64,000 nt of DNA, taken from NCBI RefSeq assembly GCF_000349845.1, contig NC_020829.1:682001-746000 (forward strand). The letters are read 5' to 3'. Position 1 is the first letter of the stretch, and the number at the start of each line of letters is the position of its first letter. Made by a program: the position numbers and the translations under genes. Source of the stretch: Pseudomonas sp. ATCC 13867 (GTDB lineage Bacteria > Pseudomonadota > Gammaproteobacteria > Pseudomonadales > Pseudomonadaceae). Below the pieces are notes generated by a model. It did not search any database. It saw nothing but the letters and a program-made list of their open reading frames with translations, and was not told the origin of the DNA. Positions 1-64,000 of the stretch are shown here, one piece after another.

Positions 1-1
1 G

Positions 2-478
2 TACTACCTGGATTTCTATCGCCGCGAGCATGCTCTGCAACCGGCGATCTTCCGCTTCTTCAACGTCTACGGGCCGCGCCAGGACCCATCGTCGCCCTAC
101 TCGGGCGTAATCAGCATCTTCGCCCAGCGCGCCGAACAGGGCCTGCCGATCACCGTGTTCGGCGATGGCGAGCAGACCCGCGATTTCATCTATGTCGGCG
201 ACCTGGTCAAGCTGCTGGTGCAGGCTTTGCTGGCCGAGGGCGTGGCGGAGTCGGCGATCAATGTCGGACTGGATCAATCCACCAGCCTGAAGCAACTGCT
301 GGCCGAAATCGGCAAGCTCACCGGCGGGCTGCCGCAGATCACCTACCAGCCGGCGCGCCCCGGCGATATCCGCCACTCGCGCGCGGACAACCGCCGGCTG
401 CTGGCGCGCTACAGTCTGGACGCGCCCACGCCGCTGGCGGAAGGCCTCGCCCAACTGATCACCACCAGGGTTTGTTGA
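2..478 (+). CDS. NAD-dependent epimerase/dehydratase, 3' part only
   Basis: The reading frame is open from the window edge, so the N-terminal Rossmann fold and the YxxxK catalytic motif lie upstream. What remains is the C-terminal part of an extended-SDR sugar epimerase: RFFNVYGPRQDP, then GDGEQTRDFIYVGDL, both typical of UDP-glucose/UDP-N-acetylglucosamine 4-epimerase-like enzymes. The exact sugar nucleotide cannot be told from this fragment. The stop at 476-478 overlaps by 20 bp the 3' end of the convergent SirB-like gene. In P. aeruginosa an epimerase gene also lies next to oprG. Confidence 0.9.
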   Translation, partial: YYLDFYRREHALQPAIFRFFNVYGPRQDPSSPYSGVISIFAQRAEQGLPITVFGDGEQTRDFIYVGDLVKLLVQALLAEGVAESAINVGLDQSTSLKQLLAEIGKLTGGLPQITYQPARPGDIRHSRADNRRLLARYSLDAPTPLAEGLAQLITTRVC

Positions 479-815
479 TCGCCAGCAGGAAGATGCCGGA
501 CAGCGAACCCAGTGCCAGGACGCTGAACAGCGCCTTGCGCGGCTTCGAGGCGCTGCGCAGGGCGAAGGCCGCCAGCACGATGTAGAGCACCAGCAGGCCG
601 ATCTTGGCCTGTAGCCAGACCGGCAGCGGCCAGGGCATCGCCAGGTGTACCAGGCCCAGGGCACTGAGCAGCAGCAGGGTATCGATCAGGTGCGGCAGGC
701 CACGCTGCCAGCCCGAGGGACGCTTGTCCCACCAGCTCAGGCCCAGGCGCAGGAGGAAAAGCAGAGTGCTGATGATCGCGAGGCTGACGTGCAGTGCTTT
801 GAGTTCGAGGTACAT
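459..815 (-). CDS. SirB2-family inner membrane protein
   Basis: A protein of 118 residues with four hydrophobic stretches and few charges, beginning MYLELKALHVSLAI and ending AINKPWW. This length and the early LKxLH segment fit the SirB family, whose biochemical role is not established. It is convergent with the upstream epimerase and overlaps its last 20 bp. It is tandem with oprG, but a strong terminator after oprG separates them, so it probably has its own promoter in the 60-bp gap. Confidence 0.75.
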   Translation of the reverse strand: MYLELKALHVSLAIISTLLFLLRLGLSWWDKRPSGWQRGLPHLIDTLLLLSALGLVHLAMPWPLPVWLQAKIGLLVLYIVLAAFALRSASKPRKALFSVLALGSLSGIFLLAINKPWW

Positions 816-830
816 ACCGGTTCCCTAAAA

Positions 831-858
831 ACGAAAAAGGCGCCCTTGGGCGCCTTCT
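831..858 (-). terminator. Rho-independent terminator of oprG
   Basis: A perfect 8-bp stem (837-844 with 849-856, AAGGCGCC/GGCGCCTT) with a 4-nt loop. On the minus strand it is followed by a T-rich run (TTTTCGTTTTT). It lies 17 bp after the oprG stop. Confidence 0.9.
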
Positions 859-872
859 TCACGATTGCTCCG

Positions 873-1592
873 TTAGAAACGGTAGCCGAAACCGACCATG
901 TAAACCCAGGGGTCGACGTCAACATCGACCTTGGTCTTCTGCACGCCTAGTGCAGTGGGGCCGTCGACGCTGGCCTTGGTGTCGATATCCATGTACCAGA
1001 CCGCGGCGTTGACGAAGGCGTGTTCGTTGAGCATGTAGTCCATGCCCAGCTCGGCGGCCAGGCCCCAGGAGTCCTGCAGCTTCAGGTTGCTGAAACCCTG
1101 GTCCTTGCGGTTGCCGGCCAGGTCTTCGTCGAAGAAGGTGGTGTAGTTCACACCCAGGCCACCGTAGGGCTGGAAGGCGGAGCTGGTACCACCCAGGGGG
1201 TAGTACTGCAGCAGTACGGTCGGCGGCAGTTGCTTGATGTCAGCCAGCTTGCCGTCCAGGCCGGACAGGCCGGTGGCCTTGTTCAGGCCCTTGACGTCCA
1301 CCTGGTGGCTGAACGGAGTGGCGGCGACCAGTTCGACGCCGATCTTGTCGGTGAGCAGGTAGGCGAAGGTCAGGCCCAGCTGGGTATCGCTGTTGACGGT
1401 AGCCTTGGTGCCGCTGACCTTGGCGCCGTCGAGCTTGATATCGGAACTGCTGTCGTCCGGTGCAACGGTGGCGATACCGCCGCGGACGAGGAAGTCCCCC
1501 GCCTTGTGTCCGCGGATGTCCGCAGCCTGGGCCACGACGGGCGTTGCGACGGCGAGTGCAAGAAGCGAGGTGGTGAGCCAGGGCTTGCGCAT
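873..1592 (-). CDS. oprG: Outer membrane protein OprG (OmpW family)
   Basis: An eight-stranded OmpW-family beta barrel for small hydrophobic molecules in the outer membrane. The chain is 239 residues: a signal peptide (MRKPWLTTSLLALAVATP... to AQA), then ADIRGHKAGDFLVRGG, a central LADIKQLPPTVLLQYYP segment and a C-terminal VYMVGFGYRF ending in aromatic Phe, as barrels of this type do. The ATG at 1592 is preferred over the in-frame ATG at 1604 because GGAG sits just upstream of it and the signal peptide then has the usual length. It is monocistronic between an ANR-type promoter and a terminator. The match to P. aeruginosa OprG is strong over the whole length. Confidence 0.96.
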   Translation of the reverse strand: MRKPWLTTSLLALAVATPVVAQAADIRGHKAGDFLVRGGIATVAPDDSSSDIKLDGAKVSGTKATVNSDTQLGLTFAYLLTDKIGVELVAATPFSHQVDVKGLNKATGLSGLDGKLADIKQLPPTVLLQYYPLGGTSSAFQPYGGLGVNYTTFFDEDLAGNRKDQGFSNLKLQDSWGLAAELGMDYMLNEHAFVNAAVWYMDIDTKASVDGPTALGVQKTKVDVDVDPWVYMVGFGYRF

Positions 1593-1634
1593 GATGAGCT
1601 CCATATCTCTTTGGTATAAGTGTTGGTGCCTCGA

Positions 1635-1675
1635 ATAGTAGATAGTGCTAAAAGCTCACCTTTGACCTGGCTCAA
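1635..1675 (-). promoter_or_regulatory. ANR (FNR-type) box and -10 of oprG
   Basis: TTGA-N6-TCAA at 1662-1675 is a perfect ANR/FNR dyad. On the minus strand a -10-like TACTAT lies at 1640-1635. A start near 1628 would place the dyad centre about 41 bp upstream, the class II activator position. ANR control of oprG is known in P. aeruginosa, so the anaerobic induction call is site plus precedent. Confidence 0.8.
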
Positions 1676-1725
1676 TAAAGCCCGCAGGATTTGTAGGATA
1701 TCGGGGTGCGGCGAAGCGTCGCGCC

Positions 1726-2247
1726 TTATTCGCCGGTGTACTCGTAGGGTTCGATGCGACTCGCCTGCATCTGGTAGCCCGCCTCCGCCAGGTCGCTTTC
1801 CACGGCCTTCACGCTGAGCGTGCCGATGATCCAGAACGGCTGGTACAACTCATCCACCTTCACCCCCTTGCCGCCTCGAACATAGACGATCTGGTTCGAC
1901 GGCGGAGCTGGCACGTGGATGCAGGCGCCGTAGTAGGGCACCAACAGGAAGTCGCGCACGGTCTGGCCATCTTCCTCCATTTCCAGAGGCACGATGTAGC
2001 CCGGTATTTTCACTTCGTGGCCGTCCAACTGCTGTACCACGGGTGCGTTGGGTATCTGCTGCTTCACCGCCGGGCCACTCTCCGAATTGAGTACATCGGA
2101 AAGCTTGGACATATCGTGCAGTGGCACCGGCGGCGGGGGCGGCGGTGCGCCTTCGGGGATCAGCTCGGGCCAGGTGAGTTCACGCGGCGTGCCTGCCCAG
2201 GTGGCGAAGCTGGTCAGCATCAGCAGCAGGAAAAGCAGGCGGCGCAT
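1726..2247 (-). CDS. DUF3299 periplasmic protein of the Zur-type operon
   Basis: 173 residues with a signal peptide (MRRLLFLLLMLTSFATWA). A proline run (PPPPPPVP) follows, then the DUF3299 core with KIPGYIVPLE and YYGACIHVPAPPSNQIVYV. The Cys and His of GACIHVP are conserved-looking and could bind metal, but this is inference. It is the last gene of a four-gene run (zrgA-like, ATPase, permease, DUF3299) and starts 9 bp after the permease stop, so it is probably the periplasmic partner of that transporter. No enzymatic activity can be assigned. Confidence 0.85.
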   Translation of the reverse strand: MRRLLFLLLMLTSFATWAGTPRELTWPELIPEGAPPPPPPVPLHDMSKLSDVLNSESGPAVKQQIPNAPVVQQLDGHEVKIPGYIVPLEMEEDGQTVRDFLLVPYYGACIHVPAPPSNQIVYVRGGKGVKVDELYQPFWIIGTLSVKAVESDLAEAGYQMQASRIEPYEYTGE

Positions 2248-2256
2248 CGGGGTTCC

Positions 2257-3522
2257 TCAGAGGCGAATGGACAGCCCATCGGCCAATGACTGCCGATAGG
2301 CGCGCCACGCCGGGACACAGCCGATCAGCAGCGCGGCCAGGAGTATGCCGCCCAGCAGCGCTCCTTCATAGGTACTGGGCGGCGTCAGCGGCAGGAAGAT
2401 TCCGTAGCTGGCCTGCACGTAGCCCTGGCTGGCGGCGATGCCGGCGTAGAGCAGCCCGACACCCAGCGCCACGCCCGCCAGCGCCAGGGCGAAGGCCTCG
2501 GCCACCAGCAGCCCGAAGATGTGCCAGGGCCGCGCGCCCACCGAGCGCAGGATGGCCATCTCGCGGCGGCGTTCGTTGAGGCTGGTGAGGATCGCCGTGA
2601 GCATGCCGATCAGGCCGGTCAGCACGACGAACAGCGAGACCACGAACAGCGCCTTCTCCGCCGTGCCCATCAGGCCCCACAACTCTTGCAGCGCCACGCC
2701 CGGCAGGATCGCCATCAGCGGCTCGCCGCCGTACTCGTTGATCTGTCGCTGCAGGGTGAAGGTCGCGACCTTGCTCTTCAGGCCGAGCAGGAAGGCGGTG
2801 ATCGCCTTGGGTTGCAGGTCCATGCCGCGCGCCTGATCCTCGCTGACGCGCGCGGCGCCGCGTGCCGGGACACCGTTCTGCCAGTCGACGTGCAGCGCCT
2901 CCATGCCCTGCAGCGAGATGTGCAGGGTGCGGTCCACCGGCGTGCCGGTGCGCTTGAGGATACCGACCACGGTGAACGGCTTGTCGTCGTGCTGCACCAG
3001 GCTGATGGTGCTGACGCCGTGGGCCAGGACGATCCTGTCGCCCAGCTTGTAATGCAGGGCCTGCGCGACTTCCGCGCCGAGCACCACGTCGAACAGGTCC
3101 TGGCCGAACGGCCGACCCTCGGCGAGTTCCAGCGTCTGCCCACGGCCGAAGCGGTAGTGCTCGAAGTAGCCGGTGTCGGTGCCCATGACGCGGTAGCCGC
3201 GGTGCGAATCGCCCAGGGAAATCGGGATGGCCCATTTCACCAGCGGGCTGTGGGTGACGGTTTCGTAGCTTTCCCAGCGGATGTTGTTGGTGGCGTTGCC
3301 GATGCGGAACACCGAGTAGAGCAGCAGGTTCACCGAGCCCGAGCGTGCACCGACGATCAGGTCGGTGCCGGAGATGGTGCTGGCGAAGCTGGCCTTGGCC
3401 TCGGTGCGCACGCGCTCCACCGCCAGCAGCAGGCAGGCGGAGAGGGCGATGGCGAAGATGGTCAGCAGCGCGGTGAAGCGGCGGTTGGACAGGCTGGCGA
3501 GCGCCAGGCGCAACAGGTACAT
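2257..3522 (-). CDS. FtsX/MacB-like ABC transporter permease
   Basis: 421 residues with the MacB/LolC layout: one N-terminal membrane helix (RFTALLTIFAIALSACLLLAV), a large periplasmic domain of about 220 residues, then three C-terminal helices of the FtsX domain around VSLFVVLTGLIGMLTAILTS and ILRSVGARPWHIFGLL. The ATG at 3522 is chosen because it lies 2 bp after the ATPase stop and begins MYLLRLALASL, typical of this family; the frame stays open further upstream inside the ATPase gene. It pairs with the adjacent ATPase. Such permeases usually transmit mechanical force to periplasmic proteins rather than move ions through a channel. Confidence 0.9.
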   Translation of the reverse strand: MYLLRLALASLSNRRFTALLTIFAIALSACLLLAVERVRTEAKASFASTISGTDLIVGARSGSVNLLLYSVFRIGNATNNIRWESYETVTHSPLVKWAIPISLGDSHRGYRVMGTDTGYFEHYRFGRGQTLELAEGRPFGQDLFDVVLGAEVAQALHYKLGDRIVLAHGVSTISLVQHDDKPFTVVGILKRTGTPVDRTLHISLQGMEALHVDWQNGVPARGAARVSEDQARGMDLQPKAITAFLLGLKSKVATFTLQRQINEYGGEPLMAILPGVALQELWGLMGTAEKALFVVSLFVVLTGLIGMLTAILTSLNERRREMAILRSVGARPWHIFGLLVAEAFALALAGVALGVGLLYAGIAASQGYVQASYGIFLPLTPPSTYEGALLGGILLAALLIGCVPAWRAYRQSLADGLSIRL

Positions 3523-3524
3523 GC

Positions 3525-4232
3525 TCAGATTCCCGGAGCGCGGGCGGCGCGGTTGAGGTCGGTCAGCGACAGGCTGCGATCGAACAGGGGCGCCAGGCTC
3601 TGGTCGTGGCTGACGAACAGCAGGCTGGCGCCGGCCTCGCGGCATTCGGCGAACAGCAATTGGAGGAAGGCTTCGCGGGCGTCGGCGTCCAGCGCCGAGG
3701 TCGGCTCGTCGGCGATCACCAGTTCCGGCTGGCCGATCAGTGCGCGGGCGGCGGCGACGCGCTGCTGCTGGCCGATCGACAGGCTGTCGGCGCGGCGCTC
3801 GATCAGCGCCGCATCGCCCAGGTCGAGGTGCCCCAGCAGTGCTTCGGCGGCCTTGGCCACGCTGCCGTGGCGCAGGGTCGCGCGCTCGGCGCGGCTGTGG
3901 GAGAAGTGGCAGGGCAGTTCGACGTTCTCCCGCACCGAGAGGAACGGCAGCAGGTTGAACTGCTGGAAGATGTAGCCGGTGTGGTCGACGCGAAAGTGAT
4001 CGCGGCGCGCTGACTTCATCTGCGCGATGTCCTCGCCGAGAAGCTTCACGCTGCCACGCTGGGGGCGCTGTACGCCGCCGAGCAGGCCGAGCAGGGTGGT
4101 CTTGCCGCTGCCGGACGGGCCCTTGAGGAACAGGGTCTCGCCACGGGCCAGCGCGAAGGCGGGGATGTCCAGCAGCTCCGCCTGGCCGGGCCAGGCGAAG
4201 CCGAGGTTGTCGAGTTCGAGCAGTGCGGTCAT
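3525..4232 (-). CDS. LolD/MacB-like ABC transporter ATP-binding protein
   Basis: 235 residues with a complete ABC nucleotide-binding domain: Walker A GPSGSGKTT near residue 40, Q-loop in YIFQQFNLLPFLSV, signature LSIGQQQR, Walker B LVIADEPTSALD and the H-loop FVSHDQ. It resembles LolD/MacB ATPases that drive FtsX-type permeases, which fits the adjacent permease. It starts 16 bp after the zrgA-like stop in the same operon. Confidence 0.93.
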   Translation of the reverse strand: MTALLELDNLGFAWPGQAELLDIPAFALARGETLFLKGPSGSGKTTLLGLLGGVQRPQRGSVKLLGEDIAQMKSARRDHFRVDHTGYIFQQFNLLPFLSVRENVELPCHFSHSRAERATLRHGSVAKAAEALLGHLDLGDAALIERRADSLSIGQQQRVAAARALIGQPELVIADEPTSALDADAREAFLQLLFAECREAGASLLFVSHDQSLAPLFDRSLSLTDLNRAARAPGI

Positions 4233-4248
4233 TTCGTCTGTTCGGGAA

Positions 4249-4830
4249 TCAGAAGTTCAGGGTCGGGTTGGCGGCGGTCAATTCTGCACCTTGCTGGCCG
4301 CTCGGGCCGATCAGTTGTACCTGAATCTTCTGGGTCGCCGGGAATCGCTTGAACAGCGGTGCGAAATCGAGGGTGGCAAGATCCTGCGGCTGGGCGCAGG
4401 TCAGCTGGTAGTGGGCATCGATGTCGGCGTGTTGGTGACCTTCGTGCTCGTCGTGGTCGCCATCTGCATGTTCGTGGTCATGATCGTGGTCTTCCGTCTT
4501 GGGCGCATCGCCGAACAGCGGGCTGGAGAGTTCCACCGACTGCACGCTGCACTGGGCCGAGGCGGGCAGGGCGAGCAGTTGCAGCGGCTGCTTGAGCTGG
4601 GCCTGCACGGCGGCGACCGTGGCCTTGTCGGCGTCGCTGGTGGCGGCGTGCTCGAAGCCGACGAAGTTCATCGCCGGGCTGTCCATCTCCAGCTCCAGGG
4701 TCTTGCCGTCGAGGGCGACGTTGAGCTGGGCGACGCCATGCTCGTGCTTGCCGAGGCTGCCGTGTTCATGTTCGTCGTGGGCTTGGGCGGCGATAGGCAG
4801 CAGGGCGACAGCGAGGAGCAGGGGGCGCAT
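4249..4830 (-). CDS. ZrgA-like (DUF2796) histidine-rich zinc-binding periplasmic protein
   Basis: 193 residues. A signal peptide (MRPLLLAVALLPIAAQA) exposes a mature N-terminus rich in His (HDEHEHGSLGKHEHG). A second His/Asp/Glu cluster (EDHDHDHEHADGDHDEHEGHQHAD) lies near the middle. The rest matches the DUF2796/ZrgA family of zinc-uptake-associated proteins. It heads the operon directly behind a Zur-like box, so it is probably made under zinc shortage and captures Zn2+ in the periplasm for the downstream system. In P. aeruginosa the equivalent operon (PA4063-PA4066) is reported as zinc responsive. Confidence 0.88.
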   Translation of the reverse strand: MRPLLLAVALLPIAAQAHDEHEHGSLGKHEHGVAQLNVALDGKTLELEMDSPAMNFVGFEHAATSDADKATVAAVQAQLKQPLQLLALPASAQCSVQSVELSSPLFGDAPKTEDHDHDHEHADGDHDEHEGHQHADIDAHYQLTCAQPQDLATLDFAPLFKRFPATQKIQVQLIGPSGQQGAELTAANPTLNF

Positions 4831-4857
4831 GGGAAACTCCGGTCCGTTGAATGATTT

Positions 4858-4872
4858 TGTTACGTTATAACA
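4858..4872 (-). promoter_or_regulatory. Zur-like operator
   Basis: A 15-bp imperfect palindrome, TGTTACGTTATAACA, containing GTTA-N5-TAAC half sites like gammaproteobacterial Zur boxes. It sits 28 bp upstream of the zrgA-like start. On the minus strand its TATAAC can serve as the -10 element, so repressor binding would block the promoter. Confidence 0.7.
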
Positions 4873-4959
4873 GATGAATTATTAACGCCAGCTTAGCGTG
4901 CGTTTGGCGCGCCGGCCGTGCCGTGGGAGCATGCGCGAAAGGCCGCGAGGAGAAGGGCG

Positions 4960-5313
4960 ATGCTGAGAATCAAGGGCACCATCGGCGACTGGCCGGTGGA
5001 CCTCACCGTGGAGATGGATGACGCCGACTGGGCGCGGCTGGCGCAGAACCTGCCGGCTGCCGCCGTGGCGCCGGTGGCCTCTGTCGAGCAGGCACCGGCA
5101 GCGAGCGCGCCGGTGGATCAGCTGTGGCTGGCGGCGCAGGACCTGCTGCGCCGCAGTGGCAGCAGCGAAGGGCCGCAACTGCTGGATGAGCTGGCGGCGC
5201 TGGCGGGCAGTGCCGGAGCGGCGAAGGGGCTGCTGGTGCGCCTGCGGCACAGCCCGAAGGTGAAGATCGAGGTGCGCGAGGGTGTGCAGGTGTTCAACTG
5301 GATCGAGGAGTAA
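4960..5313 (+). CDS. Conserved hypothetical protein (117 aa)
   Basis: A small acidic soluble protein: an N-terminal MLRIKGTIGDWPVDLTVEMDDADW segment, an Ala/Pro-rich linker, then a helical C-terminal half ending VRLRHSPKVKIEVREGVQVFNWIEE. There is no signal peptide or recognised domain. The ATG at 4960 is chosen over the upstream in-frame ATG at 4918 because AGGAGAAGGG precedes it. It diverges from the zinc operon and is followed by a REP pair. A similar gene lies here in P. aeruginosa. Confidence 0.8.
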   Translation: MLRIKGTIGDWPVDLTVEMDDADWARLAQNLPAAAVAPVASVEQAPAASAPVDQLWLAAQDLLRRSGSSEGPQLLDELAALAGSAGAAKGLLVRLRHSPKVKIEVREGVQVFNWIEE

Positions 5314-5322
5314 CGGCTTTTC

Positions 5323-5387
5323 GTAGGAGCGAGCTTGCTCGCGAACAGCCCGCCACGGGGTTGGTTCGCGAGCAAGCTCGCTCCTAC
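5323..5387. repeat. REP-type palindrome pair (class A)
   Basis: Two 24-nt units, 5323-5346 and inverted 5364-5387, with core GAGCGAGCTTGCTCGCGAA and 17 bp between them. The pair folds into one long hairpin between convergent genes. Identical or near-identical units recur at 17765, 23307, 44205, 50234 and 56401. Confidence 0.93.
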
Positions 5388-5410
5388 AAGGGCGGTTCCG
5401 CCGCAGGGGA

Positions 5411-6280
5411 TCAGTAGAGGACGTTCGCCAGCTTGCGGCGATAGGCGATCACCAGCGGGTGGTCGTTGCCCAGCAGGTCGAACACCTGGACCAGCGTCTT
5501 GCGCGGCAGGTCCTCGCCGTAGCTGCGGTTGCGCACGAACAGCTTGAGCAGGGCGTCCAGCGCCGCCTCGTACTGCTGGCGGGCCAGTTGCTGGACGGCC
5601 AGTTGGTACGTGGCTTCGTCGTCGTTGACGTCGGCAGCCAGGCGGGTCTTCAGCGTGGCAGCGTCCGGGAGGCCTTCGGCCTGGCGGAGGAAGGTCAGCT
5701 GGGCCTTGGCGGCGGCCAGCGCCTGCTTGTGATCGTCGCTCTTCACCGCGCCGAGCACGGTTTCGGCTTCGCCCAGTTCGCCGCGCTCGGCGAGGCAGCG
5801 GGCATAGAGGATCAGTGCGGCGGCGTTGCTGTTGTCTTCGCCCAGCAGGGCTTTCAACTGGGCTTCGGCCTCGGCGAAGCGACCCTCGCTGAAGGCGGCC
5901 TGCGCCAGTTCCAGCGGGTCGGCGGCCGCCGGAGCCGGAGGCTGCACGTGCTGTTCGAGCATCTGGCGGATCGCCGATTCGGGCTGCGCGCCGGCGAAGC
6001 CGTCCACCGGCTGGCCGTCCTTGAACAGCACCACGGTGGGCAGGCTGCGGATGCCGAAGCGCATCACGATGTCCTGCTCGACGTCGCAGTTGACCTTGGC
6101 CAGCAGCAGCTCGCCCCGGTAGGACTCGGTGATCTGCGCCAGCAGCGGCATCAGCGCCTTGCACGGGGCACACCAGTCGGCCCAGAAGTCCACCAGGACC
6201 GGCTTGTGGAAGGAGTTCTCGATGACCACCTGATCGAAGTTGGCGATCGAGGCGTCGAAGATGTAGGGCGTATCGCTCAT
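5411..6280 (-). CDS. ybbN: YbbN/CnoX-type thioredoxin with TPR tail
   Basis: 289 residues. Residues 1-110 form a thioredoxin fold with active site WCAPC (Cys37, Cys40). The remainder is a set of TPR-like helical repeats (LAQAAFSEGRFAEAEAQLKALL and later units), which is the co-chaperone layout of YbbN/CnoX. Unlike E. coli CnoX, which lacks one Cys of the pair, both are present here, so redox activity is possible. The ATG at 6280 (MSDTPYIF) is chosen over an upstream TTG. The gene is monocistronic between repeats. Confidence 0.9.
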   Translation of the reverse strand: MSDTPYIFDASIANFDQVVIENSFHKPVLVDFWADWCAPCKALMPLLAQITESYRGELLLAKVNCDVEQDIVMRFGIRSLPTVVLFKDGQPVDGFAGAQPESAIRQMLEQHVQPPAPAAADPLELAQAAFSEGRFAEAEAQLKALLGEDNSNAAALILYARCLAERGELGEAETVLGAVKSDDHKQALAAAKAQLTFLRQAEGLPDAATLKTRLAADVNDDEATYQLAVQQLARQQYEAALDALLKLFVRNRSYGEDLPRKTLVQVFDLLGNDHPLVIAYRRKLANVLY

Positions 6281-6392
6281 GGGCAATCTCGGGCGAGTGG
6301 GGCGATGGGGTGGTTGCCACTATAAGTGGGGGCGCTCTTTTACGGAAACAACCTCCGGTTGGCGGGCGGCGTGGACGGGCTTTGCCCGCCTT

Positions 6393-6464
6393 TCGCGGAC
6401 GGAGTCCGCTCCTGCGCGAGCAACGATGTTCCCCGTTACCCGCAGGAGCGGACTCCGTCCGCGA
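6393..6464. repeat. REP-type palindrome pair (class B)
   Basis: Units 6393-6416 and inverted 6441-6464 share the core GCGGACGGAGTCCGCTCC. The sequence differs from class A but has the same paired layout and tail position. Class B also occurs near 50339 and at 62648-62716. Confidence 0.9.
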
Positions 6465-6479
6465 TAAGGCCGCGAGAGG

Positions 6480-7136
6480 CTAGCCGCGCCGCGCGTGATA
6501 CAGGCTGACGTGCCTGAATTCCGCCGGCTCCGCCAGATCCGGCCAGGTGCAGCCGTCGAGGATCGCCAGACGCTGATACAGCGGGTGGCTGAAGTCGCGG
6601 ACCCGCGAGTCGGCCACCAGGGCTTCGCGGCCACGGCTGAGGAAGGCGTCCAGCAGCGGCAGGTTGGCGCGGTCGTAGAGCACGTCGGCGACGATGATCA
6701 GGTCGAAGCGGTCGATCTCCTTGAAGAAATCGTCCGAGTAGCTCAGCTCCACGCCGTTCAGTTCGGCGTTGGCGCGGCAGGCTTGCAGCGCCAGCGGGTC
6801 GAGGTCGCAGGCCACCACTTCGGCGGCGCCGGCTTTCGCGGCGGCGATGGCGGCGATGCCGGAGCCCGCGCCGAAATCCAGCACGCGCTTGCCGCGCACC
6901 CATTCCGGCTTGTCGGCCAGCCAGTGCGCCAGCACCAGGCCGCTGGCCCAGCAGAAGCACCAGTAGGGCGGCTCTTCGAGAATGCGCCGGGTTTCGTCCG
7001 GGCTGAAGGCGCGGTCCATGTTCTGCGCGTCGATCAGCCAGAGATCGATGTCGGTGCCGGGCAGGCGCTCGGCCACCAGGCGGGCGTCGCCCAGCAGTTC
7101 GCTCAGGGCCTGTTGCAGTTGCCGGGGCGCGCTCAT
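6480..7136 (-). CDS. Class I SAM-dependent methyltransferase
   Basis: 218 residues with motif [17 protein letters not shown] and the acidic end of strand beta-2 in [11 protein letters not shown]. This fits the nicotinamide N-methylase/ETFB-lysine methyltransferase-like group of small protein methyltransferases. [13 protein letters not shown] before motif I is typical of that group. The substrate is not predictable. It overlaps the upstream lipoprotein gene by 4 bp (ATGA), so the two are probably translated together. Confidence 0.85.
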
Positions 7137-7582
7137 GGTGCACGCTCCAGACGCAACTCGCCCAGGGCGCGGGTTTCCGGCCGGGTGATGCGCACCGGTG
7201 GCAGACGCCAGGCCAACTGGCCGGATTGCGAGACGCGGCCATGCAGCTCGACGCGGGCGTTGGCCGGGAAGGACTGCGGATTGAACACCAGGCGGAAGGG
7301 CAGGGCCTGCCCGGTGGCCAGCAGCTTTTCGCTGGAGAGCAAGCGCTGCGGGCGGTCGCGTTCATCGATCACCAGCAGCGCGAGCTCCACCTCGCCGCCA
7401 GCGGGCAGGTAGCCCTGGCTGCTGCTGAGCAGGCCGGTCAACTCGCGCATGTTGGCCGGCAGGACCGGCTCGACCACTGCGGCGCGGACAGGCGTGGTCT
7501 GCTGCGGGGGCGACGCCGGCTTGTCGCTGGAACAGGCGGCGAGCAGGGCGATGAGGGACAGGCAGAGAAGACGGGCGGACAT
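7133..7582 (-). CDS. YbaY/YscW-family lipoprotein
   Basis: 149 residues. The ATG at 7582 gives a lipoprotein signal [19 protein letters not shown] with Cys19 as the acylation site; longer forms of the frame would bury this signal. The mature part has the YbaY/YscW beta pattern ([17 protein letters not shown], then [11 protein letters not shown]), seen in small lipoproteins related to secretin pilotins. Its role is unknown. It overlaps the following methyltransferase by 4 bp. Confidence 0.8.
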
Positions 7583-7720
7583 GGGCGGACTCCATCGCGG
7601 CACATTTCCAGGCGGGCGCCTGTATAGCCTAAAGCGTCGGGCTTGTCTCGGGGGCCAGGGTTTCATTGGCGAAGCGATGCGCTACCATGAGCCTTTCCCT
7701 CATGCGTACAAGACCCGCCC

Positions 7721-8185
7721 ATGCATTGTCCCTTCTGCGGCGCCCACGACACCAAAGTCATCGATTCGCGCCTGGTCGCCGAGGGCGATCAGGTTCGTCG
7801 CCGCCGCGAATGCCTGGCGTGCGGTGAGCGCTTCACCACTTTCGAGACCGCCGAACTGGTGATGCCGCGCCTGATCAAGCAGGATGGCAGCCGCCAGCCG
7901 TTCGACGAGGACAAGTTGCGCGCCGGCATGCAGCGCGCGCTGGAGAAGCGCCCGGTGAGCATCGAGCGGCTGGAGGAGGCGCTGGCGCATATCAAGCACA
8001 AGCTGCGCGCCACCGGCGAGCGCGAGGTGAAGTCGCGGGTGCTGGGGGAGTTGGTGATGGCCGAGCTGGAGAAGCTCGATGAAGTCGCCTATATCCGCTT
8101 CGCCTCGGTGTACCGCCGCTTCCAGGACCTCAACGAGTTCCGCGAGGAGATCGAGCGCCTGGCCCGCGAGCCGTCGAAAGAATGA
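7721..8185 (+). CDS. nrdR: Transcriptional repressor NrdR
   Basis: 154 residues. An N-terminal zinc ribbon with Cys3, Cys6, Cys31 and Cys34 is followed by an ATP-cone domain (about residues 49-139). NrdR senses ATP/dATP and represses ribonucleotide reductase genes through NrdR boxes; none are obvious in this window. It overlaps ribD by 4 bp (ATGA), the usual nrdR-rib arrangement. Confidence 0.97.
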
Positions 8186-9300
8186 GCGCGCGCGACGACA
8201 TGAACACCTTCGATGAAGCCTGGATGGCCCGCGCCATCGAACTGGCGCGCAAGGGCTGGTATTCCACCCATCCCAATCCCCGGGTCGGCTGCGTCATCGT
8301 GCGCGACGGCGAAGTGGTCGGCGAAGGCTGGCACCTGCGCGCCGGCGAACCCCACGCGGAAGTCCACGCCCTGCGCCAGGCCGGCGACAAGGCCCGTGGC
8401 GCGACCGCTTACGTCACCCTGGAGCCCTGCAGCCACTTCGGCCGCACGCCGCCGTGCGCGGATGCGCTGGTGAAGGCCGGCGTGGCGCGGGTGGTGGCGG
8501 CCATGCAGGACCCCAATCCGCGGGTGGCCGGCAGCGGCATGAAACGCATCGCCGAGGCGGGTATCGAGGTGCGCTCTGGCGTACTGGAGAACGAAGCCCG
8601 CGCGCTCAACAAGGGTTTCCTCAAACGCATGGAAACCGGCCTGCCCTTCGTGCGGGTGAAGCTGGCCATGAGCCTGGACGGCCGCACCGCGATGGCCAGC
8701 GGCGAGAGCCAGTGGATCACCGGGCCGGCGGCACGCCGGGCCGTGCAGCGGCTGCGCGCGCAATCGAGCGTCGTGCTGTCCGGCGCCGATACCGTGCTGA
8801 TGGATGATGCGCGGCTGACCGTCCGACCGGACGAGCTCGGTCTGGATGCCGAACAGACCGAACTGGCGATGCGCCGCCCGCCGTTGCGGGTGCTGATCGA
8901 TGGTCGTCTGCGCGTGCCGCTCGGCGCGGCCTTCTTCCAGGCGGGAGCGGCGCTGGTGGTCAGCACGCGGGAAGCCCCGGGTTACGCCGAGGCCGGTCAC
9001 GAATTGCTGGTGCTGGCCGGGAACGACGGTCAGGTCGATCTGCCGGCACTGATGGCCGAGCTGGGCCGCCGTGGCGTCAACGAGGTGCTGGTGGAAGCAG
9101 GGCCGCGCCTGGCCGGCGCCTTCGCCTGCCAGGGGCTGGTGGACGAGTACTGCATCTTCATGGCGCCCAAGCTGCTCGGCTCCTCCGCGCGCCCGTTGCT
9201 GGAGCTGCCGCTGGAGCGCATGGCGGAGTCCCGCGAGCTGACGATCAGCGACATCCGCGCGGTGGGCGACGACTGGCTGGTCACCGCCAGACCGCGCTGA
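8182..9300 (+). CDS. ribD: Riboflavin biosynthesis deaminase/reductase RibD
   Basis: 372 residues, bifunctional. The N-terminal cytidine-deaminase fold has zinc ligands His58, Cys83 and Cys92 with Glu60 as proton shuttle (HAE, then [11 protein letters not shown]). The C-terminal reductase domain starts around residue 150 ([14 protein letters not shown]). It deaminates and reduces the pyrimidine product of GTP cyclohydrolase II. The ATG at 8182 overlaps the nrdR stop; ATG 8200 (MNTFDEAW) is an alternative. It lies upstream of the FMN riboswitch, so it should escape that control unless the riboswitch also affects upstream mRNA stability. Confidence 0.96.
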
Positions 9301-9381
9301 TGGCCGCCAATACCCCCGTCCTTCCGCTGAGATCGTCGGTCATCCCCGCGAGCACGGACAACCCGATAAGACAACAGAACC

Positions 9382-9410
9382 TTCCGACTTGTGCCCGCCT
9401 GTGGTAAAAC
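9382..9410 (+). promoter_or_regulatory. Putative promoter of the riboswitch-controlled rib transcript
   Basis: A -35-like TTCCGA (9382-9387) and -10-like TAAAAC (9405-9410) lie 17 bp apart. Transcription would begin just before the hairpin and FMN aptamer. The match to consensus is moderate. Confidence 0.4.
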
Positions 9411-9416
9411 GCCACA

Positions 9417-9442
9417 CGCGGTCGGCGTTGTAGACGACCGCG
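9417..9442 (+). other. Perfect hairpin directly 5' of the FMN aptamer
   Basis: CGCGGTCG (9417-9424) pairs with CGACCGCG (9435-9442) around a 10-nt loop. There is no T-run, so it is not a classical terminator. It sits 5 nt before helix P1 of the aptamer, close to the predicted 5' end of the transcript. Confidence 0.6.
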
Positions 9443-9447
9443 ATTGA

Positions 9448-9602
9448 CGTTCTCAGGGCGGGGTGCAAGTCCCCACCGGCGGTAATGGCGCGCAATGCGT
9501 CTAGCCCGCGAGCGCTTGCCGAACCGCTTCGCCGGAGGGCAAGGTCAGCAGACCCGGTGTGATTCCGGGGCCGACGGTAATAGTCCGGATGAAGAGAGAA
9601 CG
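9448..9602 (+). promoter_or_regulatory. FMN riboswitch (RFN element)
   Basis: All the conserved blocks of the RFN element are present: TCTCAGGGCGGGGTG, CCCCACCGGCGGTAAT, AGCCCGCGAGC, GTCAGCAGACCCGGTG, GGGGCCGACGGTAATAGTC and GGATGAAGAGAGAAC. Helix P1 closes with 7 perfect pairs (9448-9454 with 9596-9602). It binds flavin mononucleotide and lowers expression of the downstream ribE-ribB genes. The expression platform is in 9603-9767, where a hairpin overlaps a ribosome-binding site. Confidence 0.97.
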
Positions 9603-9660
9603 GGATGAGCCAGCGGGGCGCGTCCGCGCGCGTCCGCGTAATCCCTTCGATCCGATACGC

Positions 9661-9682
9661 CCTGTTTTCTAACCGAAACAGG
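9661..9682 (+). promoter_or_regulatory. Hairpin overlapping a Shine-Dalgarno in the ribE leader
   Basis: CCTGTTT (9661-9667) pairs with AAACAGG (9676-9682). The right arm includes part of an AGGAG ribosome-binding site (9680-9684) that serves the short ORF at 9694. No T-run follows, so translational rather than transcriptional control is favoured. Confidence 0.55.
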
Positions 9683-9693
9683 AGTTCGCTGCT

Positions 9694-9783
9694 ATGCAAC
9701 ATCGTTCCCGGTCGGCTGCGCGGTCCAGTGTCCGCGATCACGCCGCTCCTGCCGTGTGGGAGGTCCCATGTTCACCGGCATAA
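9694..9783 (+). CDS. Possible 29-aa leader ORF overlapping the ribE start
   Basis: An ATG at 9694 follows AGGAG with 9-nt spacing and opens 29 codons (MQHRSRSAARSSVRDHAAPA...), ending at TAA 9781-9783. It overlaps the first 16 bp of ribE in a different frame. The peptide is Arg/Ser-rich and matches nothing I know. Its position between the riboswitch and ribE suggests translational coupling, but it may be a chance ORF; the strong Shine-Dalgarno is the only direct support. Confidence 0.4.
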   Translation: MQHRSRSAARSSVRDHAAPAVWEVPCSPA

Positions 9784-10436
9784 TCGAATCCATCGGCACC
9801 ATTGCCTCCATCACCCCCAAGGGCGGTGACGTGCGCCTGTACGTGAAGACCGGCAAGCTCGATCTGGCCGACGTCAAGCTCGGCGACAGCATCGCGGTCA
9901 ACGGTATCTGCCTGACGGCGGTGGAACTGCCCGGCGACGGCTTCTGGGCCGACGTCAGCCGCGAGACCCTGGCGCGCACCGCCTTCGCCCAGCTCAAGAT
10001 CGGCAGCCGGGTGAACCTGGAGAAGGCCCTGACCCCGACCACCCGCCTGGGCGGCCATCTGGTCAGCGGCCACGTCGATGGCGTCGGCGAGATCGTCAAG
10101 CGCGAGGAAAATGCCCGCGCCATCCAGTTCACCGTGCGCGCACCGCGCGAGCTGGCCAAGTACATCGCGCTCAAGGGCTCGATCACCGTGGACGGCACCA
10201 GCCTGACGGTGAACGCGGTCAACGGCGCCGAGTTCGAGCTGACCATCGTCCCGCATACCGTGCAGGAGACGATCATGGCCGACTACCGCGGTGGTCGCCT
10301 GGTCAACCTCGAAGTCGATCTGCTGGCGCGCTACCTGGAGCGTCTGCTGCTGGGTGACAAGGCGGCGGACCCCGTTGCCGGTTCCGGCGGCATCACCGAA
10401 GCATTCCTGGCCGAAAACGGCTTCCTGAAACACTGA
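9768..10436 (+). CDS. ribE: Riboflavin synthase alpha subunit
   Basis: 222 residues made of two lumazine-binding repeats, the first opening MFTGIIESIGTI and the second near residue 98. It dismutates two molecules of 6,7-dimethyl-8-ribityllumazine to riboflavin. The ATG at 9768 is chosen over an in-frame GTG at 9756 because MFTGII is the family start and GGGAGG precedes it. It is called ribC in some Pseudomonas annotations. It is the first gene after the FMN riboswitch and lies 16 bp before ribB. Confidence 0.96.
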   Translation: MFTGIIESIGTIASITPKGGDVRLYVKTGKLDLADVKLGDSIAVNGICLTAVELPGDGFWADVSRETLARTAFAQLKIGSRVNLEKALTPTTRLGGHLVSGHVDGVGEIVKREENARAIQFTVRAPRELAKYIALKGSITVDGTSLTVNAVNGAEFELTIVPHTVQETIMADYRGGRLVNLEVDLLARYLERLLLGDKAADPVAGSGGITEAFLAENGFLKH

Positions 10437-10452
10437 TAAGGCGCGTCCCCGT

Positions 10453-11559
10453 ATGGCACTCAACAGCATTGAAGAACTGCTCGACGACATGCGTCAGGGC
10501 AAGATGGTCATCCTCATGGATGACGAGGACCGTGAGAACGAAGGCGACCTGATCATCGCCTCCGAGTGTGTCCGCACCGAAGACATCAACTTCATGGCCC
10601 GCTTCGCCCGTGGCCTGATCTGCATGCCGATGACCCGCGAGCGCTGCGAGCGCCTGGGCATCCCGCTGATGGTGCAGCGCAACGGTTCCGGCTTCGGCAC
10701 CAAGTTCACCGTCTCCATCGAGGCCGCCGAAGGCGTCACCACCGGCATCTCCGCCGCTGACCGCGCCCGCACCGTGCAGGCCGCCGCGGCGAAGAACGCT
10801 GTCGCTGCCGACATCGTCAGCCCCGGCCACATCTTCCCGCTGATGTCGCAGCCCGGCGGCGTACTGGCTCGCGCCGGCCACACCGAAGCGGCCTGCGACC
10901 TGGCACGCATGGCCGGCTTCGAGCCGTCCGGCGTGATCTGCGAGATCATGAACGACGACGGCACCATGGCCCGTCGCCCGGAGCTGGAAGAGTTCGCCCA
11001 GCAGCACGGCATCAAGATCGGCACCATCGCCGACCTGATCCACTACCGCCTGATCCACGAGCGCACCGTCGAGCGCCTCGCCGAGCAGCCGCTGGATACC
11101 GAACTGGGCCAGTTCAAGCTGATCACCTACCGCGACTCCGTGGAAGGCGACGTGCACCTGGCGCTGACCCTGGGCAACGTCTGCCCGGAAGAGCCGACCC
11201 TAGTGCGCGTGCACAACCCCGACCCGCTGCGCGACCTGCTGATGGTCAACCAGGCGGGTCGCTGGAGCCTGCGCGCGGCGATGGCCAAGGTGGCCGAGGC
11301 CGGTACCGGCGTGGTCCTGCTGCTGGGCCATCAGGTCGGCGGCGACGACCTGCTGGCGCATGTCCGCGAGATCACCAATACCCCGGCGCCCGTGCAGAAA
11401 CCGACCACCACCTACAGCACCGTGGGTGCCGGTTCGCAGATCCTGCGCGACCTGGGCGTTCGCAAGATGCGCCTGATGTCGGCGCCGATGCGCTTCAACG
11501 CGATATCCGGTTTCGACCTGGAGGTAGTAGAATACCTGCCCGCTGACGGGCAGCACTGA
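10453..11559 (+). CDS. ribB: 3,4-dihydroxy-2-butanone 4-phosphate synthase with degenerate GTP cyclohydrolase II-like domain
   Basis: 368 residues. Residues 1-200 are an intact DHBP synthase with the acidic loop DDEDRENEGDL and the later HTEAACDL. The C-terminal half aligns with GTP cyclohydrolase II but lacks the HSECLTGD...RCDCG zinc motif, reading LGNVCPEEPTLVRVH instead, so it should not have cyclohydrolase activity. An intact RibA is encoded at 15905-16534, which supports this reading. It provides the four-carbon unit of riboflavin. Confidence 0.94.
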   Translation: MALNSIEELLDDMRQGKMVILMDDEDRENEGDLIIASECVRTEDINFMARFARGLICMPMTRERCERLGIPLMVQRNGSGFGTKFTVSIEAAEGVTTGISAADRARTVQAAAAKNAVAADIVSPGHIFPLMSQPGGVLARAGHTEAACDLARMAGFEPSGVICEIMNDDGTMARRPELEEFAQQHGIKIGTIADLIHYRLIHERTVERLAEQPLDTELGQFKLITYRDSVEGDVHLALTLGNVCPEEPTLVRVHNPDPLRDLLMVNQAGRWSLRAAMAKVAEAGTGVVLLLGHQVGGDDLLAHVREITNTPAPVQKPTTTYSTVGAGSQILRDLGVRKMRLMSAPMRFNAISGFDLEVVEYLPADGQH

Positions 11560-11587
11560 TCGCTGCTGCGCTTGGTCGTGCCGCGTT

Positions 11588-11645
11588 GGGAATCGCCTTA
11601 AAATGCTCATTTACTCCAGTAAACTGCGCTTTTTCGGCGATTCCC
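11588..11645. repeat. Dispersed hairpin repeat, copy A
   Basis: A 10-bp perfect inverted repeat (11588-11597, GGGAATCGCC, with 11636-11645) encloses a core (11600-11633) containing ATGCTCATTTAC, a 4-nt loop and GTAAACTGCGCTT. The same core occurs at 12796-12830 and 36281-36315 inside different outer arms. It lies between ribB and ribH. Confidence 0.8.
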
Positions 11646-11697
11646 GCCTTGCCCGACCTACACTCGCGACGCGCTCAGTGCTACCCGAATGAACCTC

Positions 11698-11721
11698 GCC
11701 GCCGTGCCCTGGTACGGCGGC
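11698..11721 (+). other. GC-rich hairpin in the ribB-ribH gap
   Basis: GCCGCCGT (11698-11705) pairs perfectly with ACGGCGGC (11714-11721), 69 bp before ribH. There is no clean T-run, so it may pause, process or partly terminate the transcript. Confidence 0.45.
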
Positions 11722-11789
11722 GCCGTTCTTCTACCCTATTTGCGGAGCGTCACGCTGACGCTTCGGCTCTTTAACAGTGAGACTTGTCC

Positions 11790-12266
11790 ATGACCCTGAA
11801 GACCATCGAAGGTACCTTCATCGCCCCCAAAGGCCGCTTCGCCCTGGTGGTTGGCCGCTTCAACAGCTTCGTGGTGGAAAGCCTGGTGGAAGGCGCCATC
11901 GACGCGCTGGTGCGCCACGGCGTCGCCCAGAGCGACATCACCGTGATCCGCGCTCCGGGCGCCTTCGAAATCCCGCTGGTAGCGCAGAAAGTCGCCCAGC
12001 GCGGCGAGTTCGACGCCATCATCGCCCTCGGCGCGGTAATCCGTGGCGGCACCCCGCACTTCGAATACGTTGCCGGTGAGTGCACCAAGGGTCTGGCGCA
12101 GGTTTCCCTGCAGTTCGGCGTGCCGGTCGCCTTCGGCGTGCTGACTGTCGACTCCATCGAACAAGCCATCGAGCGCTCCGGCACCAAGGCCGGCAACAAA
12201 GGCGCCGAAGCTGCCCTGTCCGCCCTGGAAATGGTGAGCCTGCTGTCGCAGCTGGAGGCCAAGTGA
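11790..12266 (+). CDS. ribH: 6,7-dimethyl-8-ribityllumazine synthase
   Basis: 158 residues with the lumazine synthase signatures [29 protein letters not shown] and [17 protein letters not shown]. It condenses the DHBP product of RibB with the pyrimidine from RibD to give the substrate of riboflavin synthase; the family forms icosahedral or decameric shells. The ATG at 11790 is used; the frame could extend two codons to a TTG. Its stop overlaps the GTG start of nusB. Confidence 0.97.
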
Positions 12267-12742
12267 GCACCCAGGACGGCAACACTCCGGCAAAGCCCGC
12301 CAAGCCGAACAAGATCGCCATGCGTCGCAAGGCCCGCAGCCTCGCGGTGCAGGCCCTGTATTCCTGGCAGATGGCTGGCCAGCCGCTCAACGAGATCGAG
12401 GCGACCTTCCGTACCGACAACGATTTCAGCGATGTCGACGGCGCCTACTTCCACGAAATCCTGCACGGCGTACCGCGCCTGAAGAGCGACCTGGACAAGG
12501 AGTTCACCCCTTGCCTGGACCGCGCGCTGGAAGAAATCGATCCGGTTGAGCTGGCGATCCTGCGCCTGGCCACCTACGAGCTGCGCAATCGCCTGGACGT
12601 GCCGTACAAGGTCGTCATCAACGAAGGTATCGAGCTGGCCAAGACCTTCGGCGCCACCGACGGACACAAGTTCGTCAACGGCGTGCTGGACAAGCTCGCT
12701 CCGCGCCTGCGCGCCGCCGAACTGCGTGGCGCCAAGCGCTGA
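12263..12742 (+). CDS. nusB: Transcription antitermination factor NusB
   Basis: 159 residues, all-helical NusB fold: [32 protein letters not shown] and [29 protein letters not shown] are diagnostic. It binds boxA RNA with NusE/S10 in rRNA antitermination. It starts at a GTG overlapping the ribH TGA (GTGA), so translation is coupled. The hydrophilic 15-residue N-terminal extension is common in Pseudomonas. Confidence 0.95.
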
Positions 12743-12885
12743 GAACCTGTCCATGCTCTTACTGCGAGACCGTGATCGGAACTCATGCGCTGCCCGGAAT
12801 CCTCATTTATGGCTCATAAACTCCGGTTCCTGTGCTGCTCTTCGTTCCGCTGACGGCCTCTCGCTACAGATCCTGAACAGGTTCT
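12742..12885. repeat. Dispersed hairpin repeat, copy B, in a large branched inverted repeat
   Basis: Outer arms AGAACCTGT (12742-12750) and ACAGGTTCT (12877-12885) are a perfect 9-bp pair; a second pair is CGGAAC (12777-12782) with GTTCCG (12844-12849). Inside lies the shared core 12796-12830 (GGAATCCTCATTTAT, loop, ATAAACTCCGGTTCC). It fills the nusB-thiL gap and begins on the last base of the nusB stop. Confidence 0.8.
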
Positions 12886-12889
12886 GAGC

Positions 12890-13849
12890 ATGGGTGAGTT
12901 CGAGCTGATCCGTCGCTACTTCGCCTCGGCCGCCTGTGCGGCCGGCGGCGAGGCCGTGGCATTGGGGATCGGCGACGACTGTGCGCTCCTCGCGCCCAAG
13001 GCCGGCGAACAGCTGGCGATCTCCACCGATACCCTGGTCGTCGGCGTGCATTTTCCGGCCGTCTGCGATCCCTTCCTGCTCGGCCAGCGCGCCCTGGCGG
13101 TGTCCGCCAGCGACCTTGCCGCGATGGGCGCCTCGCCCATCGGTTTCACCCTTGCCCTGACCCTGCCCGAGGCCGACCCGGCCTGGCTGGAAGGTTTCGC
13201 CCGTGGCCTGAACCTGAAGGCCCAGGAGTGTGCCCTGGCGCTGATTGGCGGCGATACCACCCGTGGCCCGCTGTCCATGACGATCACCGTGTTCGGTGGC
13301 GTACCCGCCGGACAGGCGATTACCCGTGCCGGCGCCCGGCCGGGTGACCTGCTCTGCGTCGGCGGTGCGTTGGGCGAGGCGGGCGGCGCGCTGCCGCTGG
13401 TACTGGGCGAGATGACCGCCGAGCCGGCCGTCGCCGAGCCGCTGCTGGCGCGCTACTGGTCGCCCCGGCCGCAACTGGCCTTCGGCCAGGCGCTGCGCGG
13501 CAAGGCCAGTGCGGCGCTGGACATCTCCGACGGACTGCTCGCCGACTGCGGGCATATCGCCCGCGCCTCCGGCGTCGCGCTGATCGTCGAAGCCGAGCGT
13601 CTGCCGACGAGCGCGCCGCTGGAAGCGCTGCTGGGCGCCGAGCGGGCCCGGCAACTGAAACTCGGCGCCGGTGATGATTACGTGCTGGCCTTCACGTTGC
13701 CGCCCGAGCATTTGTCCGGCCTTTCCGCGAACTGGCCGCAGCTGTGCGTGGTCGGTAGGGTGGAGGCCGGCTCCGGTGTCCGCGTGCTGGACGGGCAGGG
13801 CGCCGATATCACGCCGCGTCAGGGCGGCTACCTGCATTTCATGGAGTGA
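12890..13849 (+). CDS. thiL: Thiamine-monophosphate kinase
   Basis: 319 residues, AIR-synthase-like fold. Recognisable parts are the N-terminal GEFELIRRYF, the Mg-ATP site GIGDDCALL and STDTLVVGVHF, DLAAMGASPIGFTLALTLP, and GGDTTRGPLSMTITVFG. It phosphorylates thiamine monophosphate to the diphosphate cofactor. It is separated from nusB by the copy B repeat but is likely read from the rib-nusB transcript. Its stop overlaps a possible GTG start of pgpA. Confidence 0.96.
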   Translation: MGEFELIRRYFASAACAAGGEAVALGIGDDCALLAPKAGEQLAISTDTLVVGVHFPAVCDPFLLGQRALAVSASDLAAMGASPIGFTLALTLPEADPAWLEGFARGLNLKAQECALALIGGDTTRGPLSMTITVFGGVPAGQAITRAGARPGDLLCVGGALGEAGGALPLVLGEMTAEPAVAEPLLARYWSPRPQLAFGQALRGKASAALDISDGLLADCGHIARASGVALIVEAERLPTSAPLEALLGAERARQLKLGAGDDYVLAFTLPPEHLSGLSANWPQLCVVGRVEAGSGVRVLDGQGADITPRQGGYLHFME

Positions 13850-14367
13850 CCGTGACAGAACACCCCAACCAGGCCCCCGCGCAACCCGTACCCCATTCGG
13901 TGTGGCACAACCCCTGGCATTTCCTGGCCTTCGGCTTCGGCTCCGGCACCCTGCCCAAGGCGCCCGGCACCTGGGGCTCGCTGGTTGCGCTACCCTTCAT
14001 ACCACTGTGGCAGATGCTCCCGGACTGGGGGTACTGGCTGATGCTGGGTGTGACCATGCTGTTCGGCTTCTGGCTGTGCGGCAAGGTCGCCGACGATCTG
14101 CGCGTGCACGATCACGAGGGGATCGTCTGGGACGAAATGGTCGGCATGTGGATCACCCTCTGGCTGGTACCGGAGGGCTGGTGGTGGCTGCTGGTCGGTT
14201 TCGTGGTGTTCCGCATCGTCGATATCTCCAAGCCGTGGCCGATCAGTTGGATCGACCGCAACGTCCACGGCGGCGTGGGCATCATGCTGGATGATGTGCT
14301 GGCGGGCGTGTTCGCCTGGCTGGTGATGCAGGGGCTGATCTGGGGTTGGGCCCGCTGGTTGATCTGA
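13846..14367 (+). CDS. pgpA: Phosphatidylglycerophosphatase A
   Basis: 173 residues with four hydrophobic helices. The PgpA signatures KAPGTWGSLVALP and HDHEGIVWDEMVGMW carry the catalytic acidic residues. It dephosphorylates phosphatidylglycerophosphate in the inner membrane to give phosphatidylglycerol. GTG at 13846 overlaps the thiL stop; a second GTG at 13852 has GGAG upstream and may be the real start. The thiL-pgpA pairing is common in gammaproteobacteria. Confidence 0.95.
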   Translation: MTVTEHPNQAPAQPVPHSVWHNPWHFLAFGFGSGTLPKAPGTWGSLVALPFIPLWQMLPDWGYWLMLGVTMLFGFWLCGKVADDLRVHDHEGIVWDEMVGMWITLWLVPEGWWWLLVGFVVFRIVDISKPWPISWIDRNVHGGVGIMLDDVLAGVFAWLVMQGLIWGWARWLI

Positions 14368-14384
14368 GAGCCTGAGGACGATCG

Positions 14385-15122
14385 ATGCGCCGACTGCTGT
14401 ACCTGCTCTGTGTACTGTGGTGGCTACCGGCGTGGGCGGAGGCTCCACCCACTGAAATCCGTGTCGCCAGTGAGGTGTGGGTCAACTACAGCCAGGCCGA
14501 CGGACGTGGGCTGGCGTGGGACCTGCTGCGAGAGCTGTACGAGCCGGAGGGCATACGCCTGGTTCCGCGCAGTGAGCCGTATGTGCGTTCGGTCGGCCTG
14601 GTGCAGCGTGGCGAGGCGGATGCCTGGGTCGGCTCCTATCGCGATGAGATCGACAACGTGATCTACCCGCGCTGGCCCTATGACGTCGATCCCATCGGCG
14701 CCCTGGGGCTCCGGGATTCCCCGGCGCCGAAGCTGGCCAACCTGGGTCGGTTCCGCCTGGCCTGGATGCGTGGCTACGCCTTCGACCGCTACCTGGATCA
14801 TCTGCGGCAGCGCAATGAACTGCAGCGTCGCAGCTCGGCCTTGCCGATGCTCGACAGCCGCCGGATCGACTATTTCATCGACGCCCGCCCCGAGCTGGAG
14901 GAAATGCTCCAGGGCGTCGATGCCAGCGCCTACCGGATCACCGATATCGCATCGATTCCGCTGTATCTTGGCTTCGCCAACAACGAACGTGGCCGCGCGC
15001 TGGCGCGGCTGTTCGATGCGCGCATGCAGACGCTCTACCAGAATGGTGAGCTGGAGCGCCTGTTCGCCCGCTGGCATTGGCCCTATGACCCACTGAAGCC
15101 GCTGCTGCCACCCAAGGAGTGA
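14385..15122 (+). CDS. Periplasmic substrate-binding-like protein (family 3 type)
   Basis: 245 residues with a signal peptide (MRRLLYLLCVLWWLPAWA) and the two-lobed pattern of amino-acid-type binding proteins: IRVASEVWVNYSQADGRGLAWDLLRELYEPEG, then RSVGLVQRGEADAWVGSYRDE. No transporter genes adjoin, so it may act in sensing or ligand scavenging rather than as an ABC receptor. It starts 17 bp after pgpA, and the next gene follows 5 bp after its stop. Confidence 0.8.
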   Translation: MRRLLYLLCVLWWLPAWAEAPPTEIRVASEVWVNYSQADGRGLAWDLLRELYEPEGIRLVPRSEPYVRSVGLVQRGEADAWVGSYRDEIDNVIYPRWPYDVDPIGALGLRDSPAPKLANLGRFRLAWMRGYAFDRYLDHLRQRNELQRRSSALPMLDSRRIDYFIDARPELEEMLQGVDASAYRITDIASIPLYLGFANNERGRALARLFDARMQTLYQNGELERLFARWHWPYDPLKPLLPPKE

Positions 15123-15127
15123 TCGTG

Positions 15128-15775
15128 ATGCCGCGTCTGTTCCTGCTGTTCTGCCTGACCCTCTGCGCCACGCTGGCGCTGGCTGCGCCCCAGGTGCGCG
15201 TGGTGGGGCTGTTCCCCGGTGCGGCGGTGCTCAACATCGACGGCCAGCGCAAGCTGCTCAAGGTCGGCCAGGTGGGCCCGGGAGGGGTGCAACTGATCAG
15301 CGCCGATGCCCACAAGGCGGTGGTCCGCGTCGGCGGTGTGGAGCAGACCTATGCGCTGGAGCGCGAATACAGCGGCGGTGGCTATTCGGCGCCGGCGGCG
15401 CGTACCGAAATGAGCATTGCCCGTGGCACGGGCGGTCATTACTGGGTTTCCGGGACCATCAACAACCAGAGTGCGCAGTTCCTGGTGGACACCGGCGCCA
15501 CCTCGGTGGCGATGAACGAAGGTCAGGCGCGCCGCCTGGGCATCGATTACCGCGCCGTCGGCACGCCGATGATGGCTTCCACCGCCAGCGGCACGGCCAA
15601 GGGCTGGCGGGTGACCCTCAACAGCGTGAAGCTCGGCGGCGTCGAGGTGCTGGGAGTGGAGGCGGTGGTGCTGGACGGCGAATTTCCCACCGAGATCCTG
15701 CTTGGCATGAGCTACCTCAATCGCGTCGGCTGGCGCGAAGAGCAGGGCATGATGTACATCCAGGCCAAGCACTGA
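15128..15775 (+). CDS. Retropepsin-like clan AA aspartic protease, exported
   Basis: 215 residues. A signal peptide (MPRLFLLFCLTLCATLALA) is followed by a beta-rich N-terminal domain. The protease domain has FLVDTGATSVAMN with the catalytic Asp-Thr-Gly, and ILLGMSYLNRVGW as the family's hydrophobic-Gly flap region. This is the TIGR02281-type single-domain protease, which must dimerise to be active. ATG 15128 is preferred to GTG 15119 and 15125 because AAGGAG lies 8 nt upstream. The substrate is unknown. Confidence 0.82.
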   Translation: MPRLFLLFCLTLCATLALAAPQVRVVGLFPGAAVLNIDGQRKLLKVGQVGPGGVQLISADAHKAVVRVGGVEQTYALEREYSGGGYSAPAARTEMSIARGTGGHYWVSGTINNQSAQFLVDTGATSVAMNEGQARRLGIDYRAVGTPMMASTASGTAKGWRVTLNSVKLGGVEVLGVEAVVLDGEFPTEILLGMSYLNRVGWREEQGMMYIQAKH

Positions 15776-15904
15776 GACGGAGGGCGGAGCCCTTCCATCG
15801 ATGGTGTCGATGCTTATCTCGCAGAATTCGCAATGACGGTGCGGCCGGCGCTGCTGCTACAATGCCGGTCCTCCTTCCCTAGATAAATCTTTCAGGAGTT
15901 TCCG

Positions 15905-16534
15905 GTGTCTGTCGTTTTCGTCGCCGCCTCCAAGCTGCCCACCCCTTTCGGCGAGTTCACCATGCATGGCTTCCTCGATGAGGAAACCGGCAAGGAACAC
16001 GTTGCCCTGACGATGGGCCTGCTCGACGACGGCCAGCCGGTGCTGGGGCGTCTGCATTCCGAGTGCCTGACCGGCGATGCGCTGTTCAGCCTGCGCTGCG
16101 ACTGCGGTTTCCAGCTCGAAGGCGCACTCTCGGCCATCGCCAAAGAAGGGCGCGGCGTGCTGCTGTACCTGCGTCAGGAAGGCCGCGGTATCGGCCTGCT
16201 CAACAAGATCCGCGCCTACGCCCTGCAGGACGAAGGCGCGGACACCGTGGAAGCCAACCTGGCCCTGGGCTTTGGCGCCGACCAGCGTGACTACGCGATG
16301 TGCCTGCCGATGCTCAAGCACCTGGGCGTCTGCTCGCTGAAGCTGATGACCAACAACCCGCGCAAGGTGAAGGCGCTGGAAGGCTACGGCCTGACCGTTG
16401 CCGAGCGCGTGCCGCTGCAGAAGGGCCTGAACCCGCACAACAAGCGCTACCTGCAGACCAAGGCAGGCAAGCTGGGCCACATGCTGGGCAACATGCATCA
16501 GGGCGAAGCCGAGGCCGAGGCATCCGCTTCGTGA
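15905..16534 (+). CDS. ribA: GTP cyclohydrolase II
   Basis: 209 residues with the zinc motif [18 protein letters not shown] and the GTP-binding/catalytic stretch [19 protein letters not shown]. It opens the GTP imidazole ring in the first step of riboflavin synthesis. The GTG start follows CAGGAG at good spacing. It is the only intact cyclohydrolase II here, complementing the degenerate domain of RibB. Its own promoter is likely in 15776-15904 (TACAAT at 15858), and no FMN aptamer precedes it. Confidence 0.96.
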
Positions 16535-16947
16535 ACCGCGCCGCTGCCCGGCGCCGGCTGAATCTGCTCTGGTGGCTGCTGCTGGCGCTCGCGCTGGCAC
16601 CGCAGCAACTGATGCTGGCGCTGGTGGGCGATGCGCCCTGGCCGGACTCGCTGGCCACGCCGGTATTCGTCGTCGGCCTTCTGTCGATGTTCCTCACCCT
16701 GCCGTTGTTCCGCCGCTACAAGCATGCGCTGATTGCCGCCGGCAAGGCCCGCGACGGCGCGGATGAACCTGCCGCCTGGCATGTGCTGGGCGCCGCGCAG
16801 CGCCGTGGTGGGCTGGTCGGCAGCCTGCCGGCGTGGACCGGTGCCGTGGCGGTGCTGGTCGACCTGCATGGCGTCCCCGTCCTGCTGCTGGGCTTCGCCA
16901 GTCTGATCATCCTCTGGCTGTACCGCCTGCCGCGCCAACTGGCCTGA
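16531..16947 (+). CDS. Small inner membrane protein, unknown function
   Basis: 138 residues. The GTG at 16531 overlaps the ribA stop (GTGA). Three or four hydrophobic segments are visible: [38 protein letters not shown], and a C-terminal pair near [24 protein letters not shown]. No motif is recognised. It overlaps the next gene by 1 bp, so it probably belongs to a ribA-membrane protein-BtuF-like operon. Confidence 0.75.
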
Positions 16948-17753
16948 TGCGTCGCCTTCTCTGCCTGCTCCTGCTGCTTGCCGGCCTGCCTGTCGCGGCG
17001 GCGGAGCGAGTGGTCAGCCTGGCGCCGTCCCTCACCGACATGGTGCTCGAACTGGGCGCGGCCGACCGGCTGGTCGGCGTGCTCGACGGTGGGCCGCGTC
17101 CGCCGGCGCTGAACGGCATGGCCTCGGTGGGGCGCTACGGGCAGGTGAACCTGGAGCAGGTGCTCAACCTGCATCCCGACCTGCTGCTGGTGTGGCCGGG
17201 TGCGGTGCCGGAAGCGCAACTGGCCCGGCTGAAGTCCTTCGGTATCCCCCTCTACATCGTCGATCCCCACCGCCTGGAAGATGTCGCGCGGCAACTGCGC
17301 GAGCTGGGCGAACGCCTGGGCCGGCAGGAGCAGGGGCAGGCCCTGGCGCGGCAGTTCGAGGTGCGCTTGCAGGCGCTGCGCAGCCAGTACCGCCGGGAGC
17401 GGCCGTTGAAGGTGTTCTATCAGGTCTGGAATCGCCCGCTGTACACGCTGGGCGGCAACCAGATCATCAGTGATGCGCTGGCCGTCTGCGGCGGCCGGAA
17501 TCTGTTCGCCGACCTCAGCCTGCCGGCGCCGCAGGTCAGCCAGGAGGCCGTGCTGGCGCGCGACCCGGAGGTGATCCTGGGCGGCAGCCATGCCGAGCTG
17601 CAAGCCTGGACGCAGATGCCGCAACTGACCGCCACCCGCCTGGGGCAGCTCTGGTCGATCCCGGACAAGAACCTGGAGCGGCCGAGCTACGCGATGCTCG
17701 ATGCCACCGAGAAGCTTTGCCGGTTGCTGGCGGGGGCGAAGGTCGCGGACTGA
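16947..17753 (+). CDS. BtuF-like periplasmic cobalamin/siderophore-binding protein
   Basis: 268 residues with a signal peptide ([19 protein letters not shown]). The class III (helical backbone) binding fold is clear: RVVSLAPSLTDMVLELGAADRLVGV, then PDLLLVWPGAV and VSQEAVLARDPEVILGGS. It resembles BtuF, which delivers vitamin B12 to BtuCD, but no permease or ATPase lies nearby and no cobalamin riboswitch was seen. Iron-siderophore or heme binding is possible. It starts within the stop of the preceding gene (TGATG). Confidence 0.82.
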   Translation: MRRLLCLLLLLAGLPVAAAERVVSLAPSLTDMVLELGAADRLVGVLDGGPRPPALNGMASVGRYGQVNLEQVLNLHPDLLLVWPGAVPEAQLARLKSFGIPLYIVDPHRLEDVARQLRELGERLGRQEQGQALARQFEVRLQALRSQYRRERPLKVFYQVWNRPLYTLGGNQIISDALAVCGGRNLFADLSLPAPQVSQEAVLARDPEVILGGSHAELQAWTQMPQLTATRLGQLWSIPDKNLERPSYAMLDATEKLCRLLAGAKVAD

Positions 17754-17764
17754 GCCGGGCGGGG

Positions 17765-17837
17765 GTCGCGAGCAAGCTCGCTCCTACAAGGGCGTGCCGA
17801 GTTGCTGCTCTTCGTAGTGGCGAGTTTGCTCGCGAAC
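17765..17837. repeat. REP-type palindrome pair (class A), one unit decayed
   Basis: An inverted unit at 17765-17787 and a forward unit with three changes at 17814-17837 (GTGGCGAGTTTGCTCGCGAA) lie between convergent genes. Confidence 0.9.
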
Positions 17838-17859
17838 AGGCCGGATCAGCGACCCGCTG

Positions 17860-18873
17860 TCAGAACCCTTCCAGCACGATCTTGCCCTTGGCCGTGTTGC
17901 TTTCCAGCAGCGCATGGGCGCGGCGCAGGTTGGCCGCGTCGATCCTGCCGAAGTGCTCGCCCAGGGTGGTCTTCAGCACGCCGCTGTCGATCAGCCCGGC
18001 CACGCGCTGCAGCAGCTTGTGCTGCTCGATCATGTCGTCGGTCTGGAACATCGAGCGGGTGTACATGAACTCCCAGTGCAGCGACAGGCTCTTCTGCTTG
18101 AGCAGGCGCACGTCCAGCTTCTCCGGATCGTCGATCAGCGCCAGGCGGCCCTGCGGGCGCAGGCTGGCGACGATCTCGGCGAGGTGCGCGTCGGTCTGGT
18201 TGAGGCTGGCCACGTGGGTGACTTCGCCGACGCCGATGCGCTTGAGCTCCTCGCTCAGCGGCTTGCGGTGATCGATCACATGGTGCGCGCCGAGGTTGCG
18301 TACCCACTCCTGGGTTTCCGGACGCGAAGCGGTGCCGATCACGGTCATGCCGGTGAGTTGGCGCGCCAGCTGGGTGAGGATCGAGCCGACACCGCCGGCG
18401 GCGCCGACGACCAGCAGGCTCTGCCCGGCGCTGGCGCTGCCTTCGGCCACCTGCAGACGGTCGAACAGCAGTTCCCAGGCCGTAATGGTCGTCAATGGCA
18501 GGGCGGCGGCATGGGCGAAATCCAGGCTGGTCGGCATCGCGCCGACGATACGCTCGTCCACCAGTTGCAGTTCGGCATTGCTGCCGGGGCGGGTCAGGTC
18601 GCCGGCGTACCAGACCTTGTCGCCAGGCTTGAACAGGCTGACTTCGCTGCCGGTGGCGCGAACCACGCCGCTGGCGTCCCAGCCCAGCACCTTGTGCTGC
18701 CCCTCCGCCGGCTGGGCGCGCATGCGTACTTTCGTATCCACTGGGTTGACCGACACGGCACGGACTTCCACCAGCAGATCGCGGGGGCCGGGCGTTGGCT
18801 CCGGCAGTTGGATGTCGAGCAGGGCGTTCGGGTCGCTGCTGGGCAGGCTGTGGGTGTAACCAATGGCTTTCAT
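17860..18873 (-). CDS. Zinc-type alcohol dehydrogenase-like/quinone oxidoreductase (MDR family)
   Basis: 337 residues: an N-terminal GroES-like domain (KVLGWDASGVVRATGSEVSLFKPGD) and a Rossmann domain with LLVVGAAGGVGSILTQLA for NADPH. The zinc-ligand Cys cluster of true alcohol dehydrogenases is absent, so a quinone/enone reductase role is more likely. It fits the TIGR02817 family. It starts 11 bp downstream of a small monooxygenase gene and is divergent from a LysR regulator, which probably controls both. Confidence 0.87.
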   Translation of the reverse strand: MKAIGYTHSLPSSDPNALLDIQLPEPTPGPRDLLVEVRAVSVNPVDTKVRMRAQPAEGQHKVLGWDASGVVRATGSEVSLFKPGDKVWYAGDLTRPGSNAELQLVDERIVGAMPTSLDFAHAAALPLTTITAWELLFDRLQVAEGSASAGQSLLVVGAAGGVGSILTQLARQLTGMTVIGTASRPETQEWVRNLGAHHVIDHRKPLSEELKRIGVGEVTHVASLNQTDAHLAEIVASLRPQGRLALIDDPEKLDVRLLKQKSLSLHWEFMYTRSMFQTDDMIEQHKLLQRVAGLIDSGVLKTTLGEHFGRIDAANLRRAHALLESNTAKGKIVLEGF

Positions 18874-18884
18874 GGCGGTACCTT

Positions 18885-19178
18885 TCAGTCGATGCGGTTC
18901 ATCAGGCGGATATCGAGCTCCGCGAGGTCGGGTTCCACGGCTTTCAGGAAATTCTTGAAATGTGAGCTTGCTTCGTGGTCGGCGAACGCAGCGTCATCGC
19001 GCCATCGTTCGAACATGTAGATCAGGTCAGGATCCTTCCGGTCGCGATGGAGGTCGTACTGCAAGCACCCCGGCTCCGCTCTGGAGGGTGCGAGCATGTC
19101 GTGCAGGTGCTGCTGCAGGCTGTCGGCGTGTCCGGGATGGGCGCGAAGGATGGCGATCAGGCTCAGTGGCTGGCTCAT
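18885..19178 (-). CDS. ABM-domain putative quinol monooxygenase
   Basis: 97 residues of the antibiotic-biosynthesis-monooxygenase (YgiN-like) fold: LSLIAILRAHPGHADSLQQHL, PGCLQYDLHRD and YMFERWRDDAAFADHEAS. Such dimeric ferredoxin-like proteins act on quinols or reactive aromatics. The ATG at 19178 (MSQPLSL) is the conserved start. Pairing with the quinone reductase suggests quinone detoxification. Confidence 0.87.
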   Translation of the reverse strand: MSQPLSLIAILRAHPGHADSLQQHLHDMLAPSRAEPGCLQYDLHRDRKDPDLIYMFERWRDDAAFADHEASSHFKNFLKAVEPDLAELDIRLMNRID

Positions 19179-19354
19179 TGGGAGTTCCTCGATCGTGAGA
19201 TGGAGTGGGCATCCTCCGGGCGTGCTCTGGGTAAGTAAATGTCGGCTGCACACTGCATGAACTGTGGCGCTTCAATGTGTGTTGCAATACTTGTTTTTTT
19301 CTCTACGAAAGGGAACTGTCTGCAGAAAGACTCTCTTTCAAAGGATTTTTGAAA

Positions 19355-20269
19355 ATGCTGCGATTCGACGACCTGCAGATCTTCGTCCGCACCGCCGAGC
19401 GCGGCAGCCTTTCCGCCGCCGCCCGTGAGCTGGAGCTGTCGCCCGCGGTGGCCAGCGCGGCGCTCAAGCGCCTGGAAAACGAGCTGGACGTGCGCCTGTT
19501 CGCCCGCTCCACCCGCAGCCTGCGCCTGACCGCCGAGGGCGAGCTGTACCTGGCCCACGCGCGTGCCGCGCTGCAGAGCCTGGACGACGGCCGCCAGTTG
19601 CTGGCCGGCGGCAAGAGCGAAATCGCCGGCAACTTCCAGGTCTCGGCGCCGTCGGACTTCGGCCGCAACGTGCTGCTACCCTGGCTCGACGAGTTCCAGG
19701 TGCTGCATCCGCGGATGAACCTGCGCCTGCTGATCAGCGACCGCCAGGCCGATCTCTACCGGCAGCCGGTGGATGTGGCCTTCCGCCTCGGCTTGCCGGG
19801 CGATTCGAACCTGGTGGCGCTGCCGCTGGCCCCGGACAACCGCCGCGTGCTTTGCGCCGCACCGGACTACTTCGCCCGCCACGGCAAGCCGGCGCACCCG
19901 GACGAGCTGCAACGGCACAACTGTCTGCTGTACATGCTGGGCGGGCGCGCCCATGAGCGCTGGCGTTTCAGCGACAATCGCAAGCAGCATGAAGTGACGG
20001 TGCGCGGCGACCGTCTCTGCGACGACGCCGACGTGGTGCGGCGCTGGGCCGTGGCGGGGCAGGGGCTGGTGTACAAGTCCTGGCTGGACGTGGCGGCCGA
20101 CGTGCGCGCCGGCCGGCTGGAAGTGGCGCTGGCGGACTACCTGGGCGAGGCCACGCCGATGAACCTGTTCTGCACCCACCGCGCCCAGCTCAGCCGGGCG
20201 GTGACCCAACTGCGCGAGTTCGTCCAACTGCGCTGCGCGGAGCTGATGCGCGAGCGCCCCTGGGCTTGA
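19355..20269 (+). CDS. LysR-family transcriptional regulator
   Basis: 304 residues. An N-terminal winged helix-turn-helix (LQIFVRTAERGSLSAAARELELSPAVASAALKRLE) is followed by an effector-binding domain of the CrgA/DmlR-like group (LRLLISDRQADLYRQPVDVAFRLG). The ATG at 19355 (MLRFDDL) is used; the frame extends to 19277 without a good ribosome-binding site. It is divergent from the ABM monooxygenase and oxidoreductase, the classic layout for LysR control of the neighbours. The 176-bp gap is AT-richer than its surroundings. Confidence 0.92.
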   Translation: MLRFDDLQIFVRTAERGSLSAAARELELSPAVASAALKRLENELDVRLFARSTRSLRLTAEGELYLAHARAALQSLDDGRQLLAGGKSEIAGNFQVSAPSDFGRNVLLPWLDEFQVLHPRMNLRLLISDRQADLYRQPVDVAFRLGLPGDSNLVALPLAPDNRRVLCAAPDYFARHGKPAHPDELQRHNCLLYMLGGRAHERWRFSDNRKQHEVTVRGDRLCDDADVVRRWAVAGQGLVYKSWLDVAADVRAGRLEVALADYLGEATPMNLFCTHRAQLSRAVTQLREFVQLRCAELMRERPWA

Positions 20270-20272
20270 GCC

Positions 20273-21589
20273 CTACAGGGGCTGGTAGCGGTGGATAGCG
20301 CCGCCCAGGCCCCAGATGCTGGCGATGGCCAGCAGCGCCAGGGCGCTCGGCAGCAGGTACCACCAGATGCGCGGCGCCAGGGCCGGCAGCTCGTCGCGGC
20401 GCTGGCTTATCCACAGGCTGGCGGCGCACACCGAGGCGCCGAGCAGCGCGCCGGCGATGATGTCGCTGGGCCAGTGGGCGCCCAGGTAGACCCGCGAGAT
20501 GGAGATGAAGGCCGCCGGGATGACGGCCAGCAGCATCCAGGTCAGGCGCACGCGCGGGCTTTTCTCGCGGCTGGCCAGCACGCCCAGCACCAGGAAGAAG
20601 GCGAAGGAGGCCGAGGCGTGGCCGCTGGGCATGCTGAAGGCGGACAGCGGGTCGGCGATCACCTCGGGTCGTGCGCGCCCGAAGAAGTGCTTGAGCGTGG
20701 TGTTCAGCAGCGCCGTGCCAGCCAGCGTGCCGGCGGCGAAGAGGGCATGGCGCCACAGGCGCAGCACGGCGAGAAGCAAGGCGAGCAGGGCGCCGGCGAT
20801 GAACTGGGTGCGGAAGTCGCCGACCCGGGTGACGGCCACCATCACTTCGTTCAGCCAGGCCTGGCGATGCTCCTGCACCAGAGTCATCAGGCCGTGGTCG
20901 AGGGCATCCAGGTGCGGCCAGCCGATCAGCATGGCGATCAACAGCGCAAGGCAGCCGAGGGCGCCGATCAGCGGGGCGTTGCGTGCCTGGCGCAGCTCGG
21001 CGTGGATGATCAGGGCGAAGACCGCCGCGATGCACGCAGCCACCACCCCGGCCTCTCCCCAGAAGCCTTCCGGCAATGGCAGGCGCATGGCCGCGCCGGT
21101 GGCCCAGCCGGGCACCAGGTAGGCGATGGACCAGCCGGCGGCGGCGAGGATAGAGACCGCGAGGAAGCGTCCGAAGGGCATGTCGAGCATGCCGGCGATC
21201 ATCGGCAGGAACGGCCGCAGGGCGCCGATGAAGCGGCCCACCAGCAGGCTGGCGACGCCGTAGCGGGCGAAGAAGCCTTCGGCGCCGGCCAGCCATTCCG
21301 GGCGATGGCGCAGTACCGGCAGGCGCCGGATGTCCTGATGGAAGTGACGGCCGATCCAGTAGGACGACAGGTCGCCCAGCAGGCCGCCGAAGAACGCCAG
21401 CGCCAGGGTTTCGCCCAGCCCCAGGATGCCGCTGCCGGCCAGTACGGCGATGGCGAAGAGCATCACCACCCCGGGCAGGAGGATGCCGATGATGGCGGCG
21501 CATTCGAGGAAAGCAACCAGGAACAGGACTCCGGCGAGCCATTGCGGGTGGGTGGCCATCCAGGTGTTGAAGGCGGCGAGATCGATCAT
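20273..21589 (-). CDS. DedA-PAP2 fusion membrane protein
   Basis: 438 residues in two parts. Residues 1-200 are a DedA/VTT domain (FLECAAIIGILLPGVVML, FARYGVASLLVGRFIGALRPFLP), a family linked to lipid scrambling. Residues 230-400 are a PAP2 phosphatase with KHFFGRARP, PSGHAS and SRVYLGAHWPSD, the three acid-phosphatase motifs including both catalytic His. The fusion could recycle undecaprenyl or phospholipid phosphates. It ends 4 bp from the convergent LysR gene and begins in the last 4 bp of mpg. Confidence 0.92.
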   Translation of the reverse strand: MIDLAAFNTWMATHPQWLAGVLFLVAFLECAAIIGILLPGVVMLFAIAVLAGSGILGLGETLALAFFGGLLGDLSSYWIGRHFHQDIRRLPVLRHRPEWLAGAEGFFARYGVASLLVGRFIGALRPFLPMIAGMLDMPFGRFLAVSILAAAGWSIAYLVPGWATGAAMRLPLPEGFWGEAGVVAACIAAVFALIIHAELRQARNAPLIGALGCLALLIAMLIGWPHLDALDHGLMTLVQEHRQAWLNEVMVAVTRVGDFRTQFIAGALLALLLAVLRLWRHALFAAGTLAGTALLNTTLKHFFGRARPEVIADPLSAFSMPSGHASASFAFFLVLGVLASREKSPRVRLTWMLLAVIPAAFISISRVYLGAHWPSDIIAGALLGASVCAASLWISQRRDELPALAPRIWWYLLPSALALLAIASIWGLGGAIHRYQPL

Positions 21590-22305
21590 CGCAGGGGCGT
21601 GTCCTGAGTTCCGAGCAGGTGGTAGTCGCGTCCTTCGAGCTGTCCGCGGCGCAGCGGATTGCGTGTGCAGAATGGCGCGAAGGAGGCATCGACGAAGCGG
21701 TATTGCAGGTGTTCGTCGCGCCCACGGGGAATCCCCAGGCGCGCGGCCTGGATGACCTGCGCCGGGGTCTCGCCGAGGTCGTCGACGAACAGCCGCTGCG
21801 GGTCGAAGCGCTGCGCGTCCCAGTCCGGCACCTTCAGGCCGAGGGCGCGGCAGAGCAGGGTCTGGCCGGCGCAGAGCTTGCCGATGGCGCGCTCGCTGCC
21901 GTCGGCGGCGGGGTTGAACTGGCGCATGCGGGCCAGGGCGGCGTCGCCGGAGACGCGGTCCATCCAGGGGTGCCCGGACTTGATCAGCACCGCGTTGCCG
22001 GGGCCGCCGGCGCTGAAGTTCAGCGAGTCGCCGCCTCGCGCGTAGTACATATAGATGTGTCCGCCATCGAGGAACAGCGCCTTGCGTTTCTCGGTGTAGC
22101 CGAGGGAGGCATGGCTGCCTTTCTCGGCCAGGAAATAGGCTTCGGTCTCGATGATCCGCGCCGACAGCCAGAGGTCGCCGACCCGATGGCGGATCACCTT
22201 GCCCAGCAGCTCGCGGGCGACGGTGAGGGCGTCGCGGTTGAAGAAGGCGTCCGGCAGCGGCATTGCGTCGGGCCAGGGCAAACTTAGGTTGGGTTCGTCA
22301 GGCAT
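21586..22305 (-). CDS. mpg: 3-methyladenine DNA glycosylase (AAG/MPG family)
   Basis: 239 residues. AAG signatures are FFNRDALTVARELLGKVIRH, RIIETEAYF (catalytic Glu), ARGGDSLNFSAGGPGNAVLIKSG and FDPQRLFVDD. It removes alkylated purines at the start of base excision repair. Its stop overlaps the DedA-PAP2 start (ATGA), so they are co-translated. It is divergent from the LCM-like methyltransferase. Confidence 0.93.
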   Translation of the reverse strand: MPDEPNLSLPWPDAMPLPDAFFNRDALTVARELLGKVIRHRVGDLWLSARIIETEAYFLAEKGSHASLGYTEKRKALFLDGGHIYMYYARGGDSLNFSAGGPGNAVLIKSGHPWMDRVSGDAALARMRQFNPAADGSERAIGKLCAGQTLLCRALGLKVPDWDAQRFDPQRLFVDDLGETPAQVIQAARLGIPRGRDEHLQYRFVDASFAPFCTRNPLRRGQLEGRDYHLLGTQDTPLR

Positions 22306-22368
22306 CGGATTGTCGGACCAGGAGGGCCAGTCTTAGGCTGGCGCATCATAACAACAAGATTCTTAAAC

Positions 22369-23223
22369 ATGGCTGAACGGATCCGGGCCGACAGCGCCCA
22401 TATCACCCCCAGTGCGCACTACACCGGTTACGTCTGGTATCGCCACCATCTGGCCGAGGCGGCTTTCGCCACGGCCTTCGGGCGTTGGGTGCACGGCTGC
22501 GTGGCGCCGATCAACTGGGGTGCGCGGATCGGCTTCGGCCTGAATATCGAAGACTTCCTGTTGCAGCGCCATTTGCTGATCGATGCCCGGCTGACCCAGG
22601 CCGTCGAGCAGCGCGGAGTCGCCCAGGTGGTGGAAATCGCCTGCGGCCTGTCGCCCCGTGGCCGACGCTTCCGCCAGCGTTATCCACAGCTCACCTACCT
22701 CGAAGCCGACCTGCCGCCGATGGCCGCGCGCAAGTCGGCGTTGCTCCGGGAGCACGGCTGGCTGGATGGCAAGCACCGCGTGCGGCCTGTGGATATCCTC
22801 GCCGGGGAAGGCGAGCAGTGCCTCGCGGCCCTGCTCGCCGAGCTCGATCCGGGACGGCCGGTGGTGGTGATCACCGAGGGGCTGGTGAATTACTTTCAGC
22901 GGCCGGTGATCGAGGACTTCTGGCGCCGGCTGGCTTCGGCCCTGCGGGGATTCCCGGAGGCGACCTACCTCACCGAGCTGTATCCCGATCTGCGCGAACA
23001 TCCGCGCTACCGGCAGATCCGCTGGGGCGTCGGCTTGATCGGGCGGCTGACGCGCGGGGGGTATCCGCTGCATTACCGCAGTGCCGTAGAGATCGAACAG
23101 GCGTTCATCGGTTGCGGGTTCGGCCGGGTGGGTGTGCTCGATCCGCAGGTGGAGGGGGCGGGGCTGGGCATGCCCAAGGGGCGGATGCCGAGCCTGGTGC
23201 GGGTGATCGAGGCGCGGGTGTAG
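22369..23223 (+). CDS. LCM-type (leucine carboxyl methyltransferase-like) SAM methyltransferase
   Basis: 284 residues. The SAM site is QVVEIACGLSPRGRRFRQRYPQ followed by YLEADLPPMAARKSALL, and VVVITEGLVNYF is typical of the LCM/PpmP family. In bacteria these often methylate small-molecule carboxylates, so the substrate is open. It stands alone, with a REP element after it. Confidence 0.78.
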   Translation: MAERIRADSAHITPSAHYTGYVWYRHHLAEAAFATAFGRWVHGCVAPINWGARIGFGLNIEDFLLQRHLLIDARLTQAVEQRGVAQVVEIACGLSPRGRRFRQRYPQLTYLEADLPPMAARKSALLREHGWLDGKHRVRPVDILAGEGEQCLAALLAELDPGRPVVVITEGLVNYFQRPVIEDFWRRLASALRGFPEATYLTELYPDLREHPRYRQIRWGVGLIGRLTRGGYPLHYRSAVEIEQAFIGCGFGRVGVLDPQVEGAGLGMPKGRMPSLVRVIEARV

Positions 23224-23238
23224 GTCCTGGGCTGGGCG

Positions 23239-23330
23239 GTTCGCGAGCAAGGACTAGGCGTCCCCCTCGGTCCTACGAAGAGCGACTCCGGTGCATCCGG
23301 GAGCTTGTAGGAGCGAGCTTGCTCGCGAAC
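23239..23330. repeat. REP-type elements: one variant, one standard class A
   Basis: The standard unit is 23307-23330. Upstream, 23239-23276 begins GTTCGCGAGCAAG but its second half is replaced by a stem-loop with loop TCCCCCTC. A similar variant occurs, inverted, at 50270-50299. Confidence 0.85.
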
Positions 23331-23370
23331 CATTGCGATAGCGCCGGAGCCCGCCCTACGGGCGTACCCA

Positions 23371-24597
23371 TCACGCCGCACACGCCCCCTGCTGCATTGG
23401 CACCACCATCGCCGCCAGCGCCGCGCTGGCCTGTGGGTCGCCGTGGGCGAAGATGAAGGCCAGCCCTTGCGCCGTCTGCCGCAGCGGCAGGATATCCAGT
23501 TCGGGCAGGCCGGCGGCCGCCAGCTTCCAGCCCCGAACAGGGCGATCAAGCGGCAATTCGACACGGATCAGCCCGCCGAAATACCCCAGTTCCGCCAGCT
23601 CGCAGCGCCACTCGCCGCCCTCGGCGTTGCGCAGCACGGCGCGTGTATCGGCCGGCGCCAGGCGCGGCTCGAAGCGGCGTTCCAGGTGCAGCAGTTGCTG
23701 GCGCTGGAAGCGCGTGCTGCCGGCGGCGCTGCGCGGTAGCGCTTCGCCGCGCAGGAAGGGGTTGTACAGCCGGGCGCAGGCGTCGCGGCGTTCGAACTGG
23801 GCCAGGTGGTCGGCGTTGTGGATCAGCGCGAACTCGGCGTCCGCACAGGCATGGGCAAACTCGGCGTGCTCCCAGGGCTGGGTGAAATGGTCGTATTCGC
23901 CGGCCAGCACCAGGGTCGGGCACTGCGGGTGGCGGTCGAAGCCGCCGAAGGCCAGCAGGCGCTGGCTGTTCTGCCGGTAGCGCTCGATCTCCGCCGCGGT
24001 CAGGCGTTGCAGTTGGCGCAGCAGGGCCTTGCGGAACACCGGGGACACGCCGGTATCGGCCAGGCGCAACGGGTTGATCAGGCCGGTCAGCACGCCGTGG
24101 GCGAAAGGTGTCTGCTCGCCCAGTTCCAGGCGCGCCAGGGCTTCCACCAGCAGCGCACGAGCGCCGGGGCGGCCGAAGGCGGTGATGCCGGCCAGCAGCA
24201 GACGGCCGCAGCGCGCCGGGTGGCGCGCGGCGAACAGCGCCGCCAGCGCGGAGCCGTAGGACAGCCCGATGGGCATCAGCGGTGGCAGGTGCAGGTGTTC
24301 GGCGAAGGCGGCGATCAGGTCGGCCAGGTCTTCCAGGCTCAGCTGCGGCGCCAGTTGCAGGTTGCCGCCCTGGCTGGGCAGGTCGAGCAGGATCACCGGG
24401 TGTCCGGCGAGCAGTTCGGACACCTCGCTGGCGAAGGAGCGGAAACTCTGGAACGCACCGCCCAGCAGCAGCACGGGCGGGCGTGGATCGTCTTCCCGCG
24501 AGGAGAAGGCCTGGTAATGCAGTTGCCAACCGTCCAGGTCGAGCACCGCCGGGGCGGCGGTCAGCGTCTGGGCGCTGTAATCGGTGCGATAGCGCAT
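23371..24597 (-). CDS. Alpha/beta hydrolase with a C-terminal PilZ-like domain
   Basis: 408 residues. Residues 1-275 are an alpha/beta hydrolase: nucleophile Ser in GLSYGSA, oxyanion region LLLGGAFQSFRSF, candidate acid in LAGEYDHF and His in HNADHLAQF. The last 115 residues (from TRFQRQQLLHLERRFEPR) look like a PilZ fold: an RFEPR motif, then LGYFGGLIRV in place of DxSxxG, and QGLAFIF near the end. A lipase/esterase or thioesterase role is likely, possibly tied to c-di-GMP. The ATG at 24597 (MRYRTDYSAQ) is chosen; upstream codons look non-coding. Confidence 0.82.
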   Translation of the reverse strand: MRYRTDYSAQTLTAAPAVLDLDGWQLHYQAFSSREDDPRPPVLLLGGAFQSFRSFASEVSELLAGHPVILLDLPSQGGNLQLAPQLSLEDLADLIAAFAEHLHLPPLMPIGLSYGSALAALFAARHPARCGRLLLAGITAFGRPGARALLVEALARLELGEQTPFAHGVLTGLINPLRLADTGVSPVFRKALLRQLQRLTAAEIERYRQNSQRLLAFGGFDRHPQCPTLVLAGEYDHFTQPWEHAEFAHACADAEFALIHNADHLAQFERRDACARLYNPFLRGEALPRSAAGSTRFQRQQLLHLERRFEPRLAPADTRAVLRNAEGGEWRCELAELGYFGGLIRVELPLDRPVRGWKLAAAGLPELDILPLRQTAQGLAFIFAHGDPQASAALAAMVVPMQQGACAA

Positions 24598-24957
24598 GGC
24601 AGTTCTCCGGCGGTGGGCCGCCTCTTGTTGTTCTTCCCTGGCACCGTGTGATGGAGGCACGGGGGCAAATCGCAGCAGGGCCTGCCGCCGTTCAGGCGAA
24701 GCCGATGCAAAACGACTGCAGGCCCTGAGCAAAGTAAACAGCGGATACGAATTTGTTTACCCAACCTTCGGGGGGCGGGGAGGGCGGAGGGCTGGCCGGG
24801 TGTCACCGTTTCGCCGCCGGGCGCCTGGGCGTGCGCATGGACGGCGTTACCCGTGCGGGCGTGAGACGGGCTGTCTACCGGCCGGCTGCTGTGTCTGGCC
24901 GCTGAGGGTCTGCTCCCGCTATACTTGCGCATTTCCCTCACGCAGACGCGTTAGATC
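24598..24957. promoter_or_regulatory. Divergent hydrolase-proA intergenic region
   Basis: 360 bp without a gene. It holds an inverted repeat GTAAACA-N13-TGTTTAC (24734-24760), a likely operator about 140 bp upstream of the hydrolase. A G-rich run with four G-tracts (24770-24791) follows, and a -10-like TATACT (24920-24925) lies 33 bp before proA. Confidence 0.5.
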
Positions 24958-26223
24958 ATGACCGAGTCCGTTCTCGACTATATGAGCCGCCTGGGCCGCG
25001 CCGCCCGTGAAGCGTCGCGCGTTGTCGCGCGCGCCACGACCGCGCAGAAGAACCAAGCCCTGCTGGCCGCTGCCGACGCCCTGGACGCCGCCCGCGCCCA
25101 GTTGACCGAAGCCAACGAAAAGGACTTGGCCAACGGCCGCGCCAATGGCCTGGAGCCAGCCATGCTCGACCGCCTGGCCCTGACCCCGGCGCGCATCGAC
25201 GACATGATCGAAGGCCTGCGCCAGGTTGCCTCGCTGCCGGACCCCATCGGTGAGATCCGCGACATGCGCTACGTGCCGTCCGGCATCCAGATCGGCAAGA
25301 TGCGCGTGCCCCTGGGCGTGGTGGGGATCATCTACGAGTCCCGCCCCAACGTGACCATCGACGCCGCCAGCCTGTGCCTGAAGTCCGGTAACGCCACCAT
25401 CCTGCGTGGGGGCTCCGAGGCGATCCACTCCAACCAGGCGATCGCCGCGTGCATCCAGACCGGCCTGGCCGCCGCCGGCCTGCCGGCGAGCGCCGTGCAG
25501 GTGGTGGAAACCACCGACCGCGCCGCCGTCGGCGCGCTGATCGCCATGCCCGAGTTCGTCGACGTGATCGTTCCGCGCGGCGGCAAGAGCCTGATCGAGC
25601 GCATCAGCCGCGACGCCAAGGTGCCGGTGATCAAGCACCTGGACGGTATCTGCCACGTCTACATCGACGTCGCCGCCGACCTGGACAAGGCGATCCGCGT
25701 CGCCGACAACGCCAAGACCCACCGTTACGCGCCGTGCAACGCCATGGAGACGCTGCTGGTCCACGCCGGCATCGCCGACCGCGTGCTGCCGCCGCTGGCC
25801 GCCATCTATCGCGACAAGGGCGTGGAGCTGCGCGGCGATGCCGCCACCCGCGCGCTGCTGGGCGCCGACGTGCTGGAAGCCACCGAGGAAGACTGGCGCA
25901 CCGAGTACAACGCACCGATCCTGTCGATCCGCATCGTCGACGGCCTGGCCGCCGCCATCGAGCACATCAACACCTACGGCTCGCAGCACACCGACGCGAT
26001 CATCACCGAAAACTTCTCCGACGCCCGCCGCTTCCTCACCGAAGTGGACTCGGCCTCGGTCATGGTCAACGCTTCGACCCGTTTCGCCGATGGCTTCGAG
26101 TACGGCCTGGGCGCGGAGATCGGCATTTCCACCGACAAGCTGCACGCCCGCGGCCCGGTCGGCCTGGAAGGCCTGACCAGCGAGAAATACGTGGTGTTCG
26201 GCGACGGGCACGTGCGCACCTGA
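24958..26223 (+). CDS. proA: Gamma-glutamyl phosphate reductase
   Basis: 421 residues of the aldehyde dehydrogenase superfamily. Diagnostic parts are [32 protein letters not shown] and [12 protein letters not shown], the last carrying the catalytic Cys. It reduces gamma-glutamyl phosphate to the semialdehyde in proline synthesis. It overlaps nadD by 1 bp (TGATG) and heads the nadD-rsfS-rlmH-pbpA-rodA run. Confidence 0.97.
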
Positions 26224-26879
26224 TGAAAAAGGCGCGTCCCCGGCGGATCGGCCTGTTCGGCGGCACCTTCGACCCGGTGCACATCGGCCACCTGCGCAGC
26301 GCGGTGGAAATGGCCGAACAGTTTGCCTTCGACGAATTGCGCCTGATACCCAACGCTCGCCCGCCGCACCGCGACACCCCGCAGGTGTCCGCCGCGCAGC
26401 GGCTGGCGATGGTCGAGCGGGCGGTGGCCGGCGTGGCCCCGCTGGCGGTCGACGACCGCGAGTTCAAGCGTGACAAACCCTCCTACACCATCGACACCCT
26501 GGAGTCGCTGCGTGGGGAGCTGGATGAGCAGGACCAGTTGTTCCTGCTGGTCGGCTGGGACGCTTTCTGCGGCCTGCCGACCTGGCATCGCTGGGAAGAG
26601 TTGCTGGAGCACTGTCATATCGTCGTGCTGCAGCGCCCGGATGCCGACAGCGAGCCGCCGGAAGACCTGCGCGACCTGCTGGCGGCGCGCAGTGTTGCCG
26701 ACCCGAAGGCGATGACCGGCTCCGCCGGGCAGATCACCTTCGTCTGGCAGACGCCGCTGGCAGTATCCGCCACCCAGATCCGCCAACTCCTGTCGCAGGG
26801 GCGCTCGGTGCGCTACCTGGTGCCGGATGCGGTATTGAACTATATCGAGGCGCACGGCCTGTACCAGGCGTCTCACTGA
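26223..26879 (+). CDS. nadD: Nicotinate-nucleotide adenylyltransferase
   Basis: 218 residues with [16 protein letters not shown] (the nucleotidyltransferase HxGH site), [15 protein letters not shown] and the C-terminal [10 protein letters not shown] equivalent of SSTxIR. It adenylates nicotinate mononucleotide in NAD synthesis. The ATG at 26223 (MKKARPRR) sits in the proA stop; a much longer open frame upstream is antisense-like noise within proA. Confidence 0.96.
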
Positions 26880-26898
26880 TCAAGCTAGAGAGTCATAC

Positions 26899-27252
26899 AT
26901 GCAAACCGAACAACTGGTCGAACTGACCATCGCTGCCCTGGAAGATCTCAAGGCGCAGGACATCACCGTCATCGACGTGCGCGAGAAGACCAGCATCACC
27001 GACGTCATGGTCATCGCCACCGGCGCCTCCAGCCGCCAGGTCAAGTCGCTGGCCGACAACGTCCTGGAAAAGGTCAAGGAACAGGGCGTCAAGCCCATCG
27101 GCAGCGAAGGCCAGGAAGGCGGCGAGTGGGTCCTGATCGACCTCGCCAACGTCGTGGTCCACGTCATGCAGCCGGCCACCCGCCAGTTCTACGACCTCGA
27201 GCGCCTGTGGCAGGGCGCCGAGCAGAGCCGCGCTCACCACAGCGCCGAGTAA
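26899..27252 (+). CDS. rsfS: Ribosomal silencing factor RsfS
   Basis: 117 residues of the RsfS/Iojap family: [46 protein letters not shown] and [18 protein letters not shown]. It binds uL14 and blocks subunit joining when nutrients are short. It begins 19 bp after nadD, and rlmH follows 7 bp after it. Confidence 0.96.
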
Positions 27253-27259
27253 GCCTGCC

Positions 27260-27727
27260 GTGCGTCTGCGTCTGATCGCGGTCGGCTCGCGCATGCCGCG
27301 CTGGGTGGAAGAGGGCTGGGCGGAGTACGTCAAGCGCCTGCCCTCGGAGCTGTCCCTGGAACTGGTGGAAATCCCGCTGAACACGCGTGGCAAGAATGCC
27401 GACGTGGCGCGGCTGATCCGCCAGGAAGGCGAGGCCATGCTGAGCAAGGTCCAGCCGGGGGAACGCATCGTCACCCTGGAAGTCGAAGGCAAGCCCTGGA
27501 GCACCCCCCAGCTGGCGCAGGAACTCGACCGCTGGCGCCTGGACGCGCGCACCGTCAACCTCATGGTCGGCGGGCCGGAAGGCCTGGCGCCGGAGGTCTG
27601 CGCGCGCAGCGAGCAGCGCTGGTCGCTGTCGCCGCTGACCCTGCCGCACCCGCTGGTGCGGATCCTGGTCGGCGAGCAGATCTACCGCGCCTGGACGGTT
27701 CTGTCCGGGCACCCCTACCACAAGTAG
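27260..27727 (+). CDS. rlmH: 23S rRNA pseudouridine-1915 N3-methyltransferase RlmH
   Basis: 155 residues, the SPOUT family's typical size: [20 protein letters not shown] at the N-terminus, then the knot motifs [13 protein letters not shown] and [30 protein letters not shown]. It methylates pseudouridine 1915 in helix 69 of assembled ribosomes. The start is GTG. It sits 7 bp after rsfS, the conserved rsfS-rlmH pairing. Confidence 0.97.
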
Positions 27728-27742
27728 TCGTAGCCGTTTTCG

Positions 27743-29632
27743 ATGCCGCAGCCGATACAGCTCAAGGACCACGAGAAGGACGCCCGTCTGGTCCGCACCC
27801 GCGTTATCGTCGGCGGCGTGGCGATCTTCCTGCTCGCCCTGGTGCTGGTGGCGCGCATGTACCACCTGCAGGTGACGCAGTACGACTACCACTCGACGCT
27901 GTCGGAGAACAACCGCGTCCACGTCCAGCCGATTCCGCCCAACCGCGGGCTGATCTTCGACCGCAACGGGGTGATCATCGCCGACAACCGCCCCAGCTTC
28001 AGCCTGACCATCACCCGCGAGCGCACCGAGAACCTCAAGGACACGCTCAAGGCGCTGGTAGACATCCTCGGCCTCACCGAGGAAGACCAGGCCATCTTCG
28101 AGAAGCGCATGAAGCAGGGGCGCCGGCCGTTCGAGCCGGTGCCGATCATGTTCGAGTTGTCGGAAGAGCAGATCGCCCGCATCGCGGTGAACCAGTACCG
28201 CCTGCCCGGCGTCGACGTGGCCGCGCAGTTCGTCCGCCACTACCCGCTGGGCGAGCACTTCGCCCACTCGGTCGGTTACGTCGGGCGGATCAACGAGGCG
28301 GAGCTGAAGAAACTCGACCCGGTGGCCTACTCCGGCACCCACCACATCGGCAAGACCGGCGTGGAGAAGTTCTACGAGAACGAACTGCACGGCACCGTGG
28401 GCTACGAGGAAGTCGAGACCAACGCCCGTGGCCGCGTGCTGCGCGTGCTCAAGCGCACCGAGCCGGTATCCGGCCGCGACATCGTGCTGAGCATCGACAG
28501 CAAGCTGCAGGCCGCCGCCGAAACCGCACTGGCGGGCCGTCGCGGCGCCATCGTGGCGATCCAGCCGTCCACTGGCGATGTGCTGGCGATGGTCAGCCAG
28601 CCCAGCTACGACCCCAACCTGTTCGTCACTGGCATCAGCTTCAAGGACTACGCCGCCCTGCGCGACTCCGAGGACCGCCCGCTGTACAACCGCGTGCTGC
28701 GTGGTCTCTATCCGCCGGGTTCGACGGTGAAACCCGCCGTGGCCATCGCCGGCCTCGACGCCGGCGTGGTGACGCCTTCCACCCGCGTATTCGACCCCGG
28801 CTACTACCAGTTGCCGAACTACGACCACAAATACCGCAACTGGAACCGCTCGGGCGACGGTTGGGTGAACCTGGAAACCGCGATCATGCGCTCCAACGAC
28901 ACCTACTTCTACGATCTCGCCCACAAGCTGGGCATCGACCGTTTGCACGACTATATGAGCGAGTTCGGCTTCGGCCAGCGCGTGTCCCTGGACATGTTCG
29001 GCGAGGCCGAAGGCCTGATGCCCTCGCGCCAGTGGAAGCGCGCCCTGCGCCGGCAGGCCTGGTTCCCCGGCGAAACGCTGATCCTCGGTATCGGCCAGGG
29101 CTACATGCAGGCCACGCCCCTGCAGCTGGCGCAGATGACCGCGTTGCTGGCCAACAAGGGCAAGTGGATCCGTCCCCACCTGGCCAGGACCATCGACGGC
29201 AAGCCTCCGCTCGACGAGAACCCGATGCCGGACATCAAGCTCAAGGATCCGAACAACTGGGACCTGGTGGACTACGGCATGCAGCAGGTAGTCCACGGGC
29301 CCCGCGGTACCGCGCACAAGGTCGGCGCCACGTCGGTCTACCGCATCGCCGGCAAGTCCGGTACCGCGCAGGTCGTCGCGATCAAGCAGGGCGAGAAGTA
29401 CAACCGCTCCAAGCTGCTCGAGCGCCACCGCGACCACGCGCTGTTCGTCGGCTTCGCCCCGGCGGACAACCCGCAGATCGCCGTGGCGGTGATGGTGGAG
29501 AACGGCGAGTCCGGCTCCGGCGTCGCCGCCCCCGTACTCAAGGCCGTGACCGACGCCTGGCTGCTCGACGAGAACGGCAAGCTCAAGCCCGAATATGCGC
29601 CCCAGGCCACGGCGGAGGCGTCCAAGCCATGA
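27743..29632 (+). CDS. pbpA: Penicillin-binding protein 2 (elongasome transpeptidase)
   Basis: 629 residues: one N-terminal membrane anchor (VIVGGVAIFLLALVLVARMY), a pedestal domain, then the transpeptidase with Ser327 in STVK, SND (MRSNDTYF) and KSGT (IAGKSGTAQV). It crosslinks peptidoglycan during rod elongation and is also called mrdA. It overlaps rodA by 4 bp (ATGA); the two proteins work as a polymerase-transpeptidase pair. Confidence 0.97.
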   Translation: MPQPIQLKDHEKDARLVRTRVIVGGVAIFLLALVLVARMYHLQVTQYDYHSTLSENNRVHVQPIPPNRGLIFDRNGVIIADNRPSFSLTITRERTENLKDTLKALVDILGLTEEDQAIFEKRMKQGRRPFEPVPIMFELSEEQIARIAVNQYRLPGVDVAAQFVRHYPLGEHFAHSVGYVGRINEAELKKLDPVAYSGTHHIGKTGVEKFYENELHGTVGYEEVETNARGRVLRVLKRTEPVSGRDIVLSIDSKLQAAAETALAGRRGAIVAIQPSTGDVLAMVSQPSYDPNLFVTGISFKDYAALRDSEDRPLYNRVLRGLYPPGSTVKPAVAIAGLDAGVVTPSTRVFDPGYYQLPNYDHKYRNWNRSGDGWVNLETAIMRSNDTYFYDLAHKLGIDRLHDYMSEFGFGQRVSLDMFGEAEGLMPSRQWKRALRRQAWFPGETLILGIGQGYMQATPLQLAQMTALLANKGKWIRPHLARTIDGKPPLDENPMPDIKLKDPNNWDLVDYGMQQVVHGPRGTAHKVGATSVYRIAGKSGTAQVVAIKQGEKYNRSKLLERHRDHALFVGFAPADNPQIAVAVMVENGESGSGVAAPVLKAVTDAWLLDENGKLKPEYAPQATAEASKP

Positions 29633-30774
29633 ACGGTAACTTCGACCGCACGCTGTCCAACGAAGACGTGATGAAGCGGCGCTCCAGCCTGCTGCAGCGC
29701 CTGCACGTCGACGGCCTGCTGCTCCTGCTGCTGCTGACCCTCGGTTCGGTCGGCCTGTTCGTCCTCTACTCGGCCAGCGGCAAGAGCTGGGACCTGCTGA
29801 TCAAGCAGGCGTCGTCCTTCGGCCTGGGTCTGGGGGCGATGTTCGTTCTGGCACAATTCGAGCCGCGCTTCCTCGCCCGCTGGGTGCCGCTGTGCTACCT
29901 GATCGGCGTGGCGCTGCTGGTGGTGGTGGACGTGATGGGCCACAACGCGATGGGTGCGACCCGCTGGATCAACATCCCCGGGGTGATCCGCTTCCAGCCG
30001 GCGGAGTTCATGAAGCTGCTGATGCCCATGACCATCGCCTGGTACCTGTCCAAGCGCTCCCTGCCGCCGAGCCTCAAGCACAGCGTGGTGGCACTGGCGA
30101 TGATCGTGGTGCCCTTCGTGCTGATCCTCAAGCAGCCGGACCTGGGCACCGCCATGCTGGTACTGGCCTCCGGTGCCTTCGTCCTGTTCGTCGGCGGCCT
30201 GCGCTGGCGCTGGATCATCATGGCCGTGTCGGCCGCGGTGCCGGTCGCCGTGGGCATGTGGTACTTCGTCATGCACGACTACCAGAAACAGCGCGTACTG
30301 ACCTTCCTCGATCCGGAAAGCGATCCGCTGGGCACCGGCTGGAACATCATCCAGTCCAAGGCCGCCATCGGTTCGGGCGGCGTGTTCGGCAAGGGTTGGC
30401 TGCTGGGCACGCAGTCCCATCTGGATTTTTTGCCCGAAAGCCACACGGACTTTATCATTGCCGTGCTCGGTGAAGAGTTCGGCATGGTCGGGGTGAGCCT
30501 CCTGCTGGTGCTGTACCTGCTGGTGATCTACCGGGGGCTGGTGATCACCGCCCAGGCGCAGACGCTGTTCGGCAAACTGCTCGCCGGCAGCATCACCATG
30601 ACCTTCTTCGTGTATGTGTTCGTCAACATTGGTATGGTCAGTGGGTTGTTGCCAGTGGTGGGGGTACCGCTGCCCTTCATTAGTTACGGCGGAACTTCGC
30701 TGGTGACCCTGATGTCAGGGTTCGGGGTTTTGATGTCGATCCATACCCATCGCAAGTGGATCGCCCAGGTTTGA
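29629..30774 (+). CDS. rodA: Rod shape-determining SEDS glycosyltransferase RodA
   Basis: 381 residues from the ATG that overlaps pbpA; ATG 29671 (MKRRSSLL) would give 367, the length I recall for P. aeruginosa. About ten membrane helices and SEDS motifs are present: GATRWINIPGVIRFQPAEFMKL, KQPDLGTAMLVLASG and LLPVVGVPLPFISYGGTS. It polymerises lipid II for elongation together with PBP2. The next gene begins in its stop codon. Confidence 0.96.
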   Translation: MNGNFDRTLSNEDVMKRRSSLLQRLHVDGLLLLLLLTLGSVGLFVLYSASGKSWDLLIKQASSFGLGLGAMFVLAQFEPRFLARWVPLCYLIGVALLVVVDVMGHNAMGATRWINIPGVIRFQPAEFMKLLMPMTIAWYLSKRSLPPSLKHSVVALAMIVVPFVLILKQPDLGTAMLVLASGAFVLFVGGLRWRWIIMAVSAAVPVAVGMWYFVMHDYQKQRVLTFLDPESDPLGTGWNIIQSKAAIGSGGVFGKGWLLGTQSHLDFLPESHTDFIIAVLGEEFGMVGVSLLLVLYLLVIYRGLVITAQAQTLFGKLLAGSITMTFFVYVFVNIGMVSGLLPVVGVPLPFISYGGTSLVTLMSGFGVLMSIHTHRKWIAQV

Positions 30775-31805
30775 TGACAAGAGTGAAGAAAGGAATGCAA
30801 GTACTGCGCGAATGGGCAGCCAGGGGAATGCATTGGGTCGGGCTCGCGGGGGCGATCGGCATGTCCGGTGCCGCGCAGGCGGGCGACTACGATGGTTCGC
30901 CCCAGGTCGCGGAGTTCGTCAGCGAGATGACCCGTGACTACGGCTTCGCCGGCGAACAGCTCATGGGCCTGTTCCATGACGTGGAGCGCAAGCAGTCCAT
31001 CCTCGACGCCATCTCCCGTCCCGCCGAGCGGGTCAAGACCTGGAAGGAATACCGCCCGATCTTCGTCACCGACGCGCGCATCAATCGCGGCGTGGACTTC
31101 TGGAACCAGAACGCCGAAGCCCTGGCCCGCGCCGAGCAGGAATACGGCGTACCGGCCCAGTACATCGTCTCCATCATCGGCGTCGAAACCTTCTTCGGCC
31201 GCAACACCGGCAACTTCAAGGTGATGGACGCGCTGGCCACCCTGGGCTTCGACTACCCGCCGCGCGCCGACTTCTTCCGCAAGGAACTCAAGCAGTTCCT
31301 CCTGCTGGCCCGCGAGCAGCAGGTCGACCCGCTCAGCCTGACCGGCTCCTACGCCGGCGCCATGGGGCTGCCGCAGTTCATGCCGAGCAGCTTCCGCGCC
31401 TACGCCGTGGACTTCGATGGCGATGGCCACATCAACATCTGGAGCGACCCGACCGATGCCATCGGTAGCGTCGCCAACTACTTCAAGCAGCACGGCTGGC
31501 ACACCGGCGAGCCGGTGGTGTCGCAGGCCGAGCTGGGCACCTCCACCGCCGAGGACGCCCTCACCCAGGGCCTCGAGCCGCAGATGAACCTGAGTCAGCT
31601 ACGCTCTCAGGGCTGGCGCACCCATGACGTGCTGCGCGACGACCTGATGGTGACCGCCATGCGCCTGGAAGGTGACCAGGGCACCGAATACTGGGTCGGC
31701 CTGCCGAACTTCTATGTGATCACCCGCTACAACCGCAGCGCCATGTACGCTATGGCGGTCCATCAGCTGGCCGGCGAAATCGCCAAGGCGCGAGGTGTCC
31801 ATTGA
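30774..31805 (+). CDS. sltB1: Lytic murein transglycosylase B (SltB1/MltB type)
   Basis: 343 residues, with an N-terminal hydrophobic export signal ending SGAAQA and no lipobox, so a soluble periplasmic form. The catalytic Glu is in IIGVETFFGRNTG; SYAGAMGLPQFMPSSFRAYAVDFDGDGHINIW completes the MltB fold. It cleaves MurNAc-GlcNAc with formation of anhydro-MurNAc. The ATG at 30774 overlaps the rodA stop by 1 bp; 30795 is a poorer start because its purine-rich stretch is too close. Confidence 0.93.
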   Translation: MTRVKKGMQVLREWAARGMHWVGLAGAIGMSGAAQAGDYDGSPQVAEFVSEMTRDYGFAGEQLMGLFHDVERKQSILDAISRPAERVKTWKEYRPIFVTDARINRGVDFWNQNAEALARAEQEYGVPAQYIVSIIGVETFFGRNTGNFKVMDALATLGFDYPPRADFFRKELKQFLLLAREQQVDPLSLTGSYAGAMGLPQFMPSSFRAYAVDFDGDGHINIWSDPTDAIGSVANYFKQHGWHTGEPVVSQAELGTSTAEDALTQGLEPQMNLSQLRSQGWRTHDVLRDDLMVTAMRLEGDQGTEYWVGLPNFYVITRYNRSAMYAMAVHQLAGEIAKARGVH

Positions 31806-32821
31806 GCAAGCGAATCAGCAGTCCCGGCCTCCGGTCCGTCGCCTGCATCGGCCTGAGCGCCGTGTTCCTCGCCAGTTGCACCGGTAACCGCGCGCCTCAG
31901 CCGCAGCCAGTGAACAGCGGTATCTCCGGCCCCATCGACTACAGCCGTCCACACCGCGACGGCGCTCCCTGGTGGGATGTCGACGTCTCGCGCATCCCCG
32001 ATGCCGTGCCGATGCCGCACAACGGGCCGTTCAAGAACAATCCCTACACCGTACTGGGCAAGACCTACTACCCGCTGAGCAACTCGAATACCTACAGCGT
32101 GGTCGGTACCGCCTCCTGGTACGGCACCAAGTTCCACGGCCAGGCCACCGCCAACGGCGAGCAATACGACCTGTACGGCATGACCGCCGCGCACAAGACC
32201 CTGCCGCTGCCCAGCTACGTCCGCGTGACCAACCTGGACAACGGCAAGAGCGTCATCGTCCGGGTCAACGACCGCGGACCGTTCTATTCCGATCGGGTGA
32301 TCGACCTGTCCTTCGCCGCCGCCAAGAAGCTCGGCTACGCCGAGAGCGGCACCGCCCACGTGAAGGTGGAGGGCATCGACCCTGACCGCTGGTGGGCCGC
32401 CCAGGGCAAGCAGCCGCCGATGATCATGGCCCTGCCGAAGATGGCCTCGCAGCCAGCCGCCGCGCAGCCCCAGGCCGTGGCGATGGCGCAACCGATCGAA
32501 ACCTACACTCCGCCGCCGGCGCAGCATGCAGCGCCCCTGGCGCCGGTTCAGATCGACTCAAAAAAAAACGCTTCATTACCAGCCGATGGCCTGTATCTCC
32601 AGGTGGGTGCCTTCGCCAACCCGGACGCTGCGGAGCTACTCAAGGAGAAGGTCGGCGGCCTGACGGGGGCCAAGGCCTTTATCAGCTCGGTCGTGGTCAA
32701 CCAGCAGACCTTGTACCGGGTGCGCCTGGGGCCGATCGGGACGCAGGATGAAGCAAGCCGGATGCAGGACAGCATCCGCGTGGCCAAGCTTGGCCAACCC
32801 AAGCTCGTGCGCCTGGACTGA
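31802..32821 (+). CDS. rlpA: Septal-ring lipoprotein and glycan-clearing transglycosylase RlpA
   Basis: 339 residues. The lipoprotein signal ends LASC. A double-psi beta-barrel (TASWYGTKFHGQATANGEQYDLYGMTAAHKTLP) carries the lytic site for denuded glycan. A Pro/Ala/Gln linker then leads to a SPOR domain (GLYLQVGAFANPDAAELLKEKV). The start is TTG, overlapping the sltB1 stop (TTGA). The linker-SPOR junction contains nine consecutive A residues (32560-32568), unusual for this genome. Confidence 0.95.
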   Translation: MSKRISSPGLRSVACIGLSAVFLASCTGNRAPQPQPVNSGISGPIDYSRPHRDGAPWWDVDVSRIPDAVPMPHNGPFKNNPYTVLGKTYYPLSNSNTYSVVGTASWYGTKFHGQATANGEQYDLYGMTAAHKTLPLPSYVRVTNLDNGKSVIVRVNDRGPFYSDRVIDLSFAAAKKLGYAESGTAHVKVEGIDPDRWWAAQGKQPPMIMALPKMASQPAAAQPQAVAMAQPIETYTPPPAQHAAPLAPVQIDSKKNASLPADGLYLQVGAFANPDAAELLKEKVGGLTGAKAFISSVVVNQQTLYRVRLGPIGTQDEASRMQDSIRVAKLGQPKLVRLD

Positions 32822-32868
32822 GTTTCCACGGCACGAGCCGCAGCGGTCCGTAGAGGCCGCGGCACGAG

Positions 32869-32893
32869 TTCCCCCCAGGGGGATTGTTTGTTT
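32869..32893 (+). terminator. Probable terminator after rlpA
   Basis: A short C/G stem (TCCCC with GGGGA, 32870-32883) is followed by TTGTTTGTTT. The stem is only 5 bp, so read-through into dacC is plausible. Confidence 0.45.
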
Positions 32894-32920
32894 GACCATT
32901 AGTGAAACCCAGAGAGACGG

Positions 32921-34078
32921 ATGAACATCTTCAACTTCGCCAAACGCCTGTCATTGCTTGTGCTGCTCAGCGCCCCCGTGGCCAGTTGGGCCGCTGAAGT
33001 CGTTCCCGCCGCGCCGCAACTGGCGGCCAAAGCCTGGGTGCTGATGGACGGCGCCAGCGGCAACATCCTGGTCGAGAACAACGGCGACGAGCGCCTGCCG
33101 CCCGCCAGCCTGACCAAGCTGATGACCGCCTACATCGCCACCAAGGAAATCGAAGGCGGCCGCATCACCGAATCCGACCAGGTCACCGTCAGCGAACACG
33201 CCTGGCGCACCGGCGGCTCGCGCATGTTCATCAAGGTCGGCTCCCAGGTCTCGGTCAGCGACCTGCTGCACGGCATCATCATCCAGTCCGGCAACGACGC
33301 CTCCGTCGCCTTGGCCGAGCACATCGCCGGCAGCGAAGACGCCTTCGCCGACATGATGAACACCACCGCGCAGAAGCTGGGCATGACCAACTCCCACTTC
33401 ATGGACGCCACCGGCCTGCCCAACCCGGACCACTACTCCTCCGCCAAGGACATGGCCGTCCTCGCCCGCGCCATCATCTACGGCGAGCCGACCCACTACG
33501 CCATCTACGCGCAGAAAGAGTTCCTCTGGAACAACATCAAGCAGCCCAACCGCAACCTGCTGCTGTGGCGCGACAAGACCGTCGACGGCCTGAAGACCGG
33601 CCACACCGACGAAGCCGGCTACTGCCTGGTGGCGTCCGCCATGCGCGACGGCCAGCGCATGATCGCTGTCGTCTTCGGCACCAACAGCGAGCAGGCCCGC
33701 GCCGCCGAAACCCAGAAACTGTTGACCTACGGCTTCCGCTTCTTCGAATCGCAGACCTTCTACAAGAAGGGCGCCGAGCTGACCAAGGCGATGGTCTGGA
33801 AGGGCTCCGAGCACGAAGTCAAAGCCGGCCTGGCCGAAGACCTGACCATGACCATGCCGCGCGGCCAGCTCAAGCAGTTGCAGGCCAACATGGTCGTCGA
33901 GCCCAGCCTGATGGCGCCGATCCAGCAGGGTCAGGTCATCGGCAAGGTCGAGGTCAAGCTGGGTGACAAGGTCGTTCGCACCTCCGACCTGGTCGCCCTG
34001 AACGCCGTGGAAGAAGGCGGCTTCTTCCGCCGTATCTGGGATAGCCTGCGCCTGTTCTTCTACGGCCTGTTCAACTGA
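32921..34078 (+). CDS. dacC: D-alanyl-D-alanine carboxypeptidase (PBP5/6 type)
   Basis: 385 residues with a signal peptide ([15 protein letters not shown]). Active-site motifs are Ser63 in SLTK, SGN (IQSGNDAS) and KTG ([14 protein letters not shown]). A C-terminal beta domain and an amphipathic tail ([18 protein letters not shown]) anchor it to the inner membrane face. It trims terminal D-Ala from stem peptides. In P. aeruginosa the gene is called dacC, although it is the main PBP5. Confidence 0.95.
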
Positions 34079-34131
34079 CCGCCTGTCCCGGCCTCGTACT
34101 TTTGTATACAAAGCCGGGATTGAGCCCTACG

Positions 34132-34172
34132 CGCAGTCGCAAACTCGGGTAAAATGCCCGCCTGCGACTGCG
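34132..34172 (+). promoter_or_regulatory. Inverted repeat flanking the ybeD-lipB-lipA promoter
   Basis: CGCAGTCGCA (34132-34141) and TGCGACTGCG (34163-34172) are a perfect 10-bp inverted repeat. The 21-bp spacer contains a -10-like TAAAAT (34150-34155). No clear -35 hexamer is visible at the usual spacing. Confidence 0.5.
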
Positions 34173-34268
34173 CGGTTCCCCTGTGGCCCGGCAGCCGTCG
34201 TCCGATCCACCCGGAGCGTCCCCACCCTGGACGCTCATGCGGAGGCGGGCCACCCGCCCGCGAGTGCC

Positions 34269-34580
34269 ATGACTGATACCCCTGATTCTGTCGATCGTCT
34301 CAATACCGAGAATGAGCAACCCGCACCGAAGATCGAGTTCCCCTGCGAACGCTATCCGATCAAGGTCATCGGCGACGCCGGCGAAGGCTTCTCCGATCTG
34401 GTCGTCGAAATCATCCAGCGCCATGCGCCCGACCTCGACGTCACCACCCTGGTCACCCGTGACAGCCGCAACGGCCGTTTCCTGTCCGTGCAGGTGCTGA
34501 TCACCGCCACCGGTGTCGACCAGTTGCAGAACATTCATAAAGACCTGCGCGCCACCGGCCGCGTTCACATGGTGATCTGA
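34269..34580 (+). CDS. ybeD: YbeD-family (DUF493) protein
   Basis: 103 residues, a ferredoxin-like small fold: [31 protein letters not shown] and [27 protein letters not shown]. Its role is uncertain; the fold resembles ACT regulatory domains and it always neighbours lipB. Its stop overlaps the lipB start by 1 bp. Confidence 0.92.
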
Positions 34581-35233
34581 TGGGCGGCACGCTGGGCTTT
34601 CGCGAGCTGGGCATCCAGCCCTACGAGCCAACCTGGCACGCCATGCAGCGCTTCACCGCCGAGCGCGACCCCGCCACGCCCGACGAAGTCTGGCTGCTCG
34701 AACACCAGCGCGTGTTCACCCAGGGCCAGGCCGGCAAGGCCGAGCACGTCCTGTTCCCCGGCGACATCCCGGTGGTCCAGGTCGACCGCGGCGGTCAGGT
34801 GACCTACCACGGCCCCGGCCAACTGGTCGCCTACCTCATGCTTGACGTGCGCCGCTCCGGCATTGGCGTGCGCGACCTCGTCTCGCGCATCGAACAGAGC
34901 CTCATCGGCCTGCTCGAAGGCTACGGCGTCACGGCCGTGTCCAAACCCGATGCGCCGGGCGTCTATGTCGACGGCGCGAAAATCGCTTCCCTCGGCCTGC
35001 GCATCCGCAACGGCCGCTCCTTCCACGGCCTGGCCCTCAATGTGGACATGGACCTGGAACCCTTTCGACGCATCAATCCCTGCGGTTACGCAGGCATGGC
35101 CATGACCCAGCTGAGTCAGCTGGCCGGCCCCATCGCATTGGCCGATGTGCGCGAGCGCCTGCGTGGCGAACTCGTCCAGCGCCTTGGCTACGCGGCACAG
35201 AAGACCCTAACGGGCGGGATCCAACCTAGATGA
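34580..35233 (+). CDS. lipB: Octanoyl-ACP:protein octanoyltransferase
   Basis: 217 residues. Signatures are [40 protein letters not shown], the catalytic Lys in [12 protein letters not shown] and the catalytic Cys in NPCGYAGM. It moves octanoate from acyl carrier protein to lipoyl domains. It overlaps lipA by 4 bp (ATGA), so the two lipoylation steps are translated together. Confidence 0.97.
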
Positions 35234-36225
35234 GCACTGTTGTGGACAACGCAGGTCAGGCAGCCCCGGCCGCCAAGCCGGGCAAGGTGGAAGTCGGCGT
35301 CAAGCTGCGCGGCGCAGAGAAGGTCGCGCGCATTCCGGTGAAGATCATCCCCACCGAGGAACTGCCGAAGAAGCCCGACTGGATTCGCGTGCGCATCCCC
35401 GTTTCTCCCGAGGTCGACCGCATCAAGCAACTGCTGCGCAAGCACAAGCTGCACAGCGTCTGCGAAGAGGCCTCCTGCCCGAACCTGGGCGAGTGCTTCT
35501 CCGGCGGCACCGCGACCTTCATGATCATGGGCGACATCTGCACCCGTCGCTGCCCGTTCTGCGACGTCGGCCACGGCCGTCCGAAGCCGCTGGATGTCGA
35601 CGAGCCGAGCAACCTCGCCATCGCCATCGCCGACCTGCGCCTGAAGTACGTGGTGATCACCTCGGTGGACCGCGACGACCTGCGTGACGGCGGCGCCCAG
35701 CACTTCGCCGACTGCCTGCGCGAGATCCGCAAGCTGTCCCCCGGCGTACAGCTGGAAACCCTGGTCCCGGACTACCGCGGGCGCATGGACATCGCCCTGG
35801 AAATCACCGCCAACGAGCCGCCGGACGTATTCAACCACAACCTGGAAACCGTACCGCGCCTGTACAAGTCCTCGCGTCCGGGCTCCGACTTCGAGTGGTC
35901 GCTGGACCTGCTGCAGAAGTTCAAGCAGATGGTCCCGCACGTACCGACCAAGTCCGGCCTGATGCTCGGCCTGGGCGAAACCGACGAGGAAGTCATCGAA
36001 GTCATGCACCGTATGCGCGAGCACGACATCGACATGCTGACCCTCGGACAGTACCTGCAGCCCTCGCGCAACCACCTTCCGGTGCAGCGCTTCGTCCACC
36101 CGGACACCTTCGCCTGGTTCGCCGAGGAAGGCGCGAAGATGGGCTTCAAGAACGTCGCCTCCGGCCCGCTGGTACGCTCCTCCTACCATGCCGACCAGCA
36201 GGCGCACGGCGAGAAGATCGGCTAG
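35230..36225 (+). CDS. lipA: Lipoyl synthase
   Basis: 331 residues, radical SAM. The auxiliary cluster ligands are in [12 protein letters not shown] and the radical-SAM cluster in [13 protein letters not shown]; the C-terminal SS (RSSYHA) is also conserved. It inserts two sulfurs into octanoyl-lysine. It is the last gene of ybeD-lipB-lipA, followed by the copy C repeat and a terminator. Confidence 0.98.
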
Positions 36226-36264
36226 GTTCTGGCGAAGGCGCCCGCGGGCTGCACGCGTGACGCT

Positions 36265-36330
36265 GCGTTGAAACCGGTTCGGAATGCTCGTTTACAGCAC
36301 GTAGACTCCGCTTCCTCACCGGTTTGACGC
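36265..36330. repeat. Dispersed hairpin repeat, copy C
   Basis: Arms GCGTTGAAACCGGT (36265-36278) and ACCGGTTTGACGC (36318-36330) pair with one bulge. They enclose the shared core 36281-36315 (GGAATGCTCGTTTAC, loop, then GTAGACTCCGCTTCC). It lies 39 bp after lipA and before the terminator. Confidence 0.8.
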
Positions 36331-36423
36331 GCTGGCGCTCGTCCATCGGCTGTTGCCCTCGTTGCTCCTCGCCTGGCCATCGCTCGACGACTTTTCGTGC
36401 AGAGCCCGGTCTGTCGCTGCAGG

Positions 36424-36462
36424 AAACGCCGCTTTTCCGCGAGGATAGGCGGCGTTTTCTTG
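36424..36462 (+). terminator. Rho-independent terminator of the lip operon
   Basis: AAACGCCGC (36424-36432) pairs with GCGGCGTTT (36449-36457), followed by TCTTG. The loop is long (16 nt) but the 9-bp stem is perfect. Confidence 0.8.
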
Positions 36463-36786
36463 TGTGTGCACTCTACAACCCACTGCTACTTCGTGCCCTG
36501 CGAGGGTGCGTTCGGAGCCTGGTAGGGCGGTTGAAAAGCTTTTGAATATAAGGAGTTACATTGGTAACTGGTGTGAATTGCTAGCGATTGTCACTTGTTT
36601 AGGGGTGATTGGTATTACCAGATAGGAAATTTCCTTCAGAGGTTCTGGAAATACCTGACTCCTCCTCGTATTTGCCCCCCAATAGAATCAGTGCAGGCAT
36701 GGACGATGGTCCCATTAAGGGGCCGGTCCTGCCGAGCAAGCCTCCTCCGAGAGGCGCCAGCACAGAGCAAATCGAGGAAATTTCAG
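36463..36786 (+). promoter_or_regulatory. AT-rich leader of the fimbrial cluster
   Basis: 324 bp without a credible gene and clearly AT-richer than the flanks. It has small palindromes GTTACATTGGTAAC (36553-36566), GGTATTACC (36611-36619) and AGGAAATTTCCT (36624-36635), candidate sites for regulators or H-NS-type (MvaT) silencing. The promoter cannot be placed with certainty. Confidence 0.5.
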
Positions 36787-37305
36787 ATGAAAAAGCTTCA
36801 TGCCGCCGTCGCCCTGATCGCCCTGGGGTTGGGCAGCAATGCCTTCGCCTATGACGCACTGGTGAACTTCAATGGTGAGGTGACGGACCAGACCTGCAAG
36901 ATCGACGGTAGCGACAGCGCCGTTACCAAGACCGTCAACCTGCCCACCGTAAGCGTCAACGCGCTGGCAACCGTCGGCGACTGGGCCGGCCGCACTCCGT
37001 TCAACTTCCAGTTGACCGACTGCAGTTCGGCGCGTGCCACGGCGCACTTTGAGCCGGGTCCGACCATCGATACCGCGAACGGCAACCTGATCAACCAGGC
37101 CGCCGCTGGTTCGAATGCGCAGATTCAACTCCTCAATGACTCGTTCTCCCCGATCAACCTGGCCACCAACGGCGGTTCCCAGACGGTGGACACCTCCAGC
37201 GGCAGCGCGACGCTGCAGTACTACGCCCAGTACTTCGCCAATGTCGCGCCGGTAATCGCTGGTCCTGTAACGTCCAGCGTCTACATGACCCTCGACTATC
37301 AGTAA
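36787..37305 (+). CDS. Type 1-like fimbrial major subunit (chaperone-usher pilin)
   Basis: 172 residues. The signal peptide is MKKLHAAVALIALGLGSNAFA. The mature pilin has a disulfide pair (Cys in DQTCKIDG and LTDCSSA) and the C-terminal beta strand VYMTLDYQ with penultimate Tyr-Gln, which the chaperone recognises. The N-terminal strand YDALVNFNGEV suits donor-strand exchange. The ATG at 36787 is chosen for the signal peptide; upstream codons are non-coding. It is the first gene of pilin-chaperone-usher-adhesin. Confidence 0.9.
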   Translation: MKKLHAAVALIALGLGSNAFAYDALVNFNGEVTDQTCKIDGSDSAVTKTVNLPTVSVNALATVGDWAGRTPFNFQLTDCSSARATAHFEPGPTIDTANGNLINQAAAGSNAQIQLLNDSFSPINLATNGGSQTVDTSSGSATLQYYAQYFANVAPVIAGPVTSSVYMTLDYQ

Positions 37306-37363
37306 GCCCCGTTCCGGGGCCCTGGCCCCGGACGGTTTTCGCGATTTGAATTGTGGTGATGCA

Positions 37364-38107
37364 ATGCGCAGGTCCCTTTCTCGCACCCTCCTGACCTCCC
37401 TGGTAGCCGTTGCCTCCCTGTCGTCCCTGATGGCGCAGGCCAATGTGGTGATTACCGGAACCCGGGTCGTCTATCCCGCAGCTGAGCGTGAAGTCACCGT
37501 GAAGCTGACCAACGCAGGAACAACGCCCGCCCTGGTGCAAGCCTGGGTGGACAGGGGGGATCCCAAGACCCGTCCCGAGCAATCCGACGCTCCATTCGTG
37601 GTGACGCCGCCGGTTGCCAGGCTCGATGCCAGCAAGGGGCAGACGTTGCGCATTGCGTTCACCGGCGAATCTCTTCCAGGCGATAGGGAGAGCGTGTTCT
37701 GGCTGAATGTTCTGGATGTCCCGCCGCTGCCAACGCAGAAGGACATCAACTACATGCAGGTGGCCTACCGCTCCCGGATCAAGCTGTTCTATCGCCCGGC
37801 GGGCTTGCCCGGCAATCCCTCGCAGGCGGCCGAGAAACTGGCCTGGACGCTGACGCCGGATGCTCACGGCCTGGCGCTGAATTGCACCAATGCCAGCGCC
37901 TACCACCTGTCCCTCGGCAGGGTGACATTGCTCGTCGCCGGCAAACGCTTCACCAGCGATGCCGACGGCATGGTCAGGCCGGGTTCCACCATGAGCTTCC
38001 CTTTGAAGGGGCTTGCTACTCCACCAACCGGCGAGATGAAGGTCACCTACAACTGGATCAACGACTACGGTGCGTCGATCCCGGGTGAGTCCCTACTGCG
38101 ACGCTGA
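37364..38107 (+). CDS. Periplasmic fimbrial chaperone (PapD-like)
   Basis: 247 residues with a signal peptide (to MAQA). Two immunoglobulin-like domains show VVITGTRVVYPAAEREVTVKLTN (with the pilin-carboxylate-binding Arg), VFWLNVLDVPP and SRIKLFYRPAGL, where the Arg/Lys pair anchors subunit C-termini. The short F1-G1 loop suggests the FGS subclass used for rod-type pili. The ATG at 37364 is used; a TTG 18 bp upstream is less likely. Confidence 0.93.
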   Translation: MRRSLSRTLLTSLVAVASLSSLMAQANVVITGTRVVYPAAEREVTVKLTNAGTTPALVQAWVDRGDPKTRPEQSDAPFVVTPPVARLDASKGQTLRIAFTGESLPGDRESVFWLNVLDVPPLPTQKDINYMQVAYRSRIKLFYRPAGLPGNPSQAAEKLAWTLTPDAHGLALNCTNASAYHLSLGRVTLLVAGKRFTSDADGMVRPGSTMSFPLKGLATPPTGEMKVTYNWINDYGASIPGESLLRR

Positions 38108-38166
38108 TCCAAGTATTACAGCCTATCGCTTTCTCCTTATCTCTCACGTCTTTCCGGGATGAATGT

Positions 38167-38201
38167 CCCGCCTGCCGTATGGCATCCGTATGCCCGGCGG
38201 G
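38167..38201 (+). other. Hairpin between chaperone and usher genes
   Basis: CCCGCC (38167-38172) pairs with GGCGGG (38196-38201) around a 23-nt loop that itself contains TGCCGTATGGCA. It ends 12 nt before the usher start and could limit read-through or translation of the usher. Confidence 0.4.
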
Positions 38202-38213
38202 CGAAGGGGGACC

Positions 38214-40856
38214 ATGAACAGGATCAGAAGTTTTCAACGAATTTCCCGCTTTGGAAATGCTGGGAGGCGGGCGTGCGGACTGCATTCCGCCAGGTCGTGG
38301 TTGATGCTGGGAATGCTGTCTGCTGCTGTCGGCATCTGTGCCGAAGCGCTGGCGGACGTGTCCAACCAGTTCGCTGCCTTCAACCCCAGCTTCTTCAGCA
38401 ATGGCGAGGGCGGCACTTCGGTCGATCTCTCGCGCTTCGAGAATGGCAATCCCGTCGATCCGGGCAATTACCGGCTGGATGTCTATGTCAATGGCAACTG
38501 GATCGGCCGGCAGGACGTCAGGGTCGTCAGCGGGGAAGGCAAGAACGCCGCGCCTGGTTACTGCTTCAAGCGCGGCCAGCTTCGGGCCATGGGTATCGAT
38601 TTCACCAAGCTGCCCAAGGGCAGCCAGAGCAGCGGCCATGAGCCGGAGTGCCTGGATCTCCAGCAGACCGTCCCCGGTAGCACACTGGATGTCGACATGT
38701 CCGAACAGCGTGCCACCATAAGCGTACCGCAGGCCTATGCAGGCCGTCGCGCGCGTGGATATGTCGACCCTGGCGAATGGGACAGGGGCGTGACCGCCGG
38801 TTTCCTTTCCTACAATGCCAACGTCTTCCAGACCGACAGTCGTGATGGCGCCGACAGTACCCAGTACTACGCCGGCGTCAATGCGGGCCTGAACCTGAAG
38901 GACTGGCGTCTGCGTTACAACGGCTCGTACAACCGCAGCCAGACCCAGGGCGCTCCTTCCTCCAGCCGTTTCGACTCGCTGAACGCCTATGCCCAGCGGG
39001 ATGTCACCGCCCTGAAGTCGCAACTGACCCTGGGTGAGTACTACAGCCCGAGCGACCTGTTTGACAGCGTTCCCTATACCGGCGTCCAGCTGGGATCGGA
39101 CGATCGCATGCGTCCGGACTCCCAGAACGGCTTCGCGCCGACGATCCGTGGCGTTGCTGATACCAATGCGCGGGTTACGGTCAAACAGGGTGACAACACC
39201 CTGTACGAGACTACGGTGGCGCCCGGCCCGTTCGTTATCGATGACCTGTACAACACCGGCTATGCCGGCGACCTGACGATCGTGGTGACGGAATCCGACG
39301 GCCGCGTGAAGTCGTTCGTCGTGCCCTATGCGTCGGTGTCGCAACTGGTGCGGCCTGGGGTGACCCGCTACAACGTCACCGCCGGTCAGTATCGCGACGA
39401 CAACCTGCACGATGCGCCCAGCTTCGTACAGGGCACCTACCAGCACGGCGTCTCCAATCTCATGACTGCCTACGCCGGCGGGATCGTCGCCGAGAAATAT
39501 CTGTCCGGTATGGGCGGCCTGGCTTTCAGCACGCCGCTCGGTGCACTGGCTGCGGATGTCACTTATTCCCAGGCCAGCGGCCTGCCGGACGGCATCGACA
39601 CCAGCAGTTCCATGAGTGGACAGAGCTACCGGCTCACCTACAGCAAGCTGCTGGATGCCACCAGCACCAACTTCACCGTGGCTGCCTATCGGTTCTCCAG
39701 TGCGGATTTTCTCAATCTGCAGGACTACGCATGGCTCAGAGACAGCGACGATCCGAACCGCCAGGTCTATCGCCAGCGCAACCGTTTCCAGCTCAGTGTT
39801 ACCCAGCCGCTGGGAGAGTACGGCAGTTTCTACTTCACCGGCTCCAGGCAGGACTACTGGAACCGCAGCCAAGGCAATACCACCTTCCAGGCCGGTTACA
39901 ACACCGGCTTCAGTTGGGGCAGCCTCGGTCTGTCGGCCTCGCGTACGCGTAATGAGGACGGGAATTTCGACAGCACCTACATGGTGACCGTGAACCTGCC
40001 CATCGGCGCCACCTCATCCAGTCCGATGTATCTGAGCACCACCACCAGCTATTCCGACAGCAGGAACAACAGCCTCCAGACCAACCTCGGCGGCAGTCTG
40101 GGCGAGCAGCATCAGCTCAGCTACAACCTCTTTGCTTCGGCATTGAAGAGCGACGGCGACAGGTCCGGTAGCGAAGGATTGTCCGCCACCTACAACGCGC
40201 CGATGGCCGCCTTCAGCGCTTCTGCGAGCAACGGCGATGACTACAGGCAGGCCAGTTTCGGTGCCCGTGGCAGCCTTGTGGCCCATCCTGGCGGGGTCAA
40301 CTTCACCCAGAACCAGGGCGAAACCATGGCCATCGTCGAGGCCAAGGGCGCCGGCGGCGCGAAGGTACTCAACAATGTCGGCGCCAAGGTATCCGACAAT
40401 GGTTACGCGGTGGTATCCGGCCTGATGCCCTACCGGCAAAACGAGGTCGAGATCGATCCCAAGGGAATCTCTCCGGATGTGGAGCTGGAGGTGACCTCGC
40501 AATCGGTGGCGCCCCGTTTCGGTTCCATCGTGATGCTCAAGTACCCGACCGTGGCGGGAAAGCCGGTACTCCTCCAGGTGACCCGGGATGACGGTATAGC
40601 CATTCCGCTCGGTGCTGAGGTGCTGGATGCCGATGGCAAGCCGCTGTCGATGGTCGGGCAGGGCGGGCAGATCTTCCTCCGCGGCATTGCGGAGCAGGGG
40701 CGGCTGCTGATTCGCTGGGGCGAAGGGGAGGGGCAGAGCTGCCGCCTCGGCTACAGCCTGCCCTCCGAATCTGCGAAGGGGGCTGTCGTGCAGAAAGTCG
40801 CGGTGCGCTGCCAGGTCGTTACCCGCGGCGGCGCCCTGGCGCTTTCCGGGACCTGA
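38214..40856 (+). CDS. Outer membrane fimbrial usher
   Basis: 880 residues. After a long basic N-terminus and signal region ending ALA come the N-terminal domain (FNPSFFSNGEGGTSVDLSRFENG), a 24-strand barrel with plug, and C-terminal domains (GAEVLDADGKPLSMVGQGGQIFLRG, then CRLGYSLP). GFLSYNANVF and RVLxP-like stretches are usher hallmarks. It secretes and assembles chaperone-pilin complexes. The ATG at 38214 follows AAGGGGGA; the frame extends to 38163. Confidence 0.95.
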   Translation: MNRIRSFQRISRFGNAGRRACGLHSARSWLMLGMLSAAVGICAEALADVSNQFAAFNPSFFSNGEGGTSVDLSRFENGNPVDPGNYRLDVYVNGNWIGRQDVRVVSGEGKNAAPGYCFKRGQLRAMGIDFTKLPKGSQSSGHEPECLDLQQTVPGSTLDVDMSEQRATISVPQAYAGRRARGYVDPGEWDRGVTAGFLSYNANVFQTDSRDGADSTQYYAGVNAGLNLKDWRLRYNGSYNRSQTQGAPSSSRFDSLNAYAQRDVTALKSQLTLGEYYSPSDLFDSVPYTGVQLGSDDRMRPDSQNGFAPTIRGVADTNARVTVKQGDNTLYETTVAPGPFVIDDLYNTGYAGDLTIVVTESDGRVKSFVVPYASVSQLVRPGVTRYNVTAGQYRDDNLHDAPSFVQGTYQHGVSNLMTAYAGGIVAEKYLSGMGGLAFSTPLGALAADVTYSQASGLPDGIDTSSSMSGQSYRLTYSKLLDATSTNFTVAAYRFSSADFLNLQDYAWLRDSDDPNRQVYRQRNRFQLSVTQPLGEYGSFYFTGSRQDYWNRSQGNTTFQAGYNTGFSWGSLGLSASRTRNEDGNFDSTYMVTVNLPIGATSSSPMYLSTTTSYSDSRNNSLQTNLGGSLGEQHQLSYNLFASALKSDGDRSGSEGLSATYNAPMAAFSASASNGDDYRQASFGARGSLVAHPGGVNFTQNQGETMAIVEAKGAGGAKVLNNVGAKVSDNGYAVVSGLMPYRQNEVEIDPKGISPDVELEVTSQSVAPRFGSIVMLKYPTVAGKPVLLQVTRDDGIAIPLGAEVLDADGKPLSMVGQGGQIFLRGIAEQGRLLIRWGEGEGQSCRLGYSLPSESAKGAVVQKVAVRCQVVTRGGALALSGT

Positions 40857-40888
40857 GCGTCCCCATCAATCGAAACGAGGTCTGACGG

Positions 40889-41965
40889 ATGCGTTGCAAT
40901 CATTTCTTCCAACTGCCATGCAGGCAGTGGGCTCTCGCACTGCTCATGCTTGCGGCGGTTCTTTCGCACATCGGTTCGGTCCGGGCGGACTGCAAGGCGT
41001 TCAATGGCAGCCTGCCACAGAGCCTGGACTACAACATGAGCGTGGTGGTGCCAGAGGGCCTGTCTGCCGGGGCAACCATTCCCGGCACCTATCGCCCCTT
41101 CACCATCACCGGCGCCTGCACACCTGACGCGTGGGTCGGTAACGGCGCACCTCCACCCGCGGTCGGTTCCACGATCGTGGCCTGTGTGGCCAGTGGAACG
41201 GCCAGCCCCGTACCGGGTATTCCTGGCGTGTACTCCACCGGTATAGCCGGCGTGGGCATGGCCCTGCTGGATGCGTCAGGCAATCGGGTCCAGAACGCAC
41301 AGAACCAGCAGTGCGCTTCCCATTTCGGTCAGCTCCAGGGCGGAGGAACGGCGCCATACACGCTCTTGTACAACCTCACCGGGGCCATGGAACTGGTCAA
41401 GACCTCTCCGGCTGGAACTCCGGTTGACTCCGGCATGCTGACCAGCGCCAACGCGGCGTGGCTGTTCGGTGTCTATGAGACGCTTTGGGTACTCAACTAC
41501 AGCAGTGGTGCCTTGGCGCCTTCCATGATCTCTCCAGCGGGAAACCTGCAGATATCCAGCGTGACCTGCACGGTCACCAGCCCGAGTACGGTGCAGTTGC
41601 CCAAGGTAGGACTCTCCGCGCTTTCCCGGGTGGGTTCGGTCGCCGGAGGAACGCCCTTCAATATCGGCCTGCTGTGCAACAAGAACCTGAAGGTCGGGAT
41701 CAGGATGGAAGCGGCGCCTGGCGTGACGGCGGTAGATTCCCAGTCCGGGATACTGGGTTCCCAGGGCACCGCCCAGGGTGTCGGCATTCAGTTGCTGAAA
41801 AGCGACTTCTCGTCCATGCCACTCGATCAGCGCGTGGATCTGGGCAATATTTCCGCCAACGGCCAGGTCAGTTTCGGGTATTTCGCCCGCTACCATAGAA
41901 CGGGTACCACCATTTCGCCCGGGACCGTGCAGAGCCAGATGGTGTTCACCTTCGATTATCAGTGA
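40889..41965 (+). CDS. Fimbrial tip adhesin
   Basis: 358 residues with a signal peptide (to SVRA). An N-terminal receptor-binding domain of about 190 residues has several Cys. A pilin domain follows (SVTCTVTSPSTVQLPKVGLSALSRVGSVAGGTPFNIGLLC) ending in VFTFDYQ, the donor-strand terminus. The two-domain form is that of a FimH-like tip adhesin; the ligand cannot be inferred. It is last in the cluster, 32 bp after the usher. Confidence 0.88.
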   Translation: MRCNHFFQLPCRQWALALLMLAAVLSHIGSVRADCKAFNGSLPQSLDYNMSVVVPEGLSAGATIPGTYRPFTITGACTPDAWVGNGAPPPAVGSTIVACVASGTASPVPGIPGVYSTGIAGVGMALLDASGNRVQNAQNQQCASHFGQLQGGGTAPYTLLYNLTGAMELVKTSPAGTPVDSGMLTSANAAWLFGVYETLWVLNYSSGALAPSMISPAGNLQISSVTCTVTSPSTVQLPKVGLSALSRVGSVAGGTPFNIGLLCNKNLKVGIRMEAAPGVTAVDSQSGILGSQGTAQGVGIQLLKSDFSSMPLDQRVDLGNISANGQVSFGYFARYHRTGTTISPGTVQSQMVFTFDYQ

Positions 41966-41976
41966 CAGTCGCCCTC

Positions 41977-42000
41977 CGCGGCCTACCCCATCAGGCCGTG
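41977..42000. other. Weak hairpin between convergent adhesin and sltB3 genes
   Basis: CGCGGCCT (41977-41984) and AGGCCGTG (41993-42000) pair with one mismatch. The T-rich tail is poor (GTTGTCGTCCTT). It may act as a shared terminator. Confidence 0.35.
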
Positions 42001-42010
42001 GTTGTCGTCC

Positions 42011-43279
42011 TTATCTACCGGAACGCAGTCGGCCGAGCAGGACAGGGGTTGGATACCCGTCCGCCGGGAGCCCCTGGGATTGCTGGTAGGCGCGGATGGC
42101 CTTGCGGGTATTGGCACCGATGATGCCATCCGCCGTGCCAGGGTCGAATCCGCGCTTGGCCAGGCACTGCTGCAGCTCGATCCGCTCTGTGCGGGAGAGC
42201 GGCGCGTCATTCACCGGCCACTGCCCGACCAACTGACCGCCACCCTTGAAGCTATCCGCCAACAGTCCTACTGCCAGTGCATAGGACGTGGAGTTGTTGT
42301 ACTTGAGGATGGCGCGGAAGTTGTCCGTCACCAGGAAGGCCGGCCCGCGATAGCCCGCCGGTAGCAGCAACGAGGCACTGGCGTGTGGCTCGGCCGGCAG
42401 GTTGCCGTTCATGGGTTGTACATCCTGGCGCTGCCATTCGGATACGGGTTTGCGGATATCCATATCGGCCTGCGCGTAGTCGAAGCCCTGTGGCAGACGT
42501 ACTTCGAAGCCCCAGCTTTGCCCGCGCCGCCAGCCGGACGTACTCAGGTAATTCGCCGTGGAGGCCAGGGCGTCGGTGGGCGAGCTCCAGATGTCGCGCC
42601 GGCCGTCGCCGTCGAAGTCCACGGCATAGCGGTTGTAGGTGGTGGGGATGAATTGGGTCTGGCCCATCGCGCCGGCCCAGGAGCCGATCATGTTGCTCGT
42701 CGGCACATCGCCGTGCTGGAGGATTTGCAACGCGGCGATCAGTTGGTTGCGCCCGAAGTCCGGGCGGCGGCCTTCGTAGGCCAGGGTGGCCAGCGAGCGG
42801 ATCACGTTCTTGCTGCCCATCTGCTGGCCGAAGTTGCTCTCCATGCCCCAGATGGCCACCACGGCTTCGCGGTCCACGCCGTAGGTGGTGTCGATGCGTT
42901 GCAGCGTCTCGGTGTTCTGCAGCAGCCGGTCCTGCCCGTTGCGCACCCGTGCCGGGGAGACAGCGCTTTCCAAGTATTGCCAGACGGGGCGGGTGAACTC
43001 GGGCTGGCTGCGGTCGGCTGCGACCACCGAATCATCCGGCTCGAGGCCGGCGAAGGCCGCATCGAAGGTCTGCGCGCTGATGCCGGCAGCCAGGGCCTGG
43101 ACACGAAAGCCCTCGCGCCACTGAGCGAAACTTTGCGTGGGCTGCGCGGCGGATGTCGCGCCGGACACACCCTGAGGTGGTGCCTCGGCACAGGAAGACA
43201 GCAGGCCAAAGGTGGTCAGCGACAGGATGACGGCGAGCAGGCAGCGTTGGCCGACAACAGATGAAACGGGCTTGCGCAT
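42011..43279 (-). CDS. sltB3: Lytic murein transglycosylase with peptidoglycan-binding domain (SltB3 type)
   Basis: 422 residues. Lipoprotein-like signal LLAVILSLTTFGLLSSC, the catalytic Glu in IWGMESNFGQQMGS, SWAGAMGQTQFIPTTYNRYAVDFDGDGRRDIW, and a C-terminal PG_binding_1 domain (CLAKRGFDPGTADGIIGANTRKAIRAYQQSQGL). It is an MltB-family enzyme that cuts glycan strands. The ATG at 43279 has GAGGAG upstream; the frame continues 16 codons further. Confidence 0.93.
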   Translation of the reverse strand: MRKPVSSVVGQRCLLAVILSLTTFGLLSSCAEAPPQGVSGATSAAQPTQSFAQWREGFRVQALAAGISAQTFDAAFAGLEPDDSVVAADRSQPEFTRPVWQYLESAVSPARVRNGQDRLLQNTETLQRIDTTYGVDREAVVAIWGMESNFGQQMGSKNVIRSLATLAYEGRRPDFGRNQLIAALQILQHGDVPTSNMIGSWAGAMGQTQFIPTTYNRYAVDFDGDGRRDIWSSPTDALASTANYLSTSGWRRGQSWGFEVRLPQGFDYAQADMDIRKPVSEWQRQDVQPMNGNLPAEPHASASLLLPAGYRGPAFLVTDNFRAILKYNNSTSYALAVGLLADSFKGGGQLVGQWPVNDAPLSRTERIELQQCLAKRGFDPGTADGIIGANTRKAIRAYQQSQGLPADGYPTPVLLGRLRSGR

Positions 43280-43504
43280 TGCTCTCCTCGAGTATTGGCA
43301 GGGGAGCGGCCACCTTAGCATGGCCACTGTAACGCGTCTGCGTTGGATGCAGAGGCGGTCGGATGGTCACGGCGGGGGAATTCCCGTATCGGCCCTGGGG
43401 TGCGCTGGCTCAGTCAAGGCTGGAGGGAAGGATGATGAGGGCGGTACTGCGTGGGGCTTCACGGCGGTGAGGCTGTCCGGCTGAAAGCGGGAGGTCCGAG
43501 GTTT

Positions 43505-43657
43505 TCAGGCCGCCAGAAGCGAAGAAGCCTCCCAATTGTGGGAGGCTTCGCGGCGGTAGCTGCCTTTGCCTTTGAGGGGCTTTTCCTGGCGGCTGCGGAA
43601 CAGCGGTTGTGCGATCAGGGATTTGGCCTTGTTCGGCCGTTTGGAGCGCTTTGCCAT
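43505..43657 (-). CDS. arfA: Alternative ribosome-rescue factor ArfA
   Basis: 50 codons: MAKRSKRPNKAKSLIAQPLF, then RSRQEKPLKGKGSYRR and NWEASSLLAA. The sequences PLFRSRxE, KGKGSYxR and NWEA are the ArfA signature. ArfA enters stalled ribosomes without an mRNA A-site codon and recruits RF2 when trans-translation fails. GAGGA lies 9 nt before the ATG. As in other ArfA genes, a perfect hairpin sits inside the coding region (codons 37-45), so most mRNAs should lack a stop codon and the truncated ArfA is expected to be kept low while tmRNA works. Confidence 0.93.
   Translation of the reverse strand: MAKRSKRPNKAKSLIAQPLFRSRQEKPLKGKGSYRREASHNWEASSLLAA
43524..43549 (-). terminator. Hairpin inside the arfA coding region
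   Basis: GAAGCCTCCC (43524-43533) pairs perfectly with GGGAGGCTTC (43540-43549), with a 6-nt loop, before the arfA stop codon. On the minus strand TTCGCTTCTGG follows, so it can serve as a terminator or an RNase III site. Either would yield a nonstop arfA mRNA. Confidence 0.85.
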
Positions 43658-43825
43658 CTGGGTGTCCTCATCGACGCCGGCCCCGTGCCGGCGCGCGCAT
43701 GTTCTGCCTATTTGGCACGCTTGTCCAATGCCTTTGGTCAGTCGGCGGATGGGCCAAGGCGAGTTGGCAGTTTTCGGGACTACTCTGGCTGCGGCGCCTA
43801 TCTGATGACCGCGAGGACAAGAACA

Positions 43826-44176
43826 ATGAAGTTTCTTTGCATGATCTACTTCGACGAGCGCAAGGCGGCTGAGCTGCCCGAGGCCGAACTGCGGGGCATC
43901 GTCGATGAATGCATGACCTACAGTGAGCAGTTACGCCGTAGCGGCAACTACATCGCCGCCAACGCCTTGCTGCCGACGCTGACGGGCAGGACGCTGAGAG
44001 GGCAGGGGGAGCGCCTGTCGATCACCGATGGTCCGTTCGCGGAAACCAAGGAGCAGCTTGGTGGTTTCTACCTGATCGAAGCGGCGGATATGGATGAGGC
44101 CCAGCGCATCGCCGCGAAGATTCCGCCGGGCCGCCTGGGCTGCGTGGAGGTGCGGCAAGTCCGCGAGTGGGAGTAG
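43826..44176 (+). CDS. YCII/DGPF-domain protein
   Basis: 116 residues: MKFLCMIYFDERKAAELPEAE, ITDGPFAETKEQLGGFYLIEAADMDEAQRIAAKIPP and a C-terminal VEVRQVREWE. This is the DGPF-type YCII family, dimeric ferredoxin-like proteins of unknown enzymology, often near sigma factors. None lies here. The ATG at 43826 follows GAGGACAAG. It is divergent from arfA. Confidence 0.85.
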   Translation: MKFLCMIYFDERKAAELPEAELRGIVDECMTYSEQLRRSGNYIAANALLPTLTGRTLRGQGERLSITDGPFAETKEQLGGFYLIEAADMDEAQRIAAKIPPGRLGCVEVRQVREWE

Positions 44177-44204
44177 AGCCGATGACGCCCGGCCGCGGCT
44201 TTTC

Positions 44205-44326
44205 GTAGGAGCGAGCTTGCTCGCGAATGCCGTCGTACCGAAGCCTCATGGAGGTAGGGAGCCTGTCGCTGTGGGGCGCCTGACGCTGCGGCATTAGACA
44301 CTGTTCGCGAGCAAACTCGCTCCTAC
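44205..44326. repeat. REP-type palindrome pair (class A)
   Basis: A forward unit at 44205-44228 and an inverted unit at 44303-44326 (one change, CAAACTCG) lie 74 bp apart between convergent genes. Confidence 0.92.
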
Positions 44327-44351
44327 AGGTTGCAGCAGGTCTGAAGGCGCT

Positions 44352-45389
44352 TCAGGCCGACGGCAGGCTGATGCGCTGTCCGGCCACCAGCAGGGCGAGG
44401 CGGGCGAGGCCGCTCCAGGGGGTGCCCGGCGCTTGCCCCTTGATCTGTGCATCGATCAGTTGGGCGTCCTGCAGCATCTGGTTCCAGCGCGGCGCGGTAT
44501 GCCGTTGCAGGGCTTTGGTCATCAGCGGGCGGCGCTTGTCCCAGATGGGGGGGCGGGCCTGGCTGAAGGCTTTTTCCAGCGGCACACCCTGGCTGAACTG
44601 CTGGGCCAGGGCCGCCAGCACGCGGATTTCCCGGGCCAGCGCCCAGAGGATCACCGGCGGCTCCACACCTTCGCCGCGCAGACCTTCGAGCATGCGCAGG
44701 CAGTGAGCAGCTTCGCCGTTCAGGGCGGCATCGATCAGGCCGAAGACGTCGAAGCGCGCGCTGTCGGCTACCGCTGCCTGGACGGTGGCGGCGTCGATCT
44801 GCTGACCGTCGGCCAGCAGCTTGAGCTTTTCGATTTCCTGGGCGGCGGCCAGGAGGTTGCCTTCCACACGTGCGGCGATCAGGTCCACGGCTTCCTGGCT
44901 GGCGGCGAGGCCGGCCTGGGACAGGCGCTGGCGAATCCATTGCGGCAACTGGTGCGCATCGATGGGCCAGATCTGGATGAACTGTGCAGCATTCCCGTCG
45001 ATCAGGGCCTTGGCCCATTTTGTCTTCTGCGTGCTGCCGTCGAGCTTGGGCAGGCTGACCAGCAGGACGGTGTCCTCCGGCGGGCGCTGCAGGTATTCCT
45101 GGAGGATGGCAGCGCCCTTGTCGCCGGGCTTGCCAGACGGCAGGCGCAGTTCGATCAGGCGCTTTTCGGCGAACAGCGAGAGGCTGGCGCCGGCTTCGAG
45201 CAGTTGGCCCCAGTCGAAGTTGGCTTCGGCGTTGAACACCTGGCGCTCGCCGAAATCATGCTGGCGGCAGGCCGTGCGAATGGCGTCGCAGGCTTCCTGG
45301 CAGAGCAGCGGCTCGTCGCCGCTGACGACGTAGACGGGGGCGAGGTTGCCTTGCAGGTGCTTGGCGAGTTGTCCGGGATTGAGCTTCAT
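44352..45389 (-). CDS. holA: DNA polymerase III delta subunit
   Basis: 345 residues with the HolA opening MKLNPGQLAKHLQGNLAPVYVVSGDEPLLCQEACDAIR and LSLFAEKRLIELRLPSGKPG. It opens the beta clamp as the wrench of the clamp loader. It follows lptE and leuS on the minus strand. No Shine-Dalgarno is visible before the ATG; instead a terminator-like hairpin with its T-run ends only 5 nt upstream. Confidence 0.95.
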   Translation of the reverse strand: MKLNPGQLAKHLQGNLAPVYVVSGDEPLLCQEACDAIRTACRQHDFGERQVFNAEANFDWGQLLEAGASLSLFAEKRLIELRLPSGKPGDKGAAILQEYLQRPPEDTVLLVSLPKLDGSTQKTKWAKALIDGNAAQFIQIWPIDAHQLPQWIRQRLSQAGLAASQEAVDLIAARVEGNLLAAAQEIEKLKLLADGQQIDAATVQAAVADSARFDVFGLIDAALNGEAAHCLRMLEGLRGEGVEPPVILWALAREIRVLAALAQQFSQGVPLEKAFSQARPPIWDKRRPLMTKALQRHTAPRWNQMLQDAQLIDAQIKGQAPGTPWSGLARLALLVAGQRISLPSA

Positions 45390-45393
45390 GATG

Positions 45394-45420
45394 AAAAAGG
45401 GGCCGGTGTGTCCGGCCCCT
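45394..45420 (-). terminator. Terminator-like hairpin between lptE and holA
   Basis: On the minus strand AGGGGCCGG (45420-45412) pairs with CCGGCCCCT (45406-45398), followed by TTTT. It begins 5 bp after the lptE stop and its T-run reaches to within 5 nt of the holA ATG. Confidence 0.82.
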
Positions 45421-45425
45421 GTCTG

Positions 45426-46040
45426 TCACTCGGCTTGCGGAAATTCGATCGGCGACTGCTGCGGCTGGGCCTTGGCGGCGTCCTCCGCGGCTTTCTGCGC
45501 GTCCGCTTCGGCCTTGGCCTTGGCTTCGGCCTTGCGTTGCAGGTCTTCCAGCTGGGCCGGGGTGATCATCTGCAGGCGCATGGCCATCTGCTGGACCAGG
45601 TCGCGGCGCATTTCTTCGCGGATCTGCGTGGCTTCCTGGTCGGAGCCGACCAGGTTGTTCTCGTCCTGTACGTAGACCTTGCGCACTTGGACCTGGCCGT
45701 TCATCAGCAGCAGGTCGTTGGTGCCACGGATTTCGTAGTCCAGGGTGTTGGTCAATTGGTTTTCCGCGCTACGCGCCGAGCTGGTGTAGCTGACGGTACG
45801 CTGGGTCACGTTCTCGCGGGCGAGGATGACGTGGTAGGGCGCGCGCGAGACGACTTTCACGCCGCTGCCTTCGAGCACCTGCTGGAGCTGCTTGACCGTA
45901 TCGCCGTAGGCATTACGCGCGGTCAGGTCGACTTCCTTGAGCGCAAAGTTCGTATCGCCCAGGCCGCGCAGTTGGAAACCGCAGGCGCTCAGCACGCTGG
46001 CCAGGCCGATCAGCGCGAGGCTGGTCAGGATACGTTTCAT
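45426..46040 (-). CDS. lptE: LPS-assembly lipoprotein LptE
   Basis: 204 residues. Lipoprotein signal [20 protein letters not shown] with acylated Cys, then [20 protein letters not shown]. The C-terminal 50 residues are a charged Ala/Lys/Glu coiled tail ([20 protein letters not shown]). It plugs the LptD barrel for LPS export. The ATG at 46040 follows GGGAAGC. It lies 80 bp downstream of leuS. Confidence 0.94.
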
Positions 46041-46071
46041 CAAGCTTCCCTCACTCCTGTTGATCCGGGGT

Positions 46072-46095
46072 GCCCGTGGCGAAGGTGCCACGGGC
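46072..46095 (-). other. Hairpin between leuS and lptE
   Basis: GCCCGTGGC (46072-46080) pairs perfectly with GCCACGGGC (46087-46095), loop 6 nt. No T-run follows on the minus strand, so mRNA processing or partial termination is more likely than full termination. Confidence 0.45.
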
Positions 46096-46120
46096 GAATG
46101 GGTCTTTTCCAGCGTTGCTT

Positions 46121-48838
<2,718 letters not shown>

Positions 48839-48977
48839 CTACAGAAAGCCTCGTAGCATACATGACCCCTCCGCGAGCCGGTAGCCCGCGCCGTTTGTCG
48901 CACGCTCGGTGTGGCGCGGGGTGGGCCGCTAAGCTTTGCCTGAGGGCGGGAGGTTTCCGCCTGTCTTGAGGTGACTG

Positions 48978-49415
48978 ATGGCTGAGCTGCATCGCGCAAG
49001 TGCTTCGGGTTCCGGTCTGTATGAACGGTTGTTGCAACGACTGGCGCTGGCTCTGGATGAAGCCGATACCGCCGAGCGATTACGAGACGAATGCCCCGTT
49101 GAGCTGGAATTGCGCGGATTGAGCAGTGCGGAAATGGAGTTGATCCGGGCCTATCTCGATCAGGATGTGAATTGGTTGCGCGGCTGGCATGCCGCCGCAC
49201 AGGAGTTGGCCTTGCTGGAGCAGGGCCCCGCACGGGCGTCCCGGCCGCCACGCCATGTCACCCCGCCCAGCCGTCCGCGGCTGGTGTCGCGCTCGCATAC
49301 GCAGCAGTTGCAATGCGCGCTGTGTGGCACGCTGGTGGCCTGGAGCCGCAGCCAGGGTGTGCTGCCCTGCACGTCCTGCGGTTCCCAGTTGTTCCGCAAC
49401 GCAAAGGCGCGCTGA
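48978..49415 (+). CDS. Zinc-ribbon protein (DUF1451-like)
   Basis: 145 residues: a helical N-terminal half (LYERLLQRLALALDEADTAE) and a C-terminal zinc ribbon with CALCG and CTSCGSQLF. This fits the zinc-ribbon-containing DUF1451-type family of unknown role. AGGTGACTG precedes the ATG. It diverges from leuS and is followed 45 bp later by the YdcF-like gene. Confidence 0.8.
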   Translation: MAELHRASASGSGLYERLLQRLALALDEADTAERLRDECPVELELRGLSSAEMELIRAYLDQDVNWLRGWHAAAQELALLEQGPARASRPPRHVTPPSRPRLVSRSHTQQLQCALCGTLVAWSRSQGVLPCTSCGSQLFRNAKAR

Positions 49416-49460
49416 TATCCCGATGATCCGTTAGGCTTGGCACTCGACAAGGAGTCGCCA

Positions 49461-50222
49461 ATGCCCTTTCGTTACATCCTCAAACAGATTCTGATGCCGC
49501 CAGGACTGCTGCTTCTGTTGCTGCTCCTGGCGTTCCTGCTGCGTCGGCGTTTCCCCCGTTTCTCGATCCTGTGCTTCTTCGGCGGCTTTCTCGGTCTGTG
49601 GGCGATGAGCCTGCCGGTGACGGTGGAGTGGGGCGCGCGCCGGTTGGAGCAGGTGGAACCGTTGAAACAGGCGGACTGGGCCGGGCTGGCGCAGCGCGCC
49701 GATGCCATCGTGGTGCTGGGCGCTGGCCGGATGCGCGGCGACCGTGCCTGGGATGAGGATCAGCCCGGGCTGATGGCTGGCGAGCGGCTGCGCTATGCGG
49801 CGCGCCTGGCCAAGGCCAGTGGCCTGCCGGTGCTGACGTCCGGCGGCCTGCACTATGGCACGCCGCCGACGGAAGCCTACATCATGGCTCGCAGCCTGGC
49901 TGACGAGTACGGCGTCGAGGTGCGCTGGCAGGAGGGGGCAAGCCGCACGACCTGGGAAAATGCCCGGCTCAGTGCGCCGATCCTGCGCGAGGCGGGTATC
50001 CGACGGGTGGTCCTGGTGACCCAGGCGCTGCACATGCCGCGCTCGCTGTGGAGTTTCGAGAAGGCGGGGTTGGAGGTGGTGCCGGCGCCGCTGGGGTATA
50101 TCGGCGTGGACAACGCCCGGCCGCTGGGTGGCTGGCTGCCGGAGGGGCGGGCCCTCTGGCAGAGCGAGCAGTTGCTCAATGAGGCGATCGGGCTGGTGGG
50201 GTATCGGTTGTTCTATCGCTAG
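49461..50222 (+). CDS. YdcF/ElyC-family (DUF218) membrane protein
   Basis: 253 residues. Two N-terminal membrane helices (LLLLLLLAFLL and FSILCFFGGFLGLWAMSLPV) precede the DUF218 domain: ADAIVVLGAGRMRG, LTSGGLHYGTPPTEAYIMARSL and SRTTWENARLSAPILR. ElyC in E. coli affects envelope and undecaprenyl-lipid metabolism, so an envelope role is likely. The ATG at 49461 follows AAGGAG; an upstream ATG at 49437 is in the leader. Confidence 0.9.
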   Translation: MPFRYILKQILMPPGLLLLLLLLAFLLRRRFPRFSILCFFGGFLGLWAMSLPVTVEWGARRLEQVEPLKQADWAGLAQRADAIVVLGAGRMRGDRAWDEDQPGLMAGERLRYAARLAKASGLPVLTSGGLHYGTPPTEAYIMARSLADEYGVEVRWQEGASRTTWENARLSAPILREAGIRRVVLVTQALHMPRSLWSFEKAGLEVVPAPLGYIGVDNARPLGGWLPEGRALWQSEQLLNEAIGLVGYRLFYR

Positions 50223-50233
50223 GCCTGGCTTTG

Positions 50234-50360
50234 GTTCGCGAGCAAGCTCGCTCCTACGAAGAGCGTGCCGGAGTCGGAGGGGGACGACTGCTCGCGAACC
50301 GCCGAGGATCCACGAAAAGCCGGATTTCCGGCTTGTGTGGGAGCGGACTCCGTCCGCGAT
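50234..50360. repeat. Composite REP locus (class A, variant, class B)
   Basis: An inverted class A unit at 50234-50257, a variant with an internal GAGGGGGA loop at 50270-50299, a small hairpin AAGCCGG/CCGGCTT (50317-50334) and a class B unit at 50339-50360. Confidence 0.88.
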
Positions 50361-50433
50361 CAGTCCCGGGCGCATGGCCCTCGCGAACGAAGTCCGCTTG
50401 TACGGGATTGCCGTGTAGTGCCAGGTAATTGAG

Positions 50434-50458
50434 AAAGGGCCTCTCGCGAGGCCCTTTT
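50434..50458. terminator. Bidirectional terminator between ydcF-like gene and lnt
   Basis: AAAGGGCCTC (50434-50443) pairs with GAGGCCCTTT (50448-50457) with a TCGC tetraloop. T-rich on the plus side (TTTT) and partly on the minus side, it suits the two convergent genes. Confidence 0.85.
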
Positions 50459-50466
50459 CGTTGGCA

Positions 50467-51999
50467 TCAGCCGAACAACCGGCGTTCTTCCGGGTGCGTC
50501 CGGCGGCGGACCAGCGCCCAGGCCAGCAGCACCGCCCCCAGGATCGCCAGCGGCCAGACACGCCACTTCAGGTAGGGCGTCAGGCCCTGCATCGGCACCA
50601 CTTCGCCGCGCAGCACGCCTTGCTGGAACTGCGGGATCTGCACGGCCAGCTTGCCGAACGGATCGATCAGCGCGGTGACGCCATTGTTGGTGCCGCGCAC
50701 CATCCAGCGGCCGGCCTCCAGGGCGCGCATCTGCGCCATCTGCAGGTGCTGCAGCGGACCGATGGAGGTACCGAACCAGGCATCGTTGCTGATGGTCAGC
50801 AGCAACTGGCTCTGCGCCGCCAGCTCGGCGGCGAACTCCGGGTAGACCACTTCGTAGCAGATGTACGGCGCGATGCTGTAGCCCTTGGCCTTGAGCAGCG
50901 GCTGGTCGGCCGGGCCGCGGGCGAAGTCGGACATCGGCAGGTCGAAGAAGGCGATCAGGCCGCGCAGCAGGTCCTGCATGGGCACGTATTCGCCGAAGGG
51001 CACCAGCTTCTGCTTGAGGTAGTCGCCGCTGCCTTCGCCAACCACGGTGATGCCGTTGTAGTAGCGCACGCCATCAGCCGTCTTCTGGCGTACCGGAACC
51101 CCGGTGATCAGCGCGGCCTTCTTGGCGCTGGCGACGCCGTTGATCATCTCCAGGTAGCCGGTGGCCTGGTCCTTGAGGACCGGCACGGCGGTTTCCGGCC
51201 AGACGATCAGGTCGACGTCGCTCTGCTCGGCGGTCAGGTCGCGGTACAGCTCCAGCTGATGGGTGATGGCTTTCGGGTCCCACTTCATTTCCTGGGCGAT
51301 ATTGCCCTGCAGCGCGGCGACCTTCAGCGGCGAGCCGGCCGGGGTGCTCCAGGCGTGGCCCTTGTACCCCAGGCCCACGGCCCAGGGGGCGATGAGCAGG
51401 ATCAGGCCGGTGACCAGACGCGTCGGACGCTGCATCAGCGCCGGGAGGTTGATGATCAGCGCGCCGGAGAGGGCGATGCCGAACGACACCAGCCAGACGC
51501 CACCAATGGGCGCGAGGCCCGCCAGCGGGCCCTCCAGTTGGCTGTAGCCGGCGTAGAGCCAGGGGAAGCCGGTGAGGAACCAACTGCGGAACAGCTCCAG
51601 CGCCACCCACAGCGCGGCGAAGGCCAGGGCGTCGCTGACCGGTGCGTTGTTGCGGCGGAAGAAGCGTGCCCAGACCCAGGCGGGCAGGGCGAAGAAGAAG
51701 GCCACGCCGGCGCTGAAGCCGATCACCAGGAAGGCGGCCAGCGGCCCGGAGGCGCCGCCGAAGTCGTGGATGCTGAAGTAGATCCAGCTGGTGCCGGCGA
51801 TGAAGGCGCCAAAGCCATACCACCAGCCGCGCCACAGTGCCGAGCCGGCGGTGGCGCCGCGCAGGCCGAGGTAGAACAGGGCGAGGGACAGCAGCGCCAG
51901 CGGCCAGTAGCCGAACGGCGCCAGGGCCAACGGGGTGAGCGCGCCGGCGGCCAGGGCCAGCAAATGGCCTGGCAGGCCGGGACGGGTGATCCAGCGCAT
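50467..51999 (-). CDS. lnt: Apolipoprotein N-acyltransferase
   Basis: 510 residues: about seven membrane helices, then a periplasmic nitrilase domain with the Glu of WPETAVP, the Lys of KQKLVPFGEYVP and the Cys of YICYEVVYPE as the catalytic triad. It adds the third acyl chain to lipoproteins. The ATG at 51999 has AAGGA upstream and starts with the conserved MRWITRPG; upstream codons are dropped. It ends the miaB-phoH-ybeY-corC-lnt run. Confidence 0.96.
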   Translation of the reverse strand: MRWITRPGLPGHLLALAAGALTPLALAPFGYWPLALLSLALFYLGLRGATAGSALWRGWWYGFGAFIAGTSWIYFSIHDFGGASGPLAAFLVIGFSAGVAFFFALPAWVWARFFRRNNAPVSDALAFAALWVALELFRSWFLTGFPWLYAGYSQLEGPLAGLAPIGGVWLVSFGIALSGALIINLPALMQRPTRLVTGLILLIAPWAVGLGYKGHAWSTPAGSPLKVAALQGNIAQEMKWDPKAITHQLELYRDLTAEQSDVDLIVWPETAVPVLKDQATGYLEMINGVASAKKAALITGVPVRQKTADGVRYYNGITVVGEGSGDYLKQKLVPFGEYVPMQDLLRGLIAFFDLPMSDFARGPADQPLLKAKGYSIAPYICYEVVYPEFAAELAAQSQLLLTISNDAWFGTSIGPLQHLQMAQMRALEAGRWMVRGTNNGVTALIDPFGKLAVQIPQFQQGVLRGEVVPMQGLTPYLKWRVWPLAILGAVLLAWALVRRRTHPEERRLFG

Positions 52000-52127
52000 C
52001 GGGAATCCTTGTACCGGTTGAGCGATGCGCAAGAGTAATGGAGAGACGAACGGTAGGCTATGGGGATGCAAGCCAAAAGCCATGAGCTGACTGCGGCGGG
52101 ATGTTGCAGGAAAGGTCGGAACTGATT

Positions 52128-52149
52128 GTAGGAGCGAGCTCGCTCCTGC
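52128..52149. repeat. Truncated REP palindrome (class A)
   Basis: GTAGGAGCGAGCTCGCTCCT, the class A unit with its inner part deleted to a perfect palindrome. It lies in the corC-lnt gap. Confidence 0.75.
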
Positions 52150-52161
52150 ACGTAATTGCCG

Positions 52162-53001
52162 TTAGTCCTGCAGCGGGGTGAGGCGCAGCAGGTGCAGGCG
52201 CCGGCTGTCCGCGTTGAGCACGCGGAAGCGGAAGCCGCCCAGTTCGGTGGTTTCGTTGCGCTTGGGCAGGTGGCCGAAGGCGCTCATCACCACGCCGCCG
52301 ACGGTGTCGAATTCCTCATCGGAGAACTCCGCGCCGAAGAAGTCGTTGAAGGCTTCCACCGGGGTCAGCGCCTTGACGATGAAGTCGCCGCTGGGCAGCG
52401 GCTTGATGTAGCTGTCTTCCTCGACGTCGTGCTCGTCCTCGATGTCGCCGACGATCTGCTCCAGCACGTCCTCGATGGTCACCAGCCCCGCCACGCCGCC
52501 GTATTCGTCGATGACGATGGCCATGTGGTTGCGGTTGGCGCGGAACTCGCGCAACAGCACGTTCAGGCGCTTGGACTCGGGCACGAAGGTGGCCGGGCGC
52601 AGCAGGTCCTTGATGTTGAAGGCGTGGTTCTGGTCGTGAAGGATCAGCGGCAGCAGGTCCTTGGCCAGCAGGACGCCCATGATGTCGTCCAGGCTCTCGC
52701 CGATCACCGGGTAGCGCGAGTGCGCCGCTTCGATGATGGCGGGGAGGAAGTCGGCAGGCTTCTGCGTCGATTTGATGGAGATCATCTGTGAGCGCGGGAT
52801 CATGATGTCGCGGACCTGGAGGTCCGCCACCTGGATTGCGCCTTCGACGATGGACAACGCTTCGCTGTCCAGCAGCTTGTTGTCGTGGGCTTCGCGCAGC
52901 AGCTCAAGCAGCTCCTGGCGGTTTCTCGGCTCATGGGCAAAAGCCTGGGTGATCTTGTCCAACCACGACTTGTGCCCATTGCTCGATCGGTCTTCGCTCA
53001 T
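52162..53001 (-). CDS. corC: CorC/HlyC-type transporter-associated protein with CBS pair
   Basis: 279 residues: two CBS domains (VRDIMIPRSQMISIKSTQKP and a second near residue 125) and a C-terminal transporter-associated domain (EEFDTVGGVVMSAFGHLPKRNET). It belongs to the Mg2+/Co2+ efflux-linked CorC family; in this locus it is often called ybeX. It starts after GGAAAG and lies 20 bp after ybeY. Confidence 0.94.
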   Translation of the reverse strand: MSEDRSSNGHKSWLDKITQAFAHEPRNRQELLELLREAHDNKLLDSEALSIVEGAIQVADLQVRDIMIPRSQMISIKSTQKPADFLPAIIEAAHSRYPVIGESLDDIMGVLLAKDLLPLILHDQNHAFNIKDLLRPATFVPESKRLNVLLREFRANRNHMAIVIDEYGGVAGLVTIEDVLEQIVGDIEDEHDVEEDSYIKPLPSGDFIVKALTPVEAFNDFFGAEFSDEEFDTVGGVVMSAFGHLPKRNETTELGGFRFRVLNADSRRLHLLRLTPLQD

Positions 53002-53021
53002 CTTTCCTTGCTCAGTGGCGT

Positions 53022-53483
53022 TTATTCTTCATCGGCCGCATACGGGTCCGGGTGACCCAGCTCAGCCAGCAATTCCCGTTCCAGGCCTTCCATTTCCTCG
53101 GCTTCGGCGTCGTCGATGTGATCGTAGCCGAGCAGGTGCAGGCAGCCGTGGATGACGAGGTGGGCCCAGTGGGCCTCGGCGGACTTGCCCTGTTCGGCGG
53201 CCTCGCGGGTGACCACGGGGGCGCATATCACCAGGTCGCCGAGCAGCGGGATGTCCAGCAGCTCGTCGGGAACGTCGGCTGGGAAGGACAGTACGTTGGT
53301 GGCGTAGTCCTTGTGCCGCCAGGTGCGGTTCAGTTCGCGGCCTTCGCCTTCGTCCACCAGGCGGATGGTCAGCTCCGAGTCGTTCTGGCGCTGGCGCAGG
53401 GCCAGTTCGCACCAGCGGCGGAAGGCGGCTTCGCTCGGCAGGCCGGGGGCGTCGGAGGCGACCTGCAAGTCCAGTTCAAGCAT
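53022..53483 (-). CDS. ybeY: Endoribonuclease YbeY
   Basis: 153 residues with NVLSFPAD and the zinc motif [15 protein letters not shown] (HxxxHxxxxxH). It works in 16S rRNA 3'-end processing and ribosome quality control. Its ATG lies inside the last codons of the phoH-like gene (8-bp overlap). Confidence 0.96.
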
Positions 53484-54477
53484 TCGTGTTGCCCTGGCTT
53501 TCGACGCCGGTCAGACGGTTTTCGTAGGCGTCGTAGGCATCGACGATGCGCTGCACCAGCGGGTGGCGCACCACGTCCTTGGACTTGAAGTGGGTGAAGC
53601 TGATGCCGGGCACGTCGCGCAGCACCTCCATCACGTGCTTGAGGCCCGAGCGGGTGCCGCGCGGCAGGTCGACCTGGGTGACGTCGCCGGTGATCACCGC
53701 GGTGGAGCCGAAGCCGATCCGGGTGAGGAACATCTTCATCTGTTCCATCGTGGTGTTCTGGCTTTCGTCGAGGATGATGAAGCTGTTGTTCAGCGTGCGG
53801 CCGCGCATGTAGGCCAGCGGCGCGACTTCGATCACCTGGCGCTCGATCAGCTTGGCCACGGTTTCGAAGCCGAGCATTTCGTACAGCGCGTCGTACAGCG
53901 GGCGCAGGTACGGGTCGATCTTCTGCGACAGGTCGCCGGGCAGGAAGCCGAGTTTCTCGCCGGCTTCCACCGCCGGACGCACCAGCAGGATGCGGCGAAT
54001 CTGCTCGCGCTCCAGGGCGTCCACGGCGCAGGCCACGGCGAGGTAGGTCTTGCCGGTGCCGGCCGGGCCGATGCCGAAGTTGATGTCGTGATCGAGGATC
54101 GCCTTCACATAGCGCTGCTGGTTGGCGCCGCGCGGGCGGATGTGCGCCTTGCGGGTCTTGAGCGTTACCAGGGGGGCGGCGGGCTCGACGGCGAGGTCTT
54201 CCAGGCCGGACTCCTGCAGGAACAGGTGGACCATGTCGGGAGTCAGTTCGGTGCCGTTCTGCACTTCGCGGTAGAGGCGCTGCAGAAGGTTTTCGGCCGC
54301 TTGGGTGCGTTCCGGTTCGCCGACCAGTTCGAACTGGTTGCCACGGTTGCGGATCTCGATGTCGAGGCGCTTCTCGATCTGGTGCAGGTGCTCGTCGAAC
54401 TGCCCGCACAGGTTGGCGAAGCTACGGGCCTCGAAGGGTTCGAGCATGAAGCGATGGATATCCAGGGGGGCGTTCAA
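53476..54477 (-). CDS. ybeZ: PhoH-like ATPase YbeZ
   Basis: 333 residues from a TTG start at 54477 ([10 protein letters not shown]), where family similarity begins; ATG 54561 or TTG 54573 would add 28 to 32 unusual residues. An N-terminal KH-like region, then the PhoH ATPase: [23 protein letters not shown] (Walker A), ILDESQNTT (Walker B). It partners YbeY in rRNA handling. No strong Shine-Dalgarno decides the start. miaB ends just upstream. Confidence 0.9.
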
Positions 54478-54583
54478 GGTGCTGTCTAAGTCGCCATGTT
54501 GCGAAAGGGGAATGGTCGAAGAATAACTCCAGGCGACCGAGTACGAAAGTTCGGACGCCATCGGGGGATTCAACGGTCGATGA

Positions 54584-55921
54584 TCAGTGAGGTGCTTCCA
54601 CGAGGGTGGCGCGCAGGGAGTTGGGCAGCGCCTCGTAGATCTCCACGTCGACGAACTGGCCGATCAGGCGCGGATTGTCGCTGCGGAAATTCACTACCCG
54701 GTTGTTCTCGGTGCGGCCCTGGAGCTGGCCGGGATCGCGCTTGGAGTAGTCGGTGACGAGAATGCGCTGGACGGTGCCGACCATCCGTCGACTGATCTCG
54801 AAACCCTGCTGGTTGAGGCGGCTGTTGAGGGTCAGCAGACGCTGCTTCTTCACGTCGTCCGGGGTGTCGTCCGCAAGGTCGGCGGCCGGGGTACCGGGGC
54901 GCGGGCTGTAGATGAAGGAGAAGGAGAAGTCGAAGCCGACGTCTTCTACCAGCTTCAGGGTCTGCTCGAAGTCCTGGTCGGTCTCGCCGGGGAAGCCGAT
55001 GATGAAGTCCGAGCTGATGCAGATGTCCGGCACCGCGGCCTTCAGCTTGCGGATGCGCGACTTGTATTCCAGCGCGGTGTGGTTGCGCTTCATCGCCGCG
55101 AGGATGCGGTCGGATCCGGCCTGCACCGGCAGGTGAACGAACTTCACCAACTGCGGCACTTCGGCGTGGGCGGCGATCAGCGAGTCGGAAAACTCCAGCG
55201 GGTGCGAAGTGGTGTAGCGGATGCGCTCGATGCCATCGACCTCGGCGACCACGCGGATCAGCTCGGCGAAGTCGGCGATGCGCCCGTCATGGGTCGGGCC
55301 ACGGTAGCCGTTGACGTTCTGCCCCAGCAGGGTCACTTCCTTCACGCCGTTCTCGGCCAGGTGGATCACCTCGGCAAGCACGTCGTCGAATGGGCGGCTG
55401 ACTTCCTCGCCGCGGGTGTAGGGCACCACGCAGAAGGTGCAGTACTTGCTGCAGCCTTCCATCACCGAGACGAAGGCGGTGGGACCGTCGATGCGCGGCT
55501 CGGGCAGGCGGTCGAACTTCTCGATTTCCGGGAAGGACACGTCCACCTGCGGCTTGCGGGTGGTGCGGGCGGCGTCGATCATTTCCGGCAGCCGGTGCAG
55601 GGTCTGCGGGCCGAATACCACGTCGACGTAAGGCGCGCGCTCGCGGATGGCCGCGCCTTCCTGGCTGGCCACGCAACCGCCGACGCCGATCACCAGGTTC
55701 GGGTTCTGCTGCTTGAGTGTGCGCCAGGCACCCAGCTCGGAGAACACCTTCTCCTGCGCCTTCTCGCGGATCGAGCAGGTATTGAGCAGGATCACGTCGG
55801 CTTCTTCGGCCTTCTCTGTGATTTCAAGAGCCTGGTGTTCGCCCAGAAGATCCGCCATGCGCGAGCTGTCGTACTCGTTCATCTGGCAACCGTGGGTCTG
55901 GATGAAAAGCTTCTTGGCCAT
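54584..55921 (-). CDS. miaB: tRNA-2-methylthio-N6-dimethylallyladenosine synthase MiaB
   Basis: 445 residues. N-terminal MTTase domain with Cys12 ([11 protein letters not shown]), radical-SAM cluster CSKYCTFC, and a C-terminal TRAM domain from about residue 375. It thiomethylates A37 of tRNAs that carry i6A. It heads the miaB-ybeZ-ybeY-corC-lnt operon. Confidence 0.97.
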
Positions 55922-56059
55922 GAAATCGTTCTGGGCTGGTTAAAAAATGACCGCGCATTATATGCCTCGACGCGGCTGTGTGCCACCGGTGGGTGCGTGG
56001 GGGTGGGCGCGCTTGTGCTATGCTGCGTGCCCATTTTGCAAGGCTGTCATCCTTCGTTC

Positions 56060-56392
56060 ATGAGCAAGCGCGAGAACCCGATCTACAAGGTGGTCTTCCT
56101 CAACCAGGGCCAGGTGTACGAGATGTATGCCAAGCAGATCTACCAGAGTGACCTGTGGGGCTTCCTGGAGATCGAGGAGTTCGTCTTCGGCGAGCGCACC
56201 CAGGTGGTGGTCGATCCCAGCGAGGAGAAGCTCAAGGCGCAGTTCGACGGCGTCATCCGCAGCTTCGTGCCGTTGCACTCGATCATCCGCATCGATGAGG
56301 TGGAGCGCCTGGGCACCGCGAAGATCAGCGAGGCCAAGCCCAGCGGCAACGTGATGCCGTTCCCCATGCCGATGCCCGGCAAGGACAGCTGA
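56060..56392 (+). CDS. DUF1820 family protein
   Basis: 110 residues: MSKRENPIYKVVFLNQGQVYEMYAKQIYQSDLWGFLEIEEFVFGE, then SFVPLHSIIRIDEVERLGTAKI and a Pro/Met-rich tail. It matches the DUF1820 family, unknown function, common in Pseudomonas. TATGCT 30 bp upstream may be the -10. It diverges from miaB and is followed by a REP pair. Confidence 0.87.
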   Translation: MSKRENPIYKVVFLNQGQVYEMYAKQIYQSDLWGFLEIEEFVFGERTQVVVDPSEEKLKAQFDGVIRSFVPLHSIIRIDEVERLGTAKISEAKPSGNVMPFPMPMPGKDS

Positions 56393-56400
56393 CGATTTTC

Positions 56401-56478
56401 GTAGGAGCGAGCTTGCTCGCGAACCGCCCAGCATCGAAGTCAGCCGAATAGTCTGTTCGCGAGCAAGCTCGCTCCTAC
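56401..56478. repeat. REP-type palindrome pair (class A)
   Basis: Perfect units 56401-56424 and inverted 56455-56478, with 30 bp between them, directly after the DUF1820 gene stop. Confidence 0.93.
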
Positions 56479-56494
56479 AAAGAGCAGGCGTGAT

Positions 56495-57040
56495 TCAGGG
56501 CAGCGGTGAGAACGGCGAGTTGCCGGCGGTCTGCAGTTCGATCAGGTAATTGCGGAAGATCTGCCCGAGCACCTTGGTGGCGATGTCCAGTTCATCCTTG
56601 TTCATCTGCTCGGCGACCAGGTCGGCGCTGTCCATCGCATCTTCGGCGCCGTTCACGGCGGCCATCTTCAGCACGATGTAGGCCTGTACGTTGTTGGCTT
56701 TCACGCCTTCGCCACGGAAGAACATGGTGCCCAGGCGCAGTTGCGCATTGGCGTGGCCTTGCAGCGAGGCTTTCTCGAACCAGTGCAGCGCGGCCTGGAA
56801 GTCGCGCGGGGCGCGCTCGCCGCTGTAGAAAAACTCACCCAGTTCGTACTGTGCTTCCGCATCACCGCCATTGGCCGCCTGCTGGCAGCTGGCGAGGGCC
56901 TGTTGCAACTGCTCGGGCACGGTGTTGAGGGTGCAGCGGCCGGTCGCCGGAATCAGCAGTGAGTTACCGCCCGCCTGGGTCAACAGGGGGAAGGCGAGCA
57001 ACAGGCAACCCAGTAGCAGGGTACGACCGGTGCGGTACAT
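56495..57040 (-). CDS. Sel1-repeat periplasmic protein
   Basis: 181 residues with a signal peptide (LLLGCLLLAFPLLTQA) and two Sel1-like repeats (AQYELGEFFYSGERAPRDFQAALHWFEKA and AQLRLGTMFFRGEGVKANNVQAYIVLKMA). Such repeats mediate protein contacts. Its role is unknown. It lies downstream of hemL on the same strand, about 200 bp away. Confidence 0.85.
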   Translation of the reverse strand: MYRTGRTLLLGCLLLAFPLLTQAGGNSLLIPATGRCTLNTVPEQLQQALASCQQAANGGDAEAQYELGEFFYSGERAPRDFQAALHWFEKASLQGHANAQLRLGTMFFRGEGVKANNVQAYIVLKMAAVNGAEDAMDSADLVAEQMNKDELDIATKVLGQIFRNYLIELQTAGNSPFSPLP

Positions 57041-57224
57041 GGGGAACAGCGGCCTCCAGAATCGGGGCGGGCAATGCCCGGCCAGCGAAATGCGCCGGCT
57101 TTCACATTATGAAATAAGCGAGCGCTTCCTTACAAAGTCTTTACCGTCTTTTCTGATTTTTCTGTTGTGGCGGCAAGAACAGTGGGGAAGGGCGTAACGC
57201 GGGAATAAAGGCTGGGTGGAGCGG

Positions 57225-57246
57225 AAGGCGCCCATTCGGGCGCCTT
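57225..57246 (-). terminator. Terminator after hemL
   Basis: AAGGCGCCC (57225-57233) pairs with GGGCGCCTT (57238-57246), loop ATTC. The stem is almost the same as that of the oprG terminator, but the T-run is poor. Confidence 0.6.
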
Positions 57247-57256
57247 CGCAAGGGGC

Positions 57257-58543
57257 TTACTTGAGTGCGGCAAATGCGCGCTCGGCCGCATCCAGGGTCA
57301 GCTTCAGCTCGGTTTCGCCGTGGGCGATGGAGGTGAAGCCGGCTTCATATGCGCTGGGAGCAAGATAGACGCCGCCATCCAGCATCAGGTGGAAGAAGCG
57401 CTTGAAGCGCTCCACGTCGCTACCCATCACGTCCTCGAAGGTGACGATGTCGTCGGCACCGGTGAAGTACAGACCGAACATGGCGGCGCCCGCCTGGGTG
57501 GTCACGAAGGGGATGCCGGCCGCGTCGGCGCGTTCCTGCAGGCCCTGCAGCATCTTCGTGGTGTAGGCGGTCAGTTCGTCGTGGAAGCCGGGGCGGCTGA
57601 TCAGGCGCAGGGTGGTCAGGCCGGCAGCCATGGCCAGCGGGTTGCCCGACAGGGTGCCGGCCTGGTAGACCGGGCCGAGCGGGGAAATCTGCTCCATGAT
57701 CTCGCGCTTGCCGCCGAAGGCACCCACCGGCATGCCGCCGCCGATGATCTTGCCGAAGGTCGACAGGTCCGGCTTCACACCGTAGAACGCCTGGGCGCCG
57801 CCGAGGGCGACGCGGAAGCCGGTCATCACTTCGTCGAAGATCAGCACCACGCCGTGCTGGTCGCACAGGCGGCGCAGGCCTTCGAGGAAGCCCGGTGCCG
57901 GCGGCACGCAGTTCATGTTGCCGGCCACCGGCTCGACGATGATGCACGCCACTTCCTTGCCGACTTCGCCCAGGGTCTTCTCCACGGCGGCGATGTCGTT
58001 GAACGGCAGGGTCAGGGTGTGCTTGGCGAAGGCCGCCGGCACGCCGGGGGAGTTCGGCACGCCGAAGGTCAGGGCGCCGGAGCCGGCTTTCACCAGCAGG
58101 CTGTCGGAATGGCCGTGGTAGCAGCCTTCGAACTTGATGATGCTGTCGCGGCCGGTGTAGCCACGGGCCAGGCGGATGGCGCTCATGGTGGCTTCGGTGC
58201 CGGAGCTGACCATGCGCACCATGTCCATCGACGGCACCAGCGAGCAGACCAGGTCGGCCATTTCCACTTCCAGCGCGGTCGGTGCGCCGTAGGACAGGCC
58301 GTGGTCGAGCTGCTTGCGCACGGCGTCGAGAACGTCCGGGTGGCTGTGGCCGAGGATCATCGGGCCCCAGGAGCCGACGTAGTCGACGTAGCGCTTGTCA
58401 TCCTCGTCCACCACGTAGGCGCCTTCCGCGTGCTTGAAGAACAGCGGGGTGCCGCCGACGCTCTTGAACGCGCGCACCGGCGAGTTCACGCCACCGGGGA
58501 TGTGTTTCTGGGCATTGGCGAAAAGCGTTTCGGAACGGGACAT
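57257..58543 (-). CDS. hemL: Glutamate-1-semialdehyde 2,1-aminomutase
   Basis: 428 residues, a PLP fold-type I enzyme: [41 protein letters not shown], the PLP Asp in [11 protein letters not shown] and the Schiff-base Lys in [18 protein letters not shown]. It forms 5-aminolevulinate for heme. It is tandem with thiE and thiD, starting 43 bp after thiE. Confidence 0.98.
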
Positions 58544-58586
58544 GGGTGTACCTCGCGAAGCTGTCGGGTGCCGGGCGCGTGGGCGC

Positions 58587-59216
58587 TCAGCGGGTTTCGA
58601 AGAGTTGGCTGAAGGCGCGGGCGCGCTGTTCGACCTCGGCCGGGGAGTCGGCGGCGAACAGGGCGTGGATCACGGCGATCATGTCGGCACCACGGGCGAT
58701 CAGCTCGGGCGCGTTGTCCAGGGTCACGCCGCCGATGGCCACCCGCGGCACGTTGAAGCGGGCCTTGGCCTGTTCCAGCAACTCGACGCTGGCGGCCGGG
58801 GCGCCCGGCTTGGTCTGGGAATTGAAGAAGCGACCGAAGGCGACGTAGCTGGCGCCTTCGGCGATGGCCTGCTCGGCCAGATCGAGGCTGGCGTGGCAGG
58901 TGCCGCCGATCACCGCGTCACGGCCGAGCAGGGCGCGGGCGGCGGCTAGCGAGCCGTCGGTCTGGCCCAGGTGCACGCTGACGCCCAGGCGCGCGGCCAG
59001 CTCGGCGTCGTCGTTGATCAACAGCGTGGCGCCGTAGCGCGCGCACAGTTCGCGCAGGGCCTCGGCTTCGCGCAGGCGGCGCGAGGCGTCGGTGGACTTG
59101 TCGCGGTACTGCAGCAGGCGTGCGCCGCCTTTCAGGGCGGCTTCGACGTAGGGCAGCAGGCGGCCGCCGTCGAGCAGCTGGCTGTCGGTGATGGCGTAGA
59201 GTCCGCGCAGTTTCAT
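58587..59216 (-). CDS. thiE: Thiamine-phosphate synthase
   Basis: 209 residues, TIM barrel: [60 protein letters not shown] and AIGGVTLDN. It joins the pyrimidine and thiazole parts of thiamine. The ATG at 59216 (MKLRG) is used, not the TTG one codon upstream. It follows thiD by 16 bp. Confidence 0.97.
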
Positions 59217-59232
59217 CAAGGCCTCGATCGGA

Positions 59233-60030
59233 TCAGTTGCAGTAGTCCAGCGGCAGGCGGCGGGGCACGTACTGGCCGTGGCCAGGGGCTTCCGCGTCGC
59301 GCAAGGTGCGCCAGGTGTAGTCCAGGGCGCTGCGTACCGCGCCCACCAGTTCCTCGCCCAGGGCCAGGCGGCCGGCGAGGGTGCTCGCCAGGGTGCAGCC
59401 CGAGCCGTGGTAGCTGCCCGGCAGGCGCTGGCAGGTGAAGGTGTGGCGCTGGCCGTCGCGGGTGTAGAGGCGGTTGTGGACCTCGGACTCGTCGCCGTGG
59501 CCGCCGGTGATCAGCAAGGCCTGGATATACGGCAGTAGCTTCTCGGCGCATTCGTCCGCCGTGCCTTCGGGCAGTTCGGCGAGGATGCGTGCTTCAGGCA
59601 GGTTCGGTGTGGCGATGGCGGCGATCGGCAGCAGCCGCTCGCGCATGGCGTAGCCGACGTCGTCCTTGCCCAGCGAGCCGCCGCCACCGGCGCGCAGCAC
59701 CGGGTCGCAGACCAGCGGGATGCCCGGCAGGGACTGCATGATCTCGACGACCGTATCGACCATCTGCACCGAGCCGAGCATGCCCAGCTTGACCGCAGCC
59801 ACCGGCAGGTCGGCGATCACGGCGTTGGCCTGGGCCAGCACCCACTCGCGGTCGAGCACGCGGAAGTCGGAAACGTTGACGGTATCCTGAACGGTCAGCG
59901 CGGTGACGGTCGGCGCCGCGTGGCAGCCTTGGGCGATCAGGGCTTCGATATCGGCCTGCAGGCCGGCACCGCCACTGGGGTCGTGGCCGGACAGGCAGAG
60001 CACTACGGGACGGGAGGTTGGCGTTTTCAT
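59233..60030 (-). CDS. thiD: Hydroxymethylpyrimidine/phosphomethylpyrimidine kinase
   Basis: 265 residues, ribokinase-like: [60 protein letters not shown] and [12 protein letters not shown] with the catalytic Cys/Asp loop. It makes HMP diphosphate for ThiE. The ATG at 60030 gives the family N-terminus; the longer frame upstream is antisense to ladS and not coding. thiD-thiE-hemL reads as one operon. Confidence 0.96.
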
Positions 60031-60120
60031 GGCGCGGGAGCTTATCACTAAACCGCCGCCGTGAGCTGACCGAGCGGTCCAATTCGCGTCGCCGGGGCAG
60101 GCCCTGGGCGGGCGGTCGAA

Positions 60121-60150
60121 TGCCACGTGGCACAAGGCCTGTGCTAAAGT
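60121..60150 (+). promoter_or_regulatory. Putative ladS promoter with a 12-bp palindrome
   Basis: A perfect palindrome TGCCACGTGGCA (60121-60132) lies where the -35 element would be for the -10-like TAAAGT (60145-60150). It is 91 bp before the ladS ATG. GGAGGT at 60222 is the ribosome-binding site, with rather long spacing. Confidence 0.5.
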
Positions 60151-60240
60151 TCGCCGATTCCAACACGACGCCTCCACGGGCGCGCCAATACGGGAGATGG
60201 GGCTCCTCGGCGCGACTGTCCGGAGGTACTGCGGGGCACC

Positions 60241-62631
60241 ATGCGGTACTGGCTGATCTTCCTGATCGTTTTCCTTCTCTCGCCAGTGGCGAGCGCTGTC
60301 AGCTTCGACGAGCACGTCGGGCAATTGCCCCTGGGGCGGGCAATGGATGTCTTCGAGGACGTGCGCGGCACCGCCGATATTTCGGAGATCAACTCTCCGG
60401 CGCTGGCCGCCAGCTTCCGCCGGCATGAACACGATGTGCTCAACGCCGGCTACTCGCGGTCGGTGTTCTGGCTGCGCCTGGACCTCGACTACCAGCCCCG
60501 GGCATCCCACGACCCTGCCAACTGGCTGCTGGAGCTGGGTTATCCGCCGCTGGACAAGCTCGACCTCTACCTGCCCGACGGCAAGGGCGGCTACCGCCTG
60601 GCCCAGCGCACCGGCGACACCCTGCCGTTCGACAGCCGGCCGATCCGCCAGAACAACTACCTGTTCGATCTCAAGCTGGAGCCGGGCAAGCCGCTGCGCG
60701 TGTACCTGCGCCTGGAAAGCCAGGGGTCGATCCAGGCGCCGCTGACCCTCTGGTCGCCCAAGGCCTATCTGGAAGAGCAGCCGGGCCGCATCTATGTGCT
60801 GGGCATCATCTATGGCGTGCTGCTGGTGATGCTGATCTACAACCTGTTCATCTTCCTCAGCGTCCGCGACACCAGCTACCTCTACTACATCCTTTATATC
60901 GCCTCGTTCGGCCTCTACCAGATCTCGGTCAACGGCGCCGGCATCGAGTACTTCTGGCCCAACAGCCCGTGGTGGGCGAATGCCGCCACGCCCTTCCTGA
61001 TCGGCTCGGCGGGCCTGTTCGGTTGCCAGTTCGCCCGCAGCTTCCTGCACACCCGCGAGCACAGCCTGTGGATCGACCGTCTGCTGCTGGTGCTGATGGG
61101 CGTCGGCGCACTGGTGATGACCCTGGCGCTGACCGTCAGCTACGCCATCGCCCTGCGCCTGGCCACTTACCTGGCGCTGGCCTTCACCGTGGTGATCTTC
61201 ACCGCCGGCATCCTCGCCTGGCTGCGCGGCATGCGCGTGGCGCGCTACTTCATCTTCGCCTGGAGCGCCTTCCTGCTCGGTGGCATCGCCAACACCCTGA
61301 TGGTGCTGGGGTTCCTGCCCAACGTGTTCCTCACCATGTACGCCAGCCAGATCGGCTCGGCGCTGGAAGTGGGGCTGCTGTCGCTGGCGCTGGCCGATCG
61401 TATCAATGCGATGAAGGAAGAGCGTACGCGCATCCTCCAGGAAACCAGCCGCAAGCTGGAACAGCTCAACCTCGAACTGGCCGGCAGCAACCGCCTGAAG
61501 GACGAGTTCCTCGCCACCGTCACGCACGAGCTGCGCACGCCGATGAGCGGGGTAATCGGTTCGCTGGAGCTGATGCAGACGGTGCCGATGGACATCGAGC
61601 TGGCGCAGTACCACAAGACCGCCACCGGCTCGGCGCGCGACATGATGCGCATGGTCAACGACATCCTTGCGCTGATCGAGCTGCAGGCCGGCAAGCTCTA
61701 TCCGCGCCGCGAACCGTTCAGCCTGCGCGGCCTGTGCGACGGCCTGCGCGCCCAGTACGCGCCGCGTGCCGAGGAACGGGGCCTGCGCTTCGTCCTGCAA
61801 CTGGACGAGAGCCTGCCCGACACCCTCGAAGGCGACGCCGGCAAGCTGACCCAGGCATTGGGCTATCTGTTGGACAATGCCATCAAGTTCACCCACCACG
61901 GCGGCGTCAGCCTGCGCGTCAGTGGGGCGCCCAGTACCGAAGGACTGGCGCTGCGCCTGGAGATCAAGGACAGCGGCGTCGGCTTCGCCACACCGTCGGA
62001 TGGTTCGCTCTACCAGCGTTTCTATCAGCTCGACGGCTCGCTGACCCGCGAGTACGGCGGCCTGGGCATCGGCCTTGCGCTGTGCCGCAAGCTGGTCGCG
62101 CTGCTGGGCGGCGAACTGTCCCACGAATCCATGCCGGGGCAGGGCAGTTGCTTCGCCCTGACCCTGCAGGTCGGCCAACCGGTGCAGAGCGTCGCGCCGC
62201 CGCCGCGCCGCGCGGGTGGTCAGGCATTGCGCGGCCCGGAGCAATGCACCGTGCTGGTGGTGGAAGACAACGCCATCAACCAACTGGTGATCCGCGGCAT
62301 GTTGCTCAAGCTCGGTTATCGCGTGCGCACCGCCGACAACGGCGCCGAAGCCATCGAGCTGTTGCGCCGCGAGGCCGTCGACGCGGTGCTGCTCGACTGC
62401 CAGATGCCGGTGATGGATGGTTTTGCCACCTGCCGTGCCCTGCGCAGCCTGCCGCGCTGCGGCGACCTGCCGGTGCTGGCGATCACCGCCCACAGCCACA
62501 GCGGCGATCGCGAGCGCTGCCTGGCTGCCGGGATGAGCGACTACCTGGCCAAGCCGGTGAAGTTCGAGGAACTGCAGACGCTGCTGCATGACTGGCTGCT
62601 ATGCCAGCCGGCGCTGCCCAGCCACGCTTGA
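60241..62631 (+). CDS. ladS: Hybrid sensor histidine kinase LadS
   Basis: 796 residues, essentially the length of P. aeruginosa LadS. A signal peptide (to SA) precedes a periplasmic 7TMR-DISMED2 domain (about 25-180). A 7TMR-DISM membrane block follows (about 185-385), then HisKA with His429 in VTHELRTPMSG, HATPase (LLDNAIKFTHHGG, DSGVGF, GLGIGLAL) and a receiver domain with Asp719 in LLDCQMPVMDG. In P. aeruginosa it answers calcium and feeds the GacS/GacA-Rsm pathway to favour biofilm. It lies beside thiD there too. Confidence 0.96.
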   Translation: MRYWLIFLIVFLLSPVASAVSFDEHVGQLPLGRAMDVFEDVRGTADISEINSPALAASFRRHEHDVLNAGYSRSVFWLRLDLDYQPRASHDPANWLLELGYPPLDKLDLYLPDGKGGYRLAQRTGDTLPFDSRPIRQNNYLFDLKLEPGKPLRVYLRLESQGSIQAPLTLWSPKAYLEEQPGRIYVLGIIYGVLLVMLIYNLFIFLSVRDTSYLYYILYIASFGLYQISVNGAGIEYFWPNSPWWANAATPFLIGSAGLFGCQFARSFLHTREHSLWIDRLLLVLMGVGALVMTLALTVSYAIALRLATYLALAFTVVIFTAGILAWLRGMRVARYFIFAWSAFLLGGIANTLMVLGFLPNVFLTMYASQIGSALEVGLLSLALADRINAMKEERTRILQETSRKLEQLNLELAGSNRLKDEFLATVTHELRTPMSGVIGSLELMQTVPMDIELAQYHKTATGSARDMMRMVNDILALIELQAGKLYPRREPFSLRGLCDGLRAQYAPRAEERGLRFVLQLDESLPDTLEGDAGKLTQALGYLLDNAIKFTHHGGVSLRVSGAPSTEGLALRLEIKDSGVGFATPSDGSLYQRFYQLDGSLTREYGGLGIGLALCRKLVALLGGELSHESMPGQGSCFALTLQVGQPVQSVAPPPRRAGGQALRGPEQCTVLVVEDNAINQLVIRGMLLKLGYRVRTADNGAEAIELLRREAVDAVLLDCQMPVMDGFATCRALRSLPRCGDLPVLAITAHSHSGDRERCLAAGMSDYLAKPVKFEELQTLLHDWLLCQPALPSHA

Positions 62632-62647
62632 GGCCTGGCTTTGTGTA

Positions 62648-62716
62648 AGAGTGGACTCCGTCCGCGATAGGCTCGCCCCGCGCGGGAAGCCATCGCGGAC
62701 GGAGTCCGCTCCTGCG
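62648..62716. repeat. REP-type palindrome pair (class B)
   Basis: Units 62648-62668 (one change, GTGGACTCC) and inverted 62693-62716 lie between convergent ladS and ilvE. Confidence 0.9.
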
Positions 62717-62740
62717 TGATCGGATGCCCCTCTGCCGGAT

Positions 62741-62778
62741 AAAGAAAAACGCCGCGATACCTTTCGGTTTCGCGGCGC
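62741..62778 (-). terminator. Rho-independent terminator of ilvE
   Basis: CGCCGCGA (62750-62757) pairs with TCGCGGCG (62770-62777). On the minus strand it is followed by TTTTTCTTT. Confidence 0.88.
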
Positions 62779-62802
62779 TTTGCCTTTGGCTGGCGGTCAG
62801 GC

Positions 62803-63822
62803 TCAGACCTTGACGACCCAGCCTTCCGGGCCTTCCACGTCGCCGGTCTGGATGCCGGTCAGCTCTTCATAGAGGCGACGGGTCACCGGGCCTACGTCTT
62901 CGCGGCTGTAGAACACGTGCAGCTTGTCCTGGTACTGGATGCCGCCGATCGGCGTGATCACCGCAGCGGTACCGCAGGCGCCGGCTTCCTTGAAGCGCGC
63001 CAGGTCGTTGATCTCCACGTCGCCCTCGATCACCTTCAGGCCCAGGCGCTGTTCGGCCAGTTGCATCAGCGACAGGCGGGTGATGCCCGGCAGCACCGAG
63101 CTGGAGCGCGGGGTGACGAACTCGTCGTCCTGGGTGATGGCGAAGAAGTTGGCCGAGCCCACTTCCTCGATGCGGCTGTGGGTGGCCGGGTCGAGGTAGA
63201 TGCAGTCGGCGAAGCCTTCCTTCTTGGCCTGGGCGCCCGGCAGCAGGCTGGCGGCGTAGTTGCCGCCGACCTTGGCGGCGCCGGTGCCGTGGGGCGCGGC
63301 GCGGTCGTAGGTGGAAATCACGAAGTCATGGGGCTTCATGCCACCCTTGAAATAGGCGCCGACCGGGATGCAGAACACCGAGAAGATGAACTCCGGAGCC
63401 GGGCGCACGCCGATGTTTTCGCCCACGCCGATCACGAACGGACGCAGGTACAGGGCGCCGCCGGAACCGTAGGGCGGAATGAAGCGCTCGTTGGCGCGGA
63501 CCACCTGCTTGCAGGCGTCGATGAACTGCTCCTCGGATACCTGCGGCATCAGTACGCGGGCACAGCTGCGGGCCATGCGCGCGGCGTTCTGGTCGGGGCG
63601 GAACAGGTTGATCGAGCCGTCCTTGCAGCGATAGGCCTTCAGGCCTTCGAAGCATTGCTGGCCGTAGTGCAGCGCCGTGGAGCCCTCGCTGATGTGCAGG
63701 GTGTTGTCCTCGGTCAGCTTGCCGTCGTCCCACAGACCATCGCGCCAATGGGAGATGTAGCGGAAATCGGTCTTGATGTAATCGAATCCGAGCGTGCCCC
63801 AATCGATGTCTTTCTGTTCCAT
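62803..63822 (-). CDS. ilvE: Branched-chain amino acid aminotransferase (class IV, type II)
   Basis: 339 residues, longer than the 307-residue type I IlvE. Features are STALHYGQQCFEGLKAYRCKDG, the PLP-binding Lys in GAAKVGGNYAASLLPG, and VLPGITRLSLMQLAEQRLGLKV. It transaminates Leu, Ile and Val. It is monocistronic with its own terminator. 63823-64000 upstream holds no gene I can support. Confidence 0.94.
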   Translation of the reverse strand: MEQKDIDWGTLGFDYIKTDFRYISHWRDGLWDDGKLTEDNTLHISEGSTALHYGQQCFEGLKAYRCKDGSINLFRPDQNAARMARSCARVLMPQVSEEQFIDACKQVVRANERFIPPYGSGGALYLRPFVIGVGENIGVRPAPEFIFSVFCIPVGAYFKGGMKPHDFVISTYDRAAPHGTGAAKVGGNYAASLLPGAQAKKEGFADCIYLDPATHSRIEEVGSANFFAITQDDEFVTPRSSSVLPGITRLSLMQLAEQRLGLKVIEGDVEINDLARFKEAGACGTAAVITPIGGIQYQDKLHVFYSREDVGPVTRRLYEELTGIQTGDVEGPEGWVVKV

Positions 63823-64000
63823 GGTTGCCTCAATTCAATGGGATTACCTGCGGCTGCCGCGAGCCATGCAAGGTCGGCGAGCATCCGGGCAGAGGGTTTG
63901 GCGGGCTCTGGCGGCGGGCGCTGCCTGAATCGTCGAGGATTCGGGGCGCGGCGGGAACGGCGTTCTCCGCGGGATGGTCGCCGTCAGGACTCCATCAAGA

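Follow-up and report, generated by a model that had tools for sequence, protein, structure and literature searches.

The window analysed here, a 64,000-nucleotide stretch of the genome of Pseudomonas sp. ATCC 13867 (contig NC_020829.1, positions 682,001 to 746,000), contains a co-directional row of rib, nusB and thiL genes. Two of three related hairpins lie within this row: A within the final codons of ribBA, ahead of ribH, and B between nusB and thiL. The third, C, lies further along the window. An FMN riboswitch (RF00050, 106.3 bits) is also present upstream of the rib genes, at 9445-9605 on the + strand.

All three hairpins were found at the positions originally predicted. Hairpin A reads AAAATGCTCATTTAC-TCCA-GTAAACTGCGCTTTT, hairpin B GGAATCCTCATTTAT-GGCTC-ATAAACTCCGGTTCC and hairpin C GGAATGCTCGTTTAC-AGCAC-GTAGACTCCGCTTCC. 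The pattern that had been quoted as common to them proved to be close to the family consensus rather than the actual letters of A or B, with its geometry correct, and the reported two-sided change in the central stem is real, a C-G pair in A being replaced by T-A in B. The hairpins themselves are genuine but form only part of a larger feature, which extends over 11547-11687 for A, 12743-12884 for B and 36226-36406 for C. The features of the three copies, in window coordinates, are as follows.

11547..11687, + strand: copy A, whole element of 141 bp, delimited by its ends and fold; it interrupts the final codons of ribBA, with ribH downstream.
11579..11655, + strand: conserved nested core hairpin of copy A; 88.8 bits, E 7e-19 against covariance model R1, which was trained on 12 sequences including A.
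12740..12742, + strand: TGA target duplication to the left of copy B, doubling as the nusB stop codon.
12743..12884, + strand: copy B, whole element of 142 bp, with the terminal inverted repeat GAACCTGT...ACAGGTTC; between nusB and thiL.
12805..12879, + strand: right half of copy B, matched weakly by Rfam RF02228 (sX9) over the full length of the model; 24.2 bits against a gathering score of 44, E 0.012 in a search of 221 bases.
12885..12887, + strand: TGA target duplication to the right of copy B.
36226..36406, + strand: copy C, whole element with limits set by eye; ends GTTCTGGCGAA and TTTTCGTGCAGAGCC, preceded by CTAG; right arm lengthened by a secondary insert.
36261..36335, + strand: region of copy C matched by R1; 79.8 bits, E 1e-16, C being one of the 12 training sequences.
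36326..36369, + strand: secondary insert in the right arm of C, limits approximate; by eye, it resembles the insert of loci L022, L023, L031 and L008.

When folded as DNA, the whole of copy A was more stable than any of 200 shuffled sequences (z -5.8), and copy B was equalled by one of 200 (z -3.9). The 97 folded bases of copy C were not distinct from their shuffles (z -1.09, 27/200). Copy B, which lies outside the training set, scored 34.5 bits against R1; its nearly fixed GC/GC pairs are altered on both sides (TCCTCA/CTCCGG).

Spread and anatomy of the family

A pattern of the core alone matched the genome at nine places, and a second variant at four, with no match for the reversed control of the former or for the control of the latter. 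These 13 matches include A and C but not B. Covariance model R1 was built from 12 copies, leaving out B, which the patterns had missed, and L008, which carries an insert. The covariance search, which the original prediction had proposed, returned further copies: at least 39 places in the same genome at E<=1 and at least 35 at E<=0.001, with the best 150 of 1745 candidates scored. Beyond this genome, which is included in each count, R1 matched 45 of the 115 genomes searched from the order (E<=1e-3), 96 of 276 from the class (E<=1e-4) and 47 of 299 in a sample of the phylum (E<=1e-5). Copies per genome are lower bounds in these large runs, in which the best 41, 17 or 15 candidates of each genome, respectively, were scored. 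Additionally, matches occur in 14 plasmid records (13 from Pseudomonas and one from Halomonas) and in six stretches of viral contigs. A search of a phage collection with a single query, the copy at L156, returned no match. That copy is directly adjoined by an ErsA/Pseudomon-1 sRNA (134 bits, L156 2369-2484, + strand).

Genes called with a crude gene caller place the copies nearly always in intergenic DNA, often directly after a stop codon; in the genome of the window, the stop of the left gene falls 19-35 nt ahead of the modelled core in 19 of 37 cases. Orientation to the flanking genes, from the same caller, is mixed (++ 43, -- 36, -+ 10, +- 9 and one copy inside a gene, n=99), and the idea that orientation follows transcription was dropped, both orientations occurring in this set. 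No partner gene emerged beside the copies: the neighbour clusters scanned were ABC transporters, a short-chain dehydrogenase, a ferredoxin-type reductase and frames without a Pfam match, and in the largest of the 25 largest neighbour-frame clusters (24 loci) the member shown is a frame over the repeat itself. At L044, L155 and L167, in three genomes of two genera, copies stand right after the stop of the same gene and their stems differ with compensation; at L199, in another family, the reading frame beside the copy is homologous to the one at these three loci.

Each unit is one long interrupted palindrome of approximately 140 bp. From the left, the order is the end, an outer stem, CTGCGC, a second stem, CTGCGTT, a 10-bp main stem and a 2x2 loop, followed inward by 4 bp, T, GC, TCA and the apical stem TTTAC/GTAAA. 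After the apical stem, the mirror side carries CTCC-GC, CGCCTTG and CTCGC. Sequence is kept in the unpaired motifs CTGCGTT, TGCTCA, CTCCGC and CGCCTTG and in the apical stem. In a 95-row alignment, 18 of 21 unpaired motif positions carry 1.4-2.0 bits and the other three 0.6-1.1; the GC pair and apical stem carry 1.0-1.9, the main arm 0.1-1.4 and the 4-bp stem 0.6-1.1. Furthermore, 107 different main arms occur among 145 distinct aligned copies. Taken together with the pair counts given below, these values show conservation of the motifs, the GC pair and the apex and free variation in the arms. The ends vary between lineages while the core is constant; in G527, two neighbouring copies are identical at 67 of 78 core positions and have unlike outermost ends.

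Several copies depart from this plan. Some have a secondary insert, at most about 57 bp long and with small hairpins of its own, in either arm, apparently in opposite orientations: in the left arm at L044, L045, L048, L049 and L245, and in the right arm at L022, L023, L031, L008, L046 and window 36326-36369. L044 has this insert, and its orthologue in another genome of the genus, L155, is without it. Two loci of the genome of the window, L248 and L251, are short forms with outer stems and motifs and no inner core, as if this had been lost or never gained. A copy in G218 (L322) is broken by other short repeats nested within it, one of which seems to contain a diverged version of the core.

The claim that the core is kept while the arms differ and still pair held up well. 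Among the 12 pattern-found copies, 97.9% of cells are paired and 46 cells show two-sided change, where shuffling gave 12.9 on average; the search patterns constrain the GC pair and most of the apical stem and leave open the arms, in which almost all of the changes fall. In 85 model-aligned rows, 361 two-sided cells were counted against 89.3 after shuffling, and in the 145 copies 2906 of 3041 cells are Watson-Crick, with 34 G·T, 55 A·C and 46 other mismatches; the alignments behind these counts of 85 to 145 copies were fitted by R1 and so lean towards structure.

Covariation of this strength favours a structured RNA, either a small RNA or an mRNA element like sX9, in which the stems covary because the RNA must fold, and the position of A and B inside the co-directional rib-nusB-thiL row is in keeping with such a transcript. 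We nevertheless regard this reading as improbable. Stems kept as RNA should show far more G·T than A·C when read on the sense strand, and far more A·C than G·T when read on the opposite one; overall, no such imbalance is seen: the 34 G·T cells stand against 55 A·C, and in the main arm the figures are 14 and 39, so that this strand shows no tolerance of wobble pairs. The apical stem does run the other way (12 G·T against one A·C), although the cells in these comparisons are not independent. The copies also take both orientations to genes. Thus, reading the originally suggested selection on structure as selection for an RNA-like fold is not supported by the mismatches and is further disfavoured by the mixed orientation and by the terminal inverted repeats and target duplications described below.

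Ends, target duplications and candidate transposases

Both A and B are missing from a close relative, Pseudomonas sp. PDM18 (L061; 99% identity in RibH), whose empty sites read CCCGCTGAATGAACC for A and CGCTGAGGCATGGG for B. Copy B is cleanly bordered by TGA on both sides. Copy A takes the place of approximately the last codon of ribBA, and its target duplication is ambiguous (1-2 nt, possibly a decayed TGA); copy C has no clear target duplication at its ends. Among 80 ribH-region loci, some of them incomplete, a copy lies between ribBA and ribH in two (L091 and L103) and between nusB and thiL in one (L062). The insertion of A has given RibBA a new end, ...EYLPADGQH, compared with ...EYLPAE as read from PDM18 (window 11540-11559).

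Near-identical copies within single genomes revealed the target sites most clearly. In G218, CTAG or TTAA stands on both sides of all four such copies; in G263, four of five have TNA duplications (TGA, TTA, TAA and TAA); and in G443, nine of ten have TA. Short target duplications surround young copies, their type (TA, TNA or YTAR-like) differing by lineage. A census covered 149 distinct sites, leaving out three copies with flanks shorter than 90 nt and counting L223 and L284 as one G218 site. By a stated rule, a candidate terminal repeat is present at 124 of the 149, clearly so in recent copies, and absent at 25. An exact 4-bp duplication stands beside the terminal repeat at 24 of the 149 sites, compared with a mean of 6.2 and a maximum of 14 when the right flanks were permuted 500 times; removal of seven extra near-identical copies left 21 of 142, against a mean of 5.5 and a maximum of 16. 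Most of the 149 sites have no exact duplication, and 3-bp duplications pooled over all end classes of these sites were not above chance (23 against 15.5, maximum 29). Within the class of GAGCCTG-like ends, an exact 3-bp duplication was found at 11 of 26 sites (mean 3.7, maximum 10 in 2000 permutations), and TNA stands on the left at 22 of the 26, as expected for the class.

Terminal inverted repeats, target duplications in excess of permuted flanks and the empty sites of A and B identify the element as a miniature inverted-repeat transposable element (MITE). We are accordingly highly confident that each hairpin belongs to a copy of a non-autonomous transposable element of about 140 bp that encodes no protein: it is short, has no transposase gene, carries terminal repeats, has target duplications and empty sites, and shares its ends with autonomous insertion sequences (IS). 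The outermost arms of the palindrome are the ends of a transposable DNA unit.

The sharing of ends was seen for two end classes, in both cases with complete IS5-family elements. A plasmid search found the end of the lineage of the window, GAGCCTGTTTACGATCT, bordering an IS5-family element of Nitrosomonas stercoris (DUF4096 and DDE_Tnp_1) that is flanked by a TAA duplication. Relatives of its transposase are present in five of 148 genomes of the family (E<=1e-30), at six loci; ends of this kind (<=4 mismatches) lie on both sides of four of these, on one side of another and on neither side of the last, and at two of the loci the duplication is exact (TGA or TTA). TNA duplications accompany the GAGCCTGTTYACGATCT-like ends of IS5-family elements. 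Similarly, CAGGCTGTTGAAA ends border a DUF772 IS5-family element of Pandoraea oxalativorans, flanked by TTAG (left) and TTAA (right). TA, TNA and YTAR duplications probably belong to different IS5 subgroups. It would appear that IS5-family transposases move the MITE in trans and, the stems being free in sequence, the ends can follow whichever such transposase a lineage has.

In the genome of the window, no homologue of the N. stercoris transposase was detected at E<=1e-30, and the ten DDE_Tnp_1 loci gave only scattered end matches with four mismatches and no matching IS. The copies there are thus probably relics or visitors. In G218, home to near-identical copies, the pattern found no IS-length pair of ends, and none was found at its 13 DDE_Tnp_1 loci; a 675-bp end pair at L322 of this genome was considered as an IS and rejected, being an element interrupted by other repeats. 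G263 and G443 each have one DDE_Tnp_1 locus without a matching end pair, and G210 has no such locus. Four end classes are so far without a partner: no annotated transposase lies under the matches listed for GAGGCTGTCGC (the best 15 or fewer of 34 records), GGGCGTGTTGACATT (the best 15 or fewer of 51) and GGGCACCTCT (the best 15 or fewer of 309) or under the single record for GAAACCTCTG, nor within 1.6 kb of the one match inspected for each of the first three. A near-match of 22-23 bases to the GGGCACCTCTAAAAA end recurs in many Enterococcus and Lactococcus plasmids (309 records), with no annotated gene under it among the matches listed and no transposase near the one Gram-positive plasmid match that was inspected.

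REP and REPIN elements, which depend on RAYT transposases, are likewise palindromic, intergenic and present in many copies; their hairpins have a GTAG/CGTC-type tag at the base, and they are not known to duplicate their target. By analogy, a Y1 (RAYT) transposase could recognise the unpaired motifs of the folded hairpin and move the present element, like a REP palindrome, in single-stranded form; its conserved unpaired bases and DNA-level pairing would suit that mode of movement. We consider this highly improbable, since the ends are GAGCCTG, CAGGCTG, GAGGCTG and others rather than GTAG/CGTC tags, target duplications are present, the terminal repeats are common to IS5-family elements, and the recurrent neighbours that were identified are ordinary genes.

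Closer parallels to a MITE are found elsewhere. MITEPsy1 of Pseudomonas syringae, as described in PMC3189936, is similarly small and gene-less, has terminal inverted repeats of IS5-family type and a 4-nt duplication (CTAG/YTAA), and was trapped while moving. The present family differs in having a core common to a class and several different end classes. MITEPsy1 was considered as a member and rejected, a copy with its ends at L349 having no TGCTCATTTAC/GTAAACTCCGC core. The Correia/NEMIS elements of Neisseria are also short intergenic MITEs, some copies of which bind IHF and whose transcripts are cleaved by RNase III; the passages of PMC10969869 that describe them do not mention variable stems around fixed unpaired motifs. 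A literature search with the letters of the core returned no paper on such an element among the matches listed.

Relationship to the sX9 RNA family

The original statement that no described family fits stands in so far as no Rfam family reached its gathering score over A, B or C in the window, the sX9 cutoff of 44 bits included. It fails in that the consensus of RF02228 (sX9) corresponds to the element's right half, beginning with the apical stem and ending at the outer motif of that side. At a loose threshold, RF02228 matched the right half of L254 over its full length with 25.6 bits, below the cutoff of 44; in this search, larger than that of the 221 bases at copy B, six further loci, including L021 with copies A and B, returned no sX9 match at E<=1. 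A search of 276 genomes with the sX9 model returned matches in 11, above the cutoff in four, the genome of the window not being one of those four; in a control, the E. coli matches were below the cutoff. Every one of the eight above-cutoff loci overlaps an R1 match, and of all 30 sX9 loci returned 22 contain one (E<=0.1) and eight do not. Some sX9 loci also show terminal repeats and duplications, such as TTAA in L354 and CTAG in L353.

sX9 has been described as an sRNA of Xanthomonas, and a survey that tabulates the 20 bacterial sRNAs of highest prevalence has it in the third row (PMC9029176). That Rfam models half of the element as an RNA, and that a copper-stress study reports upregulation of sX9 genes in Xanthomonas (PMC10924375), both speak for a structured RNA; the passages on sX9 in these two papers draw no link to a mobile element. 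Against this, the sX9 model begins at the apical hairpin and so halves a long palindrome, omitting the left arm, the ends and the duplications of the present element, and the target duplications and empty sites weigh against it as well. A mobile DNA palindrome is the better explanation than a new RNA.

Maintenance of the arms and implications

If the element is a MITE, the pairing of its arms calls for an explanation at the level of DNA. It may be kept by selection for the formation of a hairpin or cruciform, by the use of one arm as template for the other in replication, or by both, and the unpaired motifs may be kept because a protein, either a transposase or a host factor, reads them.

A rival account of the arms, which is compatible with the MITE reading, grants the pairing no function: new copies are near-perfect palindromes whose arms are kept alike by template switching, and only the short motifs are constrained. 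We regard this as a serious possibility, though not the favoured one. Changes at fixed sites bear on it directly. Uncompensated changes were found at L015/L148, L025/L160 and L019/L157, each pair being the same site in two genomes of the genus; the Stutzerimonas pair L098/L099 has compensated and uncompensated changes clustered near the apex; and wobble intermediates are nearly absent from the family, all of which template switching would explain. Conversely, the long-separated pair L155/L167 has four compensated pairs at one site, which weigh against it unless two insertions occurred independently after the same stop codon. Template switching should, moreover, perfect the palindrome and erase the asymmetric unpaired motifs. 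Their persistence in 145 copies argues that at least these motifs would be read by something.

A more specific proposal is that the unpaired motifs constitute a code on the extruded DNA hairpin or cruciform, read by a host factor or by a common feature of IS5-family transposases, so that one ancient core persists across the class within changing ends, its stems varying but continuing to pair. We advance this tentatively and think it rather unlikely; if it were true, sX9 would consist mostly of half-copies of a mobile palindrome.

The MITE reading offers one explanation for a repeat carried by 96 of the 276 genomes sampled from the class, and the combination of fixed loops with free stems poses a question about how hairpins are recognised. 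sX9 appears to be one half of a transposable palindrome. This would help to account for its prevalence and calls for caution in counting its matches as sRNA genes. More generally, strong covariation can arise at the level of DNA, a trap for covariance-based RNA discovery, and the two origins may be told apart by missing tolerance of G-U pairs, mixed orientation and target duplications.
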